Origin: Oceaniferula flava | Lineage (GTDB): Bacteria; Verrucomicrobiota; Verrucomicrobiia; Verrucomicrobiales; Akkermansiaceae | DNA length: 64,000 bases | Direction: 5' to 3' | Assembly (NCBI RefSeq): GCF_016811075.1 | Contig: NZ_JAFBGL010000003.1 | Span: 248,001 to 312,000 of the forward strand | Shown here: positions 1-64,000 of the stretch, in pieces | Numbering within the stretch: position 1 is the stretch's first letter | Layout of the letters: every line of letters starts with the position of its first letter | Program-made: the position numbers and the translations under genes | Notes under the pieces: model-generated | Told to the model about the DNA's origin: nothing | What the model saw: only the letters and a program-made list of their open reading frames with translations | Databases searched by the model: none

Positions 1-554
1 ACCTCGATGGAGATCTCATGGTTGCGGCCGCCGATGATATCCACTTTGGAAATTCCCGGTAGCGAAGTGAGATCATCGCGGACTTGGCGGGCGGCTGTTA
101 GGAGGTCTTTTTCCGACATGTCACCAGAGATCACCACGGAGATGACCTCCATCCAGTTGGCGGTATCTGGGATGCGCACCTGGGGGCGTTCCATCTCGTC
201 CGGGAAGGTATTGATGCTATCGATACGCGACTCGATCTCCGCGCGGAGCTTGTCCATATCGATACCATCTTCGGTCTCGATGGTGAATTCCGCACTGTTA
301 CGGCGGGCGTCCGAGCGGATCGCCTTGATCTCGGCGATGCCCTCCAGTGAGGACTCAATCGGCAGAATAATCTTCTGCTCCACCTCATTGGGTGTTCCGC
401 CGGGAAGCGGGATATTGACTCGGATATACGACGGCTGATAGGTGGGTGTCACCTCCGTCGGGATCTTGAACATGACCGCGTAGATGCCTGCCAAGAGAAT
501 GGCGAGCATCAGGAAATTGGAGGCGTAGCTGTTACGGGCGAACCAGCGGATCAT
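1..554 (-). CDS. RND efflux permease, N-terminal part (cut by window edge)
   Basis: This is the start of an inner-membrane RND (AcrB/MexB, HAE1-like) drug/proton antiporter. The reading frame opens at an ATG whose complement lies at 552-554 and runs off the window. It begins MIRWFARNSYASNFLMLAIL, a first membrane helix, followed by the porter-domain start with IPTEVTPTYQP and the family-typical stretch GGTPNEVEQKIILPIE. These correspond to the DxxP..V and TP.EVE regions of RND pumps. It is the last gene seen of an operon, 58 bases after the adaptor gene, with the outer-membrane factor first. The substrate cannot be told from this fragment. Confidence 0.9.
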   Translation of the reverse strand, partial: MIRWFARNSYASNFLMLAILLAGIYAVMFKIPTEVTPTYQPSYIRVNIPLPGGTPNEVEQKIILPIESSLEGIAEIKAIRSDARRNSAEFTIETEDGIDMDKLRAEIESRIDSINTFPDEMERPQVRIPDTANWMEVISVVISGDMSEKDLLTAARQVRDDLTSLPGISKVDIIGGRNHEISIE

Positions 555-612
555 GATTTGAAGTTAAATCGGAGAATGGGTGTGAGTAATCAAGGACGAG
601 AGCTGGTGAGCG

Positions 613-1908
613 TTATCGTCTGCGAGGTGGGCGGCTGGTGGGTTTGTCGATCTGGGCAGCAGCATCACTCTGAGCCTTGGAAGGGTCGGGGGTGATTTCT
701 ACCGGAGCACCTTCTGGGGCATAGGGGAGGTGGCTGATGGCTAATTGGTCGCCGGGTTGGACGGTGTCTCGGAAAATGATGTCGTCTTGGGTCGACCAAA
801 TAGGCTCGATATCCAGGTGGACGATCTTGCCCTCACGGATGACGATGATTTCATTGAGATCGCTGAGGTGCTCGCGTGACACGGTGTAAACGTCCTTGAG
901 CACATGCGCGGGGATGGCTGCCCGAACCGGCTGCCCGATGTAGAGTGCTGGCGTGTCCGCCTTTAGACCAAATGGATCCTGGATGCGGGCGATGACGAAG
1001 ATCTGTCGAGAGTCGGCGTCCAGCTCACCCTCGGCGCGGATGATGCGGGCTTTCCATGACTGGCTGGTGGAGTGGGATGCCACGATTGAGGTGAGCGTGA
1101 TTTCCTTCGCCTCGGCGGAGTGTTCTGTGAGTGGTTTGTTCGGTGGGCTGTAGAACTCGAGATCGCGTGTGGTGATGGGCAGGCGGACCTCGGCGATATC
1201 GGTGGTGAAAATCTCACCCAGCGTGGTGTTCGATCCAACTTGCTGGCCAATGCCGACCGTGCGAAGTCGCACCCGACCATTATAAGGTGCTTTCACCTTG
1301 GTGCGGCTCAGGTTTCGTTCGGCACGTTCCAGAGCGGCTTGGGCAGATGTGACGTCGGCTTCGGTCTGGCGTAGCTGTGGTTTGCGCAGCACCAGATCAC
1401 TTGGCGTGTCATCGAACCCGGCGTCCTTCCAGTTTAGTAGTGCCTGTTTGGCGCGAGCCTGCTCTTGAGCGTATAATGATTCAGCCCGTGCGAGCTGTGC
1501 TTTGGCGGACTCGATTTCGGTTAAGTAGTCGGCAGTATCAATTTCCACCAGCACGTCTCCTTTTTGGAAAAAGGCACCGTCTTCGAACTTGGGAGAGATT
1601 TTCATCACACGTCCGCCTACTTGGGCAGTCAGGGCGGTGTTGTGGTGGGCGCGGATGTCACCCTGGGTGTAGACCTCCACGGTATAGTCTTCTTTTTCCA
1701 GTGGCAGGACCTTGGTTTTGATCGATGGTGCTTTGCCTGAGCGGCGGGAGCCTCCACGGTTGCCTTTGCCACGCGACGATGACTTGCTGTCCTCGGCCGT
1801 CTCATCACGGCTGAAGGCATTGGTTTTACAGCCTTTCAGAGAGTTGAAAGCCAGAAATCCGGCACCTAACACGAGCAGGGCGATAACAAGATGGATGATT
1901 TTGCGCAT
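613..1908 (-). CDS. RND efflux periplasmic adaptor (membrane fusion protein)
   Basis: A 431-residue HlyD/AcrA-type adaptor that bridges the inner-membrane permease and the outer-membrane channel. Residues about 4-24 form an N-terminal membrane anchor, followed by a Ser/Arg/Gly-rich linker to about residue 60. Two lipoyl-like half-motifs can be seen: AQVGGRVMKISPKFEDG near residue 95 and APYNGRVRLRTVGIGQQV near residue 210. Between them lies an alanine/glutamate-rich helical hairpin (YAQEQARAKQALLNW). The C-terminal tail is Pro/Arg-rich and polar. The start codon is 3 bases after the stop of the outer-membrane factor gene, so the two are almost certainly cotranscribed. Confidence 0.9.
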   Translation of the reverse strand: MRKIIHLVIALLVLGAGFLAFNSLKGCKTNAFSRDETAEDSKSSSRGKGNRGGSRRSGKAPSIKTKVLPLEKEDYTVEVYTQGDIRAHHNTALTAQVGGRVMKISPKFEDGAFFQKGDVLVEIDTADYLTEIESAKAQLARAESLYAQEQARAKQALLNWKDAGFDDTPSDLVLRKPQLRQTEADVTSAQAALERAERNLSRTKVKAPYNGRVRLRTVGIGQQVGSNTTLGEIFTTDIAEVRLPITTRDLEFYSPPNKPLTEHSAEAKEITLTSIVASHSTSQSWKARIIRAEGELDADSRQIFVIARIQDPFGLKADTPALYIGQPVRAAIPAHVLKDVYTVSREHLSDLNEIIVIREGKIVHLDIEPIWSTQDDIIFRDTVQPGDQLAISHLPYAPEGAPVEITPDPSKAQSDAAAQIDKPTSRPPRRR

Positions 1909-1911
1909 GTT

Positions 1912-3339
1912 TTATTTCGTGGATGATGGCTGGGTGGTGAAGTCACCTCCCAGTGCGAGATAGAGGTTGATACGGTTCTGAATTCGCTGGTTCTGCAAAT
2001 CAATGAGAGAGCTTCGCGCAGTCGATGCCCGACGCTGGGTTTCCAGCAGATCGAGGATGTCGACTCCGTCTACGCCCTCAGCATAATCGCGCTCGGCCTG
2101 GCGTTCAGCGAGGGCGGCTTGTTCGAGCTCTTTACGCAGGAATTGCTCCTGCTGTTTCAGCCAGCTTTCGGATGCCAGCGCAGACTCTACTTCACGATAA
2201 GCATCCAGCACAGTGTCACTGTAATCGTGGATGGCTGCGCTGTTGCGTGCGACGGTGGCTCTGGCGTCCTCCCGATTGGCTCCTGCGTCGAAAAGTGACT
2301 GGCTGATGGACGAGGAGATGGACGAACTGAGATAGCCGGGATCGAGCAGATTTCCATAGCTTGATGAGCTGGTGCCACTGCTGCCGGTGAGTCTGAGACT
2401 GGGTAGGAGGTCCTTTTTCGCGGCCTCGGCGCGGTGGAATGACGACAGCAGGTCGAGGCGTGCGGCGACGATGTCCGGGCGGCGGGCGATGAGTCCGGAT
2501 GGCAATCCGCTCGGCACGCTCTGTGGAATATTCGGTAAATCGGAGGGCGACTGGATCTTGGCCAAGGGATAACGTCCCAACAGGACTTCCAAGTTGCGGC
2601 GGGCATCGTCCCGGTTACTTAAGCGCGAGCGGAGAATGCGCTCGGCGCTGAACACGTTGTTCCGTGAGAGCTGCAGTTCCAGTGATCTGGCAGTGCCGGC
2701 TTTGTAGTTACGGACGATGATTTTTTCCACCTGCTGGTAACTGGCCAGCGTTTCTCTGGCAAGTTTCACCTGATTCTCCGCACTGATGAGATTATACCAA
2801 GTGCTGGCAACGTTGGCTGCCAGCGATAGGCGGGCGCTGCGGAGATCGGCCACGGTGGAATCGTAGTCGGCCGTGGCGGCGGTGTGGAGATGGCGGAGTC
2901 TTCCCCAGAGATCGAACTCCCAGCTGGCACCCACGCTGATACTTGTTGAACTTGAGTAGCTGGTGGCACCTCCGTTCGCATCGCTGTTGGTGCGGGATCG
3001 ACTGGCTCCGGAGGAAGCGCTGAGAGATGGGAGTCGGTTGGCCCGAGCTCGAATGACGCTTGCTCGTGCTGCTTTGAGTCGATCCGCGGTGGCGAGGATG
3101 CTGGGGTTGTTCGTCATCGCCTCGTTCACCAGTTTCGGTAGGCGGGAGTCGTTGAGGTCTTTGACCCAGCCTCGGCTGATTTTTCCAGAGGTCCCTCCAG
3201 TAGTTGCTGCCCAAGCCTTGGGCACCTCGATCTGAGGTTGGTCGCTTGGGTCGCCAATGGGCACGCAGGACGAGGCCAGACTGAGCACCGCGAGGGTTGG
3301 CAGGGTGAGGCGTGTCCGGATAAGGGCGTGGCGAATCAT
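1912..3339 (-). CDS. RND efflux outer-membrane lipoprotein, NodT/TolC family
   Basis: A 475-residue outer-membrane factor that forms the exit duct of the tripartite pump. A signal peptide ends in the lipobox LASSC (Cys about 25), so the protein should be lipid-anchored as in OprM/NodT. The body has the internal duplication of this family: two long helical pairs such as AATADYDSTVADLRSARLSL and DYSDTVLDAYREVESALAS. These are separated by the conserved IPQSVPSGLPSGLIARRPDI segment, which corresponds to the P..LP..LL..RPDI signature of OM factors. It is the first gene of the operon with the adaptor and permease. Confidence 0.92.
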   Translation of the reverse strand: MIRHALIRTRLTLPTLAVLSLASSCVPIGDPSDQPQIEVPKAWAATTGGTSGKISRGWVKDLNDSRLPKLVNEAMTNNPSILATADRLKAARASVIRARANRLPSLSASSGASRSRTNSDANGGATSYSSSTSISVGASWEFDLWGRLRHLHTAATADYDSTVADLRSARLSLAANVASTWYNLISAENQVKLARETLASYQQVEKIIVRNYKAGTARSLELQLSRNNVFSAERILRSRLSNRDDARRNLEVLLGRYPLAKIQSPSDLPNIPQSVPSGLPSGLIARRPDIVAARLDLLSSFHRAEAAKKDLLPSLRLTGSSGTSSSSYGNLLDPGYLSSSISSSISQSLFDAGANREDARATVARNSAAIHDYSDTVLDAYREVESALASESWLKQQEQFLRKELEQAALAERQAERDYAEGVDGVDILDLLETQRRASTARSSLIDLQNQRIQNRINLYLALGGDFTTQPSSTK

Positions 3340-3430
3340 CGGTGGCGGTGGGCTGATCTTAGGATCTTGAATCTATCGTGGTGATCCCAGCTAGGACTGT
3401 CTGAAGCGATTCTAGAGTGGTGAATTGTGA

Positions 3431-3470
3431 AAAAAAATCCTCCCCTGCGTGGTGATTAGCAGGGGAGGAT
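3431..3470 (-). terminator. Rho-independent terminator after the small lipoprotein gene
   Basis: A 12-base-pair perfect stem (ATCCTCCCCTGC paired with GCAGGGGAGGAT) encloses a 10-base loop. On the minus strand it is followed by seven T residues. It lies 25 bases past the stop of the lipoprotein gene at 3495-3824 and also separates that gene from the efflux operon. Confidence 0.9.
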
Positions 3471-3494
3471 GGAAAGGGTTTCATTCAGAACGGC

Positions 3495-3824
3495 TTAAGG
3501 GATTCTGAAGTGCTTGGATGTGTTCGCAATGGGCTTGTTCGTCTTGGGGTCGATGCGTGCTGTCGATGGATCACCGACGATGTCACCGCTCTGGTAGCCG
3601 CTCACATTAATGACATTGTAAGGGCGGTAGGGGCTGATCACCATGTCCTTCTTGCCGTCTGGAGTAGGACGTCCGACAGGGACATTGCTATCGATTTCAG
3701 TCATCGGAGCTGGGACTTCAGATCCTTGAGTGGGAGGCGTGGTTGGTGCGCTGTCCGGAATGGGCGCGCAGGAGGCGAAGGCCGCGGCCACGCTTGCGAG
3801 CAGTGTGATGTGTCGTGTTTTCAT
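3495..3824 (-). CDS. Small lipoprotein of unknown function
   Basis: A 109-residue protein with an N-terminal signal and lipobox (AAAFASC, Cys about 19), followed by a Pro/Thr-rich linker. The compact C-terminal half contains YRPYNVINVSGYQSGDIVGD and ends in KHFRIP. I do not recognise a characterised family. The mature protein is expected to be attached to a membrane and exposed to the periplasm. It lies 104 bases downstream of crtM on the same strand and has its own terminator, so it could be the last gene of a lepB-crtM unit or a separate transcript. Confidence 0.7.
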   Translation of the reverse strand: MKTRHITLLASVAAAFASCAPIPDSAPTTPPTQGSEVPAPMTEIDSNVPVGRPTPDGKKDMVISPYRPYNVINVSGYQSGDIVGDPSTARIDPKTNKPIANTSKHFRIP

Positions 3825-3928
3825 AGATGGTGTAGGAGTTTGTTAGGTCGTCCGTGTGAGTGGGACTTGCTGCCGATTATACGATCGTGCGATCTTTCGA
3901 CTATCAAGAAATTGCCCAATCTGCTGAA

Positions 3929-4753
3929 TTAAAAACCGAGGAATGTGGTTAGTAAAATACCCAGTTTTCGAGGTTTGGAAACGGAGTAGCGCTGGCCGAA
4001 GACCTGGAAGCCATCGTTGCGCATCTTGGTGAGCAGCTGATGGTAGATTTTACGCATTGCCTCGGCTGCCTTGAGCGCGTTTTTGTCCTCGGCCTGAAGG
4101 TGATCGAGGGCTTGCTGGTAGAACTTCTCCGCACGGTCAGCCTGCCAGGCCATCATGGCGATGAAGCGGCCGTCGTGCACCCTGCCCACCAGATCCCGCT
4201 CACTGTATTGGAAGCGGACGAAGTCGTCCAAGGGGAGGTAGATTCTGCCGCCATTGCGCAGGTCCTCATCGACATCGCGCAGGATGTTGGTGATCTGCAG
4301 GGCGTGGCCGAGAGCGACGGCGTATTTCTCCGAGTCCGGATGGGTGCAGCCAAAGATCTGGGTGGAGATCAGGCCTACGCAGCTGGCCACCCGGTAGGTG
4401 TAGTTTTCCAACTCCTCCCAGCTGCCAAAGCGTTGCGGCTCGAGATCGGACGCGCAGCCGTCGATGAGGTCGAGGAAGGGTTGTTTGGAGATTTGATAGC
4501 GATCGATCAGTCCGAGCACTTCGCTCTGGAGTTCGTCGGGCTTTGTGAATCCGGACTCAATGCCAGCGCGCCATTCCGCCAAGCCGCGTTTCCTTTTTTC
4601 CAATGGGATATCCAAATCATCCGCCAAGTCATCGATGACCCGGCAGAATGCGTAGAAGGTAATCATATCGCGCTTGCGCTCCTTCGGTAGGAAGGTCAGC
4701 GCAATGGCGAGATTGGATTTCGCCTTGCGAGTGATTTGTTGAGCGGATGACAT
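3929..4753 (-). CDS. crtM: Squalene/phytoene synthase family; likely 4,4'-diapophytoene synthase
   Basis: This enzyme condenses two prenyl diphosphates head to head. It has the first Asp-rich motif at residues about 41-46 (DDLADD) and the second in NILRDVDEDLRNGGRIYLP (residues about 156-174), the two metal-binding signatures of the trans-isoprenyl synthase fold. An open frame continues upstream to 4813, but the residues before the ATG at 4753 (MSSAQQITRKAKSNLAIAL) look non-homologous, so the shorter start is preferred. The other C30 genes (crtN, crtP, aldH, crtQ, crtO) lie at 51-58 kb, so the substrate is inferred to be farnesyl diphosphate and the product 4,4'-diapophytoene. Sequence alone cannot exclude a squalene-forming HpnC/HpnD-type role or phytoene synthesis. 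It lies 75 bases downstream of lepB. Confidence 0.85.
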   Translation of the reverse strand: MSSAQQITRKAKSNLAIALTFLPKERKRDMITFYAFCRVIDDLADDLDIPLEKRKRGLAEWRAGIESGFTKPDELQSEVLGLIDRYQISKQPFLDLIDGCASDLEPQRFGSWEELENYTYRVASCVGLISTQIFGCTHPDSEKYAVALGHALQITNILRDVDEDLRNGGRIYLPLDDFVRFQYSERDLVGRVHDGRFIAMMAWQADRAEKFYQQALDHLQAEDKNALKAAEAMRKIYHQLLTKMRNDGFQVFGQRYSVSKPRKLGILLTTFLGF

Positions 4754-4828
4754 GACAGAGAATGTTGATCGTTTCAGGGGGGGAGGGCACCAGGTGGTGA
4801 ATCCAACATTCACGCATTCGTTCGGAGC

Positions 4829-6097
4829 TTATTTGATGGGGCCCCAGTGGCCGCTGCCGAATGGCCAGAGTGTGAACGAAGCCGGTCCGATGACGTTGAA
4901 CTCCTTGACGGTTCCCCAGTGGCGGGAGTCGGAAGAGTTGAATGAGTTGTCGCCCAGAGCAATGTATTCGTTCATGCCGGGACGGGTGGAGAAGTTGGCC
5001 TTGAAGTGATGTTTGCCTGCCAGGCGTTCGCGGGGTTCGTAGCCGCGGTAGCCATTTTCCTGACTCATGACTTTTTTGAAGCCAGGTTCGCTGGCGAGCT
5101 CTCCATTGATGTAAAGGTCGAGCCCTTGGATCTGGAGTGAGTCTCCGGGCACGGCTGCGAGACGTTTGATGTAGTGCGAGCCGGCGACGGTGCCCTGGGC
5201 GCGGGCGTCGCTGTGAATACGCTGGATCTCACGGGTATCGAAAACGAAGACCTCTCCGCGTGATGGATTTCGGAAATGGTAGGACATTTTATCGACAAGA
5301 ATCAAATCACCACTGTCGATGTAGCCATGGGCGACTTTGGTGTCGGGCGCCAGCATCGGATTGGTATAGAAGGCGGATTCTTGGTTGGGTTGACCATCGA
5401 AGGGGACGCCTGCCTGGCGCAGCTCCGCGCGTTGTTCGGGGCTGAGTCTTGCTGCGGCAACGTATCCTGTGGTTTGAGCGAAACCGAAGCCCTTGCCGTC
5501 CTCACCTTGCGCAAGCAAGGCGGATTTAGGTCCAGGGAAGGACATCTTGCTGCCATCGGCAAAGTAGATGTAGGTGCGGGTGAAAAAGTGGAACACCGGG
5601 CGTTCGATGACCGGGTTGTTCTGGCGCAGGACCTTCGTTGTGTCGGTGACCAGATCGACATAGGTGCGACCGTGGGTGGCTTTTTGAATGGCGCGGGTAG
5701 CCATGGATGGTAACTGCTCGTCATCGGGCAGAGGGGTGGCAACGATGCCGTTGAGCGTGGGCTGCATCGAACCAGTCGGAATGCGGAACGGCTGCACCAC
5801 GTAGGCACGCAGGCCGAGAGCGACGACGATGGCGACAAAGAAAACCTCCAAGTTTTCCTCCACCCATCCTTGTGCTTGATAGCGGGGCAGGGCGCTTTCA
5901 CAGGTCGCTTGGAGCTGTTTGCTGGCCTCGGCGCAGCTATCTTTATTGCCCGATTTGACCGCAGCGCGCAGGTCACTGCGGCGTGAGTGGATCTCCTCGA
6001 TCTGCTTGTCTTCTAACAAATCTCGTTTGTAATTCAGAAACTTCTTGGCAGCCTTGTCCAATAGCTTCGCTTCCTTTTTCCACTTGGGTGCAAACAT
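4829..6097 (-). CDS. lepB: Signal peptidase I
   Basis: A 422-residue membrane serine protease of the S26A family that removes Sec/Tat signal peptides. After a basic, helical N-terminal region (about 75 residues) comes one membrane helix (residues about 84-102). It is followed by the catalytic serine in FRIPTGSMQPTL (Ser about 110). The general-base lysine is in SHYIKRLAAVPGDSL, and the C-terminal box E signature is ALGDNSFNSSDSRHWG. It is longer than the E. coli enzyme because of the N-terminal extension and an insert between the Ser and Lys boxes (residues about 130-270), as is common in Verrucomicrobiota and Bacteroidota. It is divergent from the TonB operon. Confidence 0.93.
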   Translation of the reverse strand: MFAPKWKKEAKLLDKAAKKFLNYKRDLLEDKQIEEIHSRRSDLRAAVKSGNKDSCAEASKQLQATCESALPRYQAQGWVEENLEVFFVAIVVALGLRAYVVQPFRIPTGSMQPTLNGIVATPLPDDEQLPSMATRAIQKATHGRTYVDLVTDTTKVLRQNNPVIERPVFHFFTRTYIYFADGSKMSFPGPKSALLAQGEDGKGFGFAQTTGYVAAARLSPEQRAELRQAGVPFDGQPNQESAFYTNPMLAPDTKVAHGYIDSGDLILVDKMSYHFRNPSRGEVFVFDTREIQRIHSDARAQGTVAGSHYIKRLAAVPGDSLQIQGLDLYINGELASEPGFKKVMSQENGYRGYEPRERLAGKHHFKANFSTRPGMNEYIALGDNSFNSSDSRHWGTVKEFNVIGPASFTLWPFGSGHWGPIK

Positions 6098-6464
6098 GTC
6101 GCACTGAAATAGCCGTCAGGATGCACCATCCAGCAAGGGAAAAATTTCAGATGTTCCGTAGTTTTCGCATCTCGTCGAAATGCGTCCTTGTGATTCTGAG
6201 TGGATAATAGAACGAAAAACCACATTTCTCTTGCTATTGAGAACCAGTATCAATAAGTGGGTGTCGCCGCTGCTGCGCTCAGAGAGCCTTTTGTCATTGA
6301 AATGTTCGCTGAAGGTTGGAGTGGTGGATAATATGCCGAGTGAATAAAGATTAGCCTGGGCTAAAAACGCATTGACGATCTCGATTGTTCGTTTATTGCA
6401 CTGGCAGAGATTCAATCCGGCTGGCTGTCCATGACACGTGGGGAGTTGCCTTTTCCTATTTCAA
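6098..6464. other. Intergenic region between divergent lepB and the TonB operon
   Basis: About 370 bases hold no convincing gene. The open frames here lack homology, ribosome-binding sites and neighbour-like codon use. The only distinct signal is the Fur-box-like palindrome at 6235-6255. Promoters for lepB (leftward) and the DUF3450 gene (rightward) must lie here. Confidence 0.6.
6235..6255 (+). promoter_or_regulatory. Candidate Fur box
   Basis: A 21-base imperfect palindrome has perfect 6-base arms TATTGA and TCAATA, with GAGAA on the left and TATC on the right. This resembles the classical Fur consensus (TGAGAATnATTATCA-like). It lies about 210-230 bases upstream of the TonB/ExbB operon, which in many bacteria is iron-repressed. 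The distance is larger than usual for an operator, so the promoter would have to lie well upstream of the first gene. Iron control is inferred. Confidence 0.5.
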
Positions 6465-7238
6465 ATGATGAAACTTATATTACCGCTTATTCTGATCATG
6501 GCAGGCTCTGCTGTTGCGCAGGAAAAATCCGCAACGCCTGACCCTGCCGCGCACCGCGAGCTGATCCGCCAGTGGGTGCAGACCGAGCGCTTGCTGTCCG
6601 AGGAGAAAAACGACTGGCAGGTGGAAAAGCAGCGGATGCAGGATTTGCTCGATCTCTACCAGAAAGAGCTCAAGCTGCTCAACGAGGAGATTGAAAAAGC
6701 CGGTAGCTCCGCCGGATTGGTCGATTCCCGCAAGAGCAAGTTAGAGAGCGAGCTGAAAGAGTTCCGCGATGCCCAGCGCTTGATGGCCGATACCATGGCT
6801 CGCTTGTTGCCACGGATCAAAACCATCATCCAGCGTCTGCCCGCGCCGCTACAGGACGAACTCGCCGCAGATATTGATTTCCTAACTTCGGCCGAAGCCA
6901 TGGGCAAGCCGCGCGATGTGCTGAAGTCGATGCTCTCCGTGCTTTCCGGAGCCGGGCAGTTCAATCGCACCATCACCCTGGGCGAGGAAACCCGCACCCT
7001 GCAGAGCGGCCAGAAGATGACGGTCGATGTGCTCTACCTCGGTCTGGCCCGCGCTTACTTCGCCACCACCAGCGGAGAAACTGCCGGCATCGGTCAGCCG
7101 GGAAAAGAGGGCTGGGTCTGGCAAGATCAGGCGGACCTCGCGGATGACATCCGCCAGGCGATTGCCGTTTATCGCAAGGACAAACAACCTCAGCTCATCA
7201 AGCTGCCCGTGGGGGTCAGCGCTGAAGCATCCAAATAA
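6465..7238 (+). CDS. DUF3450 family periplasmic protein of a TtpC-type TonB system
   Basis: A protein of about 257 residues. The frame opens at 6438, but the signal peptide MMKLILPLILIMAGSAVAQ begins at 6465, or 6468 if the second Met is used. The mature part is a long alpha-helical, probably coiled-coil region (residues about 35-110; LLNEEIEKAGSSAG, SRKSKLESELKEF), then a compact domain ending QADLADDIRQAIAVYRKDK. DUF3450 proteins are known as the first gene of the Vibrio TonB2-type cluster with TtpC, ExbB, ExbD, TonB and a TPR protein. The same gene order is seen here. Its molecular job in that system is not settled. Confidence 0.85.
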   Translation: MMKLILPLILIMAGSAVAQEKSATPDPAAHRELIRQWVQTERLLSEEKNDWQVEKQRMQDLLDLYQKELKLLNEEIEKAGSSAGLVDSRKSKLESELKEFRDAQRLMADTMARLLPRIKTIIQRLPAPLQDELAADIDFLTSAEAMGKPRDVLKSMLSVLSGAGQFNRTITLGEETRTLQSGQKMTVDVLYLGLARAYFATTSGETAGIGQPGKEGWVWQDQADLADDIRQAIAVYRKDKQPQLIKLPVGVSAEASK

Positions 7239-7247
7239 TTTTTCGTT

Positions 7248-8633
7248 ATGTTCGATTTGAAAATCACCACCCGTCTCGCTCTTGTCGTCGCCGCCGGTCT
7301 CGGTAGCGCATCGGCTCAGGACCTGACGTCCATCCAAAAAGATCTGGAGCAATCCCAGAAGGCTCTGACCGCCCAGCGCGAAACCATTGCCGCGGAAAAA
7401 CCACCTTTGGCCAAAGCCTTCGATGACGTCCGGACCGATCTGGTGGAAAAACGCCGCAAGGCCAGAATCGCCCGCATGGCGGTCAGCGATCGCGATGCCT
7501 TGCTCAAGGAGCTGGAGAAAAAACACTACCTCTCCGCCCAGAATCAGACCTTTGTGGTGGGCCAACTGCGCGACTTCGGATTGAAATTGGAAACCTTCCT
7601 GCTTCCCGGCGAAGAGGCTCTCTATCAGGAGGCGCTGAACGGCCTGCACAGTCCGGAAGGCACACCGGCCGAGCTGATGAGGAAGCGACTCGCCTCGCTG
7701 GAAGCCGGGGTGGATCGACTCGATAAGCTCATCGGTGGCAGCACCGTGCAAGGTGAGGCCGTGGCCCCCGATGGCACGGTGAAAGAAGGCACCTTCGCTC
7801 TCGCAGGCCCCTCGGCATGGTTCGCCGCAGCCGACGACTCCCTGGCCGGATCCATTGTCCGCGAAAAAGGCAGCCGCAGCCCGAAAGTGCACCCGGGGCA
7901 ACGTGGGGAAATCAAAACCATCATCGCCGGTGGGGAGTCGACCGTGGACATCGATGTCACCGGGGGCAAGGCACTCGCTCTTGCCAGTCTGGAAGAGGAC
8001 AAACTCGATATTTTCCGCAAGGGAGGTTTCTGGATTTGGCCCATCCTCGGCATTGCGCTGTTCTCGGCCATTTCCGGCATCATCAAGTTTGCCCAGATCA
8101 TCCGCATCCGCACGCCGGAGTCCGATTGGATTGCCAAAATCCTCGCGGCCCTCCGCTCAGGCGATCAAGAAAGCGCCCAAGCTCAGGCGTCCAAAGTCTA
8201 TCACCCGGCGTCTGAAGTCGTTGGCAAATGCCTCGGCTACGCCAAAGCCGGACCGGATGTGGTGGAGGAAGTCCTCTACGAGCAGCTCATCGGCGTGCAG
8301 AACAAGCTGCAGAACTGGCTACCATTCATTGCCATTACCGCGGCCACAGCGCCGTTGTTAGGTCTGCTGGGCACCGTCGCCGGAATGATCCGCACCTTCA
8401 ACGTCATCACCGTTTCCGGAACGGGCGATGCCAAACCGCTCGCCGGCGGAATCTCCGAAGCGCTGATTACCACCTTGTTCGGATTGGTCGTCGCCATCCC
8501 CGCGCTGATCATTCACGCCTTACTCTCACGCCGTTGCCAAGGCATCGCCACCACCACCGAAAAACTGGGTCTCACCCTGGTGAATGGCTTGCGTGGTGAC
8601 AAGGTTCAAACTCCAAGCACAGAGCCCAAGTAA
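7248..8633 (+). CDS. TtpC-like MotA/TolQ/ExbB proton channel with periplasmic extension
   Basis: A 461-residue protein with a signal peptide (LALVVAAGLGSASAQ) and a helical periplasmic region of about 250 residues. The C-terminal half is a MotA/TolQ/ExbB channel: helix FWIWPILGIALFSAISGIIKF near residue 265, then LPFIAITAATAPLLGLLGTVAGMI and ALITTLFGLVVAIPALIIHALL. This architecture matches TtpC of the Vibrio TonB2 system, which helps couple the proton-motive force to TonB. It starts 9 bases after the DUF3450 stop and is followed by the shorter ExbB. Confidence 0.88.
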   Translation: MFDLKITTRLALVVAAGLGSASAQDLTSIQKDLEQSQKALTAQRETIAAEKPPLAKAFDDVRTDLVEKRRKARIARMAVSDRDALLKELEKKHYLSAQNQTFVVGQLRDFGLKLETFLLPGEEALYQEALNGLHSPEGTPAELMRKRLASLEAGVDRLDKLIGGSTVQGEAVAPDGTVKEGTFALAGPSAWFAAADDSLAGSIVREKGSRSPKVHPGQRGEIKTIIAGGESTVDIDVTGGKALALASLEEDKLDIFRKGGFWIWPILGIALFSAISGIIKFAQIIRIRTPESDWIAKILAALRSGDQESAQAQASKVYHPASEVVGKCLGYAKAGPDVVEEVLYEQLIGVQNKLQNWLPFIAITAATAPLLGLLGTVAGMIRTFNVITVSGTGDAKPLAGGISEALITTLFGLVVAIPALIIHALLSRRCQGIATTTEKLGLTLVNGLRGDKVQTPSTEPK

Positions 8634-8667
8634 TTCTGAAAAATTCTGTTCATTCTGTCTGAAAAAA

Positions 8668-9201
8668 ATGTTCTCAGAACTCCATAGTGTCCTTCGCCAA
8701 GGCGGCCCCATTCTCTGGTGCCTGCTGCTGCTCGGCGTGGGGCTCTACACCATGCTGGCTGCCACGTGGTTTGGTCTGCGCAAGGTGAAGAAGGAAATGG
8801 GGGACACGTATTTGCAGAACGAGCAACGTCACAGCGGGCAGGGGAGACGGCAAATTATTGGCGATTTCACCACCTTCGAGCTGGATCGCTTGGCCTGGGT
8901 CGAGCGCCGCTTGCCCTTCATCGGCGTGCTGGCCGGAGCCGCGCCCTTGGCGGGCTTGTTAGGAACGGTGTCGGGGATGTTAGTCACCTTTTCCGGACTG
9001 GCCACCAGCAGCACCGCCAAACCCATCGATAAAATTTCCGTCGGTATCTCCGAGGCGCTGATCACCACCCAGGCCGGCCTGCTTATCGCCATCCCCGCCG
9101 CCTTCCTGTTAGCTTTACTGCGCAAACAAACGCAAGTCACCCACGCAGCCCTGCAGCAGCACATGCACAGCGCCCTCATCGCCGAACCCAAGCGAGGATA
9201 A
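8668..9201 (+). CDS. exbB: ExbB-type proton channel subunit
   Basis: About 177 residues when started at the ATG at 8668. The longer frame from 8584 overlaps the TtpC gene and adds no homologous residues. Three membrane segments are evident: [22 protein letters not shown] near the N-terminus, then [24 protein letters not shown] and [22 protein letters not shown]. The last two are the ExbB/TolQ channel helices. With ExbD it forms the proton channel that powers TonB. Being the short second ExbB after TtpC matches ExbB2 of Vibrio. Confidence 0.9.
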
Positions 9202-9227
9202 ACCTATTTCCACCTTCCCAAGTCACC

Positions 9228-9632
9228 ATGCGCCGTTTCAGAAATTTTAACGATGACACATCCGCCTCGGAGATCAACATCTCTCCCTTGATCGATGTGG
9301 TGTTCATCCTGCTGATCTTCTTCATAGTCACCACCGTGTTCGTTGAGGAAACCGGGGTGGACGTGAACAAACCCCGCGCGGCCTCGGCTGAGGATTTGAA
9401 TAAGAACTCGATTCTGATCGCCGTGACATCCAATGGCCAAGTCTACCAAGGCGGTCGCAGCATCGGTGTGGCCGGCGTGCGCAGCGTGGTCGCCGCCATG
9501 CTGGAGTCGGACGATTCCACCCCCGTCATCATCCAAGGCGACACCGACGCCAACCACGGCCTCGTCGTCCAAGTCATCGACGCCGCCAAACTAGCCGGAG
9601 CCAAAACCGTCAACCTAGCTACTGCGAAGTAA
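9228..9632 (+). CDS. exbD: ExbD-type biopolymer transport protein
   Basis: A 134-residue single-pass protein. The membrane helix contains the protonatable aspartate in [20 protein letters not shown] (Asp about 25), the key ExbD/TolR residue. It is followed by a periplasmic alpha/beta domain with [20 protein letters not shown], typical of ExbD (the ..I.aD....y..v motif). It lies 26 bases after exbB. Confidence 0.92.
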
Positions 9633-9665
9633 TCGGTCGTATAGGTCCTATAAGACTCATTCCCC

Positions 9666-10379
9666 ATGAAACTAAAATCCATCATCCTAGGCATCGCCAC
9701 CACCACCATTCTCTTGGCGGTGTTAGTCGCCACGCGCATGATGGTGCTGAAGCAGGACACCCCCGAGTTTGAAATTCGCAAAGTGGAAATGGCCGCCCTG
9801 CCGGAACCTCCACCACCGGCACCGGAGGAGGAAGTGACCGATGACCCACCGCCGCCGCCACCACCGTCGTTACAAGACCTGGCGCCCACGCTCGACGTCA
9901 GCCAGCCGCCGATGCCTGTGTCCCACGTCAAGGTTGACCCCACCTTGGTGGTCGATCCCTTCTTCACCGATCAGCCACCGGCACCCCTGCCGAAGCCCGT
10001 GGTGAAACGCCCGACGCCCCAGCCCAAGGTCAGCAAACCGACGGTCAAAAGCAAACCGCGCCCACGCGTCAAAGCAGCCCCACCGAAACCCAAATCCCAG
10101 TATTCGCTGGGAGAGCTCGATCGCAAACCGCGCCTTCTCCGTAACCCTTCTGTTAGGTTTCCCAGCAGCATTCGCGGCGCGACCAGTGGTCGTGTGGTGG
10201 TGCGTGTCATCATCCTGCCATCCGGTCGCAGCCAGTTTTTATCTGTCGTTTCCGCCTCGCATCCGGCCTTGGTGGCACCCGCCAAGCGCATCGCCAGCGG
10301 CTCCCGCTTTACTCCACCCACTCGTCAGGGAAAACCGGTGAAAGCCGTGATGACCTGGCCCATTACCATTAGAAAATGA
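9666..10379 (+). CDS. tonB: TonB energy-transducing protein
   Basis: A 237-residue protein with an N-terminal membrane anchor (residues about 5-25, IILGIATTTILLAVLVATRM) and a long Pro/Lys/Val-rich periplasm-spanning region. The latter contains runs of prolines near residue 45 and KPVVKRPTPQPKVSKPTVKS near 115. The C-terminal domain contains RFPSSIRGATSGRVVVRVII, the P..a...g..G.V.v.f.v signature. It should contact TonB boxes of outer-membrane receptors, plausibly including the haem receptor at 35010-37265. It overlaps the next gene by four bases (ATGA). Confidence 0.92.
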   Translation: MKLKSIILGIATTTILLAVLVATRMMVLKQDTPEFEIRKVEMAALPEPPPPAPEEEVTDDPPPPPPPSLQDLAPTLDVSQPPMPVSHVKVDPTLVVDPFFTDQPPAPLPKPVVKRPTPQPKVSKPTVKSKPRPRVKAAPPKPKSQYSLGELDRKPRLLRNPSVRFPSSIRGATSGRVVVRVIILPSGRSQFLSVVSASHPALVAPAKRIASGSRFTPPTRQGKPVKAVMTWPITIRK

Positions 10380-11752
10380 ATTTCTCAGTATTCAGTATTC
10401 AGTTATCAGTATGCAGTTCCTTGCTGGTGAGCTCTCTCTCCGCAGCCGAAGCTCTGCCGCTTTCCAAAAGCTACTGGAAGGACTCCGAGTTCTTAAAATC
10501 CTTCAATGGTTCTTACCGGATCAATGCCCGGATTGAGCCGACTGTGACCACCGAGGAGCGCGGTTTGTTAGTATCGATCCAGTCGATGATGGCACTGGGG
10601 AAACGTAAGGAGGCACTGGCGAAGTTAAAAGCCAGCTCCTTGGCAAAGACCTCCGCCGCGATCAGTTTCAATATCGCCAACATTCAGTTTGAGTTAGGCG
10701 AGATGGAGGACGCTGCCGAGTCGTATCAAAAAGCGCTGAAAATCTTCCCCAACTTCCGCCGAGCCCACCGCAACCTTGGTTTTGTCTATGTGCGTCAAGA
10801 CGACTGGGACAAGGCGCTGCCAGCCTTCGAGCAAGCATTACGCTTGGGCGACCAGGATGGCGCCACTTATGGTCAGCTGGCCTACGGCCGCATGCAGAAG
10901 GAACAATACGCCTCCGCCCTGCAGGCCTACCGTCTCGCCCAAGTCACCCAGCCGGAGAGCATCGATTGGAAAGCGGGCATCGCCCAGTGTTTGCAACACC
11001 TGCAGCGCAACGAAGAGGCCCTCGCACTGGTCGACGAAGTGATCGCCGCCCGTCCTGAAGAAGTTTCATATTACCTGCTGCAGTCGTCGATCCAGCTCTC
11101 CATGGACCGCAGCGATGAGGCGATGACCAATCTCGAAATGGTGCGTCGCATGGGTAAGCTCGACGCCGAAAATCATCTTCTCTTAGCCAACCTGCACCTG
11201 CGCTCCGGCAATGGCAAACTGGCCCGGCCCGTGATGATGGCAGCGATCGAAATGGAGCCCAAAGCTCCGCTCGAATCCGCCCTCAATGTGCTGGCCTTCG
11301 CAGCTGACGGCAAAGATTGGAAATTGGCACGCGACTTTGCCGATGCCGTTGCCAAAGCGTGGCCGGAGATCAAGGACGAGAAGCTATCGTCCAAGCTCCA
11401 GCGCCTCGGTGCCCTGATCGATATCGACTCCGGGGAAAACCCTGAACGGGGGGCGAAGGTGTTAGAAAGTCTGATGAAAAAAGATCCTCTCGACGGAGAT
11501 GCGCTCACCCTCCTGGCCGGTTATCGGATCGAGGAAAAGCGTAACCAGGAAGGCGAAATGTTACTGCAGCAAGCGTCCAAGATCGAAGGATACGAATACA
11601 ACGCCCGCCTGGAATTGGCCAAACTCTACGTCAGCCTCAGCCGTTATCCGGAAGCCCTCGAAGAGCTCGATCTGGTCCTGAAAATCCGCTCCAGCCCCGC
11701 GATCAGCACCTACCGCAATGCTGTCGCCAACTTGGCCGAAGCCGCCCGTTAG
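10376..11752 (+). CDS. TPR-repeat periplasmic protein, last gene of the TonB operon
   Basis: A 458-residue protein with an N-terminal signal (MNFSVFSIQLSVCSSLLVSSLSA, cleavage near SAAEA) and about ten tetratricopeptide-like repeats. Clear repeat units include SFNIANIQFELGEMEDAAES, AHRNLGFVYVRQDDWDKALP and ARLELAKLYVSLSRYPEALE. TPR proteins close the TtpC-type TonB operons of other bacteria and are thought to scaffold the complex. The signal peptide is encoded by an unusual heptanucleotide repeat (CAGTATT-like, 10385-10416). A decayed partial copy of this gene lies at 17602-17772, on the far side of the integron. Confidence 0.85.
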   Translation: MNFSVFSIQLSVCSSLLVSSLSAAEALPLSKSYWKDSEFLKSFNGSYRINARIEPTVTTEERGLLVSIQSMMALGKRKEALAKLKASSLAKTSAAISFNIANIQFELGEMEDAAESYQKALKIFPNFRRAHRNLGFVYVRQDDWDKALPAFEQALRLGDQDGATYGQLAYGRMQKEQYASALQAYRLAQVTQPESIDWKAGIAQCLQHLQRNEEALALVDEVIAARPEEVSYYLLQSSIQLSMDRSDEAMTNLEMVRRMGKLDAENHLLLANLHLRSGNGKLARPVMMAAIEMEPKAPLESALNVLAFAADGKDWKLARDFADAVAKAWPEIKDEKLSSKLQRLGALIDIDSGENPERGAKVLESLMKKDPLDGDALTLLAGYRIEEKRNQEGEMLLQQASKIEGYEYNARLELAKLYVSLSRYPEALEELDLVLKIRSSPAISTYRNAVANLAEAAR

Positions 11753-12024
11753 ACAGTTTTTGCGCGTATCAGACCCTGAGCAACGGCAGAAAGGGGAGAG
11801 CTGTAGAAAATTTTCTACCTTTTCAATGATTATCGCCAGTAATGGCCGCCTGGAATGTGAAAATGCTTCAACGGCTTACCCTCAGCCACAGGCTGACAAG
11901 TCTGTAAATACCCGCGTTTCCGCTGCATCGCAGTCGCTGACGTGGCATGACTTCCGCGCTGCCGCCATTACTAACAACCCACTGTTTAGCAATCATCCTA
12001 ACCGCCTGAATTTGTAGGCAGGAT
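11753..12024. other. Distal end of the integron array; no gene seen
   Basis: About 270 bases between the TPR gene stop and the last attC. No credible open frame, tRNA or further attC is visible. It may be chromosomal flank or the remnant of a lost cassette. A short palindrome-like GTAGAAAATTTTCTAC occurs at 11804-11819 and could act as a weak hairpin. Confidence 0.5.
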
Positions 12025-12149
12025 GTAGAACGTCATAGCATAGCCGACTCCACGGAAAGAGTGATGTTAGACGAAGGTTTTGAGGTTGTAGTTGTGTGAA
12101 AACTTAGCAAACAGGCGCCGTAGCGGTCGGCTGCTGCGACTTGTTCGAC
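12025..12149 (-). other. attC site 5 (integron recombination site)
   Basis: On the minus strand it opens with the R'' box GTCGAAC and closes with the R' box GTTCTAC. The inner arms pair: AAGTCGCAGCAGCCGAC against GTCGGCTATGCTATGAC. It is about 125 bases long and closely similar, over its whole length, to attC1 at 14659-14784. Its R'' box is the exact complement of the GTTCGAC box that opens cassette 5, as expected for a cassette and its own attC. Confidence 0.85.
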
Positions 12150-12177
12150 CAATTTTTTCACGTTACGAACTGTTTGA

Positions 12178-12408
12178 TTATTCCTGCACGGCATCCTTCA
12201 CTGCCCCAGTTTTTGTATCGATAACAGCTGTATTTTTTGTCCTCATGCTAGAGCCGAAAATCACTGCATTCTGACGATGGTCAACTTGTATATAACGACC
12301 CGATTCATTGCCTGAATGAGTCACCGAGTTCAGGAAGAGCACGGCATAAATACTTACGACCACAACGCAAGAGGTAATGATAATCAGGCACATGTTTTTT
12401 GTATTCAT
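12178..12408 (-). CDS. Cassette 5: small membrane-anchored or secreted protein, unknown
   Basis: A 76-residue protein with a hydrophobic N-terminal segment (MCLIIITSCVVVVSIYAVLF, residues about 6-25) that is either a signal peptide or a membrane anchor. A short polar domain follows (RYIQVDHRQNAVIFGSS; AVIDTKTGAVKDAVQE). I do not recognise a family. It starts 6 bases after the R' box of attC4 and ends about 28 bases before attC5, the tight packing typical of integron cassettes. It is AT-rich compared with the flanking operons. Confidence 0.7.
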   Translation of the reverse strand: MNTKNMCLIIITSCVVVVSIYAVLFLNSVTHSGNESGRYIQVDHRQNAVIFGSSMRTKNTAVIDTKTGAVKDAVQE

Positions 12409-12414
12409 ATTATT

Positions 12415-12546
12415 GTCGAACGTTTAAGGTCACTCATCAGATACATTTATGAACTTGAACTACAGATACCAAAAACCTTGACCGAAGCAAGTACACTCTC
12501 ACAAACTTGGACGCGGTATCTGATTGAGTGCACCTGCTTGTTATGC
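12415..12546 (-). other. attC site 4 (integron recombination site)
   Basis: R'' box GCATAAC and R' box GTTCGAC bound a 132-base imperfect palindrome. The left arm AGGTGCACTCAATCAGATAC pairs with the complement of GTATCTGATGAGTGACCT, leaving two unpaired bases on one strand. Such extrahelical bases are the hallmark by which integrases recognise the attC bottom strand. This is the best-formed attC of the array. Confidence 0.9.
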
Positions 12547-12556
12547 CTTGGTTGAT

Positions 12557-13459
12557 TTAGAATGATCCAACCTTCTCCCCAGACGAAGCATTATACAAAC
12601 AACAAGTAGCAAACATCAACTCTGCCCCTTCTTTGATGAGATGATTTACTCCTGATAGACCAATGACAGTCAAATTAAGATCCTCAGTCTCATCAAGCAA
12701 CCTTTGGTGAACATACGTGGTTGTGGGTTCATCAAAAAAGTGTTGAGTGTATGTTAGGAGACCTTTGGAGGATATTGTAAAACAGCTATATTCAGAATTA
12801 GGCTCAGGAATGATCTCCTGAACAACCTTGTTGGTTCCCTTGAGAACAATCCTTAGGGGACCTTGCCTGTCGTTCACAATAATGTGACCATGTGACTCTA
12901 CTACCTCACCTGCACAATTAATAAGGGGAAAGGCTATGGGCTCAATACCATCTTGATGTAAAATGAGCTGCTTCTTAGTGCTAACTACCATCCATCCTTC
13001 ACCCAATGCCTTTACAGTTCCGTTCACTGGCAAAGAAGACAATCTTTCCCCTGTATCCAAATCAATACGATGAAGCTCTTTGCCCAACTGCACAGCGAGG
13101 GAAGCCCTATCAGAATCTAGTCCATGAAACTTGGTATTGCCTTTGGAAACCCAAAACGTTCCATTCTTGTAGTTGGCTACACCATAGACGTTTGAGTAAC
13201 CTCCAGCAAATGCTACATATCCATCAACTAAAAGGACAGGATTTGAAAAGTCCAAGTCTTTGATAGTCATCGAATACTTTCGTTCAGGGAGATCGTGAAT
13301 CAAGGCTGTGTCATTTTGGGTATCATAGTAGACCCCAACTTGCCAAATATCTCTATTCGAACAGATATTATGATAGAAGTTACTCATTTTGCATAACGTT
13401 AAAATCTTCCCATCCATGACCAGAATTGCCTGATGATGTTGAAACGGGAATTCAGTCAC
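12557..13459 (-). CDS. Cassette 4: hypothetical protein, possibly 5'-truncated
   Basis: A protein of up to 300 residues of unknown function. It has many short beta-strand-like segments with regularly spaced Gly/Asp (VDGYVAFAGGYSNVYGVANY, KALGEGWMVVSTKKQLILHQ), reminiscent of a beta-propeller. This is a fold guess from periodicity only. The frame is open from a GTG at 13459 that overlaps the damaged attC3, and the first in-frame ATG is at 13417. Its attC4 R'' box (GCATAAC) predicts that the cassette should open with GTTATGC, which is absent. The 5' end of the cassette has therefore probably been lost or rearranged. Base composition is AT-rich. Confidence 0.6.
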   Translation of the reverse strand: MTEFPFQHHQAILVMDGKILTLCKMSNFYHNICSNRDIWQVGVYYDTQNDTALIHDLPERKYSMTIKDLDFSNPVLLVDGYVAFAGGYSNVYGVANYKNGTFWVSKGNTKFHGLDSDRASLAVQLGKELHRIDLDTGERLSSLPVNGTVKALGEGWMVVSTKKQLILHQDGIEPIAFPLINCAGEVVESHGHIIVNDRQGPLRIVLKGTNKVVQEIIPEPNSEYSCFTISSKGLLTYTQHFFDEPTTTYVHQRLLDETEDLNLTVIGLSGVNHLIKEGAELMFATCCLYNASSGEKVGSF

Positions 13460-13523
13460 AAGTTACAGAAAGCTCCGACAAACTCAAGCGCGGTCATGGA
13501 TTGGGAGCGATGCTTTGTTCGCG
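13455..13523 (-). other. attC site 3, degenerate
   Basis: The R'' box CGCGAAC (13517-13523) exactly complements the GTTCGCG box that opens cassette 3. Inner arms AAAGC..GCTCC and GGAGCTTTCTGT can pair. The R' side has no GTT triplet: it reads CTTGTGAC or GTAACTT. This short site is therefore probably inactive or was damaged when cassette 4 lost its start. Confidence 0.55.
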
Positions 13524-13550
13524 TTGTTTATTCTCGACCTTCCCGACCGT

Positions 13551-13847
13551 CTACATCCAGTAAAAGTCATCTAGATCGAGCCACGCTGTAAAAGGGAAAT
13601 ACAAGTTAATCGCCAGAACCGCTAAAAAAATTCCAACAGGAACTGATGCGACCTGGAGCAGCAATCTTAGATTCCGTTCACCAATCGAGTTTAGCCACCA
13701 ACACAAATAGTATGGAATCGCAACAGCCAAGAAAATAAAAGAAAGGGGAACCATGATTCCGACTGACCCTAGGGGCAAAAAATAGAATATGAGACAAATC
13801 CACAACGGCGTTAGCAGTAATAAGATCAGTCCAAATAGTTTTCTCAT
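13551..13847 (-). CDS. Cassette 3: small integral membrane protein, unknown
   Basis: A 98-residue protein with three to four predicted membrane helices (FGLILLLLTPLWICLIFYFL, VGIMVPLSFIFLAVAIPYYL, VGIFLAVLAINLYFPF). The start ATG is 5 bases after the R' box of attC2, which leaves almost no leader and is usual for cassettes. I recognise no family. Small multi-helix membrane proteins of unknown role are frequent in integron cassettes. Confidence 0.7.
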   Translation of the reverse strand: MRKLFGLILLLLTPLWICLIFYFLPLGSVGIMVPLSFIFLAVAIPYYLCWWLNSIGERNLRLLLQVASVPVGIFLAVLAINLYFPFTAWLDLDDFYWM

Positions 13848-13851
13848 TTAT

Positions 13852-13978
13852 CGCGAACGTCCTAGCACAGCCACTCCCCTACCGAGGGCGAGCTGTGATG
13901 GATGAGTTAATGGTTGTAGTTAGAGCAAAATTTGACTGCGCGGCGGGTAGGGGGTTGGTCTGCTGCGCATTGTTCGAC
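13852..13978 (-). other. attC site 2 (integron recombination site)
   Basis: R'' box GTCGAAC and R' box GTTCGCG bound about 127 bases. The arms AATGCGCAGCAGACCAACCC and GGCTGTGCTAGGAC, together with CCCCTACC/GGTAGGGG, give the imperfect attC stem. The R'' box complements the GTTCGAC box that opens cassette 2. Confidence 0.85.
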
Positions 13979-13980
13979 TT

Positions 13981-14589
13981 TTAAAGCCGTGAACGCCTGA
14001 AAGATAAGCCCAAGCCGGCCAGCCCAAGAAAAAGTGACGAGGATGGCTCCGGGACAGAATCAAACTCTAGATTATCAAATAGAACACCTTCTGATTCAAC
14101 GTTGAAAGGTTGATACAATTCGACTCGCCGTATTCCCGAACCGGAAGCGGTTAAAACAAAATTACTATCCAGGGCGCCGCTGGGGCCAACTACTTGATGG
14201 GAATTAATCAAGTTGCCTCCTACCTCTGAATCATAGATGTCAATGCGTGCGCCATTAGCATTAACATTATTGGCAATGACGGATACGACTGCCATTGAAG
14301 TTGTGAAAGTCAAGCTGATTGGGCTGCCCGACTTGGGCTGAGCATTAGCTCCATCCCCACTGAGTCTTAAGCCGTCGGAATCGGGGTGGGGAGTGAATCC
14401 ACTCGAGAGGTCACTCCACTCTCCGTTGGTGAAGATTACTCCAGAGGTGGAATAGAAGTTAGAGATATCAGAACCCGAAGCTGTTCCATCATTAAATGTG
14501 ATTAGTGTGGCTGCGCCAACATTACCTGCGAGCGATCCGAATGTGATTACTGTGGTTGCTAAAGTAGCAACTTGGCGGTTTATTTTCAT
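13981..14589 (-). CDS. Cassette 2: PEP-CTERM exported protein
   Basis: About 202 residues from the ATG at 14589. The frame is open to 14607, but MKINRQVATLATTVITFGSL is the better signal-peptide start. The mature part is a beta-rich domain (LITFNDGTASGSDISNFYST; FVLTASGSGIRRVELYQPFN) resembling secreted carbohydrate-binding or lectin-like folds. The C-terminus has the exosortase sorting signal VPEPSS, a hydrophobic helix (LFLGLAGLGLSF) and RRSR. Such proteins are cleaved by exosortase and become surface or extracellular proteins. It ends 2 bases from attC2. A PEP-CTERM protein as a mobile cassette is unusual. Confidence 0.85.
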   Translation of the reverse strand: MKINRQVATLATTVITFGSLAGNVGAATLITFNDGTASGSDISNFYSTSGVIFTNGEWSDLSSGFTPHPDSDGLRLSGDGANAQPKSGSPISLTFTTSMAVVSVIANNVNANGARIDIYDSEVGGNLINSHQVVGPSGALDSNFVLTASGSGIRRVELYQPFNVESEGVLFDNLEFDSVPEPSSSLFLGLAGLGLSFRRSRL

Positions 14590-14658
14590 AAAGATATATA
14601 ATAGCAAAATCAGCAGAACCTATGCCAGCTTAATATTTGTTGGTTGTGTCTTTTTTCT

Positions 14659-14784
14659 GTCGAACGTCATAGCATAGCCGACTCCACGGAGAGAGCGATG
14701 GTAGGCGAAGGTGTTGAGGTTGTAATTGTGTGAAAACTTAGCAAACAGGCGCCGTGGTGGTCGGACTACTGCGACTTGTTATGC
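14659..14784 (-). other. attC site 1 (integron recombination site)
   Basis: On the minus strand the R'' box GCATAAC opens the site and the R' box GTTCGAC closes it. Arms AAGTCGCAGTAGTCCGACC and GGAGTCGGCTATGCTATGAC pair with a few unpaired bases. The site is nearly identical to attC5. Its R'' box is the complement of the GTTATGC at the attI junction that opens cassette 1, even though an IS30-family element now separates the cassette gene from this site. Confidence 0.9.
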
Positions 14785-14785
14785 A

Positions 14786-15840
14786 GCTTGAATTCATAAA
14801 CTAAGTGCAACGGTGATCCCCGCACGCTAACCAGCGGGACGAGCCATTGCCATCATGAAATACAGACACCTCAGCAAAGAAGAAAGATGCGTTATCGGGG
14901 CGCTCAGAATGCAGCGATTATCACTCCGGGCCATCGCTCAGCACCTCGGCAGATCCCCATCCACCATAAGCCGTGAGATCAAGCGCAACAGTCGAAGTCA
15001 GGACGGTCGTTACCGGGCGTCACACGCCGATTCAAACTACAACGCTCGCAAACGTTGGGCTCGCCGAGGCTCGCGTTTTGATTGGGGAGAGTGGAAAATC
15101 GTCGAGCGCTGTATCCGCGATGAATACAGCCCTGAGCAAACTGCGGGGAGGCTTAAACGAGAAGGGACGCTCTCCATCAGTCATGAAACGATCTACCTTC
15201 ATATCTGGAGAAACAAAAAGCTCGGAGGGACCCTGTATACCCATTTACGTGGTTCGCGTAAAAGGCGGCGCAAGCGCTGGGGTAGAAACGACAGCAGGGG
15301 CCGCCTTCCTGGTAAAACCATGATCACCGAACGGCCTGATGCGGCCAACCTCCGACAAGAAATAGGTCACTGGGAGCTCGACAGTGTGCTTGGATCCATC
15401 AGTGGCCGCCACTGTATATCCACCGTCGTGGATCGCATGTCAGGCTACCTTATGATCGGCAAGCTGGAAGCCAGGACAAAGTCGGAAACCAATCTACGTC
15501 TCTCCAAATTGATATCGCGTTGCGAGGGGCGCTTCAAGACCATCACCCCGGACAACGGGACTGAGTTCCACGGTTACCGTGAACTGGAGCAAAAGCATGG
15601 AGTGAAATTCTACTTCGCCCACCCTTATCACTCATGGGAACGTGGCACCAACGAGAACACAAATGGTCTGATCCGGCAGTATCTACCGAAGCGTCAGAGT
15701 ATGCATAACCTGACCCAAGCCAAGTGTAATGCCATTGCTAACAAGTTGAACAATAGACCGAGGAAAAGGCTCGGATACTTAACACCAAACGAAGTCTTCC
15801 ACGGATTATCTAACGTTGCACTTCATACTTGAACCTAAGC
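14786..15840. mobile_element. IS30-family insertion sequence in the integron array
   Basis: An element of about 1.05 kb bounded by imperfect inverted repeats of about 27 bases. Both inner ends are AAGTGCAACG (14803-14812 and its complement 15814-15823). Flanking AGC triplets at 14785-14787 and 15838-15840 would fit a 3-base target duplication, giving an element of 14788-15837. It contains one transposase gene. It inserted between the stop of cassette 1 and attC1, one or two bases outside the attC1 R'' box. No second copy is seen in the window. Confidence 0.85.
14855..15832 (+). CDS. IS30-family transposase
   Basis: A 325-residue DDE transposase. The N-terminal helix-turn-helix (LSLRAIAQHLGRSPSTISRE, residues about 22-41) is characteristic of IS30. 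Catalytic residues are visible at Asp176 (GHWELDSV), Asp233 (TITPDNGTEF) and Glu267 (GTNENTNGLIRQYLP). The length is normal and the frame intact, so the element may be active. The stop codon lies inside the right inverted repeat. It reads opposite to the cassette genes around it. Confidence 0.95.
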   Translation: MKYRHLSKEERCVIGALRMQRLSLRAIAQHLGRSPSTISREIKRNSRSQDGRYRASHADSNYNARKRWARRGSRFDWGEWKIVERCIRDEYSPEQTAGRLKREGTLSISHETIYLHIWRNKKLGGTLYTHLRGSRKRRRKRWGRNDSRGRLPGKTMITERPDAANLRQEIGHWELDSVLGSISGRHCISTVVDRMSGYLMIGKLEARTKSETNLRLSKLISRCEGRFKTITPDNGTEFHGYRELEQKHGVKFYFAHPYHSWERGTNENTNGLIRQYLPKRQSMHNLTQAKCNAIANKLNNRPRKRLGYLTPNEVFHGLSNVALHT

Positions 15841-15843
15841 AGT

Positions 15844-16428
15844 TTATTTTGTAGGGTTTTCTTGTGGTTTACAATGTGTTTTTAATTTTCTTAATCCGAT
15901 TCTGACAGCTCTACCTAACATGGGTATTTGCGATTGACCTCTGTCGGGATCGTAAAGTCGATTCGATGCAAAACGCATCTCAAAGCGTCGTTTACTGCAT
16001 TCTGAGATCTCACCGATGTTTAATCGTTCTAGAAACTGTCTGAGTAATAATGTCTTTGACTTATCAGATTGGTTTTTGGGCTGGTTGCCGTATTTGTTTT
16101 CGTTGTCATATTGGACAAACTGTTGAATCTCTGGAAATAAGAAAACCATTTCAGGACGTATCCCCTCGAACTCAGAATCACGATAGGAGAGAACCTGGGC
16201 TAATCCATCTAGACACTTCTTAACACTTTCTGATGATTGGGGAGCTTTGCACTCGATTACGAACCAGATTTTCTTAAAACCTTTTTGAATAGCAGTTGCT
16301 TTTGGATAGCAAAGAAAGTCAGCCTTAATGGATTCACCAGTTAACAGGTGGGTGCCTTTAGCTTCTGGAATCAATTTGAACTCAGTGCTGAGAAGTTCTT
16401 GAATTTTCTTCTTATATAGAGGTTCCAT
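15844..16428 (-). CDS. Cassette 1: PD-(D/E)XK nuclease-like protein
   Basis: About 194 residues from the ATG at 16428. An upstream open frame to 16458 would cross the attI recombination point and is not expected to be native. The region KADFLCYPK...WFVIECKAPQ places Asp37, Glu59 and Lys61 in the spacing of the PD-(D/E)XK nuclease core (D then ExK on a hydrophobic strand), as in restriction-type endonucleases and Holliday-junction resolvase folds. The C-terminus is basic (GRAVRIGLRKLKTHCK). As first cassette it should be the most strongly expressed from an integron promoter. A defence role is plausible but inferred. A nuclease-fold protein without activity cannot be excluded. Confidence 0.65.
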   Translation of the reverse strand: MEPLYKKKIQELLSTEFKLIPEAKGTHLLTGESIKADFLCYPKATAIQKGFKKIWFVIECKAPQSSESVKKCLDGLAQVLSYRDSEFEGIRPEMVFLFPEIQQFVQYDNENKYGNQPKNQSDKSKTLLLRQFLERLNIGEISECSKRRFEMRFASNRLYDPDRGQSQIPMLGRAVRIGLRKLKTHCKPQENPTK

Positions 16429-16560
16429 ACTTTTAGCATAACGTGTGGTTATTAACACAATGGAAAATCTATCAATTCCTTTATGTTCGTCCAGAAGATA
16501 ATTGCTACTATGGGTTATTTTCTGTTGGAAAATAACCGTATTTATTGGTAAAGCTAATCA
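16429..16560. promoter_or_regulatory. attI site and intI/cassette promoter region
   Basis: The first cassette joins here: the minus strand reads GTTATGC at 16442-16436, preceded by AAC. The remaining sequence up to intI should hold attI, the integrase promoter and the cassette promoter. A perfect 10-base-pair inverted repeat (GGTTATTTTC, 5-base loop, GAAAATAACC) lies at 16513-16537, 23 bases before the intI start. It could be an operator or a second integrase-binding element. No clear LexA box (CTGT-N8-ACAG) is visible. Confidence 0.65.
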
Positions 16561-17529
16561 ATGGCTGAAAAAGGTAAGCTTGAGATGAAATTGAGGACGA
16601 AGATGCGTCGGCGTGGTTTGGCGCGGAGAACTGAAAGTTCGTATGTCTCATGGTATAAGCATTACGTGAAATTTCACGGAATGAAGCATCCTGTGGATTT
16701 AGGTCAGGAGGGGGTGGAAGATTTTTTGGATTATTTAGCCTCGGTGAAAAAAGTGGCCTCATCAACGCAGAATCAAGCCTTTAGTGCCTTGCTATTTCTC
16801 TATCGCGAAGTGTTGGAAATTGAATTGAAGGAGATCGATGTTAAGCGGGCCAAAAGAAGGAAAACCTTGCCTGTTGTATTGAGTCAGGAAGAAGTGAGAA
16901 GGCTTTTGAAAGAGGTTCGCGATGGTGTGCCTGCCGTTTTCGTAAGCCTTTTGTATGGATGTGGGTTGCGCGTAAGTGAAGGGCTCAGGCTACGAATCAA
17001 AGATGTGGATTTTTCCAATGGTTTAGTGTGGCTGAGGGATGCCAAAGGGGGCAAGGACCGGACAGTGACTCTGCCCGGAAGTTTGGAGGTGCAGCTGAAA
17101 GGCCAAGTTCAGCAGGCCAGGCTACTATTTGAACAGGATGAGCGAGCTGGTGGCGCGAGGGTGAGTGTGGCGGCGTCCTATGATAAAAAACATGGAGGCC
17201 GACCAAGCCGTAGCTGGGAATGGTATTGGGTGTTTCCGGCAGCTCGCTTGGGCACTGACCCTGCGGATGGGGAGACCAAACGATATCACATCATGGAAGG
17301 TGCGGTGAGTAAGTGGATCAGTAAGGCCGCTGAAAAGGCACAGATACCGAAGAGAATCAGCGCGCATACTTTCCGCCACAGCTATGCGACGCATCTTTTA
17401 CAGAAAGGGGTGGATTTACGGACGATCCAAGAGGCCCTTGGGCACTCGAGTGTGAAAACGACAGAGATTTACACCCATGTGATCCACGCGATGTCCGGGC
17501 GGGCGGGGAGCCCGTTGGATGATTTGTAG
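16561..17529 (+). CDS. intI: Integron integrase IntI
   Basis: A 322-residue tyrosine recombinase. Catalytic residues are Arg137 (CGLRVSEG), His269 and Arg272 (HTFRHSYATHLL), His295 (LGHSS) and Tyr304 (TTEIYTHV). Between them lies the extra segment that distinguishes IntI from XerC/D (residues about 208-245: KKHGGRPSRSWEWYWVFPAA, then GTDPADGETKRYHI). It binds the extrahelical bases of folded attC sites. The C-terminus (GRAGSPLDDL) also matches IntI proteins (GVRSPLD). The gene reads away from a cassette array of opposite polarity, the standard integron layout. The start could be 16561 or the later Met at 16585. Confidence 0.95.
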   Translation: MAEKGKLEMKLRTKMRRRGLARRTESSYVSWYKHYVKFHGMKHPVDLGQEGVEDFLDYLASVKKVASSTQNQAFSALLFLYREVLEIELKEIDVKRAKRRKTLPVVLSQEEVRRLLKEVRDGVPAVFVSLLYGCGLRVSEGLRLRIKDVDFSNGLVWLRDAKGGKDRTVTLPGSLEVQLKGQVQQARLLFEQDERAGGARVSVAASYDKKHGGRPSRSWEWYWVFPAARLGTDPADGETKRYHIMEGAVSKWISKAAEKAQIPKRISAHTFRHSYATHLLQKGVDLRTIQEALGHSSVKTTEIYTHVIHAMSGRAGSPLDDL

Positions 17530-18005
17530 GGCTGCTTTGCCAAAGCAGTCTTCAGTGACAGCAAGGACTTCTGTGGATATGACCACAGCTGTGGAGACAT
17601 GGTTCGAACTGATGACGCCATGGCTAATCTAGAAATGGTCCGCCGCATGGGCAAACTGGATGCCGGAAAGCCTCTTCTATTAGCTAACCTCCTACTTCGT
17701 GCAGGCAGAACTAAATGATCCCAGTCAGTGATGATAGCAGTTATTGCGAATCTAGCAGAAGCAGCGCGTTAGCCTGTGGTTAGTAGTCAGAATTACGAGC
17801 ATTAGACCTGCTCCAGTCTCTGCCGCTCTTGCCGGAGCTAGTGCTGCAGATTGCCACGGGGGTGGTGATTGTAGTTAGAGTTAAACCTCGAAAAAAAACT
17901 GAAAATAATTTGAATAAATGAGTTGGTGAAAAATTGATACTTCGGGTGAAATCACCTGTTTGATGAGGTGCAGAGATGCACAATAAACAACCCAAAATAA
18001 CTAAC
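17530..18005. other. Region downstream of intI
   Basis: No intact gene is seen. It holds a short hairpin just past the intI stop (CTGCTTTGCCAAAGCAG near 17534, without a T tract), the TPR-gene remnant at 17602-17772, and the AT-rich leader of the secreted protein gene. Confidence 0.6.
17602..17772 (+). pseudogene. Decayed fragment of a TPR protein gene (copy of 10376-11752)
   Basis: In frame it reads DDAMANLEMVRRMGKLDAG, LLLANLLLRAGR, a stop, SVMIAVI, then ANLAEAAR and a stop. The intact TPR gene reads DEAMTNLEMVRRMGKLDAE, LLLANLHLRSG, PVMMAAI, and ends VANLAEAAR. The fragment therefore matches about residues 245-300 joined directly to the last eight residues, with an internal stop and a large deletion. 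It lies just beyond intI, while the intact gene lies just beyond the other end of the cassette array. Confidence 0.85.
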
Positions 18006-18395
18006 ATGAAAACCAATAAAGTCCTCATCCTCAGCAGTGTCATCCTCAGCCTTGGAGCTGTGAGTGCTCAAGCAAAAGCACCTAAACAGAGCAAACATTC
18101 GCCGGGGAAATCAGTGAGCAAACAAACAACTCGCTACTACGAAGCCGTCAAGCATGGCAAAACGACCTACTACTTCTCTGGAGAGAATTGCTACGTGAAG
18201 AAAGGTGCAAGCTATGTGAAGGTGAAAGCCCCCAAGAACATCAAGCGCCACTACCGCTACAATGAGCAAGTGGTAAAGAGTCTGCCGCGTGGTAGCCGTC
18301 GTGTCACCTATCGTGGCCAGACCTGCTACGTTCACAATGGCATCTACTACCGTCAGTCAGGCAGTAGCTGGATTTCCTTCCGCGTGAACTTCTAG
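18006..18395 (+). CDS. Small secreted tyrosine-rich protein, unknown
   Basis: A 129-residue protein. The frame is open from 17976, but MKTNKVLILSSVILSLGAVSAQA at 18006 is a standard signal peptide. The mature part is basic and has two similar units: YYEAVKHGKTTYYFSGENCY followed by VKKGASYVKVKAP, and RRVTYRGQTCYVHNGIYYRQ followed by SGSSWISFRV. The pattern (hydrophobic, Y, G..CY...G.YY) resembles periplasmic DUF6515-type repeats. Each unit carries one cysteine, so a disulfide is possible. The function is unknown. A terminator follows. Confidence 0.75.
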   Translation: MKTNKVLILSSVILSLGAVSAQAKAPKQSKHSPGKSVSKQTTRYYEAVKHGKTTYYFSGENCYVKKGASYVKVKAPKNIKRHYRYNEQVVKSLPRGSRRVTYRGQTCYVHNGIYYRQSGSSWISFRVNF

Positions 18396-18424
18396 CAGTT
18401 TGGCTGCATACAACGAACACGATG

Positions 18425-18461
18425 ACCCGGCCTCGAGAGTGAGTGTCGGGTTATTTTTTTT
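18425..18461 (+). terminator. Rho-independent terminator after the secreted protein gene
   Basis: The stem ACCCG/CGGGT, with an inner CTC/GAG pairing, is followed by TATTTTTTTT. It lies 30 bases past the stop codon at 18395. Confidence 0.75.
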
Positions 18462-18472
18462 GAGGCCTTCTG

Positions 18473-18552
18473 TCGTCCCTCCGGGACTTGTTGGTGGGGG
18501 CGATCTTTTCCCCGGGGTTTCACCCCGCGCTAGTTTTTATCGCCCCGCTGGG
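18473..18552. repeat. REP-like cluster of G/C palindromes
   Basis: Several short palindromes follow one another: GTCCCTCCGGGAC, CCCCGGGG, CCCCG..CGGGG-type pairs and CGCCCCGCTGGGG. They are separated by short AT-rich text including GTTTCACCCCGCGCTAG. This form is typical of dispersed intergenic palindromic repeats in planctomycete and verrucomicrobial genomes. Only one copy is in the window, so the repeat status is inferred from form. Confidence 0.45.
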
Positions 18553-18606
18553 GCTGCCGCGCGAGACCACCGAACTCGAAATAACCGCGAGCGATAGCAT
18601 CGCCAG

Positions 18607-18704
18607 GCCACTGCCCACTGCCCACTGCCCACTGCCGACTGCCCACTGACAAACTGTCCACTGACAACTGACTACTGACTACTGACTACTGACTACTGAC
18701 ACCC
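18607..18704. repeat. Heptanucleotide tandem repeats
   Basis: About five units of CACTGCC, with one GACTGCC variant, run into CACTGAC/AACTGTC variants and then four units of CTACTGA. The period is 7 throughout. On the other strand the last block reads TCAGTAG, close to the TCAGTAT heptads in the signal-peptide region of the TPR gene at 10385-10416. Confidence 0.85.
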
Positions 18705-18715
18705 GGCCTCTAAAC

Positions 18716-20212
18716 TCAGTGTTTCATCATATGCGAGGAGTTCAAAATATCCGTCACCACCTTGGCGGGTTCGACGCCGGTGAGTTTTTGTTCCAGTCCT
18801 TGGTAGAGGTAGCCGAATTTGTGGAAATCGAGGCCGCAGCGTTCGAGGATGGTGGCGTGGAGATCGCGGACGTGGACTTTTTGATCCGGGGTGGTGATGT
18901 TGAACGAGTATTCATCGGTGTCGCCGTAGACGGTGCCACCTTTGACCCCGGCTCCCGCCAGCCAGAGTGAGAAGGCGCGGGGGTGGTGGTCCCGACCGTA
19001 ATTGCTCTCGGTCAGCGTGCCTTGCGAATAGACCGTGCGCCCGAACTCGCCGCCGCAGATGACCAAGGTGTCTTCTAACAGACCTCGTTGTTTGAGATCT
19101 TGAATCAGGCCATAGCAGGCTTGATCGATGTCCTTGCACTGCGAGCTGATATCGCGCGGCAGGTTGCCGTGCTGGTCCCAGCCGCGGTGGAAAATCTGGG
19201 TGAAACGAACGCCGCGCTCGGCGAGGCGGCGCGCCATCAAGGCGGTGTAGGCAAAGGTGCCGGGCTTTTTCGCATCCGGGCCATACAGCTGATAGGTGGC
19301 TTCGCTTTCCTGGGAGAGATCGGTCAGCTCAGGCACTGACATCTGCATCCGGTAGGCCATCTCGTATTGCTGGATGCGGGTCTGGATCTCGGGGTCGCCG
19401 ACCTGATTCAACGTCTGTTGGTTCAGGGCGGAGAGGCCATCGAGCATGGACCGGCGGAGGTCGCGATCGATGCCCGGCGCGTCCTTGAGGTAGAGCACGG
19501 GATCACCGATTGAGCGCAGGTTGACACCGGCGTGTTTCCCCGGAAGGAAGCCGGAACTCCAGAGGCGGTTAGAGATCGCCTGGACATTGGCCTTGGGGTT
19601 GGAGTGCTTGGCGTGCAGCACGCAGAAGGTGGGGAGGTCATTGTTCAGGCTGCCGAGTCCGTAGGACAGCCATGAACCGATCGATGCCTTGCCGGCCTGC
19701 ATCGAACCAGTGTAAATCAGCTGGTTCGCCGGCTCGTGGTTGATGGCTTCGGTGTGCATCGATTTGATGATGCAGATATCGTCGACCATCTTGCCGGTGT
19801 AGGGGAGCAAATCGGAAACCCAGGCGCCGGACTCGCCGTGTTGCTTGAAGGAGGTGAATGCCGGAGCAACGGGGAACTTCGTCTGCCCTGCGGTCATGCC
19901 GGTGAGGCGCTGGCCGGAATCTTCGAGGAAGCTTTTGATGTCTTTTTTGAACTCCTTTTGGAGATTGGGTTTGTAATCGAAGGTCTCCAGCTGGGATTGA
20001 GCGCCGATCAGGGAGATGTAGATCACGCGCTTGGCGGCAGGGGTAAATTGGGCTTTGCCTGTGGCTTTGCCAATGGCACCCATCAGTTCTTGGGGGAGCA
20101 TGGATCCCAGGGCAGCGGCTCCCAAGCCCATGGCGTGTTTGCGGAAAAACTGTCGCCGTGTCAGGGCGTTGTTGTGCAAGTCGAGGGTTTTACGCAGGTC
20201 GGTTTGGTTCAT
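18716..20212 (-). CDS. DUF1501 family Tat-exported protein
   Basis: A 498-residue protein of the alkaline-phosphatase/sulfatase-like superfamily (DUF1501), abundant in planctomycetes and verrucomicrobia. A twin-arginine signal (LTRRQFFRKHAMGLGAAALG, residues about 18-37) indicates folded export. Conserved segments include FHRGWDQHGNLPRDISSQCK and VICGGEFGRTVYSQG, with metal-ligand-like His/Asp/Glu residues, and YGRDHHPRAFSLWLAGAGVK. It lies 15 bases downstream of the PSCyt1/DUF1549/DUF1553 gene. Such pairs are widespread and are usually linked to polysaccharide or organic-matter breakdown at the cell surface, but the exact reaction is unknown. Confidence 0.92.
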   Translation of the reverse strand: MNQTDLRKTLDLHNNALTRRQFFRKHAMGLGAAALGSMLPQELMGAIGKATGKAQFTPAAKRVIYISLIGAQSQLETFDYKPNLQKEFKKDIKSFLEDSGQRLTGMTAGQTKFPVAPAFTSFKQHGESGAWVSDLLPYTGKMVDDICIIKSMHTEAINHEPANQLIYTGSMQAGKASIGSWLSYGLGSLNNDLPTFCVLHAKHSNPKANVQAISNRLWSSGFLPGKHAGVNLRSIGDPVLYLKDAPGIDRDLRRSMLDGLSALNQQTLNQVGDPEIQTRIQQYEMAYRMQMSVPELTDLSQESEATYQLYGPDAKKPGTFAYTALMARRLAERGVRFTQIFHRGWDQHGNLPRDISSQCKDIDQACYGLIQDLKQRGLLEDTLVICGGEFGRTVYSQGTLTESNYGRDHHPRAFSLWLAGAGVKGGTVYGDTDEYSFNITTPDQKVHVRDLHATILERCGLDFHKFGYLYQGLEQKLTGVEPAKVVTDILNSSHMMKH

Positions 20213-20227
20213 GGCAGGTGGGGCTAG

Positions 20228-23200
20228 TTATTTGTTCAGCGTTTCATCCATGTTGAGGATCTGATTGGCCACCAGAGTCCAGGCGGCGAGTTCGGCGGCG
20301 TTGCTATCCGGCTGGTTGGGTGTGGCACCGATGGCAATGAATGTTGCCGCGGCCTCCGGATCGGCGGTGAATTTTTTTCGAGCTGCGTCCAAGGTTTGCC
20401 GGATGATTTGGCTCTCCTCGGTGCTCATGCGCCGCGACAGCAAGCGCATGGCAATGTAGTCCATACGACTGCGGCTGTCCTCGCTGTGCGCCATGGCCGC
20501 GCTGGCTAAGCGTCGTGAGGATTCGAGAAACTGCGGACCGTTCATCACCACCAGTGCTTGCAGCGGTGTGTTGGTGCGATCACGCTGGGTGCAGGAAACT
20601 TCACGTGATGGAGCGTTGAGAATGTCCATCACCGGGTGCACGGCGGTGCGTTTCCAGAAGGTGTAAAGTGAGCGCCGATAGACCTTGTTTCCTTGGTCTG
20701 CTTTGTAGAAGCGGGTGTTCGATTGGTTCATCGCCACGGCCTCCCAGACGCCTTTCGGCTGAGGTGGCTTGACGGATGGGCCTCCCAGCTGGGCACTCAT
20801 CAGGCCGCTGCTGTGCAGTGCGAGGTCGCGGATCTGCTCGGCATCCATGCGATAACGAGGACCGCGCGAGAGCAGCGTGTTGAGCGGGTCGCGAGCCAAT
20901 TTTTCCGCAGAAATCTTGGCCGACTGCCGGTAGGTGGACGAGCTGACGATGGTGCGTAGTAGGTGATGAAAATCCCAACCGTTTTCCACGAAGTCAGCGG
21001 CTAACCAGTCCAAGAGTTTGGGGTGGCTCGGGCGTGCTCCCATGACTCCGAAGTCGCTGTTGGTGGTAACGATGCCTTTGCCAAAGAGGTAGGACCAATA
21101 GCGGTTCACCGTGACGCGGGCGGGGAGGGGATTTTCCGGCATGGTGAGCCACTGCGCCAGGCCGAGCCGGTTTTTCGGCATGTCTTCGCTCATCGGTGGT
21201 AGCGAGGCGGGGACATCCGGGCTGACCTTCTCGCCCAAGTTCGCATACTCGCCACGGATTAAAACGTGAGCATAGGGCACGGTGTTAGTCTTTTCCTGCA
21301 TCACCAGGGTGATGTTGCCTCGTTTAACAATGGCGGACTTTTCCTGCTCAAGTTGCTGAAGTTTGGCGAGTGTGGGGCGTATTTGTTGATCGATCGATTC
21401 GAAGTAGTAGTCGCGGAGTTGTTGGATTTGGTTCGGGGTCTTTTTTGCCAAGCGACGCAGGGCATCGATCCGTCCATCCACAGAAATGGCCAGTGCCTGG
21501 GCCTGGGTGAGTTCACGATTGAATAACTGGAACCCCTGGAGCTGGCCGTTGGCAAATGGCTGTCGGTTGAACCGCTTGCCCAGCAGCAGGGGGGCGCTGG
21601 TTTTGATGGATCCGGTGAGCTTGTTGGCGTTCACCTTGACGGCCGCCGGTTTCCCATTGATGTAGATTTTGACTCCATCCGATTGACTGGATCCATCGTA
21701 GCTGACGGTCACGTGAAACCACTTGTTCTTGGGGTAGGTTTTCACGGTGGTGACTTTGATGAAATCCTGGGGCCAGGCGTGAATGAGGTGCACGGCCAGG
21801 TGGCCTTGTTCACACCAGAGGTCGTATCCGCGGTGCGACTCCTGGGTGTGCATCTTGGCAATGGGCGCGCCGGAAAACCCGTGGGGGGCTTTCATCCAAG
21901 CTGAGAAACTGAATGCCTGATCGCGCTCAAAATCACCGGCATTGCCGAGCTGAATGGCGTTGTTCTTGGTGAAGGCAACGGCCTGGCCGAAGTCGGCCTT
22001 AACCCACTTGAGCGGCTGCTCTGAGCGATAGGTCTTGCCCTTGGAATCGGTGAGGCCATGGCTCTTATGGTTGAGGTCGAGCTGAAGGATTCGGTGTTCG
22101 TCTGCCACGGCGGAGCTGCGCTCGCTCTGCGGCGATTTGAGCCATGCCTGAAACTGGGATTCGTGAGCCTTGCGGTGCTGCTGCAGTGATTGTTTTACCT
22201 GAGCGAGCTCTTCATTGAGCTTGGGGAGACGCTTGCGATCGTCGGCCCGGGGGACCAGCAGGTTGGGTGGGTGATCAGCCTTATTCCGGTCCATCGCGGC
22301 CATGGTGGTGTTCCGGAAGAAGGCGGTGAGCTGGTAGTTTTCCTTGGTCGAAATAGCATCGAACTTATGATCGTGGCATGAGGCACAGCCGAAGGTGAGC
22401 CCTAACCAGGCGGCCGCGGTGGTGTCCGCGCGGTCCTGGGCGTAGATCGCCTGGTATTCCTCCGCAATGGCACCGCCCTCACCTGTGGTGGGAAGGCAGC
22501 GGTGGAAGCCGGAGGCAATTTTTTGATCGAGGGTGGCCGACGGCATCATGTCGCCTGCAATCTGCTCGCGGGTGAATTGATCGAAGGGCATGTTCTGGCG
22601 GAAAGCCTGGATCACCCAGTCGCGGTAGGGCCAGATCGAGCGGTAGTTGTCGATGTGGATGCCGTGGGTGTCCGCATAGCGGGCCACATCGAGCCAGTGT
22701 CGGGCGTAGTGTTCTGCGTAGGCGTCTGACTGCAGCAGTTGGTCGACTTTTTCCAGATAGACGGTGTCGAAGTCACGGGGATCGCTGGTGAACTGTTCCA
22801 CCTCCTCGGCGCTGGGCGGCAGGCCGGTGAGGTCGAAGCTGAGTCGGCGCAGGAGCCGCGCCTTGTCCTCCTCATCATTGGGGGCGAGGCCGGCTTGCTC
22901 GAGGCGTTTGGCGATGAAATGATCAATCGGGTTGCGTGCCCAGTCTTGGTGCTGAATGGCTGGGAGCTCGGTTTTTTTCGGCGGGAGGTAGGCCCAGTGT
23001 TCTTCGTATTGGGCGCCTTCCTCGATCCAGCGGCGGACCAGAGCAATTTTCTCCGGCGCTAAGATCGACCCGTGCGGCGAGCGGTCCGGATGCAGCGGCA
23101 TTACCTCGTCCGGATTCTTCGATTCCATCAGCTTGAGCAGCAGCGAGGCATCCGGGTCTCCGGGGATGATGACGGCTTTGCCATTCGGCCGCTTGGCGAA

Positions 23201-23524
23201 GGCAAATTCCGGCTGGTCGATGCGCAGCGGTGGGCCATCGTTGGGGGTCAACGGACCTCCTGGCTCGCGTGTGCCGGAGTCCGGGCCGTGGCAGTGGTAA
23301 CAGGCCGAGGAAAGAATCGGCTGAATGTGCTCGTTGAACGATACCGGCTGGTCAGCGGAAATGGTGGTCAGCTCCGATGCGGGCTGCGCGCTGATTGCGG
23401 GAGCTGGATCGTCCTCGGAGGTCTGCTCCGGAGACGTGGCACGTTGCTTTTGATCACAGGACGCCAGGGCACAGAGGCAGGCGACTGAGACGGCGGTGAT
23501 GCGTTGGCTGTTGATAGAAATCAT
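20228..23524 (-). CDS. Planctomycete-type cytochrome c lipoprotein (PSCyt1, DUF1549, LamG-like, DUF1553)
   Basis: About 1098 residues from the ATG at 23524, which gives the lipoprotein signal SVACLCALASC. The frame is open to 23545. The order is: a cytochrome-c-like PSCyt1 domain with the haem motif CYHCH (residues about 75-80); DUF1549 (PSCyt2; KARLLRRLSFDLTGLPPS, then SDAYAEHYARHWLDVARYAD); a concanavalin/LamG-like insert near the middle (FSFSAWMKAPHGFSGAPIAK, VKIYINGKPAAVKVN); and DUF1553 (PSD1; ARVTVNRYWSYLFGKGIV, then YRRSLYTFWKRTAVHP). A second CxxCH is in FGCASCHDHKFD. This surface multihaem-type protein is diagnostic of the Planctomycetes-Verrucomicrobia group and is paired with the DUF1501 gene. 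Confidence 0.93.
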   Translation of the reverse strand: MISINSQRITAVSVACLCALASCDQKQRATSPEQTSEDDPAPAISAQPASELTTISADQPVSFNEHIQPILSSACYHCHGPDSGTREPGGPLTPNDGPPLRIDQPEFAFAKRPNGKAVIIPGDPDASLLLKLMESKNPDEVMPLHPDRSPHGSILAPEKIALVRRWIEEGAQYEEHWAYLPPKKTELPAIQHQDWARNPIDHFIAKRLEQAGLAPNDEEDKARLLRRLSFDLTGLPPSAEEVEQFTSDPRDFDTVYLEKVDQLLQSDAYAEHYARHWLDVARYADTHGIHIDNYRSIWPYRDWVIQAFRQNMPFDQFTREQIAGDMMPSATLDQKIASGFHRCLPTTGEGGAIAEEYQAIYAQDRADTTAAAWLGLTFGCASCHDHKFDAISTKENYQLTAFFRNTTMAAMDRNKADHPPNLLVPRADDRKRLPKLNEELAQVKQSLQQHRKAHESQFQAWLKSPQSERSSAVADEHRILQLDLNHKSHGLTDSKGKTYRSEQPLKWVKADFGQAVAFTKNNAIQLGNAGDFERDQAFSFSAWMKAPHGFSGAPIAKMHTQESHRGYDLWCEQGHLAVHLIHAWPQDFIKVTTVKTYPKNKWFHVTVSYDGSSQSDGVKIYINGKPAAVKVNANKLTGSIKTSAPLLLGKRFNRQPFANGQLQGFQLFNRELTQAQALAISVDGRIDALRRLAKKTPNQIQQLRDYYFESIDQQIRPTLAKLQQLEQEKSAIVKRGNITLVMQEKTNTVPYAHVLIRGEYANLGEKVSPDVPASLPPMSEDMPKNRLGLAQWLTMPENPLPARVTVNRYWSYLFGKGIVTTNSDFGVMGARPSHPKLLDWLAADFVENGWDFHHLLRTIVSSSTYRQSAKISAEKLARDPLNTLLSRGPRYRMDAEQIRDLALHSSGLMSAQLGGPSVKPPQPKGVWEAVAMNQSNTRFYKADQGNKVYRRSLYTFWKRTAVHPVMDILNAPSREVSCTQRDRTNTPLQALVVMNGPQFLESSRRLASAAMAHSEDSRSRMDYIAMRLLSRRMSTEESQIIRQTLDAARKKFTADPEAAATFIAIGATPNQPDSNAAELAAWTLVANQILNMDETLNK

Positions 23525-23638
23525 CGTGGGTTTTGGCTGGGCCACGATGGTCTGCGGGGCAGATCACCGTGGCTTCGAGTGTCGGATGTAGTGTAAGACT
23601 ACCAAGAGACTCGACCAAAACTGTCAGATGAGAACGAT

Positions 23639-23666
23639 AAAAAGTCCCTACCGCGGTGGGACTTTT
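23639..23666 (-). terminator. Terminator after glnS
   Basis: A near-perfect palindrome: AAAAGTCCC and GGGACTTTT flank ACCGCGGT. T tracts follow on both strands, so it could stop transcripts from either side. It lies 18 bases past the glnS stop codon. Confidence 0.85.
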
Positions 23667-23683
23667 CACAAGTGGGTAACAAT

Positions 23684-25369
23684 TTACTTCGATCGCCAAG
23701 AATCCTTCAGCGCGACGGTGCGGTTGAAGACAATCTTCTCGCCGGTGACGTGATCGACGTTATCGGTGCAGAAGTAGCCGACCCGTTCAAACTGGAACAC
23801 CGCCTCCGCCGGAACGTCTGCCAGTGAGGCTTCCAGTTTGGCATTGGTGATCACGGAGAGGGAATCGGTATTCAAGCAGCTGAGGAATCCATCCTCGGCG
23901 GCGTCCGGGTTTTCCTCGGAAAACAGGCGATCGTATAGGCGCACTTCGGCAGTCACGGCGGTGGCGGCGTCCACCCAGTGGATGGCGGCACGGCAGCGAA
24001 TGCCCTCGGGCGCATCCTTGCCGATGGTATCGGGGATGAACTCGCAGTGGATCTCGGTGACCTCGCCGGCGTCGTTTTTCTCAAAGCCGGTGCAGGTGAT
24101 GATGTAGCCTCCGCGCAGGCGCACGGAGCGATCAGGCCCGAGGCGGAAGAATTTCTTCGGCGGGTCCTCCATGAAGTCATCGCGCTCGATCCAGATTTCC
24201 TTGCCGAGCGATACCTCGCGGGTGCCGGCGGCGTCGTTGGCAGGATTGTTAGGCACGGTGACTTTTTCCGAATGGTCGTCGGACGGCCAGTTGGTGATGA
24301 CCACCTTGAGGGGATCTAACACACCCATGCGGCGTTCGGCATTCTGGTTCAGCTCGTTGCGGATTTCGGCTTCCAAAATCGACATGTCGGTGACGCTGTT
24401 CACCTTGGTGATGCCGACGCGATGGCAGAAGCTGCGGATAGCGGCCGGCTGGTAACCACGGCGGCGCATGCCGGAGAGCGTGGGCAGGCGGGGATCGTTC
24501 CAGCCGCTGACGCGACCTTCCTCGACCAGCTGAAGCAGTTTGCGCTTGCTCATCACGGTGTAGCTGAGGTTCAGGCGGGAGAACTCGATCTGACGCGGCT
24601 GCGAGGGCACCGGGCAGTTTTCGATAGCCCACTCGTAGAGCGGACGGTGGTTTTCAAATTCCAGGGTGCAGAGCGAGTGGGTGATGTGCTCCTTGGCATC
24701 CTCCAACGGATGGGCAAAGTCATACATCGGGTAGATGCACCAGCTGTCACCGGTGTTGTGGTGAGGGGTGTTGACGATGCGATACATCACCGGGTCGCGC
24801 ATGTTCATGTTCGACGACGACATGTCGATCTTGGCACGCAGGACCATCTTGCCGTTTTCAAACTCACCGGCTTTCATGCGGGCAAAGAGATCGAGGCTTT
24901 CCTCGACAGGACGATCGCGGAAGGGGGAGTGGGTGCCGGGCGTGGTGACATTGCCGCGGGTCTCGCGGATTTCCTCCAGTGATTGCTCATCGACGTAGGC
25001 CTTGCCCTCCTTGATCAGGTGCACGGCGCAATCGTAGAAAAAGTCGAAGTAGTCGCTGGCGAAGTAGAGGTTCTCACCCCAGTCGAAGCCGAGCCAGCTG
25101 ACGTCTTTCTTGATGCTGTCGACGTATTCAGCCTCTTCCTTGGCCGGATTGGTATCGTCGAAGCGGAGGTGACAGCGGGCGTTGACGTCCTGGTTTTCCT
25201 GAGCGATTCCGAAGTTAAAGCAGATCGCCTTGGCGTGGCCGATGTGCAGGTATCCATTGGGTTCCGGTGGGAAGCGGGTGACGACGGTGTCGTGCTTGCC
25301 GCTTTTCAGATCCTTGGCAATGATTTCGCGGATGAAATCGAGTTTTTCTTTTTTCTCAGAGGCGCTCAT
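23684..25369 (-). CDS. glnS: Glutaminyl-tRNA synthetase
   Basis: A 561-residue class I synthetase that charges tRNA-Gln directly. It has RFPPEPNGYLHIGHAKAIC with the HIGH motif at about 42-45, YPMYDFAHPLEDAKEHITHS, and the KMSKS-type motif VMSKRKL near residue 275. The C-terminal beta-barrel anticodon-binding region contains EIWIERDDFMEDPPKKFFRL. The length equals that of the E. coli enzyme. Presence of GlnRS implies that this organism does not depend solely on the GatCAB transamidation route for Gln-tRNA. Confidence 0.97.
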   Translation of the reverse strand: MSASEKKEKLDFIREIIAKDLKSGKHDTVVTRFPPEPNGYLHIGHAKAICFNFGIAQENQDVNARCHLRFDDTNPAKEEAEYVDSIKKDVSWLGFDWGENLYFASDYFDFFYDCAVHLIKEGKAYVDEQSLEEIRETRGNVTTPGTHSPFRDRPVEESLDLFARMKAGEFENGKMVLRAKIDMSSSNMNMRDPVMYRIVNTPHHNTGDSWCIYPMYDFAHPLEDAKEHITHSLCTLEFENHRPLYEWAIENCPVPSQPRQIEFSRLNLSYTVMSKRKLLQLVEEGRVSGWNDPRLPTLSGMRRRGYQPAAIRSFCHRVGITKVNSVTDMSILEAEIRNELNQNAERRMGVLDPLKVVITNWPSDDHSEKVTVPNNPANDAAGTREVSLGKEIWIERDDFMEDPPKKFFRLGPDRSVRLRGGYIITCTGFEKNDAGEVTEIHCEFIPDTIGKDAPEGIRCRAAIHWVDAATAVTAEVRLYDRLFSEENPDAAEDGFLSCLNTDSLSVITNAKLEASLADVPAEAVFQFERVGYFCTDNVDHVTGEKIVFNRTVALKDSWRSK

Positions 25370-25439
25370 GTTCGGCGGGGTTTTAGATGCCTGAGCTGAA
25401 AAGAGAAAGCAGAATCTCGGTTACTCGCCAGGATCCGGC

Positions 25440-26174
25440 TTATTCTGTCCGACCGTTTTTCAGGAAACAGCTGGTCATGTCCATCACTTGGGGTTCGGTG
25501 GCGATGAAGGTGTGATCGGTATCGAGCACGTGGAATTCGTTCAGGCCTTCGATTTTGCCGCTTTTGACGGAGACAATGCCATCGTTGTCCTCATCGAGCA
25601 GCCAGCGGAACAGGGGGATGGTGCTGCGCTGGCCCATGATCACGGCGGAGTCGATTTCCTGCGGTAAAATGGGGGCGTCGAGCACCATTCGGCCGAGTTT
25701 GGCTCCGGCCGGGCCGAGGGTCATTTTCAGCGGCGGCAGGTGGTCTAACCAGTCGATGATCTCGCTGCCCTGATTCGGCGGGGCGAGCATGACGATGCGG
25801 CCGGGCTGCTTCGGCGGCAGCTCTGCGAGCAACTGACGGGTGACGATGCCTCCGAGCGAGTGGGTGACAAAGTGCACCGGGCGTCCATTTTCCTGAGCGG
25901 CAATCACCTCGTGCACCTGACTGATGATTTCCTCCAGAGGTTTGCGGAACGATGGGTAGGGGATATTGACCGTGTGGTAGCCTTGGCGATGCAAGAAGTC
26001 GGCCATCGGGTCCATCGCCCACATGCTGCGCCAGAGGCCGTGCAGCAGGATGACGGTGTCGCCCTCGGCCTGACGGATGCGCGGCTGGTGCCAGGGCATC
26101 GGCAGACGGAGAACGCCGAGACGACGGAATTTGGAGTGTTGCGTTTTCAGAGTGGAGTGACTTGGGTTGCTCAC
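25440..26174 (-). CDS. Alpha/beta-hydrolase, lipase/esterase-like
   Basis: A 244-residue protein. It has an oxyanion-hole region (VILLHGLWRSMWAMDPMADF), the nucleophile elbow THSLGG (Ser about 108) and a late DTDHTFIA segment with the probable catalytic His. The GHSLGG-type elbow and the PPNQGSEI segment resemble triacylglycerol-lipase/PGAP1-like hydrolases. The first 25 residues are polar and lack a signal, and a start at the internal Met (26099) is possible. The substrate is unknown. It lies 70 bases downstream of the next gene on this strand. Confidence 0.8.
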   Translation of the reverse strand: MSNPSHSTLKTQHSKFRRLGVLRLPMPWHQPRIRQAEGDTVILLHGLWRSMWAMDPMADFLHRQGYHTVNIPYPSFRKPLEEIISQVHEVIAAQENGRPVHFVTHSLGGIVTRQLLAELPPKQPGRIVMLAPPNQGSEIIDWLDHLPPLKMTLGPAGAKLGRMVLDAPILPQEIDSAVIMGQRSTIPLFRWLLDEDNDGIVSVKSGKIEGLNEFHVLDTDHTFIATEPQVMDMTSCFLKNGRTE

Positions 26175-26249
26175 AAGCTAGCACGGATTGCGTCGTCCGT
26201 GAGATCGATTTTTGGGCGTGCACACATCGAATGAGTCGATGTCTGGCCG

Positions 26250-27185
26250 TTACTTCCTCACTTGCTGGAGGAAACCGTTCAGCGCTAGAAGCAGATCTGG
26301 GTGCAGCGGCAGGGTGGGATCGTTGTAGGATTTCATCTGTTCCTTGAGGTCACCGGATTGCTTTTTCAGCACGTGGTTCATGCCCTTGATAATTTTCAGC
26401 TGACTGCCCTTAGCCGCCTCATGCATGATCTTGGCATCGCGGACCGTGGTCTGGAGGTCGGTGCTGCCCTGGACGATAAGCACCGGCACTTCGACCTTGG
26501 CGATGGCTTCGGCCGGATCGTATTTGAACCAGGAGATCAGGTAGGGCTGCACGCTGGCGCGGAAAAGCTGCTCCAGCGCTGGCACCGTGTTCTGCACCTG
26601 ATTGCCCTCGCTCAGTGCCTTGAGAGTGAGCTTGGCTCTGCGGAAATAGGCGGGCGGCAGCTGTGCCTGAAGTTGTTCGCTGAGCAATACCGATGCCTTT
26701 CTGCCGGCTCCGGCGACCACCACGAGGCCTGCGCAATCGGTCTTTTTCGCCGCGAGGGTGGCGATGAGAGCTCCTTCGCTGTGGCCTAGCAGGATGATGT
26801 TTTGGTAGCCACGCTGGCGCAGAAATTGGCACCACTGCACGGCATCGTCGACGTAGTGATCGAACAGCAGCTCGGCCTCCTTGACCTGATCAGCTCCGCT
26901 GGCACCGACGCCGCGTTTATCGTAGCGCAGGGTGGTGATGTTTTTGCTGTGGAGTGCCACGGCAAGCAGCTTGAGGCTGTCGTTTTTCGCCTCAGAGCCC
27001 GTGGTGTTCCCATCGCGATCGGTCGGGCCGGAGCCGGCGATCTGGAGCACGGCGGTGGTTTTGTCCTCGCCAGCTGTTAGGAGTGTTCCTTTGATGGTGA
27101 ACCCGCCGGACTGGATGCTAACATCTTCCGCATGGCCGATGGTGACAAGGGCACTGAGGATGGCGAGTGTGATCAAAGTTTTCAT
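26250..27185 (-). CDS. Secreted alpha/beta-hydrolase (serine-aminopeptidase-like)
   Basis: A 311-residue protein with a signal peptide (MKTLITLAILSALVTIGHA). The hydrolase core shows the oxyanion strand VLQIAGSGPTDRDGN, the nucleophile elbow GHSEGALI (Ser near residue 137), a late Asp in VQGSTDLQTT and the final His in KGMNHVLKK. The Ser-Glu-Gly elbow and the GSGPTDRDGN segment are typical of the YqiA/BAAT-like 'alpha/beta hydrolase family protein' group found in the periplasm of Gram-negatives. The substrate cannot be inferred. It lies 14 bases after nagZ on the same strand. Confidence 0.85.
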   Translation of the reverse strand: MKTLITLAILSALVTIGHAEDVSIQSGGFTIKGTLLTAGEDKTTAVLQIAGSGPTDRDGNTTGSEAKNDSLKLLAVALHSKNITTLRYDKRGVGASGADQVKEAELLFDHYVDDAVQWCQFLRQRGYQNIILLGHSEGALIATLAAKKTDCAGLVVVAGAGRKASVLLSEQLQAQLPPAYFRRAKLTLKALSEGNQVQNTVPALEQLFRASVQPYLISWFKYDPAEAIAKVEVPVLIVQGSTDLQTTVRDAKIMHEAAKGSQLKIIKGMNHVLKKQSGDLKEQMKSYNDPTLPLHPDLLLALNGFLQQVRK

Positions 27186-27199
27186 GGTGGAAATGCGGT

Positions 27200-28297
27200 T
27201 TAGTAGTCCTCGACCGGTGAGCGTTTGACGCCTGAGTAGTCGCGGATTTCACGAGCTCCTTCTTCGCCTAACACATCGATGCGGAGTTGCATGGTTTCGG
27301 CATCGAGCTGGTCCCAGAGTTTCATGCTGAACTTGAATGGATCCTTCAGGCGCTTCTTGAGCTTGGCGATCCTTTTCAGTGCGTCATCCACGGTGCCGTT
27401 CGGCAGCTCCTTGAGGTGCTCGACGGCGACGTGTGCGGTCTCCGGCTGGTGGCAGATCATTGCCATGTCATTGCCCGCGGCGATGGCACGCTTCACATCC
27501 GGGCCGCGACCGTAGGTGTTCAGGATGGCTCCCATGTCGAGATCGTCGGTCATGACCACGCCTTTGTAGCCTAACTGATCTCTGAGTAGTCGGGTGATCA
27601 GGTTGTGCGACATCGAGCCGGGCAGACCGGGGCTGTCGGGATCGATGGCGGTGAAGTGCGCGTGGCAGGTCATCAGCGCATCCAGCTCGGGCATCAGTGC
27701 GGTGTAGGGAAGGAGATCGCTTTTCAGCATCTCGGTCACCGATTTGTGCACATGCGGCAGGTCGTGGTGCGGGTCGGCATCGGCCAGGCCGCAGGACGGG
27801 AAATGCTTGCCGCTGGAGAGGACTTTGCGGTGGCGCAGGTTGCGATTGAAGATGCCGGCATTGGTGATGACTTCTTGCGCATCGCTGCCGTAACAGCGAC
27901 CGCGCAGGGCGTTATCGGCCTCGTCATCATAGGAAATATCCAGCACCGGGGCGAAGTCCATGTTGATGCCTAACAGCCTCAACAGATCGGCGGTGATCAT
28001 GCCGTGTCTGGCGATGGCGCCGAGGTCTCCTTTTTCCCGCAGCTCTTGCGCGGATGGTGGCTCGGCGCCAATGTCGCGGGTGCGCGTGACCCGACCGCCT
28101 TCTTGATCGATGGCAATGATCGGCGTCTCGTGCACCACCTCCCGCAGATCATCGGTGAGCTTACGGAGCTGCTCGGGCGACGCCACATTACGACCAAAAA
28201 TCACGAAGCCACCCGGTTGGATGGCTTGGTAAAGCTCGGCGTCAGCCGCAGTGAGCTCCGTGCCTGGAACGCCGAGCAAAAGAAGTTGGCCGTGCAT
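27200..28297 (-). CDS. nagZ: Beta-N-acetylhexosaminidase, GH3 family
   Basis: A 365-residue cytoplasmic glycoside hydrolase of family 3, likely removing GlcNAc from anhydro-muropeptides during peptidoglycan recycling. It has the substrate-binding segment IAIDQEGGRVTRTRD, KHFPSCGLADADPHHDLP (the flexible His-Asp catalytic loop of NagZ) and the nucleophile aspartate in VMTDDLDMGAI. There is no signal peptide, as expected for NagZ. It is 6 bases after argF, an unusual partner, and probably cotranscribed with it. Confidence 0.88.
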   Translation of the reverse strand: MHGQLLLLGVPGTELTAADAELYQAIQPGGFVIFGRNVASPEQLRKLTDDLREVVHETPIIAIDQEGGRVTRTRDIGAEPPSAQELREKGDLGAIARHGMITADLLRLLGINMDFAPVLDISYDDEADNALRGRCYGSDAQEVITNAGIFNRNLRHRKVLSSGKHFPSCGLADADPHHDLPHVHKSVTEMLKSDLLPYTALMPELDALMTCHAHFTAIDPDSPGLPGSMSHNLITRLLRDQLGYKGVVMTDDLDMGAILNTYGRGPDVKRAIAAGNDMAMICHQPETAHVAVEHLKELPNGTVDDALKRIAKLKKRLKDPFKFSMKLWDQLDAETMQLRIDVLGEEGAREIRDYSGVKRSPVEDY

Positions 28298-28303
28298 GAT
28301 CGG

Positions 28304-29242
28304 TTAGTGGGAATCAAACATGCCGCGGAAGGTCTGACCGTAGGAGGCCAGCCTGCAGAGCACGGATTTCTGAACGTGCAGGCGGTTCTCCGCCTGTTGG
28401 AAAATGCTATCGGCATGAGCCTCCAGCACCTCGTTGGTGATTTCCTTGCCGCGGTAGGCAGGCAGGCAGTGCAGCACGATGTGCGATGACTTCGCGTGCT
28501 TGAGTAGCTCGGAGTTGACCTGGTAATCAGCGAACAGCGCCTCTTTTTCGGTCTGCCCTTCCTCACCCATGGAGAGCCACACATCGGTGTTGATGACATC
28601 GGCATCCTTAACGGCTTCCTTGGGATCGGTGGTGAGGGTGACGTTGCTTGCGTTCAGGCGATCGAGGTAGCCTTGCGTTGGCAAACATCCTTGCGGTGCA
28701 GCGATGGCAAGTTCGAAATCGAGCTCCTTCGCGGCCCACATCCATGAGCGTGACATGTTGTTAAAGCCATCACCGACGAAGGCGATTTTCTTTTTCTCCC
28801 AGGTGCCGATGCGTTCACGGATGGTGAGCAGGTCAGCGAGGATCTGACAAGGGTGGGCGTCGTCAGTCAGGGCGTTGATCGTGGGGATGCCGGAGAAATT
28901 GGCAAAGTCGATGACGTCCTGCTGCGCGAATGTGCGGATCACCGCACCGTGCACCATTCGGCCTAACACCCGAGCGGTGTCCTTGATCGGCTCGCCACGG
29001 CCGAGCTGGATATCGTTGGACGACAAAAACATCACCGAGCCGCCAAGCTCGCGGATGCCGACCTCGAAAGAGACACGGGTGCGGGTGGAGGACTTGGTGA
29101 AAATCATCGCCCAAGTCTGGCCCTCGAGAGGTTTTTTCTTATGGCCGCCGTTCTTGCGTTCGGTTTTGAGCGACACAGCGCCGTCGATAATTTTCCAAAT
29201 GCGTTCTTTGGAAAGTTCTTCTATGGAAAGTAAGTGGGTCAT
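28304..29242 (-). CDS. argF: Ornithine carbamoyltransferase
   Basis: A 312-residue transcarbamylase of arginine biosynthesis. The carbamoyl-phosphate motif FTKSSTRTRVSFEVG (residues about 51-65) and the ornithine-site motif VLHCLPAYRGKEI are complete. It lies 34 bases after argD, forming an argD-argF unit with nagZ behind it. Confidence 0.96.
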   Translation of the reverse strand: MTHLLSIEELSKERIWKIIDGAVSLKTERKNGGHKKKPLEGQTWAMIFTKSSTRTRVSFEVGIRELGGSVMFLSSNDIQLGRGEPIKDTARVLGRMVHGAVIRTFAQQDVIDFANFSGIPTINALTDDAHPCQILADLLTIRERIGTWEKKKIAFVGDGFNNMSRSWMWAAKELDFELAIAAPQGCLPTQGYLDRLNASNVTLTTDPKEAVKDADVINTDVWLSMGEEGQTEKEALFADYQVNSELLKHAKSSHIVLHCLPAYRGKEITNEVLEAHADSIFQQAENRLHVQKSVLCRLASYGQTFRGMFDSH

Positions 29243-29276
29243 GGTTTGAAAGTAATCGGGGTTAAGTTACCAGTAT

Positions 29277-30515
29277 TCAGCAAATTGCTAGAGAATCGAG
29301 GGTGTTTTTCAGTATTTCTAAAGCTTCGGAGACTTCAGCCTCAGTGACATTGAGCGGTGGTAGCCAGCGCAAGGTTTCCGGTCCGGCCGGCACGGTGAGG
29401 AGTTTGTTAGCCATCAGTTTTGTGCAGAGGTAGGCGGCTGGAGTGGCTCCTTCAGGCACATCGAGGGCTTCGCTGTTCAGGCCGAATCCTAACAATAGCC
29501 CCTTGCCGCGGATCTCCGTGATCACCGGGTGTTCCCAGCTGGTGATGGCGGTGCGGATCTGCTGCTCACGCTGCTGGACATTGCCGGTGAGTTCCGCGGA
29601 CTGGATCTCTTCCAGCACAGCGAGAGCGGCGGCGCAGGCGAGCGGATTTCCTCCGTAGGTCGACCCGTGGGAGCCGGCGCTCATGAGCGAGGATAGCTCG
29701 GTGCCATCAGCGTCGATGACCCGATCGCTGACGTAGAAAGCCCCGATCGGAAACCCTCCGCCAAGACCCTTGGCCCAGGAAATAGTGTCCGGTTTGAGCT
29801 CGGGACAAATCGACTGCCAGCCCATGTCGGTGCCAGTCCGACCGATGCCGCACTGAATTTCATCGAGCATCAGCAGCAGGTCGTTCTCGGCGCAGAGCTC
29901 AGCGATGCCCTTGAGGAAATCGGCGGTCGCCACGTTGACGCCGCCTTCACCTTGGATGGGCTCTAACATGATGCCGACAGTGCTGTCATTGATCGCTTCG
30001 CGCAGGGCATCAAGATCATTGAATGGCACGTGGCGGAATCCGGGCAGGAGGGGCGCGAAGCCTTCCTGCACCTTCTGCTGACCGGTGGCGGCCATCGAAC
30101 CCAGGGTCCGACCGTGAAAGGACAGGTTGAAAGTGATCACCTCGTAACGCGCTTTGCCATCCTGATCAGGCTTGGCGTGGCCGTAGCGACGGGCGGCTTT
30201 GATCATGCCGTCGTTGGCCTCCGCGCCGGAGTTGCCGAAGAAGATCTTGCCGGGAGTTTTGACAAAGTCCTCCACCAAAGTCCGTGCCAGCTCCTTCTGC
30301 TGGGGGATTTGATAGAGGTTCGAGCAGTGCATCAGGGTGGATGCCTGCGTGCTGATTGCCTGGGAAAGTTTCGGATGACAGTGGCCGATGCTGCAGGTGG
30401 CGATGCCAGCGCAGAAATCGAGGTAGCTATCTCCAGCATCGTCCCAAAGTCGCACACCCTCTCCCCGGACAGCGGTGAGCGGAAAGTTGGCGTAGGTGGG
30501 TAGTAGATAGGACAT
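29277..30515 (-). CDS. argD: Acetylornithine aminotransferase
   Basis: About 412 residues from the ATG at 30515. The frame is open to 30539 but MSYLLPTYANFPLTAVRGEG is the normal family start. A fold-type I PLP enzyme with IATCSIGHCHPKL near the N-terminus, FGNSGAEANDGMIKAARRYG (cofactor phosphate site), LLMLDEIQCGIGRTG, and the Schiff-base lysine in SWAKGLGGGFPIGA. It converts N-acetylglutamate semialdehyde to N-acetylornithine and may also serve lysine synthesis. It is the first gene of the argD-argF-nagZ unit. Confidence 0.94.
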   Translation of the reverse strand: MSYLLPTYANFPLTAVRGEGVRLWDDAGDSYLDFCAGIATCSIGHCHPKLSQAISTQASTLMHCSNLYQIPQQKELARTLVEDFVKTPGKIFFGNSGAEANDGMIKAARRYGHAKPDQDGKARYEVITFNLSFHGRTLGSMAATGQQKVQEGFAPLLPGFRHVPFNDLDALREAINDSTVGIMLEPIQGEGGVNVATADFLKGIAELCAENDLLLMLDEIQCGIGRTGTDMGWQSICPELKPDTISWAKGLGGGFPIGAFYVSDRVIDADGTELSSLMSAGSHGSTYGGNPLACAAALAVLEEIQSAELTGNVQQREQQIRTAITSWEHPVITEIRGKGLLLGFGLNSEALDVPEGATPAAYLCTKLMANKLLTVPAGPETLRWLPPLNVTEAEVSEALEILKNTLDSLAIC

Positions 30516-30626
30516 GACGTGGGAAGTTCTAAGCCTCAATTTTCAAAGTCCAAGTTTCAAGTTCTGAATACGACGTTTTTTGGTATTTGGAGTTTGGATT
30601 TTGAAACTTTCAGCGTAACTTGTGCC

Positions 30627-31012
30627 TGCCGCTCCCCGGACGATCGCGGTGTCTCCTCGGAGGCATCGAGGAAAGTCCGGACGCCACAGGGCAGCGCGCC
30701 TCGTGAAGAACGAGGGACGACCGATGCAAGTCGGCCGGACGGAAAGTGCAGCAGAAAACAAACCGCCTGCTTCGGTAGGTAAGGGTGAAAAGGTGGGGTA
30801 AGAGCCCACCGCTCCAAGGGTAACCGAGGAGGCACGGTAAACCCCGCGCGGCGCAAGACATAACAGGGGAAGGGTGCCCGCCCGATCAGAATCCCCGGGT
30901 ATTAGTCGCACCATTCCGCAAGGAAGGTTCCTCGTTTCGGCGAGGAAAGATAAATGATCGTACAGCTCCGCGAAAGCGGGGTGGACAGAATCCGGCTTAC
31001 AGGGGAGCGGCA
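30627..31012 (+). ncRNA. rnpB: RNase P RNA (class A)
   Basis: The catalytic RNA of RNase P, about 386 bases. The ends pair (TGCCGCTCCCC with GGGGAGCGGCA, helix P1). The universally conserved cores are present: GAGGAAAGTCCGGAC near 30669 and ACAGAATCCGGCTTA near 30986. AGGGTGAAAAGGTGGGGTAAGAGCCCACCG is of the J11/12-P12 type. Open frames across it on either strand are spurious. Confidence 0.97.
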
Positions 31013-31091
31013 TATTTCTCCCTGCTTGGAAATCAGTGGGCAGGGGGCGCTTGCCAGTGGTCGGTGACCCGTGTCGCTTCGCGACTTTGCC

Positions 31092-31250
31092 TTAGGCCGG
31101 AGATTGCTCGGCGAGCATTTTGGCCACGGCTTGTTTCTCCGCCATGGTGCGGGCGTTTTTGAACAGCTCCTTGATGCGGGCGATGCGTTCCATGGTGGAC
31201 TCAGGAAGGCGGCGTTTGTTGCCACGCAGGTCATTGTTGTTAATTTGCAT
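31092..31250 (-). CDS. Small basic protein, 52 residues, unknown
   Basis: ATG at 31250, stop at 31092. It reads MQINNNDLRGNKRRLPESTM, then ERIARIKELFKNARTMAEKQ and AVAKMLAEQSPA. The body is a charged amphipathic helix, and codon use (GC-rich third positions, AAC, CGC) resembles the neighbours. It sits between rnpB and the AraC gene with its own upstream space. No family is recognised. Being short, it may be a chance frame, but its composition argues for a real gene. Confidence 0.5.
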   Translation of the reverse strand: MQINNNDLRGNKRRLPESTMERIARIKELFKNARTMAEKQAVAKMLAEQSPA

Positions 31251-31344
31251 AGTGGTATGACGTTTCGTTGGCGTGATTATCGTGCCTTTTCAGATCCTTG
31301 CAAGTTTTAATTGCTAATGAGACTCAGTTGCAATACAGCTGGCC

Positions 31345-32241
31345 GTGGTGACGGATTTGGAGCACGAACATTTATGCCGTGAGAGGACGGAGGCAGGCTG
31401 GTCGCTCGACTGGTATGGCCTCCGTGACCGAGCCTTCGACTGCAGTCATCTCTTCGTCCCCGGCCAGCTGCACCTGATGTTTAACCTGAGTGGTCAGGGC
31501 GTGGTGATGGGGGAGCGCACGCGGATCGGGGTGTCGCCCAGCACGATCTCGATGTGTTTTCCCAGAAGCAAGGTTATGGCCTCGCGGCTGATCAGCGGTC
31601 AGAATCACGAATTCATCCTGCTCTCGATGACGGCGGAGTGGCTGAAAAAGACACTGGGGCATCGTCAGCAAAGTATCTACGAAGCACTCTGGGCATCGGT
31701 CAGCGGTGACCAGGGTGAGGGCAAACCGGTCGGTCATGTGAGATCGATGACGCTGGCTGAAAAAGACATGGCGCGTCAGTTGTCCGATCCTCCCGTGGAG
31801 GGGGAGGCGGCGACGTTCTGGTATATCGCCAAGGTGACGGAAATTCTCGCCCTGCATCTGTTCCGCCCCACCGACAAGCTCAGTGGGTCAGCCGAAGAGC
31901 CGTTCTGTCTGACACGGAAAAAAGCCAGTGGCGATCGCGTGGGCAAGGTCAATGCCTGGTTGGAAGACCATCTCGACGAGCCCTTGGAACTGGCAAAAAT
32001 CGCAGAACATGTCGGCTGCGCGCCGCACTACCTGAGCCGGCTCTTTTCCAAAGAAGTCGGGCGGACTATTTCCCAACAACTACGCGCCCTCCGCATTGAA
32101 AAAGCGGCAGAGCTGATGGACTCTGGAAGATACAACGTCACCGAGGCGGCTTTCGAGGTTGGCTACAACAGCCTCAGTCATTTCACCAAAGCCTTTGTCC
32201 TCGAGAAGGGGATCAAGCCTTCGGAGTATTTGAATCATTAA
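31345..32241 (+). CDS. AraC-family transcriptional regulator
   Basis: About 298 residues from a GTG start. The N-terminal 190 residues form a ligand or sensor domain (HLFVPGQLHLMFNLSGQGVV) without a recognised signature. The C-terminus has the paired AraC helix-turn-helix: LELAKIAEHVGCAPHYLSRL followed by FSKEVGRTISQQ, then YNVTEAAFEVGYNSLSHFTK and ending GIKPSEYL. Similar regulators (PchR-like) often control iron-acquisition genes. The haem-uptake genes begin 1 kb downstream, so such a role is possible but inferred. Confidence 0.88.
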   Translation: MVTDLEHEHLCRERTEAGWSLDWYGLRDRAFDCSHLFVPGQLHLMFNLSGQGVVMGERTRIGVSPSTISMCFPRSKVMASRLISGQNHEFILLSMTAEWLKKTLGHRQQSIYEALWASVSGDQGEGKPVGHVRSMTLAEKDMARQLSDPPVEGEAATFWYIAKVTEILALHLFRPTDKLSGSAEEPFCLTRKKASGDRVGKVNAWLEDHLDEPLELAKIAEHVGCAPHYLSRLFSKEVGRTISQQLRALRIEKAAELMDSGRYNVTEAAFEVGYNSLSHFTKAFVLEKGIKPSEYLNH

Positions 32242-32255
32242 GTTTTTTTGAGAGA

Positions 32256-32287
32256 TAAAAAAGAGGCCAACAGCGCGTTGACCTCTT
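32256..32287 (-). terminator. Rho-independent terminator after the DUF6607 gene
   Basis: On the minus strand AAGAGGTCAAC and GTTGGCCTCTT form a stem of about 10 pairs with one mismatch, followed by TTTT. It sits between the convergent AraC and DUF6607 genes. Confidence 0.8.
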
Positions 32288-32305
32288 GACGTAGCGGAAA
32301 GATTC

Positions 32306-33274
32306 TTACTTGACGATGAAGGCCTCTAGCGCAGTGGCAATTTCTTCGGAGCTGGCACCTTTTTCATTGTCGTCGCTTGGGATGAGGCGACGGGTGGCTT
32401 TGCGTAGGCTGGTGTCGTTGGCATTTTTTCGGTAGCTGAAAGTTGTCGAATTACTGATGGCTTGATTCCAGAAACCACGCATGTTTTTCCAGAATGATTG
32501 ATTTGCTTTCCAGTAATTCTCGGCTTGGCTGAAATCGTGATCGTCTGCTTTTTCGTAGATGTTGAACCCTCGTTCAGCGCAGAGGAATTCCATTTTTCCA
32601 TCGCGTTTCACCAGCTTCCGGTTCGCCTGCTCATGCACCCAGCCGTTGGCAGAAATGGCATGGGTGTTCACTCCCATGACGACATCGTAATCCTTGCGCT
32701 TGGTGTATTCACGGCGCGGAAGCGGGCGGGGCGATTCCTCGGAAGTCCAGATGCTGGCACCGGCAAAATGGTTCCATGTTCCGTATCCCTCATAGCGTGG
32801 GCTATCGTCGGTCTGGGTGACATACTGGCTCCAAGTCCCTTGTGCTTGATTTGATGTTAGGGTTTTCTTTTTCCACGTCGTTCCTTGCTGATATTCGAGG
32901 ATCTCGGTGTCTTGGTAGGTCCAAACTTGGCCCCAGTGTTTAACGACCACGATGTCCGTTCCGTGATCTACTTGAAGCAGGTGTTGGAGCACGATGTGCT
33001 TGCCGCTGTCTTCCACGACTTTGACTATTTCGTGAGCGGACTCCTGATATGCTTTCTTTTTAAGCGTGTATTGAGGATTGAGTGCATAGGTCTCGTGGAA
33101 ATTGAAGGTCACCTTGTATTTGCCTGCCATGGCCAGAATAGCGGCACGATCTTTTTGAAAATCACTCTGCTGGGCTGGAGTAGGTATTTCTTCGGCTGAA
33201 ACTGTTAGGCTTGATAAGGCGGTAATGCCGAGCACGGCGGCAAGGTGGAGAGTGGGTAATGTTTTCATGTTCAT
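32306..33274 (-). CDS. DUF6607 family secreted protein
   Basis: A 322-residue protein with a signal peptide (TLHLAAVLGITALSSLTVSA). The mature start KDRAAILAMAGKYKVTFNFHETYAL, together with HIVLQHLLQV, VVVKHWGQVWTYQD and WTSEESPRPLPRREYTKRKDY, matches a family (DUF6607) of exported proteins found beside TonB-dependent haem or iron receptors in gammaproteobacteria. The role is unknown. The start may be Met1 or Met3. It is divergent from the gene at 33504 and near the haem receptor, which supports a place in haem acquisition. Confidence 0.75.
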   Translation of the reverse strand: MNMKTLPTLHLAAVLGITALSSLTVSAEEIPTPAQQSDFQKDRAAILAMAGKYKVTFNFHETYALNPQYTLKKKAYQESAHEIVKVVEDSGKHIVLQHLLQVDHGTDIVVVKHWGQVWTYQDTEILEYQQGTTWKKKTLTSNQAQGTWSQYVTQTDDSPRYEGYGTWNHFAGASIWTSEESPRPLPRREYTKRKDYDVVMGVNTHAISANGWVHEQANRKLVKRDGKMEFLCAERGFNIYEKADDHDFSQAENYWKANQSFWKNMRGFWNQAISNSTTFSYRKNANDTSLRKATRRLIPSDDNEKGASSEEIATALEAFIVK

Positions 33275-33503
33275 CGGGCATGTTTATAGCTCTTTCTCAA
33301 ATGATTGGCTGATGCCGAGTTGCAGAAAACTAGCGATTAATTGCGGTGCTAGAACTGGCCGATGGATAAGTGCGGTGGGCTTGTGGGCTTTGCGCATTTG
33401 ATCGCTAAAACATCGCAATCCATCACAGGTGGCAGGCCTGCTGTTATGGTTTGTTGGTGATGACGATTACTTCGCAAAACTAAATACATAGAAACGATAC
33501 AGC

Positions 33504-34391
33504 ATGGATAAAATTGAACAGAAACGAATCGAGGAAGACCTTGAAGCCTCCATGAACCAAGAGGTGCTGTTACTCAAAGGTCTGACGGATGACTTCACCA
33601 AGAACCTTGATTGCATCGGTTCGGCGTATCTGAATGTTAGCCATCACGGAGTGGCCATGGCGGTGAAAAGTAGTTGTTTGAAACCCGAGCGACTGGATGA
33701 AACAGGCACTCTCTGGTGGCCGGAGTCCGGGATCAAGGTGGATACCGAAAGGCTGGAGTCGACCTACGCTGTCGATCACTCTGTCATGGGGGCAGGTGTC
33801 ATCGAATGTGATTTTGAGAGAGCGGCCAATGGCTTTTCTGTGGCGTTTCTTTCTAACGACTATCGCGAAGATCTCTTTGAGTTGATCACCGAGGCTTATG
33901 CGCAAGAACGAGTCAAGGCTGCGGCCTTACAGCGGCAGCGTTTCTTGAAAAGGCCTAACTTTGATGCCTGCGCCTGCTGTGCCGATCGAGCAGACCGCAT
34001 CCGAAAAAACACCGAGGGCCACCCAGTGAGTAAGATTTTATCGATGTATGCCGGGACGGCGTCCAAACTTCGCTTTCACCTTGCAGCGGATCATGTCGAT
34101 ATGCTCTGTGCGTGGGCGATCGATGAAATTCGCTGCCTGTCTGGCGTCATCGTCTGCAGCGGTGCGAAGCATGTGTTACGCCTCGATGCGAGCATGATCC
34201 ACACCATTCAGATCATGAACTCAGTGAAGGGGGGGACCACATATTCCCTGATGAAGTGCTACCATTCACTCGGTGGTCTGATGCTGGAAATTTCACTTGA
34301 GGGGGAATGCCATTCAGAGCAGTGGCACCAAGTCTGTCTCGCGGCTGATTCGAGCTACCACTCCATTTCAGACATTCCCTCCACAAGTTAG
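33504..34391 (+). CDS. Hypothetical protein, possible HemS/ChuX-like haem-handling fold
   Basis: A 295-residue cytoplasmic protein without a signal or membrane segment. It has an N-terminal half (SAYLNVSHHGVAMAVKSS) and a C-terminal half (KLRFHLAADHVDMLCAW, then TTYSLMKCYHSLGGLMLEIS). Both loosely follow the strand-helix-strand plan of HemS/ChuX haem-binding domains, with a CACC cysteine cluster between them (residues about 156-159). The similarity is weak and judged by eye. The neighbours (DUF6607, flavodoxin, haem receptor) make a haem-storage or haem-breakdown role plausible. It is convergent with the flavodoxin gene, 14 bases apart. Confidence 0.4.
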   Translation: MDKIEQKRIEEDLEASMNQEVLLLKGLTDDFTKNLDCIGSAYLNVSHHGVAMAVKSSCLKPERLDETGTLWWPESGIKVDTERLESTYAVDHSVMGAGVIECDFERAANGFSVAFLSNDYREDLFELITEAYAQERVKAAALQRQRFLKRPNFDACACCADRADRIRKNTEGHPVSKILSMYAGTASKLRFHLAADHVDMLCAWAIDEIRCLSGVIVCSGAKHVLRLDASMIHTIQIMNSVKGGTTYSLMKCYHSLGGLMLEISLEGECHSEQWHQVCLAADSSYHSISDIPSTS

Positions 34392-34405
34392 ATGTGGCGG
34401 CAGTA

Positions 34406-34858
34406 TTATGCGGGCAGCGCTCTGAGCTGCTCGATAATCTGATTTCCCCATATTTCAAACGGGCCGTCGATATCGATGTCACAGTCCACACGTGGGAGCA
34501 TGCGCTGACCACCTCGCTCCGCTAACATCCGATCGAAGTTCTTCCCGCATTCGTTGAATTCATCGTAGCCTGAATCGCCCAGGCCGAATACGGCAAAGCG
34601 TAGCTGGCTGAGGTCGAGCTCTTTTGCTTCTTCCAGGGCGTTGTAGAATTCCTCGGCATCGTCTGGCGGTTCGCCTTCGCCCCAAGTGCTCGCGAGCAGG
34701 AGACAAAAGGTGTATTGCTTGAGAGCGCTGATTTTGCAGTCGTAGACATCGTTACAGACGGTTGGGATGCCGACTTCGTTCAGCTGGCTGTTGATATCTT
34801 TAGCGAGTTCTTCGGCGGTGCCAGTCTGGCTGGCGTAGAGGATAAGGACGGGTTCCAT
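34406..34858 (-). CDS. Flavodoxin (MioC/sulfite-reductase flavoprotein type)
   Basis: A 150-residue FMN-binding electron carrier. The phosphate-binding loop LYASQTGTAEELAKDI is at residues 7-22. The flavin-stacking loops LLASTWGEGEPPDDAEEFYN and FAVFGLGDSGYDEFNECGKN are those of short-chain flavodoxins and of the FMN domains of CysJ and P450 reductases. In haem-utilisation loci, flavodoxins supply electrons for haem degradation (the HmuF type). Here it lies downstream of the haem receptor on the same strand, so that role is suggested. Confidence 0.9.
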   Translation of the reverse strand: MEPVLILYASQTGTAEELAKDINSQLNEVGIPTVCNDVYDCKISALKQYTFCLLLASTWGEGEPPDDAEEFYNALEEAKELDLSQLRFAVFGLGDSGYDEFNECGKNFDRMLAERGGQRMLPRVDCDIDIDGPFEIWGNQIIEQLRALPA

Positions 34859-34898
34859 TTTCTTGATGTTGTATGGTTAGGTGAGAGTTGTTTGTTGG

Positions 34899-34988
34899 TT
34901 ATGGCTTCATGGCAATGAGGCAAATGGAGAGGCAGAACAGAAAGATGAGAATGGGAGCGAGGGTGGATTGATAGAGTAGAGGGTCCAT
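34899..34988 (-). CDS. 29-residue single-helix membrane peptide
   Basis: ATG at 34988, TAA at 34899. It reads MDPLLYQSTLAPILIFLFCL then SICLIAMKP. One hydrophobic helix with two cysteines fills most of the peptide. It lies 21 bases after the haem receptor stop and 40 bases before the flavodoxin start, in the same direction, so it would be part of that transcript. No family is recognised. Its position and clean hydrophobic profile suggest a real microprotein, but conservation has not been tested. Confidence 0.5.
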   Translation of the reverse strand: MDPLLYQSTLAPILIFLFCLSICLIAMKP

Positions 34989-35009
34989 GACTTGTTTTGA
35001 GGTTGAGGG

Positions 35010-37265
35010 TTAGAATTGATAGCTGAGGGAGAGGAAGCCATTGACGCCTGGCGCGGTGCTTCGGTCGTCGATGCTGGATGCGTTGGAGATGTGACTGCCG
35101 CCTTTCCGGGTATTGCTCCACTGCCAGTATTGCTCATCGAGAATGTTATTTATGCCTGCCTGGAGTGTCAGGCTGTCAGTGATTTTCCAGAAGCCTGAGG
35201 CATCCAGATTGAAATAAGATGGAGGTCTGAAATAAGGACCTCCGCTGCTGTCATCCACGTGTTTCACACCATCCACGTAGGTTCCAGTCAGGCGGAGGCC
35301 AAATTTTTCAGAAGGAGCGGTGTAGCCAATCCATGCCACAGTTTTCCATGGCTCGATGGTGTTCAGCCAGGTGTCTTCTTCACGATCGATCCCCCAGGTT
35401 CGCCCCGTCGAGACACCGACCTCCAGTCCGTCCAGTGAGTCAAACCAATGCCCCAGTTCCCATGAGCCCCCGAGCTCGAAGCCATAGATATCCACCCGGC
35501 CACGGTTCACGGTGGTGATAATATCGCGACCATCATCACTCAGTTCTCCGGTGTTGACGCCATTCTCAATGAAGTCTGAGTAGCGAGTATAGAACGCAGA
35601 TGCGAGTAGCCGCTGGTGATCACTTTGATGTTTGTATCCTAGCTCGAAGGCGTCGCTTTTTTCTTCCTCCAGTGATGGGTTCGGCAGAGTGATGCTTCCG
35701 GCTGAGTTGCTGCCCGAGTCTGGGTGGTCAAAGATCATCGAGAGCTCTTCCGCAGTTGGGTTTCTTACCCCGTGCGAATATTGGGCATACAGAGAGGTTT
35801 CCTCATCGATCTGATAGATTAGATCAAGGCGAGGAGATAAGGTGAGAAGCTCATGCCCATCCGCAGGAAGAACTTCCGAAGTGCTACTGCTGATTTGAGA
35901 AATGCGCTCAAGGTAGTCGGCTGATAGGTCTGGGGTGATTTGGTAGTAATCGAGACGAAGTCCACCGATCACGCGCCAAGGGCTGTTTTCAGATGGTTGA
36001 AACTGGTCTTGCAGGAAAACGGCTGCCCGCATGGTGTCGGTGGGAGCGAAGGAAATACGATTGGTGTATGGTGGCAGGCCGTTGTCTTCTCGATAGAATC
36101 GGTTCTCGCTGCGGCTCATTGAAAAATCGAGGCCGTAGGTGAACTGGTGGCGCTCGGCTTGCTTGCGGAAGGTCGATTGCACACCGTAACTGCGGGTATC
36201 AAAGTCAATCTCTTGGTCACGCACCCGACCATATACGGATTCGCTATGGTTGATGCTGCTGTTGCTGGTGTTTTGAAAATACAGCAGCGATTCAATGGAA
36301 TCGTAGAGCGCCACATCGGTGGGGGAATAATCCCAGCTCAGGCTGTAACGGTTTCGTTCTTGCTGTTCCCAGTTCAGGATTTCCTTGTCGAAAATATTCA
36401 CGAAGCCATCGGCGCTTAGCGTTTCCAAAGAGCGATCGCGCTTGAAGTATTCATAGGTGAATCCAAAGGCATGCTCATCGCTGGCTTCCCAATTGAGTTT
36501 CAGCAGATAGTTGTCACTGTTGAAATCGGCGGGGTTCGGTGGAGTTTCGCCATTGTTTTCGGTCTCATGGCCAGTGCGGCCGGCGTAGCCGAAGAGCAGA
36601 GAGATGTCGTCTTGCCTGAAGGCGAAGAATGCCTGTCCGGCGTAGCTGTCATTTTTACTGAAATACTGCCCTCGAAGAAGTCCACCGTAGTTATTCGCTG
36701 AGTTTGTTAGGAAATCATCGGCCTCGGGGGTGCGGTAGGCCACCACGCCACCTAGTGCATCGCTACCGTAGAGTGCGCTGGCTGCTCCCTTCAGAATTTC
36801 CGTGGTCTCGAACATCGCCGGATCATAATAATCCCGACCGGCCCCACCTGCGGAACTGGTGTCCTGCGCGAAGGAAGTGGAGACAAATTGCTCCGGTTGC
36901 CGGATGTTATCCACCAGCATCAGGATCCGGTTTCCTTCGATTCCCCGTATGTTGTATCCGCTGTAGCCTGTCTGCCCATAACCGAAGGTTCCGTCTGAGC
37001 TGCCCAAGCTGTGTGGTGCGGACACAGTGGGATCATATTTTGCCACATCTCCGAAATCTGCACCGCCGGATTGTAGAAACGCATCACGTTGAATCAAAGC
37101 CCCAGACCCAGGCGTGAGTAACCAGCTTGTCGGGTTTCTCGTTGCTGTGATGTAGGTTTCCGGGAGCTCACCGAACGCATCAGCCTCGCTGTTAGTATCC
37201 TCTCCGTAGGCCATATGAGGGAGAGCGGCTGAGAGTATGATGAGATATTTCCAAGATGTGGGCAT
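35010..37265 (-). CDS. TonB-dependent haemoglobin/haem receptor
   Basis: A 751-residue outer-membrane receptor. A signal peptide is followed by the TonB-box region (FGELPETYITATR) and plug domain (GYNIRGIEGNRILMLVDNIR; EILKGAASALYGSDALGGVV). The strongly conserved IEGNRI and the Asp/Gly-rich segments are typical of the TonB-haemoglobin/transferrin/lactoferrin family. Barrel motifs include HGVRNPTAEELSM (FRAP-like) and LPNPSLEEEKSDAFELGY (NPNL-like). It ends in FLSLSYQF with the terminal aromatic of beta-barrels. Energy would come from the TonB/ExbBD operon at 6.4-11.7 kb. No clear Fur box was found upstream. Confidence 0.9.
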   Translation of the reverse strand: MPTSWKYLIILSAALPHMAYGEDTNSEADAFGELPETYITATRNPTSWLLTPGSGALIQRDAFLQSGGADFGDVAKYDPTVSAPHSLGSSDGTFGYGQTGYSGYNIRGIEGNRILMLVDNIRQPEQFVSTSFAQDTSSAGGAGRDYYDPAMFETTEILKGAASALYGSDALGGVVAYRTPEADDFLTNSANNYGGLLRGQYFSKNDSYAGQAFFAFRQDDISLLFGYAGRTGHETENNGETPPNPADFNSDNYLLKLNWEASDEHAFGFTYEYFKRDRSLETLSADGFVNIFDKEILNWEQQERNRYSLSWDYSPTDVALYDSIESLLYFQNTSNSSINHSESVYGRVRDQEIDFDTRSYGVQSTFRKQAERHQFTYGLDFSMSRSENRFYREDNGLPPYTNRISFAPTDTMRAAVFLQDQFQPSENSPWRVIGGLRLDYYQITPDLSADYLERISQISSSTSEVLPADGHELLTLSPRLDLIYQIDEETSLYAQYSHGVRNPTAEELSMIFDHPDSGSNSAGSITLPNPSLEEEKSDAFELGYKHQSDHQRLLASAFYTRYSDFIENGVNTGELSDDGRDIITTVNRGRVDIYGFELGGSWELGHWFDSLDGLEVGVSTGRTWGIDREEDTWLNTIEPWKTVAWIGYTAPSEKFGLRLTGTYVDGVKHVDDSSGGPYFRPPSYFNLDASGFWKITDSLTLQAGINNILDEQYWQWSNTRKGGSHISNASSIDDRSTAPGVNGFLSLSYQF

Positions 37266-37452
37266 AGCTCAAATCATCCACTGTCTGGGGTGAAGAGACT
37301 ATCGGTTGGTTGACTTTGATTAGCTCTGAATTGCTCAAAAGCTGAGACAGTTCTGCGCCAATCAATCGCAAAGCGCCGTTAGCCGAAAATTTCTGATCAG
37401 GTTAGGTTTTCAATCGTGGTCGGGACGCACCGGCTGCGAACTTAATCTATTT

Positions 37453-38127
37453 ATGAAAAATACACTTCTAACCATCGCCTTGGGTGGTCTTCTAACCATC
37501 TCATCTCAAGCCGCTACCTTGGCTAATCCTAATTTCGATACAGATAGTTACATCTTCATGGGCACGAGCGCCGAGACCGACCCGCAGATCACTCTCGGAG
37601 AATCTTTGCAAGGGACTCCCAGTCATCCACATTTCAACTTTGGTGTGGTGAGCTTCGATGTGAGCTCCCTCAGCACATCGGGAGATAAATTTCTGAGTCT
37701 CAGCTCGATTGAGTATGGATCGACTTTCGGTGGCGGCAGTTTGACCCCAACGGGAAGCGCTACCGTCCAGGTGGTAGCCCTTGGGGATTCCTTTGCCAAT
37801 TTTCAGGCCGCAGCCGATAAAACAACCTGGTATGATACTTATGTGCAAAGCGGAACGGCTACCGTGATCGGAACCTTTAATTTCACCGATCAGAGCACGG
37901 AGCATGTCGATGTCACCGATGCGGTGAATGGCTGGATCAATGACGGTAGCAGCAACTATGGCTTCGCTCTTTTCTCAACTTCTGGAGCGGTGGAGTTGGC
38001 CTCTTCTACGTATAGCGATGATGCTTCTCTGCAGCCAGCACTGGTGGATACCGTGCCTGAGCCGTCAGGTGCTGTTCTAGCAGGAATTGGCTCCTTGTTA
38101 CTTTTGCTACGCCGTCAGCGCGCGTAG
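37453..38127 (+). CDS. PEP-CTERM exported protein
   Basis: A 224-residue protein with a signal peptide (MKNTLLTIALGGLLTISSQA). The beta-rich domain (YIFMGTSAETDPQITLGES; FGVVSFDVSSLS; VDVTDAVNGWINDGSSNYGF) matches the DNRLRE-type pattern of extracellular proteins. The C-terminus is the exosortase signal VPEPSG, a helix GAVLAGIGSLLLLL and RRQR. The cell must therefore have an exosortase elsewhere. It is followed by a terminator. Confidence 0.88.
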   Translation: MKNTLLTIALGGLLTISSQAATLANPNFDTDSYIFMGTSAETDPQITLGESLQGTPSHPHFNFGVVSFDVSSLSTSGDKFLSLSSIEYGSTFGGGSLTPTGSATVQVVALGDSFANFQAAADKTTWYDTYVQSGTATVIGTFNFTDQSTEHVDVTDAVNGWINDGSSNYGFALFSTSGAVELASSTYSDDASLQPALVDTVPEPSGAVLAGIGSLLLLLRRQRA

Positions 38128-38165
38128 CACCCTATTTCCTCTGTCTGGTGAGGAAAGTAAGACAG

Positions 38166-38211
38166 CCCCTCCTTCGGTTCTAGTGTGATGCCGGGGAGGG
38201 GTATTTTTTTT
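38166..38211 (+). terminator. Rho-independent terminator after the PEP-CTERM gene
   Basis: A stem CCCCTCC/GGAGGGG, with an inner CGG/CCG pairing, is followed by TATTTTTTTT. It lies 39 bases past the stop. Confidence 0.85.
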
Positions 38212-38248
38212 GTTGGAAATCACGACCGTAAAGAGACACTCTCAGGCT

Positions 38249-39214
38249 GTGAGTGAACTACTGCAGAGAAAGGACGACTTATCGGATCGTTTCGGAGCGA
38301 TGACGGTGAAGGAGCTGCGCCAAGGTCTGCGCCGCGGAATGTTCATGGTGCCCTTCATCGTGATCCAACTGCTCGCCGTGCTGGCCATGCTCGCGGAGTT
38401 CAACATGGGGGACGTGGAAGGATTTTCGAACAGAACCGGAGTGTTTAACCCTGCCTTGTTTTTTGATTCTGGCCCGTTCTGGATGGTCGCCGGATTGATT
38501 TGTATCTTGATCATGCCGCTCGGTGGTTTGGCGCTGATGGGGCAGGAGCTGGAGGAGGGGAATCACGAGCTTTTGTTGATGACTCCGTTGACTCGGTGGC
38601 GTGTGGTTCGTGGCAAGTTCCTTGCGATGTGGGGGCTGTGTTTGGTGACCTTTGTGTCGCTGCTGCCCTACATGATCGTGCGCTATTTCATCGGCGGCAT
38701 CGATGCCTGGCGGAACATTGTGATGTCGCTAACGGTGATTTGCGCCTCGGCGGTGGTGTGTTCGGGCGCGATTGGAGCTTCTTCTTTTCGCACCATTTTA
38801 GGCCGTATCGTGGTGATGCTGATGTTTCTCTTTTCGCTGGGGCTCTCGGGGGTGGCTCCGCTGATGTGGAGTTCCAGCCAGACCGATGGCTGCGGGATTC
38901 TTTACCACCTCAATGCCCTGGCCTTTGGGTTGTGTTATGTGATTTTTGGCCTGAGTCTGGCGCGTTCGCGGATTCGGTTGGTGGTGCATAACTACGAGGT
39001 GAAACCCAGCTGGATGGTGATCGGGTTGCTAATTTTCACGCCTCTGGTGGTCTCCATGGCGACGGCGATGACGATTGGTTACGGTGGCTTTGTCGGTCTG
39101 CTGGGAATGGCGGCGGTGGCTTGGTATGCCGATGTCACCCCGACTGCTCCCAAGTGGGTGGCTGCGCCCGTGCCGAACATTCCGCCCCAGCAGCCGATGC
39201 CGCCCCAAAGGTGA
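38249..39214 (+). CDS. ABC-2 type transporter permease
   Basis: About 321 residues. The frame is open from a TTG at 38210 inside the terminator T tract. A GTG at 38249 and an ATG at 38300 are later choices, and the 38249 start keeps the family-like MTVKELRQGLRRGMF segment in context. At least six membrane helices are visible (MVPFIVIQLLAVLAMLAEF; FWMVAGLICILIMPLGGLAL; GLCLVTFVSLLPYMIVRYFI; IVVMLMFLFSLGLSGVAPLM). The GQELEEGNHELLLMTPLTR loop is the hallmark of ABC-2 permeases. No ATPase gene is adjacent. The substrate is unknown. Confidence 0.75.
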   Translation: MSELLQRKDDLSDRFGAMTVKELRQGLRRGMFMVPFIVIQLLAVLAMLAEFNMGDVEGFSNRTGVFNPALFFDSGPFWMVAGLICILIMPLGGLALMGQELEEGNHELLLMTPLTRWRVVRGKFLAMWGLCLVTFVSLLPYMIVRYFIGGIDAWRNIVMSLTVICASAVVCSGAIGASSFRTILGRIVVMLMFLFSLGLSGVAPLMWSSSQTDGCGILYHLNALAFGLCYVIFGLSLARSRIRLVVHNYEVKPSWMVIGLLIFTPLVVSMATAMTIGYGGFVGLLGMAAVAWYADVTPTAPKWVAAPVPNIPPQQPMPPQR

Positions 39215-39271
39215 ATCGCGCGTCATTCTGGGTTTGCCACGTGGACTCACCGCTGCTAGCTCTCAGCGCGG

Positions 39272-39736
39272 ATGCACATGCGATTCACAGACGAGGAGCT
39301 GCTCACCCTAGCGGAAATGTTGACGCTGGCGTGCTGGGCGACTTTTTGGAACCATAAACCGGGGGCCGATGAAGGCGTGGCGCGCTACGACGACATGTTG
39401 GAAAAAATTCTCACCCGCCTGCAGCACAATGGCCAGGGCAAGGAGGTGGAGCACGACCCCGAACGGCAACGACTCAGACTCAGCAAGCAGAAGGAAGAAG
39501 GATCATTCTACGCGCAATGCTACGATGAAATGCGCAACGAGACCTTCTGGGAAGAACTGGTCGCCCGCATGGCCGAGCGCGAGCTGCTGGCGAAGTATGG
39601 CGACAAACATCTCAACGCCCTCAGCGACGAGGAACGCAAAAAGATCACCGAACCAGTGAGCAAAAAATACTGGGAAGAGTTCTCCAGAAACGGCATCGGC
39701 AACCTTCATGTCATCGCCCGCCGGGAAATGGGATAG
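39272..39736 (+). CDS. Hypothetical protein, charged helical
   Basis: About 154 residues (Met1, or Met3 at 39278). It starts MHMRFTDEELLTLAEMLTLA and is rich in Glu, Arg and Lys, predicted mostly helical and cytoplasmic (YDEMRNETFWEELVARMAER; LSDEERKKITEPVSKKYWEE). I do not recognise a family. It follows the ABC-2 permease by 57 bases in the same direction and may be cotranscribed with it. Confidence 0.65.
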   Translation: MHMRFTDEELLTLAEMLTLACWATFWNHKPGADEGVARYDDMLEKILTRLQHNGQGKEVEHDPERQRLRLSKQKEEGSFYAQCYDEMRNETFWEELVARMAERELLAKYGDKHLNALSDEERKKITEPVSKKYWEEFSRNGIGNLHVIARREMG

Positions 39737-39769
39737 TTCACGGCTGCGTTCACCTGCCTGAGGTGCGGG

Positions 39770-39912
39770 GGTAGGGCAGATTGGCTCAATCTGCCGGATG
39801 GTAGCTGGGATGTTGGCACATGGGGAAATGGTTTACGAAGCCACCGTCCCCTCACTGGTCATGCCGAGGCTTAGCGCTCCGATCCGGAGGATTGCGGCCA
39901 ATCCTCCCTACC
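39770..39912. repeat. MITE-like element, copy 1
   Basis: A 143-base element with terminal inverted repeats: GGTAGGGCAGATTGG at the left, and the complement of GGTAGGGAGGATTGG at the right (13 of 15 bases agree). Each end folds on itself (GGCAGATTG/CAATCTGCC; GGAGGATTG/CAATCCTCC). No coding capacity is evident. A second copy follows 61 bases later. Confidence 0.85.
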
Positions 39913-39973
39913 ATGATGTCGCTCGTGGTGGCAGCTGGTTAGGTGTGTCACGGTCACCTGCTTGTGGTGCGGC

Positions 39974-40117
39974 GGTAGGGCAGATTGGCTCAATCTGCCG
40001 GATGGTGCCTGGGGTGGTGGCGCATGGGGGAATGGGCTACGAAGCCACCATCCCCCTCACTGGTCGCGCCAAGGCTGAGCGCTCCGATCCGGAGGATTGA
40101 GGCCAATCCTCCCTACC
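39974..40117. repeat. MITE-like element, copy 2
   Basis: A 144-base copy of the element at 39770-39912 in the same orientation, about 90% alike by eye, with the same end hairpins. The sequence in front of each copy is also similar (CACGG..G.TCACCTGC..G.GGTGCGG), so the true repeat unit is about 200 bases. It lies 9 bases from the stop of rtcA. Confidence 0.85.
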
Positions 40118-40125
40118 GTCTGACA

Positions 40126-41139
40126 TCATGGGCGGATGCTTATTTGATGCAGGTGATCGGCTTCTTGGGTGATGTGAATTGGCTCATTCAAAAACGCTTG
40201 GATCACCTTGATGTTGGTTTTGACATGATTGCTTGGGCTTAGCGTGATCATGCTGCCATCGCCTGCCAGGGCCATTGGGAGCAGCAGCTGATCGGCGAGG
40301 TGCGTTCCGACCACAGCGCCTGAGTTGAGGTAGTTTTTCATCGATTTGGCGGCGGCTCTCGCGACGCGTTCCGATGATTTTCCGTAGGTGCCGTGCGAGG
40401 TGACCATCTCGGTGACATGGCTGAATTGCATCATCGCCGATAGGCAGTTCCCCGGCGCTGAGGAGTCGCTGGCATCGATCGTTTCGCCACAGTCGGGATC
40501 CCAGCTCAGCGACTTGCAGGCCGCGGTGATTTCGCGCTCGGCGACGCTCTCCTGCACGTGAGCGAGGTGACACAGCACACGCCGCGATTGCTCCTCGCCT
40601 CGCTCGTTCAAATGCAGCGGTTTCAGCTCGGCGCAGGGTGAAATTCGGCAGCGGATCGCACCTCCACCGGCCGGCGCAAAACCATGACGCTGCAAATCCA
40701 GCTCCACCTTCGCCCCCATCTTGGTCAACTGGGGGAGGAAAACGTGTTGGAGAAAGCAGGCGCTTGGAGCCAGGGGATTATGAGTCCCTCCTTCTAACAA
40801 AATTGTCGACCCCTCACCGGCGCGCAGCAGGGCTGGAATCAATGTCTGGGCTAGCAGCGTGGTGCTGCCAGCGGTGCCGATCTTGAAATGGTAGTCGCCC
40901 GCAGTGATCGAGCCGGGGTTGAAAATGAGCTCGGTAGATCCCATCTCCGCGCCATCTGCCGAGCCGCCGGAGATTTCAAGCGCTGCCTGCACGCAGGTGA
41001 GGTGCTGGCGCATGAGACCTGGCTTTTTACGCAGTCCGCGAATGTTGGAAATGCGAAAAGCTTCCCCAGTGATCATGGAGAGCGAGAGAGCGGTGCGGAG
41101 GATCTGACCTCCGCCGTCTTGACCGTTGAGTGTTATCAT
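40126..41139 (-). CDS. rtcA: RNA 3'-terminal phosphate cyclase
   Basis: A 337-residue enzyme that converts RNA 3'-phosphate ends to 2',3'-cyclic phosphates using ATP. It starts MITLNGQDGGGQILRTALSL, the RtcA N-terminal signature. It continues with GLRKKPGLMRQHLTCVQAA and the segment TLLAQTLIPALLRAGEGSTI, then EGGTHNPLAPSACFLQHVFLP. The adenylated His of RtcA lies in the C-terminal region, where GTHLADQLLLPMALAG fits. It is 52 bases after rtcB and belongs to the rsr-Y RNA-rtcB-rtcA operon. Confidence 0.95.
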   Translation of the reverse strand: MITLNGQDGGGQILRTALSLSMITGEAFRISNIRGLRKKPGLMRQHLTCVQAALEISGGSADGAEMGSTELIFNPGSITAGDYHFKIGTAGSTTLLAQTLIPALLRAGEGSTILLEGGTHNPLAPSACFLQHVFLPQLTKMGAKVELDLQRHGFAPAGGGAIRCRISPCAELKPLHLNERGEEQSRRVLCHLAHVQESVAEREITAACKSLSWDPDCGETIDASDSSAPGNCLSAMMQFSHVTEMVTSHGTYGKSSERVARAAAKSMKNYLNSGAVVGTHLADQLLLPMALAGDGSMITLSPSNHVKTNIKVIQAFLNEPIHITQEADHLHQISIRP

Positions 41140-41191
41140 GGTGTTAGAAAAGATCCGTCAGATCAAACCGACCTGACGGATCTTGGTTTAG

Positions 41192-42673
41192 TTAGTCATC
41201 CGCCTTACTGGCATCCTTAATCACGAAGCGGGCGTCGAGCTTGGCCACGGTGTGGGCGAGCTCAGCTTTTTCCACGCTTTTGAGAACTTCGCTGAAGTCC
41301 TTGTAGGCATCGGGTGCTTCGTCACGGGGATACTTTCGGCAGTTGCTGAGGATGTCATGGGCATCGAGTTCGGTATCCACTTTTTCCTGATCGAGCGATC
41401 GGAATGCCTGTCCGCGTCCCAGACTGCGGCCGGCGCCGTGGTTCACCGAGTAGCAGGATTTCTCCGCTCCCGGCAGGGCGGCCATGACTACCGAGCCGTC
41501 GCGTGGGTTTCCAGGCAGTAGGATCGGGTGTCCGGTTTCGGAAAACGGCGTGTCTTTCAGGCTGTAGTGACCGGCAGGGAAGGCACGGGTCGCTCCCTTG
41601 CGGTGCACCCACTGGAACTGATCATTAACCTTCTCCTGACGCGCGATGTTATGGCTGATGAAGTAAACCAGCTGCCCGGTGGTGCCGGGGAGGATTTCTT
41701 GAAAAGCTTCTAACACCAGCGCGTTGATCAGCAGGTGGTTGACGGTGGCGAAGTTCGCTCCCAGCGACATGTCATCAATGTAAGCATCGGCTTCGGGTGT
41801 TCCCAGTGGCGCGTAGCAGAGGTGTTTGTCGTTGGCTGGGAAGGGGGTTCCCCAGGTATCGAATTTCTTCTGCAAACTACGGAACTGCGAGCTGGCGAGG
41901 TCGTGACCGAAACCACGAGACCCGCAGTGCGAGAGGAAGGCAATATTGCCGTCCGTTAGACCGAAGGTTTCGGCTGCGGTGCGTGCCTCGGGGGTGTCGG
42001 TGATGCTCACCGCTTCGGCCTCACCGAAGTGATTGCCTCCGCCGTAGGATCCGAACTGCTGCACCTTGCCTCGGAAGCGATCCGCGTAGCCGCCGCTGAG
42101 CATGCGGTCGAGCCGATCTTCCAGCGCGGCCTGTGATCGATCGTGACCCACGTGGAAGCTGTCTTCGCAGCGCTCTGCCCACTCGGGTGGGATCCCGATG
42201 GCTTCGCAAACTTCGTGAGACGCTCCTTGAGTCACCGCGAGCTTGCCGGTTTCGGCATCGATACTGCGTGATTTTTTTGCCGACCGCTGACCTTTTCCAG
42301 CCCCGGTGGGAGTGCGTTCGCAGATGGCGTTGATCAGGGCGCGGCGGGTGCTTTTGTCAGCAATCGCCTCCTGCGGCACGTTCATCTGGATCAGGCTCAT
42401 CGAGCACTTGATGTCCACGCCCACGGGGCCTGGGTAGATGTGTGTGGGCGAGGCCATCACACAGCCGATGGGTGCGTCGTAGCCGACGTGGGCGTCCGGG
42501 TTCAGCACCACCTCGGAAACGCCGGGGGCGGAGCGGGCGTTGAGGGCTTGAGAGAGACATTCGGACCCGAAGCCTTCACGGATCGCCTCGGTGCCGATCA
42601 CGGTGATCGGTTTACCTTTGTTATCGCGTGCGGGGAGGAAGCCGGTGGCTTCGCCGGTAGGGTGGATTTTCAT
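41192..42673 (-). CDS. rtcB: RNA-splicing ligase RtcB
   Basis: About 493 residues from the ATG at 42673. The open frame to 42829 runs through a Y RNA and is not coding. RtcB joins 2',3'-cyclic phosphate or 3'-phosphate RNA ends to 5'-OH ends with GTP and manganese. Metal- and GMP-site motifs are complete: NPDAHVGYDAPIGCVMAS, VGVDIKCSM, FLSHCGSRGFGHDLASSQF and the guanylylated His in VNHGAGRSLGRGQA. It is preceded by four Y RNA modules and followed by rtcA. Confidence 0.97.
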   Translation of the reverse strand: MKIHPTGEATGFLPARDNKGKPITVIGTEAIREGFGSECLSQALNARSAPGVSEVVLNPDAHVGYDAPIGCVMASPTHIYPGPVGVDIKCSMSLIQMNVPQEAIADKSTRRALINAICERTPTGAGKGQRSAKKSRSIDAETGKLAVTQGASHEVCEAIGIPPEWAERCEDSFHVGHDRSQAALEDRLDRMLSGGYADRFRGKVQQFGSYGGGNHFGEAEAVSITDTPEARTAAETFGLTDGNIAFLSHCGSRGFGHDLASSQFRSLQKKFDTWGTPFPANDKHLCYAPLGTPEADAYIDDMSLGANFATVNHLLINALVLEAFQEILPGTTGQLVYFISHNIARQEKVNDQFQWVHRKGATRAFPAGHYSLKDTPFSETGHPILLPGNPRDGSVVMAALPGAEKSCYSVNHGAGRSLGRGQAFRSLDQEKVDTELDAHDILSNCRKYPRDEAPDAYKDFSEVLKSVEKAELAHTVAKLDARFVIKDASKADD

Positions 42674-42703
42674 GATTTTGTTAGTGGAGTATGAGTTGAT
42701 TGG

Positions 42704-42838
42704 AAAGTGGTGACAAGGAGTTGAGAAACATTCTACTGCTCTACCAGGCTGAGCTACTGCGCGCTTTGTTAGAAACGGCAGGCCGGATTCGAACCAGCGA
42801 CCAATGGAGTCATGTAGTTCCTCTGGCATTCACCAGAT
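42704..42838 (-). ncRNA. Y RNA 4 (YrlA-like, with permuted tRNA mimic)
   Basis: The RNA reads from 42838 down. The Ro60-binding stem has CTGGTGAATGCCAGAGGAAC on the 5' side and CTCCTTGTCACCA on the 3' side. Inside, in order, are a variable-loop-like TGGTC, a T arm (GCTGG TTCGAAT CCGGC), an acceptor-like hairpin (CTGCCGTTT capped by CTAAC) and a classical D arm (GCTCAGCCTGGTAGAGC). T arm before acceptor before D arm is a circularly permuted tRNA, as known for YrlA, with the Y stem in place of the anticodon arm. Confidence 0.8.
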
Positions 42839-42855
42839 GGGTTTGATTTGGCTGT

Positions 42856-42974
42856 GGTTGGCGACAACCGGTGGGTGAGACATTTTCAGCTTCGTTAGAA
42901 GCCCACGGGGTTCGAACCCGCTCAAGCGTGTTTAGCGCTCTTGTCCGATGTAGTCTCACCCGCATTCGCCAGGT
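42856..42974 (-). ncRNA. Y RNA 3 (T-arm type)
   Basis: The 5' side ACCTGGCGAATGCGGGTGAG and 3' side CTCACCCACCGGTTGTCGCC form the Ro-binding stem (GGTGAGAC pairs perfectly with GTCTCACC; TGGCGA with TCGCCA). Inside are a serine-tRNA-like long variable arm (GAGCGCTAAACACGCTTGA), a T arm (GCGGG TTCGAAC CCCGT) and an acceptor-like hairpin (GCTTC TAAC GAAGC). No D arm is evident, so this mimic is shorter than those of Y RNAs 2 and 4. Confidence 0.75.
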
Positions 42975-42990
42975 GATTGGATTTGAAAAA

Positions 42991-43155
42991 TTTTGGTAAT
43001 GGATGGCAACAAGGGGGAGTGAAACGTTTTCGCGCTCTGCCTCTGAGCTACCGGGCCATAATTTGAAAAATGGTGGGCCCGGGTGGGACTCGAACCCACG
43101 ACCTCGCCGTCCATAACGATGTAGTTCCACAGGCATTTGCCAGCCATTACCAAAA
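42991..43155 (-). ncRNA. Y RNA 2 (YrlA-like, permuted tRNA mimic with CCA-like tail)
   Basis: A 12-base-pair closing stem (AAAAGGTAATGG-type ends: CCATTACCAAAA with TTTTGGTAATGG on the plus strand) encloses the Ro-binding core (TGGCAAATG and CTTGTTGCCA). The insert holds AGGTC, a perfect T arm (GTGGG TTCGAGT CCCAC), acceptor 3' strand CCGGGCC, then CACCA, a 13-base linker, acceptor 5' strand GGCCCGG, TA and a D arm (GCTC AGAGGCA GAGC). All seven acceptor pairs are Watson-Crick. This is a near-complete circularly permuted tRNA body. Confidence 0.82.
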
Positions 43156-43169
43156 GAATCTGTTTGCTG

Positions 43170-43250
43170 TGAGTTGCTGGCGACAAGGGAGTCGATGTGA
43201 CGTTTGACATAGGGTAAGATGTAGTCACGATCTGCATTCGCCAGCGAGGT
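43170..43250 (-). ncRNA. Y RNA 1 (simple stem-loop type)
   Basis: GCTGGCGAATGCAGATCGTG and GACTCCCTTGTCGCCAGC bound a hairpin of about 70 bases. GCTGGCGA pairs with TCGCCAGC, and GTGAC with GTCAC. The GGCGAATG...TTGTCGCC pair is the conserved Ro60-binding signature of bacterial Y RNAs. The loop contains CTACATC, shared by the modules downstream. No tRNA-like insert is present. It lies 30 bases after the rsr stop. Confidence 0.75.
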
Positions 43251-43280
43251 ATCCGTTTTACGAAGTTTCACACACAGGTG

Positions 43281-44876
43281 TTAGATAGCTTGTTTTTTCA
43301 TAGGTGTCTTGATGATGGTTTGATTGATTTCACCGATCCAGTGATCGGGGTGAAGTGATTTCGAAGCGAAGGCTGCGATGGTTTTGAAGACCTGGTCGGA
43401 AAATCCGCCGATGTTCAAGATGTCAGCACGTTCCTTCGCCTGGGTGGTTTCGTTCGGTGTGATATCGATGCAGACCATGCGGGCCTTGCTGTTACGCTGC
43501 TTGATCTGGTTCCACTCGCGCATGGTATTGGTCGCTCCGCCACCGAAGTATCCGTAGTGGGGAGAATCGATCCATGATTCGTTATCGGAAACAAAGATGA
43601 CCATGTCCACTGGGCGTCGGTATTTGTTGAGCCAGGCGAGGGGCGCGCTGCAGTTGGTTCCTCCACAGGGGAGGCTGGCCAGCTTCGTCGCATTTGTCAT
43701 CACCGAGTCGCGTGGGTTGAGATTCACCTTCACCACATCGTTCTCGAAAGGAAGTACGATGGCATTCGGGTTCTTTCTCAAGATCGCAGCGGTGGTGAGT
43801 GCCGCGACATCGAGGCAGCGGGTTTTCGACGTGGAACCCTTGCGGTAGCCGGTGACCGATCCGTGCATCGAGCCGGAAACATCCGTGCAGACAACGACGT
43901 TTCCCTTGATCTCAGGAACATTTTCCAAGGCGATTTCCATCGCATCCTGAAGGGCGTTCTTGATTTTGTTAGGAACATCATCCCCGGCATTGAGATACGC
44001 GGCCATGAGCTGATAGGGGAAAGCGCGAGCCTGTCTGATGAGTCGTGGATTCTTCAGACGGTTGGCGATTTTTCCACTCATACCGATCATCTTAAACACG
44101 CCCTGACGGGCAAAGGTGTTCAGGTTCATACGAGTCATCTGCCACGGCGCATTCTTGGCAATGGTGAGCCAGTCACGCTTTCCAAGCTCAAGCGAGGTGA
44201 GCATCTGGAAGGGGACCTTGGGAGGATTTCCCTCACGTGTGAGCTTCCAGTTTTCATACTGACGGATCACGGAAGGAAGGTTCTCCTCGCTGTAGGCCCG
44301 ACCAATGAGGTAGGCGTAGAAGGCTTCACGCTGCGCGTTTTTAGGGCGAGGGTGCACCATCTTGATCACATCTGCTAGAGATGGTGACTGACCGATGGAC
44401 GCGGCGAGCAGAGCTTCATCGTTAACTCGATTCAACCATGCCTGCACCATACGCTTGGGCGCACTTCCGAGCGACTTCCGACCGGTGATTCCGGAGCGAA
44501 CGATCTGCACGAAGTTTCGCAGCATCTTGCCGTTATCGATGACCTGAGGGAAGATCTCGGCCAGCAGGGCGACATCGCGATTAGCTAACAGAGCACAAAG
44601 CAGGGCAGGGGTGTCCTTCATGTAGGCTTTGCGTCGGCTGTAAATGGCGGTCTTCGCGAGGAAGTGATCGTCCACCTGTCCGGCAAGCTCGATGATCTTC
44701 TCTAACTGCTCACCGGCGGTGGCGTAGAAGGTTCCGTTCAGGCAGCCGGTGGCCACGTATTGGGCCAAGGCGTGCTGGGGAGTGAAGGCGTAGGCACGAC
44801 CTCCTGCCAGGTTGGTGGCATTGGTTTGCGGCAATTTTTTTCCGCGAGTGGATTGGAATAGGTTTTTGTTAGCCAT
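43281..44876 (-). CDS. rsr: Ro60 orthologue (TROVE and vWA domain RNA-binding protein)
   Basis: About 531 residues from the ATG at 44876. The frame is open to 44924, but that stretch covers the sigma-54 promoter. The N-terminal TROVE HEAT-like ring (AFTPQHALAQYVATGCLNGT; KTAIYSRRKAYMKDTPALLC; QIVRSGITGRKSLGSAPKRM) binds Y RNA and misfolded RNA. The C-terminal von Willebrand A domain has the MIDAS motif CTDVSGSMHG, then PCGGTNCSAPLAWL and VDMVIFVSDNESW. In other bacteria, Rsr with Y RNA guides exonucleases for RNA quality control. It is the first gene of the Y RNA-rtcB-rtcA operon. Confidence 0.95.
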   Translation of the reverse strand: MANKNLFQSTRGKKLPQTNATNLAGGRAYAFTPQHALAQYVATGCLNGTFYATAGEQLEKIIELAGQVDDHFLAKTAIYSRRKAYMKDTPALLCALLANRDVALLAEIFPQVIDNGKMLRNFVQIVRSGITGRKSLGSAPKRMVQAWLNRVNDEALLAASIGQSPSLADVIKMVHPRPKNAQREAFYAYLIGRAYSEENLPSVIRQYENWKLTREGNPPKVPFQMLTSLELGKRDWLTIAKNAPWQMTRMNLNTFARQGVFKMIGMSGKIANRLKNPRLIRQARAFPYQLMAAYLNAGDDVPNKIKNALQDAMEIALENVPEIKGNVVVCTDVSGSMHGSVTGYRKGSTSKTRCLDVAALTTAAILRKNPNAIVLPFENDVVKVNLNPRDSVMTNATKLASLPCGGTNCSAPLAWLNKYRRPVDMVIFVSDNESWIDSPHYGYFGGGATNTMREWNQIKQRNSKARMVCIDITPNETTQAKERADILNIGGFSDQVFKTIAAFASKSLHPDHWIGEINQTIIKTPMKKQAI

Positions 44877-44907
44877 CTTGTTTGTGGTGGTGGTTGAAAA
44901 ACATAAT

Positions 44908-44923
44908 TGCAGAGGCTGTGCCA
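44908..44923 (-). promoter_or_regulatory. Sigma-54 promoter of the rsr operon
   Basis: The minus strand reads TGGCACAGCCTCTGCA. GG (-24) and GC (-12) are exactly 10 bases apart and the match to TGGCAC-N5-TTGCA is nearly complete. It lies about 32 bases before the rsr start, and the start point is predicted near 44898. This agrees with control by the sigma-54 activator RtcR encoded divergently. Confidence 0.88.
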
Positions 44924-45035
44924 AGTTTTTGATTGGGGTGTCTTGTCTATGTGTAACTAGTTAAAACAGAGGCGTATATGGTTGTCTTTGTTTTTTTATC
45001 GTGTAGTAGGGTGAAGGTTGTTTGTGAGTGTAAGG

Positions 45036-45066
45036 TAGAAAATTATCTGTATATATAGAAAATTAT
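45036..45066. promoter_or_regulatory. Candidate RtcR operator: direct repeats TAGAAAATTAT
   Basis: Two identical 11-base repeats at 45036-45046 and 45056-45066 are spaced 20 bases, two helical turns. They lie about 115-140 bases upstream of the sigma-54 promoter and 17 bases before rtcR. The position and phasing suit an upstream activator site. Binding by RtcR is inferred. Confidence 0.5.
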
Positions 45067-45082
45067 AGCGTATGAGGTGTTC

Positions 45083-46672
45083 ATGAAAAAGCGTGTAGTG
45101 ATGGGTTTCCTGGGGACCAAATTGGACATGGGCTTCGGTCCGGATCGTTGGGAGCGGTGGCGGCCTACGGTCTCGATCTGCTCGCAGGAGGGCTCGATGG
45201 TGGACCGCTATGAGCTGCTGTATGAGCAGCGCTATCAGAAGTTGGCAGACCGAGTGATGGAGGACCTCCGTCAGGTATCACCCGAGACCGACGTGCGCGG
45301 GCACATCGTGGGCATCAGGAAGCCCTGGGACTTTGAGGACGTGTTTGGTCACTTGCATGACTTCCTGAAGGGGTATGATTTCGATGTGGAAAAGGAGGAG
45401 TATGAAGCGCACATCACCACCGGAACTCACGTGGCACAGATCTGTCTGTTCCTCCTCACCGAATCTCGACACCTGCCGGGGAAACTTTTGCAAACCGGTC
45501 CGCCAAGAGGCCGCAAAGCCAAGACCGGTTTCGGCTCGGTGAGTCTGATCGATCTCGACCTCTCGAAATACGACCAGCTGGCCACCCGCTTCAATGCCGA
45601 GCAGTTAGAGGCACTGGATTTCCTCAAGTCCGGCATCGCCACGCGAAACAAAGCATTCAATGAGCTGATCGAAAAAATCGAAGTGGTCGCTCTCCGCTCG
45701 GCTGCACCGATCCTACTCACCGGTCCCACGGGGGCAGGGAAGTCTCAGCTGGCGCGGCGTATTTATGAACTCCGCCAGCAGCGCGGCGGCCTCGACGGTG
45801 GTTTTGTTGAGGTGAACTGTGCCACTCTGCGAGGCGACACCGCCATGAGTGCCTTGTTTGGTCATAAAAAAGGAGCGTTTACGGGGGCGCAATCTGACCG
45901 ACCCGGACTACTGCGCCAAGCCCATGGCGGCATGCTTTTCCTCGATGAAATCGGTGAGCTAGGCGTGGACGAACAAGCAGTGCTACTGCGTGCGGTGGAG
46001 GAGGGAATGTATCTACCCGTCGGTGCGGACCAGCCGGTGAAAAGTAAGTTCCAACTGATTGCCGGAACCAATCGTGATCTCAGCAAGGAAGTCAGCAGCG
46101 GTGGTTTCCGTGAAGATCTGTTAGCACGAATCAACGTCTGGACCTTCCAGCTGCCTGGCCTCGCGGATCGGACAGAAGACATCGAGCCGAATCTCGACTA
46201 TGAACTACGTGAGTTCTCTAACAAAAACGGCCGAGCCGTCACGTTCAACAAAGAAGCCCGACAAAATTTCCTGCAATTTGCCAAAAGCCCTCAAGCTCCC
46301 TGGCGAGGAAACTTCCGAGATCTCAACGCCGCCATAAGCCGGATGGCCACCCTGGCACCGCAAGGACGGATCAGAGCCGAAGAGGTGGCAGACGAATGCA
46401 AACGCCTCACCCAATCCTGGCACCGACCCGAAGAGGCTTCCATCGCAAACGACTTAAGCGAGGTATTGGAGCCTGACGTGTTAGAAAACATCGACCCCTT
46501 CGATGCCGTGCAGCTCAGCTATGTCGTGGAAGTATGCAGGAAATCCAAAAACATCAGCGAAGCCGGACGCACCCTCTTCGCAGTGTCCAGAGCACAGAAA
46601 AAGACCTCCAATGACTCAGACCGATTGAGAAAGTATCTCGCCAAGTTCGAGCTTCAGTTTGGTGACCTTTGA
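45083..46672 (+). CDS. rtcR: Sigma-54-dependent RNA-repair activator RtcR
   Basis: About 529 residues from the ATG at 45083, which fits the family start MKKRVVMGFLGTKLDMGFG. A GTG at 45077 is also open. The N-terminal CARF-like sensor domain (residues 1-180) contains WDFEDVFGHLHDFLKGYDF and EAHITTGTHVAQICLFLLTE. The AAA+ domain has Walker A GPTGAGKSQLARRI, the sigma-54 contact loop KKGAFTGAQ and Walker B GGMLFLDEIGELG. It ends with a C-terminal DNA-binding region. RtcR is known to sense RNA termini or fragments and switch on rtcBA. It is divergent from rsr. Confidence 0.96.
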   Translation: MKKRVVMGFLGTKLDMGFGPDRWERWRPTVSICSQEGSMVDRYELLYEQRYQKLADRVMEDLRQVSPETDVRGHIVGIRKPWDFEDVFGHLHDFLKGYDFDVEKEEYEAHITTGTHVAQICLFLLTESRHLPGKLLQTGPPRGRKAKTGFGSVSLIDLDLSKYDQLATRFNAEQLEALDFLKSGIATRNKAFNELIEKIEVVALRSAAPILLTGPTGAGKSQLARRIYELRQQRGGLDGGFVEVNCATLRGDTAMSALFGHKKGAFTGAQSDRPGLLRQAHGGMLFLDEIGELGVDEQAVLLRAVEEGMYLPVGADQPVKSKFQLIAGTNRDLSKEVSSGGFREDLLARINVWTFQLPGLADRTEDIEPNLDYELREFSNKNGRAVTFNKEARQNFLQFAKSPQAPWRGNFRDLNAAISRMATLAPQGRIRAEEVADECKRLTQSWHRPEEASIANDLSEVLEPDVLENIDPFDAVQLSYVVEVCRKSKNISEAGRTLFAVSRAQKKTSNDSDRLRKYLAKFELQFGDL

Positions 46673-46676
46673 GGTC

Positions 46677-47135
46677 TTAGCTGTCTGAAACCAATTTCTT
46701 TTCCTCTTCGGGGATCATAGGACTCGCCATGATTCCTGTGATGAGTTGCTGCAAGATCGTGTCGCTCAGGTCTGCTTGACCTCGGATCTCTTTGCGTTTC
46801 CATTGGTCTGCTAGTTCGACAAGGGACTTGGTGAAGACCGTGTTGCAGTTGACGCAGCTATCCACCTTGAAGTCCTGATAGTCGCTTGGGCTGATTTCCA
46901 CGACGGTTTCAGGTGGCAAGCTCTTACGCTTGCGGCGTGCGCGCACCTTCTCGACTTGTGATGATGCCACTGCGAGCAGGAGTAGCTTGTCGCCGTATGG
47001 ATCAAGATTGAGAACGATGAAGTAGTGAGGTTCTGTAGACGACAACCGCCGATCCACCATGTAGAAAACCGCCCCTTGGCGAATGAATCTCAGCTCAATG
47101 GGTAATTGCACGCCTCCAGAAAAAATTAACTCCAA
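46677..47135 (-). CDS. Candidate toxin of a Panacea toxin-antitoxin pair
   Basis: About 152 residues. IRQGAVFYMVDRRLSSTEPH, LDPYGDKLLLLAVASSQVEK, then DSCVNCNTVFTKSLVELADQ suggest a small beta-barrel of PemK/MazF-like plan, though the similarity is weak. The listed start is a TTG that overlaps the antitoxin end by 10 bases. A GTG at 47111, directly behind a GGAGG, is an alternative. The overlap indicates translational coupling. The toxin assignment rests mainly on pairing with the Panacea protein. Confidence 0.55.
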   Translation of the reverse strand: MELIFSGGVQLPIELRFIRQGAVFYMVDRRLSSTEPHYFIVLNLDPYGDKLLLLAVASSQVEKVRARRKRKSLPPETVVEISPSDYQDFKVDSCVNCNTVFTKSLVELADQWKRKEIRGQADLSDTILQQLITGIMASPMIPEEEKKLVSDS

Positions 47136-47728
47136 ATACTTTCCACGGCTTGGAGAGAATGCAGTTCCTCAGCCAAATCCTCTTTGACCTCCTCGGTGAG
47201 CAGGGGAAGTCTTTCCACTCCCTTTTCAGGGTTTTCCAGGAAATCAAGATAGCTCATAAATCTCCGGGTAGCCTGTTCGGAATCCAAGGCTGCTTTGTGC
47301 TGCTGCCATTCAGGAAACCGATGGGTTTCCTCGGCGAGTTCGAACTGGTCCTTATCTTTGTAATTTTCCCAAGCGTAGTTCAGAGATTCAAGATCGGTCT
47401 GAGAGAGCACCGTTTCATTGACGGCAGCCTTGGATGCGTAGTGCTCATTGTTTTCCCGTTCGAGGAATGCTTGGCGGTATGTATTTTCCTCCGGTGCCGT
47501 GTAGTCTTCGTTTTCGTTGAGAAGGTTGAGGCACTGCGACGCCACCGGCCCAAACTTCATGGCGAAGTAAGTGTCGTTGGTAATCGGCCGACCGTAACTG
47601 CGGAGGTGATAGCGATCTGCAAAATAGATCAGCTTGAGAGCCTTCATTTTGTTGATCTTTCCACCTGCAGCACGAGCGAAGAAGTTCAACGCTTGAGTAG
47701 CCTTTTTATGGGAAAAGGAGAGTTGCAT
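47126..47728 (-). CDS. Panacea (DUF4065/SocA-type) antitoxin-like protein
   Basis: A 200-residue protein. The N-terminal Panacea domain reads FSHKKATQALNFFARAAGGK, INKMKALKLIYFADRYHLRS and GRPITNDTYFAMKFGPV, the GepA/SocA-like signature. The C-terminal half is helical and acidic, ending LTEEVKEDLAEELHSLQAVE. Panacea proteins are known as promiscuous antitoxins encoded next to diverse toxins. Here the partner is the overlapping gene downstream. An inverted repeat upstream (47765-47795) may be the operator. Confidence 0.82.
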   Translation of the reverse strand: MQLSFSHKKATQALNFFARAAGGKINKMKALKLIYFADRYHLRSYGRPITNDTYFAMKFGPVASQCLNLLNENEDYTAPEENTYRQAFLERENNEHYASKAAVNETVLSQTDLESLNYAWENYKDKDQFELAEETHRFPEWQQHKAALDSEQATRRFMSYLDFLENPEKGVERLPLLTEEVKEDLAEELHSLQAVESIWS

Positions 47729-47764
47729 GGCGGTTTTAACATGGACATGAGTGGAGAGTTACCC

Positions 47765-47795
47765 CTCTCACTGTTCAAGAGAGTATATGTGAGAG
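47765..47795. promoter_or_regulatory. Inverted repeat upstream of the Panacea gene
   Basis: CTCTCAC and GTGAGAG are separated by 17 bases, starting 37 bases before the antitoxin start codon. A site for autoregulation is possible. Nothing more can be said from sequence. Confidence 0.4.
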
Positions 47796-47968
47796 TGACG
47801 ATTTGCAAGGAGAGATAACTGGGCTAAAAATCACTCTCAATTATTAATCGATAGGTCTTTGTTTAGCGAAGTGGGGCTTTGGGGGTCGGACGATAGGTGT
47901 TTTTTTAGGGCTGTACAGTGAGCCATGGAATGGATCCCTTTGTGACACTCATTACCATACAAATTTGG

Positions 47969-49984
47969 TTATTGCGGTGACTCCTCGTCAATGTCCTTCT
48001 GGTCTTCTTGATTTGTAGCGGGAAGGAATTTGGCATGTGCTTTCTCTAGGTATGCTCGAGAACTATCCCTGGTCGCTTTGTAGTCGAGGGATTGGTTGAT
48101 GAATTGAAGCCGTGTCCGTGCATTAGCGATGATCTCAGTCCATTCAAATGCCCAAACCTCGATATTTAATTCACCGTCATCAAAAACCATTCCCCGAGGC
48201 TTATCACGCTGTCGCGCTTTTCTTTTTGCGTGCTCGTCCATATCGTTGGATACAGCGATGAACTTCCAACGCGTTTTGTCTGTTAGGAATCTAGGGTCTT
48301 TAGCGACGGCGATCGCGTAGCTCTCAATTTGTCCTAGAACTTTCGATGAGATTTTCTGTGATGGTCGTTTTAGTTCTACGATCAAATGGTCATACTCGTC
48401 TTCTCGCGGTTGAATCGTTCGACTTAACATTAGGTCAACCCGGCCTTGTTGGTCGTCTTCCCGTAACACCGGTTTGTCCTCAGCATCCGAATCCTCTCGT
48501 TTGCCTAGCTCACTGAGGTGGATTTTAAGCACGTCTTCTAGAGTTTCTTCACTACCAGCTAGTGTAAAGTTATCGTCGAAGATCCACGACTCAGTTTCAA
48601 GGATTTTGTGTAACTGATCACGCTCTAACAATTTTTTCTTAGTTGTCTTATCGAAAAGTAGGTTTTCTAGTGCTACTAGAAAATTTAGACGGTTTGCTAC
48701 AATGCTGGCCGAACTAATAATGTTAGATAGAGGGGTTTCTTCTAGGAGTTCAGCCAATTCGTCTTGTTCGTCTTGTTTCAGAGATAATACGTCTGTAATA
48801 ATCTTCCTAACGGAACTGGGGTTGTCTCGAAGAGCTTGCGCGAGAAGAAGAAATGTGAATTTTCTGGCGTTATGATCAGCTTCCTCGAATTTTGGGAGAT
48901 ATTCTTCCAATGTCACACCGAGAATATCAAAAACTTGACGCTCAGTTTCCTCGACAGCGGTAATCGCGCCTTGATCCTCGTAGGGGTAGATTTTTTCAGT
49001 TTTCCATCTCTGGACTAGAGATCTAGCTCGTTCTGCCGTTCGCTTTCGAAAGTAACCTCGTAACTCGTTTCGAGCGCTATTCAGAATGCAATTAACGTCT
49101 GGGACGAGATCATCCATTGATAGGAGGTTCTCCTTGTCGAGTTCTCGAAAATGGTCGCAATTTACGTATGCTGTAAATTGGAATCCTGGAGCCTGGATTC
49201 CTGCATCTGTCGTGTGGAGAGAGACCCCTGCTTTGTCACAGAGATGAATTGCACGTGGTGTTGGAACAGCCCATTCAATTATGGTTACCATGGCATCTAC
49301 TTTATTACCATTAGCAAGGGTTATCCCCTTGATGAAACGGTCCTCTTTTTTCCTTTGAATACTTGCAGGGTCAATTGTTTCACCATCTAGTATAATTGAA
49401 ACTTGAGGGTATTGACTTAAGTAAGCTGCAAAAAGCTTGGCAAACTCAGTTGGTGCTTTGTCCGAAGTCAGTGCTCCCAACCCTTCACTGATGCCTGAAA
49501 TAACAACTGTAGTTCCTAGGTGGGATTTATTAGTTTCCTTGGGGGTAGTTGTATGCATGCGGTTGAGGGAGCTAGCATCACCTACGATTTGATAGCTATT
49601 GAATGAATCCTTTACCTTATAAGTTGTCTTCCACGTGACACGGCTACCTAATGCAAATGCGTGGAGGCGGCCTTGACCATTTTTACCGTGTAATGCTCGG
49701 CCGTTCACCTTTCCGTGGTTCTTCTTCCAAGAGTCGCCAAGTTTACCAAAAAATAATTCGGACTCTTCGTAAGAAATGCCAGAGCCTTGATCAATGACTC
49801 GAATTTCGTCAATCGCTCCAAGCTTGTTTTTTGAGAATTCCACTTGGACCGAGTCCGAGCCTGAATCTAGGCCGTTCCAAATTAGTTCAGCAAGAGCTTT
49901 TATCGCTCCTGTAGAGCTAACTCGTTGCAGGAAGTCTTTTTCGACGGTCAGTGAAATAACACCGTTCTTAGTTGTTTCAGGCAT
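47969..49984 (-). CDS. GHKL ATPase fused to a PD-(D/E)XK nuclease domain; candidate defence protein
   Basis: About 671 residues from the ATG at 49984. The frame is open to 50038. The N-terminal GHKL (Hsp90/MutL-type) ATPase shows KALAELIWNGLDSGSDSV (N box), IDQGSGISYEES (G1, DxGxG) and GKNGQGRLHAFALGSRV (lid/G2). An S5-like transducer region follows, and the middle is long and helical. The C-terminal part has GRVDLMLSR and DHLIVELKRPSQ, the D...ExK core of a nuclease fold. Prokaryotic GHKL-S5 proteins of the MORC/MutL type linked to restriction nucleases are known from comparative studies. Base composition is AT-richer than its neighbours, suggesting acquisition. It lies beside the Panacea pair. 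Confidence 0.75.
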   Translation of the reverse strand: MPETTKNGVISLTVEKDFLQRVSSTGAIKALAELIWNGLDSGSDSVQVEFSKNKLGAIDEIRVIDQGSGISYEESELFFGKLGDSWKKNHGKVNGRALHGKNGQGRLHAFALGSRVTWKTTYKVKDSFNSYQIVGDASSLNRMHTTTPKETNKSHLGTTVVISGISEGLGALTSDKAPTEFAKLFAAYLSQYPQVSIILDGETIDPASIQRKKEDRFIKGITLANGNKVDAMVTIIEWAVPTPRAIHLCDKAGVSLHTTDAGIQAPGFQFTAYVNCDHFRELDKENLLSMDDLVPDVNCILNSARNELRGYFRKRTAERARSLVQRWKTEKIYPYEDQGAITAVEETERQVFDILGVTLEEYLPKFEEADHNARKFTFLLLAQALRDNPSSVRKIITDVLSLKQDEQDELAELLEETPLSNIISSASIVANRLNFLVALENLLFDKTTKKKLLERDQLHKILETESWIFDDNFTLAGSEETLEDVLKIHLSELGKREDSDAEDKPVLREDDQQGRVDLMLSRTIQPREDEYDHLIVELKRPSQKISSKVLGQIESYAIAVAKDPRFLTDKTRWKFIAVSNDMDEHAKRKARQRDKPRGMVFDDGELNIEVWAFEWTEIIANARTRLQFINQSLDYKATRDSSRAYLEKAHAKFLPATNQEDQKDIDEESPQ

Positions 49985-50157
49985 GCAGATTTGTGTTTTT
50001 AAGGATTGGCGAGTTTGGTATATCCGAGGCACCGACATGATTTTCTAGCAGTAGTCACCGTTGCCATCAAGGGATAACAAGTGGGAGGTAGCTATCATGG
50101 GCAATCGTTGATAGCGCTGATCGGCATCAATGTTCAATTTAGTCTTAGCGTTTCAGT

Positions 50158-51591
50158 TTAACTCTCTTTAATTTCCTTGAATTCTTCGTAGGCATCGAGG
50201 GCGCGTTGGCGGCCTTCTTTGTGGGTGACGATGGGTTTGGGGTAATTTTTTCCTAATTCGACGCCTGCGGCTTTGAGTTCGATGGGGGTGGCTTCCCAAG
50301 GGGAGTGGATGAACTCGGTGGGGAGTTCGGCGAGTTCGGGGATCCATTTTCTAACATAGTCGCCGTCGGGATCGAATTTCTCGCCTTGGGTGATGGGGTT
50401 GAAGATGCGGAAGTAGGGGGAGGCATCGGCACCGCAGCCGCCAACCCATTGCCAGCCCATGGAGTTGTTAGGGAGGTCGGCATCGACCAGGGTATCCCAG
50501 AACCACCGAGCTCCTTCTTGCCATGGCTGGAGCAGGTGTTTGACTAACAGAGAGCCGGCGATCATGCGGACGCGGTTGTGCATCCAGCCAGTGTGCCAGA
50601 GCTGGCGCATGCCGGCATCGACGATCGGGAAGCCGGTCTCGCCCTTCTGCCAAGCTCGGAGAAGCTTTTCGTTAAAGTCCCATGGGAACTGTTCGTATTC
50701 CGGCTTCAGCGCGCTGTCTTGGCTGTGGGGGAAGTGAAATAACAGGTGAGCGGAGAACTCGCGCCAGTAAAGCTGGCGGATGATGCCGGTGTCGGCTTTT
50801 TCTTTGCTCGGGGCATTGTCGCGGATGTGGTGGAAAAATTCACGCGGACTGATCTGGCCGAAGTGGAGGTAGGGGGAGAGTCGGCTAGTGCCATCGTCGC
50901 TGGGGATGTCGCGCTGGGCATCGTAGTCTTTGCTTTTTGATGTGGCTGATTCTAACAGTTCGATGGCTCCGTCTCTAGTTGGGGTCCAGAACTCAGCCAT
51001 GCCTTCGTGCCACGGTATGTTTGGGAGTAGGTTTAGCTCGGTTAGGTCGAGGCTTTTGACCGAGTGAGACTTGGCGGATTTCAGCTTTTCGGTTTCCGGT
51101 TTTCTAACTTCGATATCACGGCAGTGTTTCCAGAATGGCGTGAAGACCTGGTAGGGCTTGCCGGATTTATTCGTGACCTTCAGCGGGTCGAGCAGGAGTG
51201 AGCCGTTGAAGCTGTGGGTCTCGATACCGGCCTCTTGCAGTTGCTTTTTCACCTCTTTGTCACGTTTCACCATGGCGGGCTCATAACAACGGTTCCAACA
51301 GACCGCTTCGGCGCCCGATTCATCGATGATGTCCGTGAGAGTCTGCAGAGTGTTTTTCGTGTCACGAATGACGAGATCCAGTCCGTGTTTTTCCAACTGG
51401 CTGGCAAGATCTTCGAGCGCATGGTGCAGCCACCAGTTCGACGCTTCGCCGCGTTGCCACGGGCATTCTTCTTTAGGGCTGTGAATGAAAACGGGGATGA
51501 TGGCCGAGCCTTTGCCCACGGCGTGATTCCAGGCGGGGTTATCATGCAGGCGGAGGTCGCGACGGAACCAGACGATGGTTTTTGATGGCAT
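50158..51591 (-). CDS. phrB: Deoxyribodipyrimidine photolyase
   Basis: A 477-residue FAD enzyme that repairs UV-induced pyrimidine dimers with light. The N-terminal antenna domain starts KTIVWFRRDLRLHDNPAWNH. The FAD/DNA region contains TSRLSPYLHFGQISPREFFH, DAGMRQLWHTGWMHNRVRMI and DADLPNNSMGWQWVGGCGAD, all diagnostic of class I photolyases. It starts 3 bases after crtO and is the last gene of the crtP-crtQ-crtO transcription unit, coupling light repair with pigment formation. Confidence 0.96.
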   Translation of the reverse strand: MPSKTIVWFRRDLRLHDNPAWNHAVGKGSAIIPVFIHSPKEECPWQRGEASNWWLHHALEDLASQLEKHGLDLVIRDTKNTLQTLTDIIDESGAEAVCWNRCYEPAMVKRDKEVKKQLQEAGIETHSFNGSLLLDPLKVTNKSGKPYQVFTPFWKHCRDIEVRKPETEKLKSAKSHSVKSLDLTELNLLPNIPWHEGMAEFWTPTRDGAIELLESATSKSKDYDAQRDIPSDDGTSRLSPYLHFGQISPREFFHHIRDNAPSKEKADTGIIRQLYWREFSAHLLFHFPHSQDSALKPEYEQFPWDFNEKLLRAWQKGETGFPIVDAGMRQLWHTGWMHNRVRMIAGSLLVKHLLQPWQEGARWFWDTLVDADLPNNSMGWQWVGGCGADASPYFRIFNPITQGEKFDPDGDYVRKWIPELAELPTEFIHSPWEATPIELKAAGVELGKNYPKPIVTHKEGRQRALDAYEEFKEIKES

Positions 51592-51594
51592 AAC

Positions 51595-52074
51595 TTAGGA
51601 GGTGGTGAGTGTGTGAAGGAGATTGCGCATGCGCTGGCGGGTGTGGCGGAGGTTGAAAATGCAGGGCGCGTTCGAGATGATGGCCCATAGAACCACGATA
51701 AGATTTCCAGGCCAGGGAGTCCAGGTGATGAAGATGGAAATGGTGACCATTTGCAGCCAGTGAGAGAATTCACCCCGGCGGGTTTCAGCGATGAAGTTGC
51801 GTAGGTAGTCGGGCTCTTTCGATTGCATGCGGGCCTTGGGAAACCCACGGAACATCGGCGCGGCATCGGGCAGGTGTTTTTTCCATCGGCGCACGAGGAA
51901 GATGCGTTCTAGCAGGAATTGCTGAAGCTTTCTTTTGTCTGCCGTGGCTTCGGGTGTTTTCTGAAACCATTGCTGAGGCAGGCGGGTGCTGGCCCAGGCG
52001 ATGATGAGGTGGGTGGCCGGGATGCCGAGGGTGTTGATGACGGCGATCCAGATGTTGGGGATTTCAATCCACAT
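51595..52074 (-). CDS. crtO: CrtO-like acyltransferase of glycosyl C30 carotenoids
   Basis: About 159 residues from the ATG at 52074, one base after the crtQ stop. A longer frame to 52128 overlaps crtQ. Recognised by likeness to staphylococcal CrtO, the glycosyl-4,4'-diaponeurosporenoate acyltransferase: FLVRRWKKHLPDA matches its FYVRKWKHKILDG, and FIAETRRGEFSHWLQM matches MIIETKRAELIHWISI. A hydrophobic stretch and IISNAPCIFNLRHTRQRMRN follow. Two to three membrane helices are present. It would add a fatty acyl group to the sugar of the carotenoid ester. Acceptor and donor are inferred. Confidence 0.88.
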   Translation of the reverse strand: MWIEIPNIWIAVINTLGIPATHLIIAWASTRLPQQWFQKTPEATADKRKLQQFLLERIFLVRRWKKHLPDAAPMFRGFPKARMQSKEPDYLRNFIAETRRGEFSHWLQMVTISIFITWTPWPGNLIVVLWAIISNAPCIFNLRHTRQRMRNLLHTLTTS

Positions 52075-52075
52075 A

Positions 52076-53170
52076 TCAGCTAACCTCTCGTCCTTTCCAT
52101 TGGGTGGTTTTGCCGCGTTTTTGATCAATGATCGCGGTGAAAAACAGCAGGTGATAGAAAATCAGGGAAACGGGAAATAGTAATGCGTTATACCAAGCAA
52201 AGGATCCTACACGCCTGAAAACGATCCAGCACTGCATCGCGTGGATCAGATAAGCGGAGGCGGATAGTGTGAGGAACAGGGGAGTTTGTTCAGCTGCTAC
52301 GAGCGCAAGCGCAACCGTTGCCGTGACCATTCCGGTGATCCAAAGCGAAGTCCAGAAGATGGTCATGCCGGGAACTTCGGCGGCACCTGAGATGAATCCT
52401 TTTTTCCAGCTCCGCCACAGCTCTATCAAACCTCCGGGGAACATGCGCATGGTGACGCTGTTTTTTCCAAGGTAACAGCACCGCTTGATGCCCATGGATT
52501 TGAGGACTTTGGAAAGCTGGTAGTTCTCGAGAATTTCACCTCGGACGGAGGCGTGGCCACCACATTCCCTGTAGATGCTGCTGGGGATGAGTATGCACTG
52601 ACCGACGAGCCGGGTATCGTCGATGGATTTTCGGTCGAGGCTGAAGGCGTTCATGCCGACCACCATCAGTAGGTTGAAAAATGCGGAGAGCTGCTCGTAG
52701 GGTCGTTTGACGGTGTGCCATGGGCAAATGGAGAATACGTGATTTTCGTGGTCGGTTAGGTGTCGAAGCTGGGCGATGGCTTTCGGTTCTAGTCGAGTGT
52801 CCGCATCGAGAAATAAGAGCCATTCGCCGGTGGCGAGCTCTGCTCCTTGCTGGCATGCCCAGGGTTTGCCTTTCCAATCGGTGGGCAGAGGTTTGGAATC
52901 AAATACCATGGCCCCTAGGTCACGGGCGATCTCTGCGGTTCTGTCCGTGGAGCCATCATTGACCACGATGACTTCGTGCGCTTTTACTGATAGTTCATTC
53001 AGTGATGTTAGCAGCGTGTGGATGTTTTTCTCTTCATCTCGCGCTGGGATGATCACTGAGATGGGCCTGCATGGTGCTTTTCCCCAAATGGGCACATAGC
53101 GTGGTCGACCAAAGATCACCCAGATCGCCGGGGCGCAGAGCAGTGAGATGATGGGAATCAGCAGTAGCAT
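52076..53170 (-). CDS. crtQ: CrtQ-like glycosyltransferase, family 2
   Basis: A 364-residue membrane-bound GT-A glycosyltransferase. An N-terminal helix (LLLIPIISLLCAPAIWVIF) precedes the catalytic domain: ISVIIPARDEEKNIHTLL, VIVVNDGSTDRTAEIA and the metal-binding FLDADTRLEPKA. AFFNLLMVVGMNAFS and the extreme C-terminus QWKGREVS are close to staphylococcal CrtQ (EWKGRQYS). Several membrane helices lie in the last third. It likely esterifies a sugar to the C30 carotenoic acid. By analogy with Rubritalea pigments the sugar could be xylose, which is inference. It is 16 bases after crtP. Confidence 0.9.
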   Translation of the reverse strand: MLLLIPIISLLCAPAIWVIFGRPRYVPIWGKAPCRPISVIIPARDEEKNIHTLLTSLNELSVKAHEVIVVNDGSTDRTAEIARDLGAMVFDSKPLPTDWKGKPWACQQGAELATGEWLLFLDADTRLEPKAIAQLRHLTDHENHVFSICPWHTVKRPYEQLSAFFNLLMVVGMNAFSLDRKSIDDTRLVGQCILIPSSIYRECGGHASVRGEILENYQLSKVLKSMGIKRCCYLGKNSVTMRMFPGGLIELWRSWKKGFISGAAEVPGMTIFWTSLWITGMVTATVALALVAAEQTPLFLTLSASAYLIHAMQCWIVFRRVGSFAWYNALLFPVSLIFYHLLFFTAIIDQKRGKTTQWKGREVS

Positions 53171-53186
53171 GTTAGAGAGTGACGGC

Positions 53187-54686
53187 TCAGCTGATGGGGT
53201 GGCGTTTGATGATGCGATCGGCGCAGTTCTGGCCTGACAGAATCACCATCGGCATGCCTCCGCCCGGGTTGGTGCTGCCGCCGGTGAAGTAGAGGTTTTG
53301 ATACTTGCTGCTGGTTTTGGGAGCCTTGAATCCGTGGTTCTTTTTCCAATCGGTGACGACGCCGTAGATGGAACCTTGGTTCGAGCGATACATCCTTTCA
53401 ATATCCAGCGGTGTCAGCAGGTCCTCGGTGACGATGCTCTCGCGCAGGGCGGTGATGCCGCAGCGCTCCATCTTATCGATGCAGCGGTCTTTCAGCGCCA
53501 CGTAGTCCTCGTGGGTGATGCCGGAGCCATCTTGTAGCGGTGGGATGTGGGGCAGGATCTTAATGTTGTCGCAGCCTTCGGGTGCTTTGCTGGGATCGGT
53601 TCGCGTGGGGGCGACCACATAGAGCGTGGGGTCCTCGGGAATCTGGTGTTTGTGGAAAACGGTATCGAAGTGTTTGTGCTGATTCTCGGAGTAGAAAAAG
53701 TTGTGGTGCGCGAGCTGGGGAAACTTTTTGTTGGTGCCGAGGTGCAAGACGATGCCTGAGCAGGCCGGGGCGAACTTTTCTAACTTCTTGGTGAACTTCT
53801 CTGTTTCGTGCAGGAGATTTTTGTAGGTGGGGATGACCTCCATGTTGCTGACTACGATGTCACTGGCGTGCACGCTGCCATCGGCTAGACGAATGCCGCT
53901 GACTTTTTTGCCCTCCTTTTCAATGGCAGCTACGTCAGCGTTCAGGTGGACCTTTACGCCCATTTCTTCCATCAGCTTTCCGAGTCCCTTGGCCAGATTG
54001 TACATGCCGCCGCGGACATACCACAGGCCGTAGTCGAACTGGATGATCGGCATCAGATTCATGTAGCCGGGGGAATCGAGCGCGGAGGAGCCGACGTATT
54101 TGATGAAATACTCGAAGATGGTGCGCAGTTGGGGATCGGTCAGCCGTTGGTGAATCGACTCCGACATCGTATTGCGGTAATCAATTTTCCCACCTAACAA
54201 ACTGAAGCCGTAGTGGCGGATGAACTCCCAGAGGTTGTCGAGGCCTTTGTCGAAGTAACCGCTGTTGACGATTTCATATTGGTCTCTGCCGTATTGCAGA
54301 AAATCCTGGAGTTCTTGCCAGTGCTTGTCTGGATCGCCTGGCAATTTGCTCAGCTCGGACTTCATCAAATCTGACTCCTGATAGAGGTCGATGGTTTCCT
54401 TGTGTTCGAAAAAATTCCGCCAGTGCGGGGTCACCGCATCGAGCTGTACATAGTCCTCCATCTTCTTGCCAGCACGCGCGAAGAGCTGTTCGAAAAACTG
54501 CGGCAGGGTGAAAATCGACGGTCCGAGGTCGAAGGTGAAGCCGTCCATTTCCATCACGTTCAACTTGCCGCCGATCTGGGCGTTTTTCTCGAAGACATCG
54601 ACCTCATAGCCGGCTGCCCGAAGTGAGATGGCGGCGGACAGACCGCCAAGGCCCGCTCCAATAATCGAGACTTTGGATGTCTGCAT
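53187..54686 (-). CDS. crtP: CrtP-like 4,4'-diaponeurosporene/diapolycopene oxygenase
   Basis: A 499-residue FAD-dependent CrtI-family oxidoreductase. The dinucleotide fold is at residues about 8-35 (IIGAGLGGLSAAISLRAAGY). Long stretches match staphylococcal CrtP rather than CrtN: WRNFFEHKETIDLYQ, YFIKYVGSSALDSPGYM, VVSNMEVIPTYKNLLHE, FPQLAHHNFFYSEN, MYRSNQGSIYGVV and GGSTNPGGGMPMVILSGQ. It oxidises the terminal methyl groups of the C30 chain to aldehydes. It is the first gene of crtP-crtQ-crtO-phrB and divergent from aldH across a 73-base gap. Confidence 0.92.
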   Translation of the reverse strand: MQTSKVSIIGAGLGGLSAAISLRAAGYEVDVFEKNAQIGGKLNVMEMDGFTFDLGPSIFTLPQFFEQLFARAGKKMEDYVQLDAVTPHWRNFFEHKETIDLYQESDLMKSELSKLPGDPDKHWQELQDFLQYGRDQYEIVNSGYFDKGLDNLWEFIRHYGFSLLGGKIDYRNTMSESIHQRLTDPQLRTIFEYFIKYVGSSALDSPGYMNLMPIIQFDYGLWYVRGGMYNLAKGLGKLMEEMGVKVHLNADVAAIEKEGKKVSGIRLADGSVHASDIVVSNMEVIPTYKNLLHETEKFTKKLEKFAPACSGIVLHLGTNKKFPQLAHHNFFYSENQHKHFDTVFHKHQIPEDPTLYVVAPTRTDPSKAPEGCDNIKILPHIPPLQDGSGITHEDYVALKDRCIDKMERCGITALRESIVTEDLLTPLDIERMYRSNQGSIYGVVTDWKKNHGFKAPKTSSKYQNLYFTGGSTNPGGGMPMVILSGQNCADRIIKRHPIS

Positions 54687-54759
54687 AATGGTATCATTCC
54701 ATCGGAAAAGATCTTGTCAACGGTTGCAGGACAATGATTTCAGGCTATAGTCGTCTATC

Positions 54760-56139
54760 GTGGCTAAAGATAAAACGGAGGATAAGATTGATGAGTTGCT
54801 AGAGCGTCAGAAAACGTTTTTTACCGATGGCGGAACGCGATCTTATGTATTCCGAATTGAAGCCTTGGAGTGCCTAGAAAATCAGCTGACGGATCACCGG
54901 GATGATATTCTTCAGGCGCTGGCGGATGATCTTGGCAAGCCGGGGATGGAGGCATTTGTAGCGGAGTATCACTTTCTCTTGGAAGAGCTACGGTTGATTA
55001 AAAAGTCGCTGCGGAAATGGCTGAAACCGAAGCGTGTTAGCAGCGCGTTCTACCTCCATCCTTGTCGATCCGAAATTCGCAACGAGCCGTTTGGTGCTGC
55101 GTTGATCATGGCTCCATGGAATTACCCGATCCAACTTTCCTTCAGCCCCCTCATGGCCGCGATTGCCGCTGGAAATACCGTGGTGCTCAAGCCTTCTGAG
55201 GTGAGCACCGCTTGCGAAAAGCTGATCGTGAAGATCGTGCAGCAAAGTTTTTCACCGGAACATGTGGCGGTGGTCACTGGTGATGCGGATGTGGCGGAGG
55301 CATTGCTGGAGCGGCCGTTCGACTTTTTCTTCTTCACCGGAAGCACCGCGATCGGGCGCATTGTGGCGAGCAAGGCAGTCGAGCAGTTAGCGCCCTGCGT
55401 GCTTGAACTCGGTGGCAAATGCCCGGCGGTGGTGGATCAGAGTGCCGACCTGGAAGTGGCGGCTCTGAGGATTCTAACGGGTAAATTTTTCAACGGTGGT
55501 CAGACCTGTTTCGCGCCGGACTTCATCGCGGTGCACGATTCCGTCAAAGATCAGCTGATCGAGGAAATCCGCAAGGTGCTTGATGCGGTGCGCTGGAATG
55601 GCGAGATGGCGCATGTGATTAACAGCAGGCAGTATGACCGACTCAAAAAGCTCACGGATGGCGTCGCCAATATGATCCAGCAGGGAGATGACCGTGAGGC
55701 ATCGCTCGAAATGGCACCCCGTGTGATGCCCGATGTTGGCTGGGAGGACGAGGTGATGGAAGAGGAAATCTTTGGGCCGATTCTGCCGGTTGTTCGTTTT
55801 CAATCGGAAGCCGAACTGATTCAGCGGCTCTCCAACTACGGCTCGCCCTTGGCCCTATATTTATTTACTAACAGTGATTCCTTCACGCAGAAAATGACCA
55901 CGGCGATTCGTTCTGGTGGTGTCTGTGTCAATGACACGATGAAACAAGGCGCGCATTTGAAGCTGCCATTTGGTGGAGTGGGGGAAAGCGGATATGGTCG
56001 CTATCGTGGTCGGTCAGGACTGGAAACTTTCACCTATCAGCGCGGCGTGGTGAAGAAACCGACATGGGGGCCGGATTGGTTCGATCCGCGGCCACCCTAT
56101 GGCGATAAGCTCAAGTGGCTGAAGCGCTTTTTGCGCTGA
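54760..56139 (+). CDS. aldH: Aldehyde dehydrogenase, probably C30-carotenal dehydrogenase
   Basis: A 459-residue protein from a GTG start. It is a class 3-type NAD(P)-dependent aldehyde dehydrogenase: MAPWNYPIQLSFSPLMAAIA, FFFTGSTAIGRIVASKA, catalytic Glu in VLELGGKCPAVV and catalytic Cys in FFNGGQTCFAPDF. It ends in the hydrophobic GDKLKWLKRFLR. Divergent from crtP, it fits the known role of AldH in staphyloxanthin synthesis, oxidising the terminal aldehyde made by CrtP to the carboxylic acid. General fatty-aldehyde activity is the alternative. Its 3' end overlaps the SRPBCC gene by 29 bases, tail to tail. Confidence 0.85.
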   Translation: MAKDKTEDKIDELLERQKTFFTDGGTRSYVFRIEALECLENQLTDHRDDILQALADDLGKPGMEAFVAEYHFLLEELRLIKKSLRKWLKPKRVSSAFYLHPCRSEIRNEPFGAALIMAPWNYPIQLSFSPLMAAIAAGNTVVLKPSEVSTACEKLIVKIVQQSFSPEHVAVVTGDADVAEALLERPFDFFFFTGSTAIGRIVASKAVEQLAPCVLELGGKCPAVVDQSADLEVAALRILTGKFFNGGQTCFAPDFIAVHDSVKDQLIEEIRKVLDAVRWNGEMAHVINSRQYDRLKKLTDGVANMIQQGDDREASLEMAPRVMPDVGWEDEVMEEEIFGPILPVVRFQSEAELIQRLSNYGSPLALYLFTNSDSFTQKMTTAIRSGGVCVNDTMKQGAHLKLPFGGVGESGYGRYRGRSGLETFTYQRGVVKKPTWGPDWFDPRPPYGDKLKWLKRFLR

Positions 56140-56587
56140 AGACCTCGGCCACGAGCCGGCGGCGTTCGTCGAAAATGTGGGTCAGCTGACGTTTGACAAA
56201 GAGCGCGTGCACCAGCTCGCCGAGGATACCAAAGGGCATCACGTAGGCGACATCATCGGTCATCATCACGCCGTTTTCATTTTCCTGAAAGCGATGGGTG
56301 TGGTGCCAAACCTTGTAGGGGCCGGAGAGTTGGGAATCGACAAACATCACGCGATTCTCCACCTGACTGATTTCGGTCAACCAGCTCACCCAAATCATCG
56401 GAGCGACTTTGATTTTGTAGGCGATGATCTGCCCTTGATGCATGGTTTCGGAGGCGCAGTGGGTGATTTTGAACCCCACGGACTTCGGCGTGAGGCGGTC
56501 GAGGTTGCGGGGTGTGGAAAAAAACTCCCACGCCTCAGCCATGGAGCAGTCCAAGAGCTGCTCACGGTGTAAATGGTGAATGGCCAT
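56111..56587 (-). CDS. SRPBCC-fold protein (polyketide cyclase/ligand-binding type)
   Basis: A 158-residue START-like domain protein: CSMAEAWEFFSTPRNLDRLT near the N-terminus (the family start 'p...vF.f.sdp.nl..itP'), WLTEISQVENRVMFVDSQLS and VMMTDDVAYVMPFGILGELV. It would form a hydrophobic ligand cavity. Genes of this kind recur in carotenoid clusters, but their role is not known. A carrier or chaperone for hydrophobic intermediates is one guess. It is 12 bases after crtN and convergent with aldH. Confidence 0.8.
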   Translation of the reverse strand: MAIHHLHREQLLDCSMAEAWEFFSTPRNLDRLTPKSVGFKITHCASETMHQGQIIAYKIKVAPMIWVSWLTEISQVENRVMFVDSQLSGPYKVWHHTHRFQENENGVMMTDDVAYVMPFGILGELVHALFVKRQLTHIFDERRRLVAEVFSAKSASAT

Positions 56588-56599
56588 GGTGAGGCGGTG

Positions 56600-58126
56600 T
56601 TAGCCGGCGACGGCACCTTCGAGGATGGCGGTGGCGAAGTCGACACGGTCGGGTTTTTCCCCATTGGCCTCGCAGATCATGTTTGCGGAAATACGGGCAC
56701 TTTCGTAAATCGTCGGCAGTCCGCTGCCAGGGTGCGTGCCTCCGCCGACGAGGTAAATGTTATCGAACTCCTTCATCTTGTTCTGCGGTCTGAGGTAGAG
56801 CATCTGGTCCATCGTGTGGGCGAGGTTAAAGGTGGCGCCGAGGAAGATGTCTGTATTTTCCCAGCCCTGCGGAGTGATGCAGCGCTCTTCCACAATGTGC
56901 TCACGGAGGTCCTTCATGCCGGTGCGTTCGATGATTCTATCGAGCACCTTGTCGCGGTATTCAGCCTGAGTTTCTTCCCACGAGTGACCGTTCCGGGTGT
57001 TGATAGTGGGCACTAGAATGTAGATCTGCGAGTGGCCGACGGGGGCGACGGTGGGGTCGGTGACGCTGGAGTTCCGGACGTAGATCGACATGTCATCGGA
57101 GACTTTCACCTCGTCTTGGATGTCGCGTAGGTTCTGGTGGTAGTTGTCGGCAAAGATGACGTGGTGGTGCGGTTCGTCTTGGTAAAGGGTGTCCAGACCG
57201 AGGTAGAGCATGTAGGTGGAGCAGGAGTATTTTTTCTTACGCAGCGACTCCTCGGATTCGTTGCGCTTGCCAAAGATGGTGCCACGGGCGTGGGCGTAGT
57301 CGGCGTTGACGATCAGGTCGTCACAGGTCATTTGCTCGCCGTTTGCCAGTGAGATTTTGGTCGCGCGATCACCGTCATAATGAATCTCGGTGACCTCGGT
57401 GTTGAGCATGATTTTCCCACCTTCCTCCTCGAAGGCCTTGGCCATGCCGGCGGATATGTTAGACAGACCACCTTGCACGTGATAGATGCCGTGGGCGTAT
57501 TCGATATAAGCGAGGATACTGAACAGGGCGGGGCAGGTCCACGGCGACATGCCGAGGTATTTTGCCTGGAAGGTGAAGGCGAGTTTGAGGTCGTCGTTTG
57601 AAAAATACTCATCTAACACGTCCATCACTGACTTGGTGGTGGCGACGTAGGGGAGCGCCTTCAGCATGTGTGAGCGGAAGTAGCTCGAGATCTTGTTGTA
57701 TGGGCTGAGCAAGCAGGGGAAGATCTTCTTCAGCTTCTCCGCGTGGTCGCGCATGAAGCGATCGTAGTTCGCCGATTCGCCGGGGAACGCCTGCTCGATA
57801 TTCTGCTTCATCTTTTCCTGGTCGTAGCTGGTTTCCAGAGAAACATCTCCCCAGCTCAGGGTGGTCATGGGATCGAGTTTGACGAAGTCCATGTAATCGG
57901 CGGAATCCCGGCCGGTTTCGGCAAAGACCTCATCCAGGGTGAACTTCTGATGGAGAAAGGTGGGGCCGGTATCGAAGGTGTAATCGCCAGCCTGAATGGG
58001 CGCATTCCGACCACCAATCACGGAGGATTTTTCCACGATGGTGACGTCGTATCCGCGATGGGCCAGGATCATGCCGCTCGTCAGTCCGCCCGGCCCAGCG
58101 CCGATGATGAGGATTTTTTTATTCAT
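56600..58126 (-). CDS. crtN: CrtN-like 4,4'-diapophytoene desaturase
   Basis: A 508-residue CrtI-family FAD desaturase. The N-terminal fold is ILIIGAGPGGLTSGMILAHR. SCSTYMLYLGLD, HHVIFADNYHQNLRDI and DPTVAPVGHSQIYILVPT correspond to CrtN segments (SCSAFLMYIGID, HNVIFSDDFRGN, SLAPEGKTGIYVLMPT). The C-terminal VGGGTHPGSGLPTIYESAR is the cofactor-closing motif. It should introduce double bonds into diapophytoene. The number of steps (diaponeurosporene or fully diapolycopene) cannot be read from sequence. It is first in a crtN-SRPBCC unit, divergent from the AAA+ gene. Confidence 0.9.
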   Translation of the reverse strand: MNKKILIIGAGPGGLTSGMILAHRGYDVTIVEKSSVIGGRNAPIQAGDYTFDTGPTFLHQKFTLDEVFAETGRDSADYMDFVKLDPMTTLSWGDVSLETSYDQEKMKQNIEQAFPGESANYDRFMRDHAEKLKKIFPCLLSPYNKISSYFRSHMLKALPYVATTKSVMDVLDEYFSNDDLKLAFTFQAKYLGMSPWTCPALFSILAYIEYAHGIYHVQGGLSNISAGMAKAFEEEGGKIMLNTEVTEIHYDGDRATKISLANGEQMTCDDLIVNADYAHARGTIFGKRNESEESLRKKKYSCSTYMLYLGLDTLYQDEPHHHVIFADNYHQNLRDIQDEVKVSDDMSIYVRNSSVTDPTVAPVGHSQIYILVPTINTRNGHSWEETQAEYRDKVLDRIIERTGMKDLREHIVEERCITPQGWENTDIFLGATFNLAHTMDQMLYLRPQNKMKEFDNIYLVGGGTHPGSGLPTIYESARISANMICEANGEKPDRVDFATAILEGAVAG

Positions 58127-58267
58127 GTGTGTTGGGCGAACATTTTATCTTCGCATCAGCTATCATGCCACAGCCTTGAAAGCTCACAAATGGAAAAAAG
58201 ATGAATCGTGCCGAGCGTGGCTTTATGGCTGACAAGCTAGTCCGCATGCTGTTGGATACGTGGGCGT

Positions 58268-59914
58268 ATGAAAATTCCTCATTGGGCGTCGGAGATTGTT
58301 AGCAGCTACGAGAGTGGAGCGGCTGGATGTTTTGTCCTGCACGGCAACGTGAACGATCGATTGTTAGTGCCGGAGAAAAATGGCGCCCGACTCGGCTCAC
58401 TGCAGGAATTTATCATGGAGACCTTATTGCCGCGCTTTGATGTGGTGCTCAGTTACGATCCTGGGCAAGGACTGAGGATCGAGCGTGGCGGGGAGGTATT
58501 TTCCCAGTGGCCGAGTGTGAAAGATGATATGGATCTGCCCGATGCCCCACTCGCTGCGGTGCGGGTGCTGACGCATTATCTGAAATACTGCAAAAATCTG
58601 CAGGCGGTCGGAGCCGAGAGCCCGAAGGTGGCGGTGTTGATCCGACAGGCGCATTTGATCTGCCCGGCGATCCCTAACTCGCACAACCACGAGCTCAATG
58701 CCATGGCGTCGATCTTGCGCAGCTGGGCGGCGGAGATGAGGCTGCAGGAGCACGGTCAGGCGGCCTTCTTGATTTCTGAAAACCTCAACGGCCTGCACCC
58801 GCTGGTGGGCCGCAGCCCGAGGGTGAGTGAGGTGGACGTGCCGCTGCCGGAAACGCAAGAGATGACGGCGGCTTTAAAGATTCTTTATCAACGCTGCCCG
58901 AACGCATTGATCAATTTCAGGGAGGATTTCTCACGACCGGCGCGTCGACTCACAGGATCGACACTGAGTTCGGTGGAGATTTTGTTATTACGCAGAGAGC
59001 ATGCCAAAAAACCGCTCGAGGAAGCCGACCTCTCCGAGCTGAAACGGGCTCTGGTGGAACGCGACTGCGGGGGCTTGATCGACTTTGTCGAGCCGGACCG
59101 GAATTTTGACGGCGTGATCGGTTTACAAGGTGTGAAGGAGTGGCTGCGACAAGATATAGCTCTCTGGAAAAAAGATGATCTTGAATCGATGCCGATGGGT
59201 TACCTCTTCTGCGGCCCGGTCGGCACGGGTAAAACTTACCTCGTGGAATGCCTGGCGGGGGAAGCGGGGGTGCCGGTGGTCACCCTAAAGAATTTCCGCG
59301 ATCGCTGGGTGGGAAGCACGGAGGAGAATTTGGAAAAAATCTTCGCTCTGCTGCATGCCTTGGGTCGCTGTATTGTGTTTATTGACGAGGCGGATCAGGC
59401 GCTTGGTCGGCGGGCATCGGGCTCTGGAGACTCCGGTGTTTCCAGTCGGGTCTACTCCATGATGGCGAAGGAAATGTCCGACACGCGCAACCGTGGAAAA
59501 ATCCTCTGGGTGCTAGCATCGAGTCGGCCGGATCTGATCGAGGTGGATCTCAAGCGGCCGGGAAGGATCGATGTGAAAATCCCACTTTTCCCCTGTGCCT
59601 CACCAGAAGAAGCGTGGCAACTGCTCCGAGCGCTGTGCAAGCGTAGGGGGCTGGAACTGCCTGCTGATCTGGCGAATGAAACCACGCTCAACGGTCACAT
59701 GCCGGAGCTTCTAACACCGGGAGCGGCTGAGGCGATCGCGGTGAAAGCTCGGCGACTTACGATCACGGAGAATTGTTCGGCCGTGGAGGCGCTGGAGCTA
59801 TGCCTGCGAGGATACCTGCCGCCTATTTCCACGGCGGTAATCAACGCCCAGATTCAGCTGGCGGTGGAGGAAGCTTCGGATGCCTCTTTCATACCCAAGA
59901 CCTTCCAGCGCTAG
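58268..59914 (+). CDS. AAA+ ATPase of unknown function (Ycf46/FtsH-like ATPase core)
   Basis: A 548-residue protein. The N-terminal 270 residues resemble a degenerate AAA-like regulatory half (AAGCFVLHGNVNDRLLVPE; KVAVLIRQAHLICPAIPN). The C-terminal half is a classical AAA module: Walker A FCGPVGTGKTYLVECL, pore-like loop VTLKNFRDRWVGSTEENLEK, Walker B CIVFIDEADQALGRR and arginine finger LKRPGRIDVKIPLFPC. There is no protease domain or membrane anchor. The two-lobed plan is that of Ycf46-like ATPases. It lies 16 bases from the convergent rpoN. The target is unknown. Confidence 0.8.
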   Translation: MKIPHWASEIVSSYESGAAGCFVLHGNVNDRLLVPEKNGARLGSLQEFIMETLLPRFDVVLSYDPGQGLRIERGGEVFSQWPSVKDDMDLPDAPLAAVRVLTHYLKYCKNLQAVGAESPKVAVLIRQAHLICPAIPNSHNHELNAMASILRSWAAEMRLQEHGQAAFLISENLNGLHPLVGRSPRVSEVDVPLPETQEMTAALKILYQRCPNALINFREDFSRPARRLTGSTLSSVEILLLRREHAKKPLEEADLSELKRALVERDCGGLIDFVEPDRNFDGVIGLQGVKEWLRQDIALWKKDDLESMPMGYLFCGPVGTGKTYLVECLAGEAGVPVVTLKNFRDRWVGSTEENLEKIFALLHALGRCIVFIDEADQALGRRASGSGDSGVSSRVYSMMAKEMSDTRNRGKILWVLASSRPDLIEVDLKRPGRIDVKIPLFPCASPEEAWQLLRALCKRRGLELPADLANETTLNGHMPELLTPGAAEAIAVKARRLTITENCSAVEALELCLRGYLPPISTAVINAQIQLAVEEASDASFIPKTFQR

Positions 59915-59930
59915 AGGCGGCTCTTTCGCG

Positions 59931-61343
59931 CTACGCGTGGCGCTTTCGCAGATGGGACGGCAAGATGCCTAACTGATCGCGGTATTTGGCGATGGTGCGG
60001 CGCGCTACCTTGATGCCTTTTTCCTTCAACTGCTTTTCGATGGCGGTGTCGGAAAGTGGCTTGGCGGTATTTTCATTGGCAACCAATTGTTGGATCGCCT
60101 CGCGCACACCGGTGTTAGAAATCTCGGTGCCCTGCTGGGTGGTGTAGCCGGAAGCGAAGAATGCCCGGAGGTCCATCAGTCCGTGTGGTGTGAGCACATA
60201 CTTGCCTGAGACCGCGCGGGAAATCGTAGCCGCGTGCACGCCGATGGTTTCCGCAATATCATGCATCGTCATCGGCCGCATTTTCGAGCGACCATGCAAG
60301 AGGAATTCAGGCTGGCGTTGAATAATTTCCGTGCCGATTTTAAGCAGTGTTTCTTGTCGCTGACTCACCGCATTCATGATCTGTCGGCCTTCGTGAATGT
60401 TGTCGCGCAGGTATTTCCGAGCTTTGGGATCGGAGTTCAACTTGGCCAGCAGGTCCTTGTAATGATTGCTGATGCGCAGGGTGGGGAGGTATTCGTTAGT
60501 GAGTGATGCAAAGAACTGACCGTCGCTATCCTTGCGAATTTCCAGATCAGGTAGGACATGCGGGTTGGATGTGGGGTCAAAAGCTGCGCCAGGGTCCGGG
60601 TTCAGCTCGCCTATGCGGTCAGCCGCTGCGACCACTGCCTCCTGGGAGACTCCGAGGTCGCGTGCAATATCTGAGAATCGGTGCCGGGCCAGATCCTTGA
60701 GATGTTCATCGATGATGCGGCATTCAAGCGATCCGCCACGTCCTAACAGCTGGAGCTGAAGCAGTAACGACTCGGAAAGGTTCTCCACCGCCACACCGGC
60801 AGGATCGAACTTCTGGATTAGCGCCTGAGCAGCTCGTAATTCCTTAAAATCAAAAGGGGAGACGGGTGCCAGATTTTCTAACGGCTCGTCGAGAAATCCA
60901 CGATCGTCGATGCAACCGATGAGATACTCGGCCGCGGCATACTTTTCATCATCCACCGCCGCACGGTTGAGTTGATCGATCAAGTGCTGCTGCAGGCTCT
61001 TCGGGGCGACGATGGAATTGTAGAGAAACTCGCGGCGTTCTTCATCGTCCGAGCTTTGCTGCCGACTGCCCATGGTCATGATCTGGTCCTCTCGCCAGGT
61101 GTCGTCAAACTCGGAGAGGTTCTCGAGGTCGTGTTCGGCATCTGGTTCCGGTGTGTCATCAAGACGTTCTGCCTCGTCATTGACCTCCAAGGTGGGGTTC
61201 ATTTCCGCCACTTGCCCAATCAGCTGGGAGAGCTCCATCGTGTTCGCCTGCAATATCTCAAGGCTCTGACGCATTTGTGGCGACAGAGTTTGCTGCTGGC
61301 TTTGGGTCTGACCTAAACCTTGTTGGAACGCTGATGGTGGCAT
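59931..61343 (-). CDS. rpoN: RNA polymerase sigma-54 factor
   Basis: A 470-residue alternative sigma factor. The N-terminal activator-interacting region is Gln-rich (QTQSQQQTLSPQMRQSLEIL, then QANTMELSQLIGQVAEMNP). An acidic region II follows. The core-binding domain contains FDPAGVAVENLSESLLLQL. The DNA-binding region has MTMHDIAETIGVHAATISRA and VSGKYVLTPHG, with the RpoN box VARRTIAKYRDQLGI near the end. It is needed for the RtcR-controlled promoter at 44908-44923 in this window. Confidence 0.97.
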   Translation of the reverse strand: MPPSAFQQGLGQTQSQQQTLSPQMRQSLEILQANTMELSQLIGQVAEMNPTLEVNDEAERLDDTPEPDAEHDLENLSEFDDTWREDQIMTMGSRQQSSDDEERREFLYNSIVAPKSLQQHLIDQLNRAAVDDEKYAAAEYLIGCIDDRGFLDEPLENLAPVSPFDFKELRAAQALIQKFDPAGVAVENLSESLLLQLQLLGRGGSLECRIIDEHLKDLARHRFSDIARDLGVSQEAVVAAADRIGELNPDPGAAFDPTSNPHVLPDLEIRKDSDGQFFASLTNEYLPTLRISNHYKDLLAKLNSDPKARKYLRDNIHEGRQIMNAVSQRQETLLKIGTEIIQRQPEFLLHGRSKMRPMTMHDIAETIGVHAATISRAVSGKYVLTPHGLMDLRAFFASGYTTQQGTEISNTGVREAIQQLVANENTAKPLSDTAIEKQLKEKGIKVARRTIAKYRDQLGILPSHLRKRHA

Positions 61344-61522
61344 TGTCTGGAGTGCTACTGGGTAGTGCGTACCGGAATCTAGCGTAGGTTGATAATTATA
61401 TTAAGCAAATACTGTGCCATTATCTAAATAAGTGTTTGAATCCTCAAAAATAAGAGTTCGGCTTTCCGTCATTTCGTGATTGGCGTTTGCCTGCGGGCGA
61501 TTAAAAACAGCCCGTGTCAACG

Positions 61523-62752
61523 ATGTTTGTGAAGCTCGGAAAAGGAGGGACGTGGTGGATCGCGGCCGTGTTTTTTCTGATTTCCGTGGCTCCCGGATTG
61601 TGGATGACCTCACTGCCGAATGTGCTGAAATCGCAGGGTGCCGAGTGGGCGTTACCGTATGCTTTTGCGGCCAGTCCTTTGGCCTCTCTGTTCTCGCCCT
61701 TGATCTTTGGGGCCATGGCCGACAATCGATTCTCCGCGCAGAAGCTGATGGGTGTCCTTTCGATTCTAGGTTCGGTGTTTCTGGGGCTATCATTTTACTC
61801 GCTCTACAGTGGTTGGGGCGCTTGGGCGTTCCTGACGTTTCAAACCATCAATGCACTGATCTCCGCGCCGATGTGGGCGCTGCTGAGCACCGTGGCGCTG
61901 GCAAACCTGGAAAACCCGGAGCGGGCATTTCCTCTCTATCGGATTTGGGGCACGGTGGGGTGGATTGGTGCCGGCTTGCTGGTGAGCTTCTTTCATTGGG
62001 ATGCCTCGGCGATCGCTGGGATTGTGGCTGCCGGGATACGGTTTTTGTTAGGTTTTGTGTGTTTCATGATGCCCGAAACTTTACCTCAGGGGATGCCGGG
62101 GAAAGTGGCGGGTGTTAGGAATTGGCGGCGTAGCTTTGGCCTCGATGCTCTGACCTTGTTTCAGGACAAGGCCTTGAGGGTTTTTCTCCTCACCTCGATC
62201 TTTTTCTCCATCCCGCTCGCAGCCTTTTACATGTATGCACCGATTCACTTGCGGGAGTTGGGTGATGGCCATCCGGTGGCTTCCATGACCTTGGGGCAGG
62301 TGACTGAAATTGTTGCGATGTTGATGCTCAGTGGCTTATTGGCGAAGTGGCGTTTGCGCTGGGTCTTGCTGATTGCGATTGGTTTTGCCCTGCTTAGGTA
62401 TCTCCTGTTTGCCCTCGGCGGGTGGAGTGAGGGACTGACGTGGATTTGGTTGGGTATCGCCATGCACGGACCTTGTTACACCTTCTATTACATCACTGGA
62501 CAGATCCTCGTGAGTCGTCGGGTGCAACCGCAGATCAGAAGTCAGGCTCAGGCTTTGTTGGGCACTTTGACCAATGGTATTGGCGGCTTGTTAGGTAGCT
62601 TGCTCTGTGGCCTTTACTACAGCCAAACCATCGGCATGGTGAATGGTTGGGTGTTCTTCTGGAGTGGCTTGGCTGCAGCGGTGTTAGGCTGTGGCGTCTA
62701 CTTCTTCTGGCGGTATGACCGACCGGGCGACCCAGGGGACGCCCGGTTCTGA
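61523..62752 (+). CDS. MFS transporter, nucleoside/sugar proton symporter-like
   Basis: About 409 residues; the ATG at 61523 is preferred and a GTG at 61514 is open. Twelve membrane segments can be traced. The N-terminal signature LPYAFAASPLASLFSPLIFG with GAMADNRFSAQKLM is the MFS loop 2-3 motif. ERAFPLYRIWGTVGWIGAGL is characteristic of the NupG/XapB and LacY-like proton-symporter branch. The substrate is inferred as a nucleoside or sugar. It ends 2 bases before the convergent stop of the next gene. Confidence 0.82.
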   Translation: MFVKLGKGGTWWIAAVFFLISVAPGLWMTSLPNVLKSQGAEWALPYAFAASPLASLFSPLIFGAMADNRFSAQKLMGVLSILGSVFLGLSFYSLYSGWGAWAFLTFQTINALISAPMWALLSTVALANLENPERAFPLYRIWGTVGWIGAGLLVSFFHWDASAIAGIVAAGIRFLLGFVCFMMPETLPQGMPGKVAGVRNWRRSFGLDALTLFQDKALRVFLLTSIFFSIPLAAFYMYAPIHLRELGDGHPVASMTLGQVTEIVAMLMLSGLLAKWRLRWVLLIAIGFALLRYLLFALGGWSEGLTWIWLGIAMHGPCYTFYYITGQILVSRRVQPQIRSQAQALLGTLTNGIGGLLGSLLCGLYYSQTIGMVNGWVFFWSGLAAAVLGCGVYFFWRYDRPGDPGDARF

Positions 62753-62754
62753 GT

Positions 62755-63918
62755 TTACTGATCGACCACTTGATAGATCTGTCCGCTGTGGGAAATGATC
62801 AGGAGGTTGCCCTCGTGGTCTTCGCCGAAGGAGGCGATCGCTGACAGGCTGCCCTTGGATGGTTTCAGTTCATCGGTCCAATCCTGGAAATTCTCCGACT
62901 TGCCGTCTTTGACCTCGATCGACCAGACACGTGGATTGGCGTAGTCGGCGAAGAAATACTTCCCTTGGAGCGACTTGATGGGGCCGCGGTAGACGTAGCC
63001 TCCAGTGATCGAAAAGCCTTCATTGTTGCTGCCTCCGTGTTTGTAGACGTAGACTGGATCGGTGGCATTTTCCGGCTTGCTGCCGCCGACTTTTTTCTTG
63101 GGCGTTGCGATGTCACCCTCGCGCAAGCGCCAGCCGTAGTTTGCGCCGTTTCCTTGGCCTGCGGGCATGAAGTTGATTTCCTCCCAATGGTTTTGGCCCA
63201 CATCCGCGATGTAGAAATCGCCGGTTTTACGATCCCAGGAACATCGCCAAGGGTTGCGCAGGCCGTAGGAGTAGATCTCGGTTTTAGCTCCGATGTTAGA
63301 AGTGAACGGGTTGTCGTTAGGCACCTTGTAGCCGGTCTTCGGGGAGACATCGATGCGAAGCAGCTTGCCGAGATAGGAGGAGAGGTCTTGGGCTCGTTTG
63401 TTGGGATCGTTCGCCGCGCCACCATCTCCGGTGCCGATGTAAAGATAGCCGTCCGGGCCGAAACCGATCCATCCGCCGTTGTGGTTTTTGTAATCTTGCT
63501 TGAAGGTGATCAGCAGCTCACGGGTGTCGGCATCACACTGACGTTTGTCATCGCCGTGGGCCGTGAATCGGCAGATCTCGGTGTCGCCCTTTTGATTGGT
63601 GTAATAAACGTAGAAGCGTCCGGATTTCAGGTAATCCTTCTCAAAGGCCAGTCCTAACAGACCCTGCTCGTTCATCTTGATCTTGATGTGTTTTCTGATG
63701 TCGAGAAATTCGGTTTTCTCACCTGTGGAGGTGTCGAGCATCTGGATCACCCCTGGTTTTTCCAGCACCCAGAGCATATCCTCAACGCCTTCAGGCGAGC
63801 GGGCCCAGACTGGTTTGTCAAAACCTTCACCGATCAGTTCGGTGCCGATTTTTGCTTGCAGATCGAGGGTTCCCAGGGCGGCGAGAGACAGTGCGATGGC
63901 GGACAATTTATGCGTCAT
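62755..63918 (-). CDS. PQQ-dependent sugar-dehydrogenase-like six-bladed beta-propeller protein
   Basis: A 387-residue exported protein (signal MTHKLSAIALSLAALGTLDLQA). It belongs to the soluble glucose dehydrogenase/Hedgehog-interacting-protein group: MNEQGLLGLAFEKDY, GWIGFGPDGYLYIGTGDGG, YSYGLRNPWRCSWDRKTGDF, IADVGQNHWEEINFMPAGQG and GSNNEGFSITGGYVYRG are the blade motifs that form the PQQ and calcium sites. It probably oxidises a sugar in the periplasm. Whether the organism makes PQQ is not visible here. Confidence 0.88.
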   Translation of the reverse strand: MTHKLSAIALSLAALGTLDLQAKIGTELIGEGFDKPVWARSPEGVEDMLWVLEKPGVIQMLDTSTGEKTEFLDIRKHIKIKMNEQGLLGLAFEKDYLKSGRFYVYYTNQKGDTEICRFTAHGDDKRQCDADTRELLITFKQDYKNHNGGWIGFGPDGYLYIGTGDGGAANDPNKRAQDLSSYLGKLLRIDVSPKTGYKVPNDNPFTSNIGAKTEIYSYGLRNPWRCSWDRKTGDFYIADVGQNHWEEINFMPAGQGNGANYGWRLREGDIATPKKKVGGSKPENATDPVYVYKHGGSNNEGFSITGGYVYRGPIKSLQGKYFFADYANPRVWSIEVKDGKSENFQDWTDELKPSKGSLSAIASFGEDHEGNLLIISHSGQIYQVVDQ

Positions 63919-64000
63919 GATGTGACACTATTCCAGCCTTGGCAGATTGCAAAGTGAGAATGGGTAAACCGTCGTGACTATTGGTCCAGATAGCTCTGCA

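Follow-up and report, generated by a model that had tools for sequence, protein, structure and literature searches.

An RNA-repair operon of Oceaniferula flava holds, between the genes for the Ro60 homologue Rsr and the RNA ligase RtcB, four Y RNA modules which share a common stem and differ in their heads. We propose that this RtcR/sigma-54 operon probably provides one Rsr with four Y RNAs whose different tRNA-like heads serve different partners. tRNA damage would switch the operon on, the outer stem would dock each Y RNA on the Rsr ring, and each head would bring in its own tRNA-binding partner, for example PNPase (as in RYPER) or a tRNA-modifying enzyme, one Rsr ring thereby being able to form several particles. 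The tRNA mimicry of the heads, absent from the initial annotation of this DNA, is the more interesting part.

The rsr operon of O. flava

The window, the whole stretch of 64,000 nucleotides that was analyzed, carries rsr on the minus strand at positions 43281 to 44876. Both domains of its product scored above the Pfam cut-offs (vWA_Ro60, 76.1 bits; TROVE, 24.9 bits), and Rsr of D. radiodurans (2nvo) matched it with an E value of 1.4e-23. The translation also contains DVSGS, in keeping with DxSxS, which we take to be the motif expected of the vWA domain of Ro60/Rsr proteins. A sigma-54 -24/-12 box, TGGCACAGCCTCTGC, was read from the sequence 5' of rsr (44909 to 44923, minus strand), and 80 of 112 loci have a box of this kind upstream of rsr, compared with a mean of 2.2 in shuffled sequences. 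The activator gene rtcR is divergent (45077 to 46672, plus strand; Pfam RtcR, 262.8 bits, and Sigma54_activat, 167.7 bits), while rtcB (41192 to 42673, minus strand, ATG at 42673; Pfam RtcB, 335.9 bits) and the RNA 3'-phosphate cyclase gene rtcA (40126 to 41139, minus strand; Pfam RTC, 249.8 bits) lie on the same strand as rsr. The order is divergent rtcR, sigma-54 box, rsr, modules M1 to M4, rtcB and rtcA; RtcR, the sigma-54 box, rtcB and rtcA, by which we recognize an RNA-repair operon of the RtcR/sigma-54 type, are all present.

We found rsr in 40 of 260 genomes of the family (window genome included), in 10 of 288 genomes of a phylum search (the window's own locus included) and in none of the 13 congeners listed, several of whose genomes are incomplete. 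The rest of the O. flava genome gave only two weak Rfam matches to YrlA (21.4 and 18.2 bits); they overlap ordinary tRNA-Ala and tRNA-Ile genes.

Four modules with a common stem

The gap between rsr and rtcB is 607 bases long and, read on the minus strand, holds four modules, as the initial annotation had claimed. All four show what we require of a bacterial Y RNA, broadly defined, namely a Ro60-type outer stem, ATGC and CTACAT beside rsr, a motif derived from the Rfam alignments of YrlA and YrlB. The motif scan tolerates one mismatch in the outer stem, so that pairing is itself a search criterion and the null rate serves as the control: shuffled loci gave 575 matches in 13.8 Mb (0.042 per kb), and about 0.03 matches would be expected in 607 bases. 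The pairing halves and the common CTACAT element described earlier were likewise found in every module, the outer hexamers being perfectly complementary in four of four. The stems are of three kinds (TGGCGA/TCGCCA, used twice, TGGCAA/TTGCCA, and TGGTGA/TCACCA), and ATGC, a second stem and CTACAT are present in each case.

The predicted lengths of M1 to M4 are about 66, 139, 113 and 128 nt, and all lie on the minus strand. M1 (43178 to 43243) is a minimal Y RNA identified by its six of six stem pairs, ATGC and CTACAT; its score against YrlB (RF02565; 20.2 bits, E value of 0.27) is far below the cut-off of 97. The covariance search with YrlA (RF02553) that had been suggested with the initial annotation was passed by M4 alone (42708 to 42835; 73.5 bits, gathering threshold 69), whose spacing is also that of a canonical YrlA. 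M2 (43004 to 43142) reached 67.4 bits (E value of 3e-15) and M3 (42859 to 42971) 28.8 bits (E value of 4e-4), both below 69; on these scores, M2 and M3 are YrlA-like and are not filed as YrlA members. The folding of each module, suggested at the same time, yielded a z-score of -3.16 for M3 (nearly the same stretch) and weak values for M1 (-1.48), M2 (-1.59) and M4 (-0.84), so that single-module folding lends weak support and is uninformative for three of the four predicted structures. The initial annotation of the four as Y RNA-type modules belonging to an rsr-rtcBA operon is supported.

Each of the four modules has a different head, and the three architectures originally counted become four: M1 has none, M2 has what reads as a full permuted tRNA, M3 has a T arm without a D arm, and M4 is a classic YrlA. 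The heads had been described as differently decorated guides; their difference holds, a guide role is not supported, and what they display is tRNA mimicry. The head of M4 consists of a T arm, an extended acceptor hairpin and a D arm, and lacks an anticodon hairpin because merely 14 nt separate CTACA from the T stem. M3 combines a T arm (42905 to 42921, minus strand) with an acceptor-like hairpin and, in the same minimum free energy (MFE) fold, an extra hairpin, GAGCG-CUAAACA-CGCUU (42924 to 42940, minus strand), with 5 bp and a 7-base loop, placed two bases (GA) ahead of the T stem. T-only heads also occur in relatives, several of them, by eye, with GG soon after CTACA.

M2 resembles a complete permuted tRNA

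M2 apparently corresponds to an entire tRNA in circularly permuted form, with the seven-base anticodon loop retained, an assignment to which Rfam, ARAGORN and the anticodon-arm test described below contribute. In tRNA numbering, its order is 29 to 76 followed by 1 to 28, anticodon loop included. The anticodon hairpin, UCG-UUAUGGA-CGG (tRNA positions 29 to 41; 43107 to 43119, minus strand), is followed by CG, AGGUC and the T arm (43083 to 43099, minus strand; seen by sequence, Rfam and structure parse), which is exactly the spacing of a tRNA. The 7-bp acceptor stem (43051 to 43082, minus strand) has its two strands joined by an 18-nt linker starting with CACCA, and the D arm (43034 to 43048, minus strand) was located by sequence and structure parse. 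The lower pairs of the anticodon stem are C-G (27-43) and G-C (28-42); pair 29-41 is U-G, which counts against the hairpin.

ARAGORN called a tRNA in the M2 insert only after circularization, and in the linear window it called none, nor was a tRNA in canonical order found there. M2 has no free CCA acceptor end, its strands being joined and CACCA being one base longer than N-CCA. The MFE fold (-46.4 kcal/mol) favors a competing hairpin with a GAC/GUC pairing, the anticodon hairpin having a pair probability of about 0.07; a fold forced to hold it reaches -43.3 kcal/mol, and the whole tRNA-like structure as written -33.3 kcal/mol. M2 and M4 scored about equally against several of the host's own tRNAs, and we rejected the idea that the heads of the window modules were copied from one particular host tRNA.

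Arrays of modules in related rsr loci

We applied the motif scan to 114 rsr loci: 10 from the phylum search, 80 of the 237 matches of a contig search, and a further 24 contributed by the family search (30 loci obtained for 40 matches), some of these 24 repeating records of the contig search. Modules scoring under 8.5 were dropped, identical modules were counted once, and 331 distinct modules were retained, the null rate being 0.022 per kb at a laxer threshold. Covariation was counted with our own scripts and, since pairing was a criterion of the scan, these 331 modules give no separate covariation test. Of the 94 distinct loci for which 1 kb or more of downstream sequence was covered, one had no module, 7 had one, 29 two, 25 three, 16 four, 9 five, 3 six, 3 seven and 1 eight; these array sizes are lower bounds, as the scan misses outer stems with more than one mismatch. 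Four modules per locus are thus ordinary, because 32 of the 94 loci have four or more, and the initial view of a four-module operon as unusual does not hold. In 14 of the 94 loci, there were 19 Rfam YrlA matches above threshold versus 77 modules by the scan, and Rfam undercounts the modules if the scan is right.

When inserts of 85 to 200 nt were circularized, ARAGORN called a sense tRNA in 116 of 245, compared with none in the linear inserts, in antisense or in 10 shuffled sets. Nine modules were called only if opened in the D loop and not if opened in the anticodon loop, and a second permutation therefore exists; a strict grammar for such heads was matched by 4 of 219 modules and by none of 4,380 shuffles. 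The L051 module at -3155, which also has the anticodon hairpin, is likewise opened in the D loop. Eight modules have a D arm of what we take, from general tRNA features, to be the initiator type and five one of the presumed Leu type. A long variable arm accompanies the Leu-type D arm in 3 of 5 cases, compared with 11 of 156 (P = 0.005), a weak observation since the numbers are low and two of the three are near-identical. The isotype profiles of T arm and D arm correlate at 0.10 over 178 modules with relatives kept (permuted mean 0.00, reached in 0 of 500 permutations), to which we attach little weight.

The anticodon hairpin recurs at the exact spacing

The T arm was located by sequence alone and the hairpin was sought upstream of it at the spacing that a tRNA requires, which made 99 of the 331 modules testable (232 were excluded because they showed no T motif or left under 18 nt ahead of the T stem). 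In the loci from which the anticodon reading itself arose, all three pairs 29-31/39-41 formed at the exact spacing in 40 of these 99 modules, M2 among them, compared with 6, 6, 6 and 0 at variable-loop lengths of 3, 4, 6 and 7. Permuting the 3' strands among modules gave a mean of 6.8 and a maximum of 15 in 2,000 permutations. The hairpin together with a Y-U-N-N-N-R-N loop was present in 37 modules, and in 0 to 5 when the spacing was shifted by one to three bases. Among the 40 hairpins, position 33 was U in 39, position 32 a pyrimidine in all 40 and position 37 a purine in 38; pairs 27-43 and 28-42, one strand of which is supplied by the far D-half, both formed in 38 of 39. Moreover, 13 of the 99 loops were identical to an anticodon loop of the window genome's own tRNAs (0 to 2 at shifts). 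In the array downstream of rsr, modules of this anticodon class took the last place in 21 cases, a middle place in 10 and the first place in 1.

A held-out set of 43 new modules from 12 loci (three of the same class, nine plasmids) agrees in part with the anticodon-hairpin reading. The hairpin was found at the exact spacing in 7 of 19 testable modules and at other shifts in 0 to 2, except for 4 of 13 at -3; the loop signature was found in 4 at the exact spacing, in 2 at -3 and nowhere else. Four of the seven hairpins are in orthologous rhizobial modules (L279, L280, L281 and L286), and two of these four have C at position 33; examples are AGG-CUGUUAC-CCU of Rhizobium rhizogenes and AGG-CUGUUAA-CCU of Shinella. 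Two modules were found in the locus of Methylosinus trichosporium OB3b (L278) and four in that of Rhizobium etli (L286), both of them tractable and non-pathogenic species.

Phage-like contigs supplied a further 85 loci, 47 of which had a module (112 modules in all). The result there was mixed, the hairpin being found in 10 of 31 modules at the exact spacing and in 8 of 31 one base off, and the loop signature in 4 versus 5; one base off corresponds to a four-base variable loop, which is also found in real tRNAs. At least one tRNA gene was present in 44 of these 85 loci, a count that has no control set. In addition, 14 of the 80 loci from the contig search, all labelled Acidobacteriota or its groups, carried 8 to 20 same-strand tRNA genes at rsr, nearly all of them upstream of it, with the Y RNAs among or after them.

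Possible roles of the heads

Judging from these comparisons, the heads most likely belong to Ro60 tethers that differ in their tRNA-like parts, with decoys for anticodon nucleases as the bolder option. Among modules sharing at least 85% identity in T arm and acceptor (246 pairs with a mean of 0.90, drawn from 70 modules, 39 with the full hairpin), identity was 0.92 in the D arm, 0.86 in the outer stem, 0.74 in the variable loop, 0.44 in the anticodon hairpin and 0.29 in the triplet (chance 0.25), and within the anticodon class only (121 pairs, body at least 80%), it was 0.36 in the triplet, 0.46 in the hairpin stem and 0.88 in the outer stem; the pairs overlap and are not all orthologous, so that these values are descriptions and not a test of selection. 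With 20 different anticodons in 37 modules, the triplet seems to vary almost at random while the hairpin pairing is kept.

Because the triplet changes this fast, and because of its neighbors (the tRNA arrays at rsr and the phage-like tRNA genes), heads with an anticodon loop such as M2 might be sacrificed to anticodon nucleases as substrates or inhibit these enzymes competitively, with RtcB able to reseal them and with a triplet that tracks changing attackers. We regard this as possible but unlikely. The identities above, the kept pairing, RtcB and RtcA in the same operon and the real tRNA genes beside rsr in 14 of 80 loci all speak for it, as does the competitive inhibition by YrlA suggested in the available part of a Salmonella study (PMC7790460). 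Against it, the same part of that study reports that YrlA fragments were not detected, module pairs are not independent, the loop occurs in one of the four window modules, and the anticodon class is not tied to a downstream rtcB, which is present in 21 of the 31 loci that have the class and in 47 of the 70 that lack it (P = 1). In its fullest and somewhat less probable form, Ro60-bound Y RNAs would be complete permuted tRNAs with a constant body and a fast-changing anticodon, repairable baits for anticodon nucleases, with a stand-by array of tRNAs alongside in Acidobacteriota. Such Y RNAs may stand in for real tRNAs when tRNAs are attacked; if they are baits, this would be a defense against tRNA damage with interchangeable anticodons. 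More generally, should many of these Y RNAs keep the whole anticodon hairpin while the triplet varies on an unchanging body, they may have to do with the sensing of anticodons or with attacks directed at them. That would link them to the neighboring rtcBA repair genes, and it offers a concrete test of why one operon combines Ro60, Y RNAs and RtcB.

It is decidedly improbable that the heads are drifting relics of captured or tandem tRNA genes, with the Ro60 stem and bulk alone mattering. N-CCA straight after the 7-base acceptor strand (8 of 39 anticodon-class modules, 7 of 150 others) would fit such an origin, as would the arms missing from many heads, the interspersed tRNA genes and Y RNAs of Acidobacteriota, and the anticodon and body from unlike tRNAs in the examples read (a Glu-type loop with a GCTC-type D arm in L076). 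Drift alone, however, would not keep five anticodon-stem pairs and U33/R37 despite sequence change. The weak fold z-scores of M1, M2 and M4 would suit modules that are unexpressed or similar by chance, a very remote prospect in view of the Rfam matches, the operon context and the recurrence beside rsr. Permuted genes for working tRNAs are scarcely credible: although every arm is present in M2-type heads and ACCA follows the 7-bp acceptor in some modules, a linker or loop connects the two acceptor strands of the modules parsed, the Ro60 stem interrupts the tRNA body, encoded CCA was rejected as a working tRNA end, being a minority feature (N-CCA in only 15 of 189 modules), and 16 of the 40 loops have A34, 9 of these with an anticodon other than ACG, the sole A34 anticodon known to be common in bacteria.

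Comparison with known systems

The tether reading that we favor is in line with published statements that tRNA fragments switch on the Salmonella RNA-repair operon (PMC7790460) and that a Y RNA tethers Rsr to PNPase (PMC8394870). A passage of the latter likens the YrlA head to three parts of tRNA and names only the D, T and acceptor arms, and YrlA has been described as superposing on tRNA with a circular permutation (PMC11472068). Among the matches listed in our search, which comprised titles and the starts of abstracts, no paper was about a Y RNA anticodon hairpin or tRNA arrays at rsr. The stress-induced tRNA array of Anabaena shares a repressor with rtcB according to its partial description (PMC10272220), which has no Ro60 or Y RNA in it, and is a precedent for the Acidobacteriota loci and not for the window.

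M4 is like YrlA (RF02553; Salmonella YrlA, PDB 6CU1) throughout. M2 is like it in outer stem, T arm, acceptor, D arm and permuted order, while its anticodon hairpin is absent from the Rfam consensus and appears as an insert in the alignment; M3 differs in having no D arm. M1 resembles YrlB in its shortness, outer stem, ATGC and CTACAT, but falls far short of the YrlB cut-off. Finally, the Salmonella rsr-yrlBA-rtcBA operon, as far as it is described in the excerpted text (PMC7790460), also combines rsr, Y RNAs, rtcB, rtcA and RtcR, with two Y RNAs compared to the four found here.

tRNA genes beside rsr

Arrays of 8 to 20 tRNA genes on the same strand were found at rsr, the Ro60 homologue gene, in 14 of the 80 loci listed from the 237 found in the contig collection (L023, L030, L036, L049, L051, L052, L056, L057, L063, L067, L071, L076, L078, and L092; L-numbers denote rsr loci of other genomes). 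All 14 loci belong to Acidobacteriota, as judged by record title. Almost all of these tRNA genes are located upstream of rsr, and the Y RNAs follow the tRNA genes or are found among them. Among the 85 phage-like rsr loci (L166 to L250), tRNA genes occur in 44, and 17 loci contain five or more, with a maximum of 35; these counts are uncorrected for phage tRNA content in general.

Distribution of rsr

Around the genome of the window, rsr is present in 40 of 260 family genomes, this genome included, and in none of its 13 listed congeners, several of which are incomplete. This distribution is patchy and may reflect either loss or transfer. Elsewhere in the window, a bacterial class A RNase P RNA is located at positions 30628 to 31015 on the plus strand.

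Variation among the Y RNA heads

Five heads harbor a Leu-type D arm (L012, L102, L108, L110, and L116) and eight an initiator-type D arm (L013, L014, L016, L018, L102, L110, L116, and L118). In the anticodon class, whose anticodon hairpin keeps the exact tRNA spacing to the T arm, G was found at loop position 35 in 0/40 loops from related loci.

On the Pseudomonas plasmids L284 and L285, rsr is followed by minimal Y RNAs in tandem, each 56 to 65 nt long, five on the first plasmid and six on the second. The L020 modules at +380 and +752 measure 214 and 219 nt; both contain a large insert, similar in the two, within the T-arm/acceptor region.

ARAGORN recognized nine heads as tRNAs whose opening lies in the D loop and which retain the anticodon arm (locus and module position, counted from where the rsr match ends: L029@193, L030@-3532, L032@183, L034@184, L046@124, L051@-3155, L056@-4547, L059@383, and L078@-2303); under strict grammar, such heads numbered 4/219. 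Judged by eye, similar D-loop-opened heads are present on Rhizobium and Novosphingobium plasmids.

Follow-up and report, generated by a model that had tools for sequence, protein, structure and literature searches.

A paraMORC3/VcSduA-like GHKL ATPase-nuclease from Oceaniferula flava, predicted to act as a self-contained restriction factor within a variable genomic block

What might a protein that joins a GHKL ATPase to a nuclease in one chain do for its host, and do its immediate neighbours belong to the same system? The question is raised by a locus in the 64,000-nucleotide stretch of Oceaniferula flava DNA analysed here (hereafter the window), where three open reading frames lie on the minus strand at 46677-49984, as placed by the initial annotation, which had read them as a candidate defence island with a GHKL-nuclease fusion beside a Panacea toxin-antitoxin pair. 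The fusion gene occupies 47969-49984 (minus strand), as supported by its reading frame, Pfam, alignment and a structure model. We favour ATG 49984 as its start, giving 671 residues, because homologues begin near this codon; a second ATG in the same frame, further upstream at 50038, would lengthen the protein by 18 residues (to 689). The AT-rich patch noticed at the outset is real, the GC content being 0.44 for this gene versus 0.55 for the whole window, and its GC3 is 0.41 where the neighbours mostly range from 0.6 to 0.7.

The N-terminal GHKL ATPase domain (about residues 8-165; 49490-49963, minus strand), delimited by Pfam, alignment, profile and model, matches HATPase_c_3 (E=1e-14) and carries the motifs E33, N37, D40 / D65xG67xG69 / H99G100xxG103xG105R106. 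It is followed on the same strand by a segment (about residues 206-293; 49106-49369) whose modelled fold suggests an S5-like transducer, by a middle region that is all-helical in the model (about residues 295-464; 48593-49102) and by a PD-(D/E)XK nuclease domain (about residues 467-636; 48077-48586) supported by Pfam, alignment, hhalign and model, with the residues D517 (48434-48436), E537 (48374-48376) and K539 (48368-48370). The HSDR_N_2 match in the C-terminal half (E=4e-4) falls short of the Pfam cut-off when taken alone; we consider it real because all ten full-length relatives scanned also match both families, so that HATPase_c_3 and HSDR_N_2 are found together in 11 of 11 members. When the window protein is aligned with 72 homologues from many phyla, E33, N37, D40, D65, G67, G69, H99, G100, G103, G105 and R106 are invariant in the 73 sequences, as are the nuclease residues D517, E537 and K539. 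Seven further, divergent full-length proteins retain all three nuclease residues and most of the ATPase positions, E33 being replaced by Gln in one of them and H99 being variable.

A structure prediction, also suggested by the initial annotation, gave a confident AlphaFold2 model (mean pLDDT 90.4, pTM 0.63), which in Foldseek matched TRAP1/Hsp90, MORC4/MORC2/MORC3 and MutL over the ATPase part. The alignments to Hsp90 and MORC extend past the GHKL domain, which is followed in the model by an alpha/beta segment. MutL was likewise matched over the ATPase part by a profile search of the PDB; the profile was needed, single-sequence phmmer returning only chance-level matches there. Both the fusion and its C-terminal D...ExK core are thus upheld by invariant motifs, Pfam matches and the model. 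The resemblance to MutL, MORC and Hsp90 lies in the fold and motifs of the ATPase, whereas past this part they show no significant sequence match to the window protein. The MutL endonuclease domain has a fold different from that of the PD-(D/E)XK nuclease. A PD-(D/E)XK match alone cannot prove cleavage of DNA rather than RNA.

Two described groups share this architecture. ParaMORC3 proteins, predicted in 2008 by Iyer and colleagues, combine a GHKL-S5 ATPase with a restriction-fold nuclease bearing E-D-ExK; their copies are sporadic, some tied to restriction-modification (R-M) systems and a subset standalone, and proteobacteria and Bacteroidetes were stressed as hosts (PMC2292703). The window protein resembles them, as judged from the published description, in its intact GHKL motifs and its C-terminal restriction-fold nuclease with D...ExK, and its family is also sporadic, with R-M links or standalone copies; it differs in coming from Verrucomicrobiota. 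VcSduA, a V. cholerae VSP-II protein named Shedu type I-D by its authors, was found in 2025 to confer phage protection on E. coli and V. cholerae, and the substitutions E27A and K557A each abolish this defence (PMC12137116). Here too a single protein comprises an N-terminal GHKL ATPase, a middle region and a C-terminal PD-(D/E)xK nuclease, and the essential E27 and K557 have counterparts, by motif identity, in E33 and K539. However, the published Glu-to-Lys spacing of VcSduA is 530, against 506 in the window protein and 495-522 in its homologues. The Vibrio homologues that we found display a spacing of 505-515, and searches of Vibrio via PF14082 and via the family profile gave no protein with the spacing of 530. 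The proposed likeness to VcSduA consists of shared architecture and matching essential residues, orthology being a separate matter.

Since the defining DUF4263 signature goes undetected by Pfam (no match to DUF4263/SduA_C, PF14082, at E<=1 in 11 members including the window protein), we would file the protein as paraMORC3/VcSduA-like and not as a strict Shedu. A single hhalign comparison with the DUF4263 set gave a probability of 93% and E=3.4e-7 over an alignment spanning the ExK region, and the window nuclease and DUF4263 proteins appear to be related within the PD-(D/E)XK group. The suggestion that such a system is uncharacterised has to be withdrawn, its architecture having already been shown to be anti-phage in VcSduA (PMC12137116) and the family having been predicted (PMC2292703).

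How widespread is this gene? In whole-genome profile searches, counts were restricted to full-length matches, because most matches were short ones to the ATPase motifs, read as MutL or other GHKL proteins. Across 289 genomes of the phylum, four full-length copies were obtained, one of them in the genome of the window itself, and 228 Vibrio genomes yielded five canonical and seven divergent full-length copies. A separate search of 97 relatives, sampled from the genus, family and order, gave no full-length match. Relatives also number 424 in a species-level genome collection, occur in 46 plasmid records and are present in 11 of 5426 E. coli genomes; a scan of viral contigs with the GHKL protein detected none. 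This patchy distribution, together with the foreign composition, indicates that the gene was probably acquired horizontally.

Homologues do turn up in the defence-rich loci where it had been proposed to look for them: R-M operons, plasmids, prophages and a P4-like satellite. One neighbourhood combines Drt2, a methylase and an LlaMI-type nuclease, another contains a type ISP enzyme and another an abortive-infection gene; homologues are also present in Pasteurella phage records and, in E. coli, on a P4-like element at ssrA (two loci read). As a raw count, type I R-M genes lie within 6 kb of 10 of about 88 homologue loci, and PADLOC model matches near and far from homologues (320 versus 68, inflated by redundant type I models) point the same way. 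At one locus (L029, 7828-13402), RhuM, DUF4062 and T5orf172 genes flank the GHKL gene.

We therefore estimate at roughly three in four the probability that the window protein is a self-contained restriction factor of the paraMORC3 type, similar to VcSduA and predicted to restrict phage DNA. This reading is based on two intact active sites within a single chain, with a transducer-like segment and a long helical region linking them, on residues invariant across phyla, patchy distribution and foreign composition, and on the recurrence of relatives near R-M systems, on plasmids and in prophages. The conflict role proposed by the initial annotation is supported by the same contexts, the invariant motifs and the model. 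In the mechanism that we envisage, binding of ATP would cause the N-terminal GHKL domains to dimerise, as in MutL, Hsp90 and MORC, and closure of the dimer would make the middle region close on DNA; ATP turnover would then license the C-terminal nuclease domains, acting as a pair, for cleavage of incoming DNA, host DNA presumably being spared.

The direct mode of restriction supposed for the window protein is borrowed from VcSduA, which protected cultures at all multiplicities tested, leading its authors to propose direct restriction (PMC12137116). The same observation argues against an abortive-infection effector, in which a phage cue would unleash the nuclease on host DNA or RNA and the cell would die. 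We hold such an effector to be unlikely, although the GHKL part of such a fusion could serve as the gate of a suicidal nuclease, and a toxin-antitoxin-like pair and an RNA-repair cluster lie close by.

Among the nearest relatives, the gene is embedded in hsd operons, in the order HsdM-Fic-HsdS-GHKL-HsdR-YgjP with intergenic gaps of 10 and 14 nt in one case (L015) and HsdS-SIR2_2-GHKL-HsdR in the other (L016), and two more Verrucomicrobiota copies (L222 and L224) lie inside hsd clusters. These positions favour the idea of an accessory subunit of a type I R-M complex since lost, working with HsdM, HsdS and HsdR and inactive alone. Yet this seems improbable to us. Fic and SIR2-like genes also stand between hsd genes, which gives the GHKL position the look of a cargo slot; copies elsewhere mostly have no type I genes in the stretch searched; and the active-site residues of the window protein are intact though HsdR is unmatched in its genome (a search without positive control). 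The window copy is an orphan, without a type I R-M operon. Cargo genes (Fic, SIR2_2 and GHKL) amid type I R-M genes are visible at L015 4968-15880 and L016 1-10037, and it appears that close relatives of the window protein travel in this way within type I restriction operons.

The GHKL gene is part of a 10.4-kb block (39737-50157) missing from two congeneric genomes. These have the photolyase gene directly next to the orthologue of window 39272-39733, in convergent orientation, whereas in the window the same two convergent genes stand 10.4 kb apart. The block contains RtcA, RtcB, three YrlA matches, Ro60, RtcR, the Panacea pair and the GHKL gene. Its RNA-repair cluster spans 40126-46672. The RNA 3'-phosphate cyclase RtcA (RTC, PF01137; 40126-41139, minus strand) is the one PF01137 match among the reading frames and was placed by its position beside rtcB and by the matching order in L152. 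The RNA ligase RtcB follows (41192-42829, minus strand), its true start probably lying downstream because the N-terminus of the reading frame overlaps a YrlA match. The three YrlA (Y RNA-like) matches (42704-43143, minus strand) comprise one above the gathering score (42704-42836) and two below it (42855-42972 and 43000-43143). Beyond them are a Ro60/TROVE-vWA protein (43281-44924, minus strand) and the divergent regulator of the cluster, RtcR (45077-46672, plus strand). Among the sampled genomes of the genus, one alone encodes a full-length RtcR orthologue (71% identity, at another locus, L152), and one further genome has a 60%-identical C-terminal piece.

GC3 differs among the RNA-repair genes (0.65-0.69), the Panacea pair (0.58-0.62) and the GHKL gene (0.41), which suggests that the block was assembled by more than one arrival. 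The three are best explained as separate modules in one variable spot. That the block forms a composite island for stress and defence, with the Panacea partner as an RNA-cleaving toxin, RtcR as the sensor of the damage and RtcB/RtcA with Ro60-Y RNA mending it, while the GHKL nuclease restricts DNA alongside, strikes us as quite improbable. Already the term 'defence island' was too strong, given the adjoining RNA-repair cluster and the PADLOC results at E<=1e-3, which for 37 other reading frames of the window, up to 41.1 kb, amount to two weak matches (LmuB-like and CasR-like). PADLOC gave no match for the GHKL-nuclease protein.

The Panacea (SocA-like) antitoxin-type protein (200 aa; 47126-47728, minus strand) matches PF13274 at E=2e-24, as first recognised. 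Its partner (46677-47135, minus strand; 152 aa, or 144 aa from GTG 47111) has no match in Pfam, NCBIfam or PADLOC, none in the plasmid search and no notable one in the PDB, and its single-sequence fold is poor (pLDDT 41). The overlap ascribed to the two genes amounts to 10 nt across the Panacea stop if the partner starts at TTG 47135; it is abolished with GTG 47111, a start that matches that of a homologue. Panacea (PanA/SocA-like) toxin-antitoxin pairs are described as a PF13274 protein with a small adjacent gene (PMC8832971). The PF13274 protein of the window, with a small neighbour conserved in two other genomes, conforms to this outline, but its putative toxin partner fits no known family.

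Could these two genes and the GHKL gene form a three-gene, toxin-antitoxin-linked defence system? A common strand, an interval of 240 bp and a place in the same variable block would suit such a unit, which we nevertheless regard as very unlikely in view of the disparate GC3 values. The pair, known from three genomes in all, recurs in two genomes of the same order, next to type I hsdR and hsdS genes in one of them, with no GHKL gene in the stretches read (for L125, a contig of 6.6 kb only). Reciprocally, no Panacea gene is found in the annotated regions around GHKL homologues. Because it occurs in these two genomes with no GHKL gene seen nearby, we treat the pair as an independent module, best read as unrelated in function to the GHKL gene; the functional tie implied by the initial annotation is not sustained, and Panacea was rejected as a component of the GHKL system.

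Shorter GHKL proteins (about 370-550 aa), with the ATPase motifs retained but ending ahead of the nuclease, were observed in 14 genomes of the phylum (L188, L190-L193, L195-L203); one Verrucomicrobiota family has them in 12 of its 13 sampled genomes. The nuclease domain had no match in the stretches read around their genes, and the surroundings, where read by eye, are ordinary, lpxB-like or mcsA/mcsB/clpC-like. This protein looks like a settled, nuclease-free relative, and its ordinary gene surroundings in one family mean that the relatives cannot all be counted as defence genes. That the GHKL-nuclease itself serves MutL-like DNA repair or housekeeping, an idea to which these relatives and the MutL match of the GHKL part lend some colour, is hardly credible in the face of its patchy full-length distribution in the phylum, the mobile contexts of its homologues and a second, weak match elsewhere in the window's own genome, presumed to be MutL.

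If the window protein is indeed a self-contained restriction factor, it would bring Verrucomicrobiota into a class of single-protein anti-phage nucleases that the literature consulted has so far documented for one V. cholerae protein. The ATPase half persists without the nuclease and is near-universal in one Verrucomicrobiota family; comparing nuclease-bearing with nuclease-free relatives is thus a natural way to ask which function the ATPase has by itself.

Two other places in the window deserve mention. An AT-rich region at 14855-17526, without notable PADLOC match, contains a transposase-like gene (HTH_38 and rve, 14855-15829) and a phage-type integrase (16561-17526). The 10.4-kb block carries at its edge (39737-40128) a repeat of about 200 bp with paired palindromes, GGCAGATTG-NNN-CAATCTGCC and GGAGGATTG...CAATCCTCC, which fits no Rfam family at its gathering score. 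The genome has nine sites with the strict pattern of this repeat, most of them paired at a distance of about 200-230 bp.
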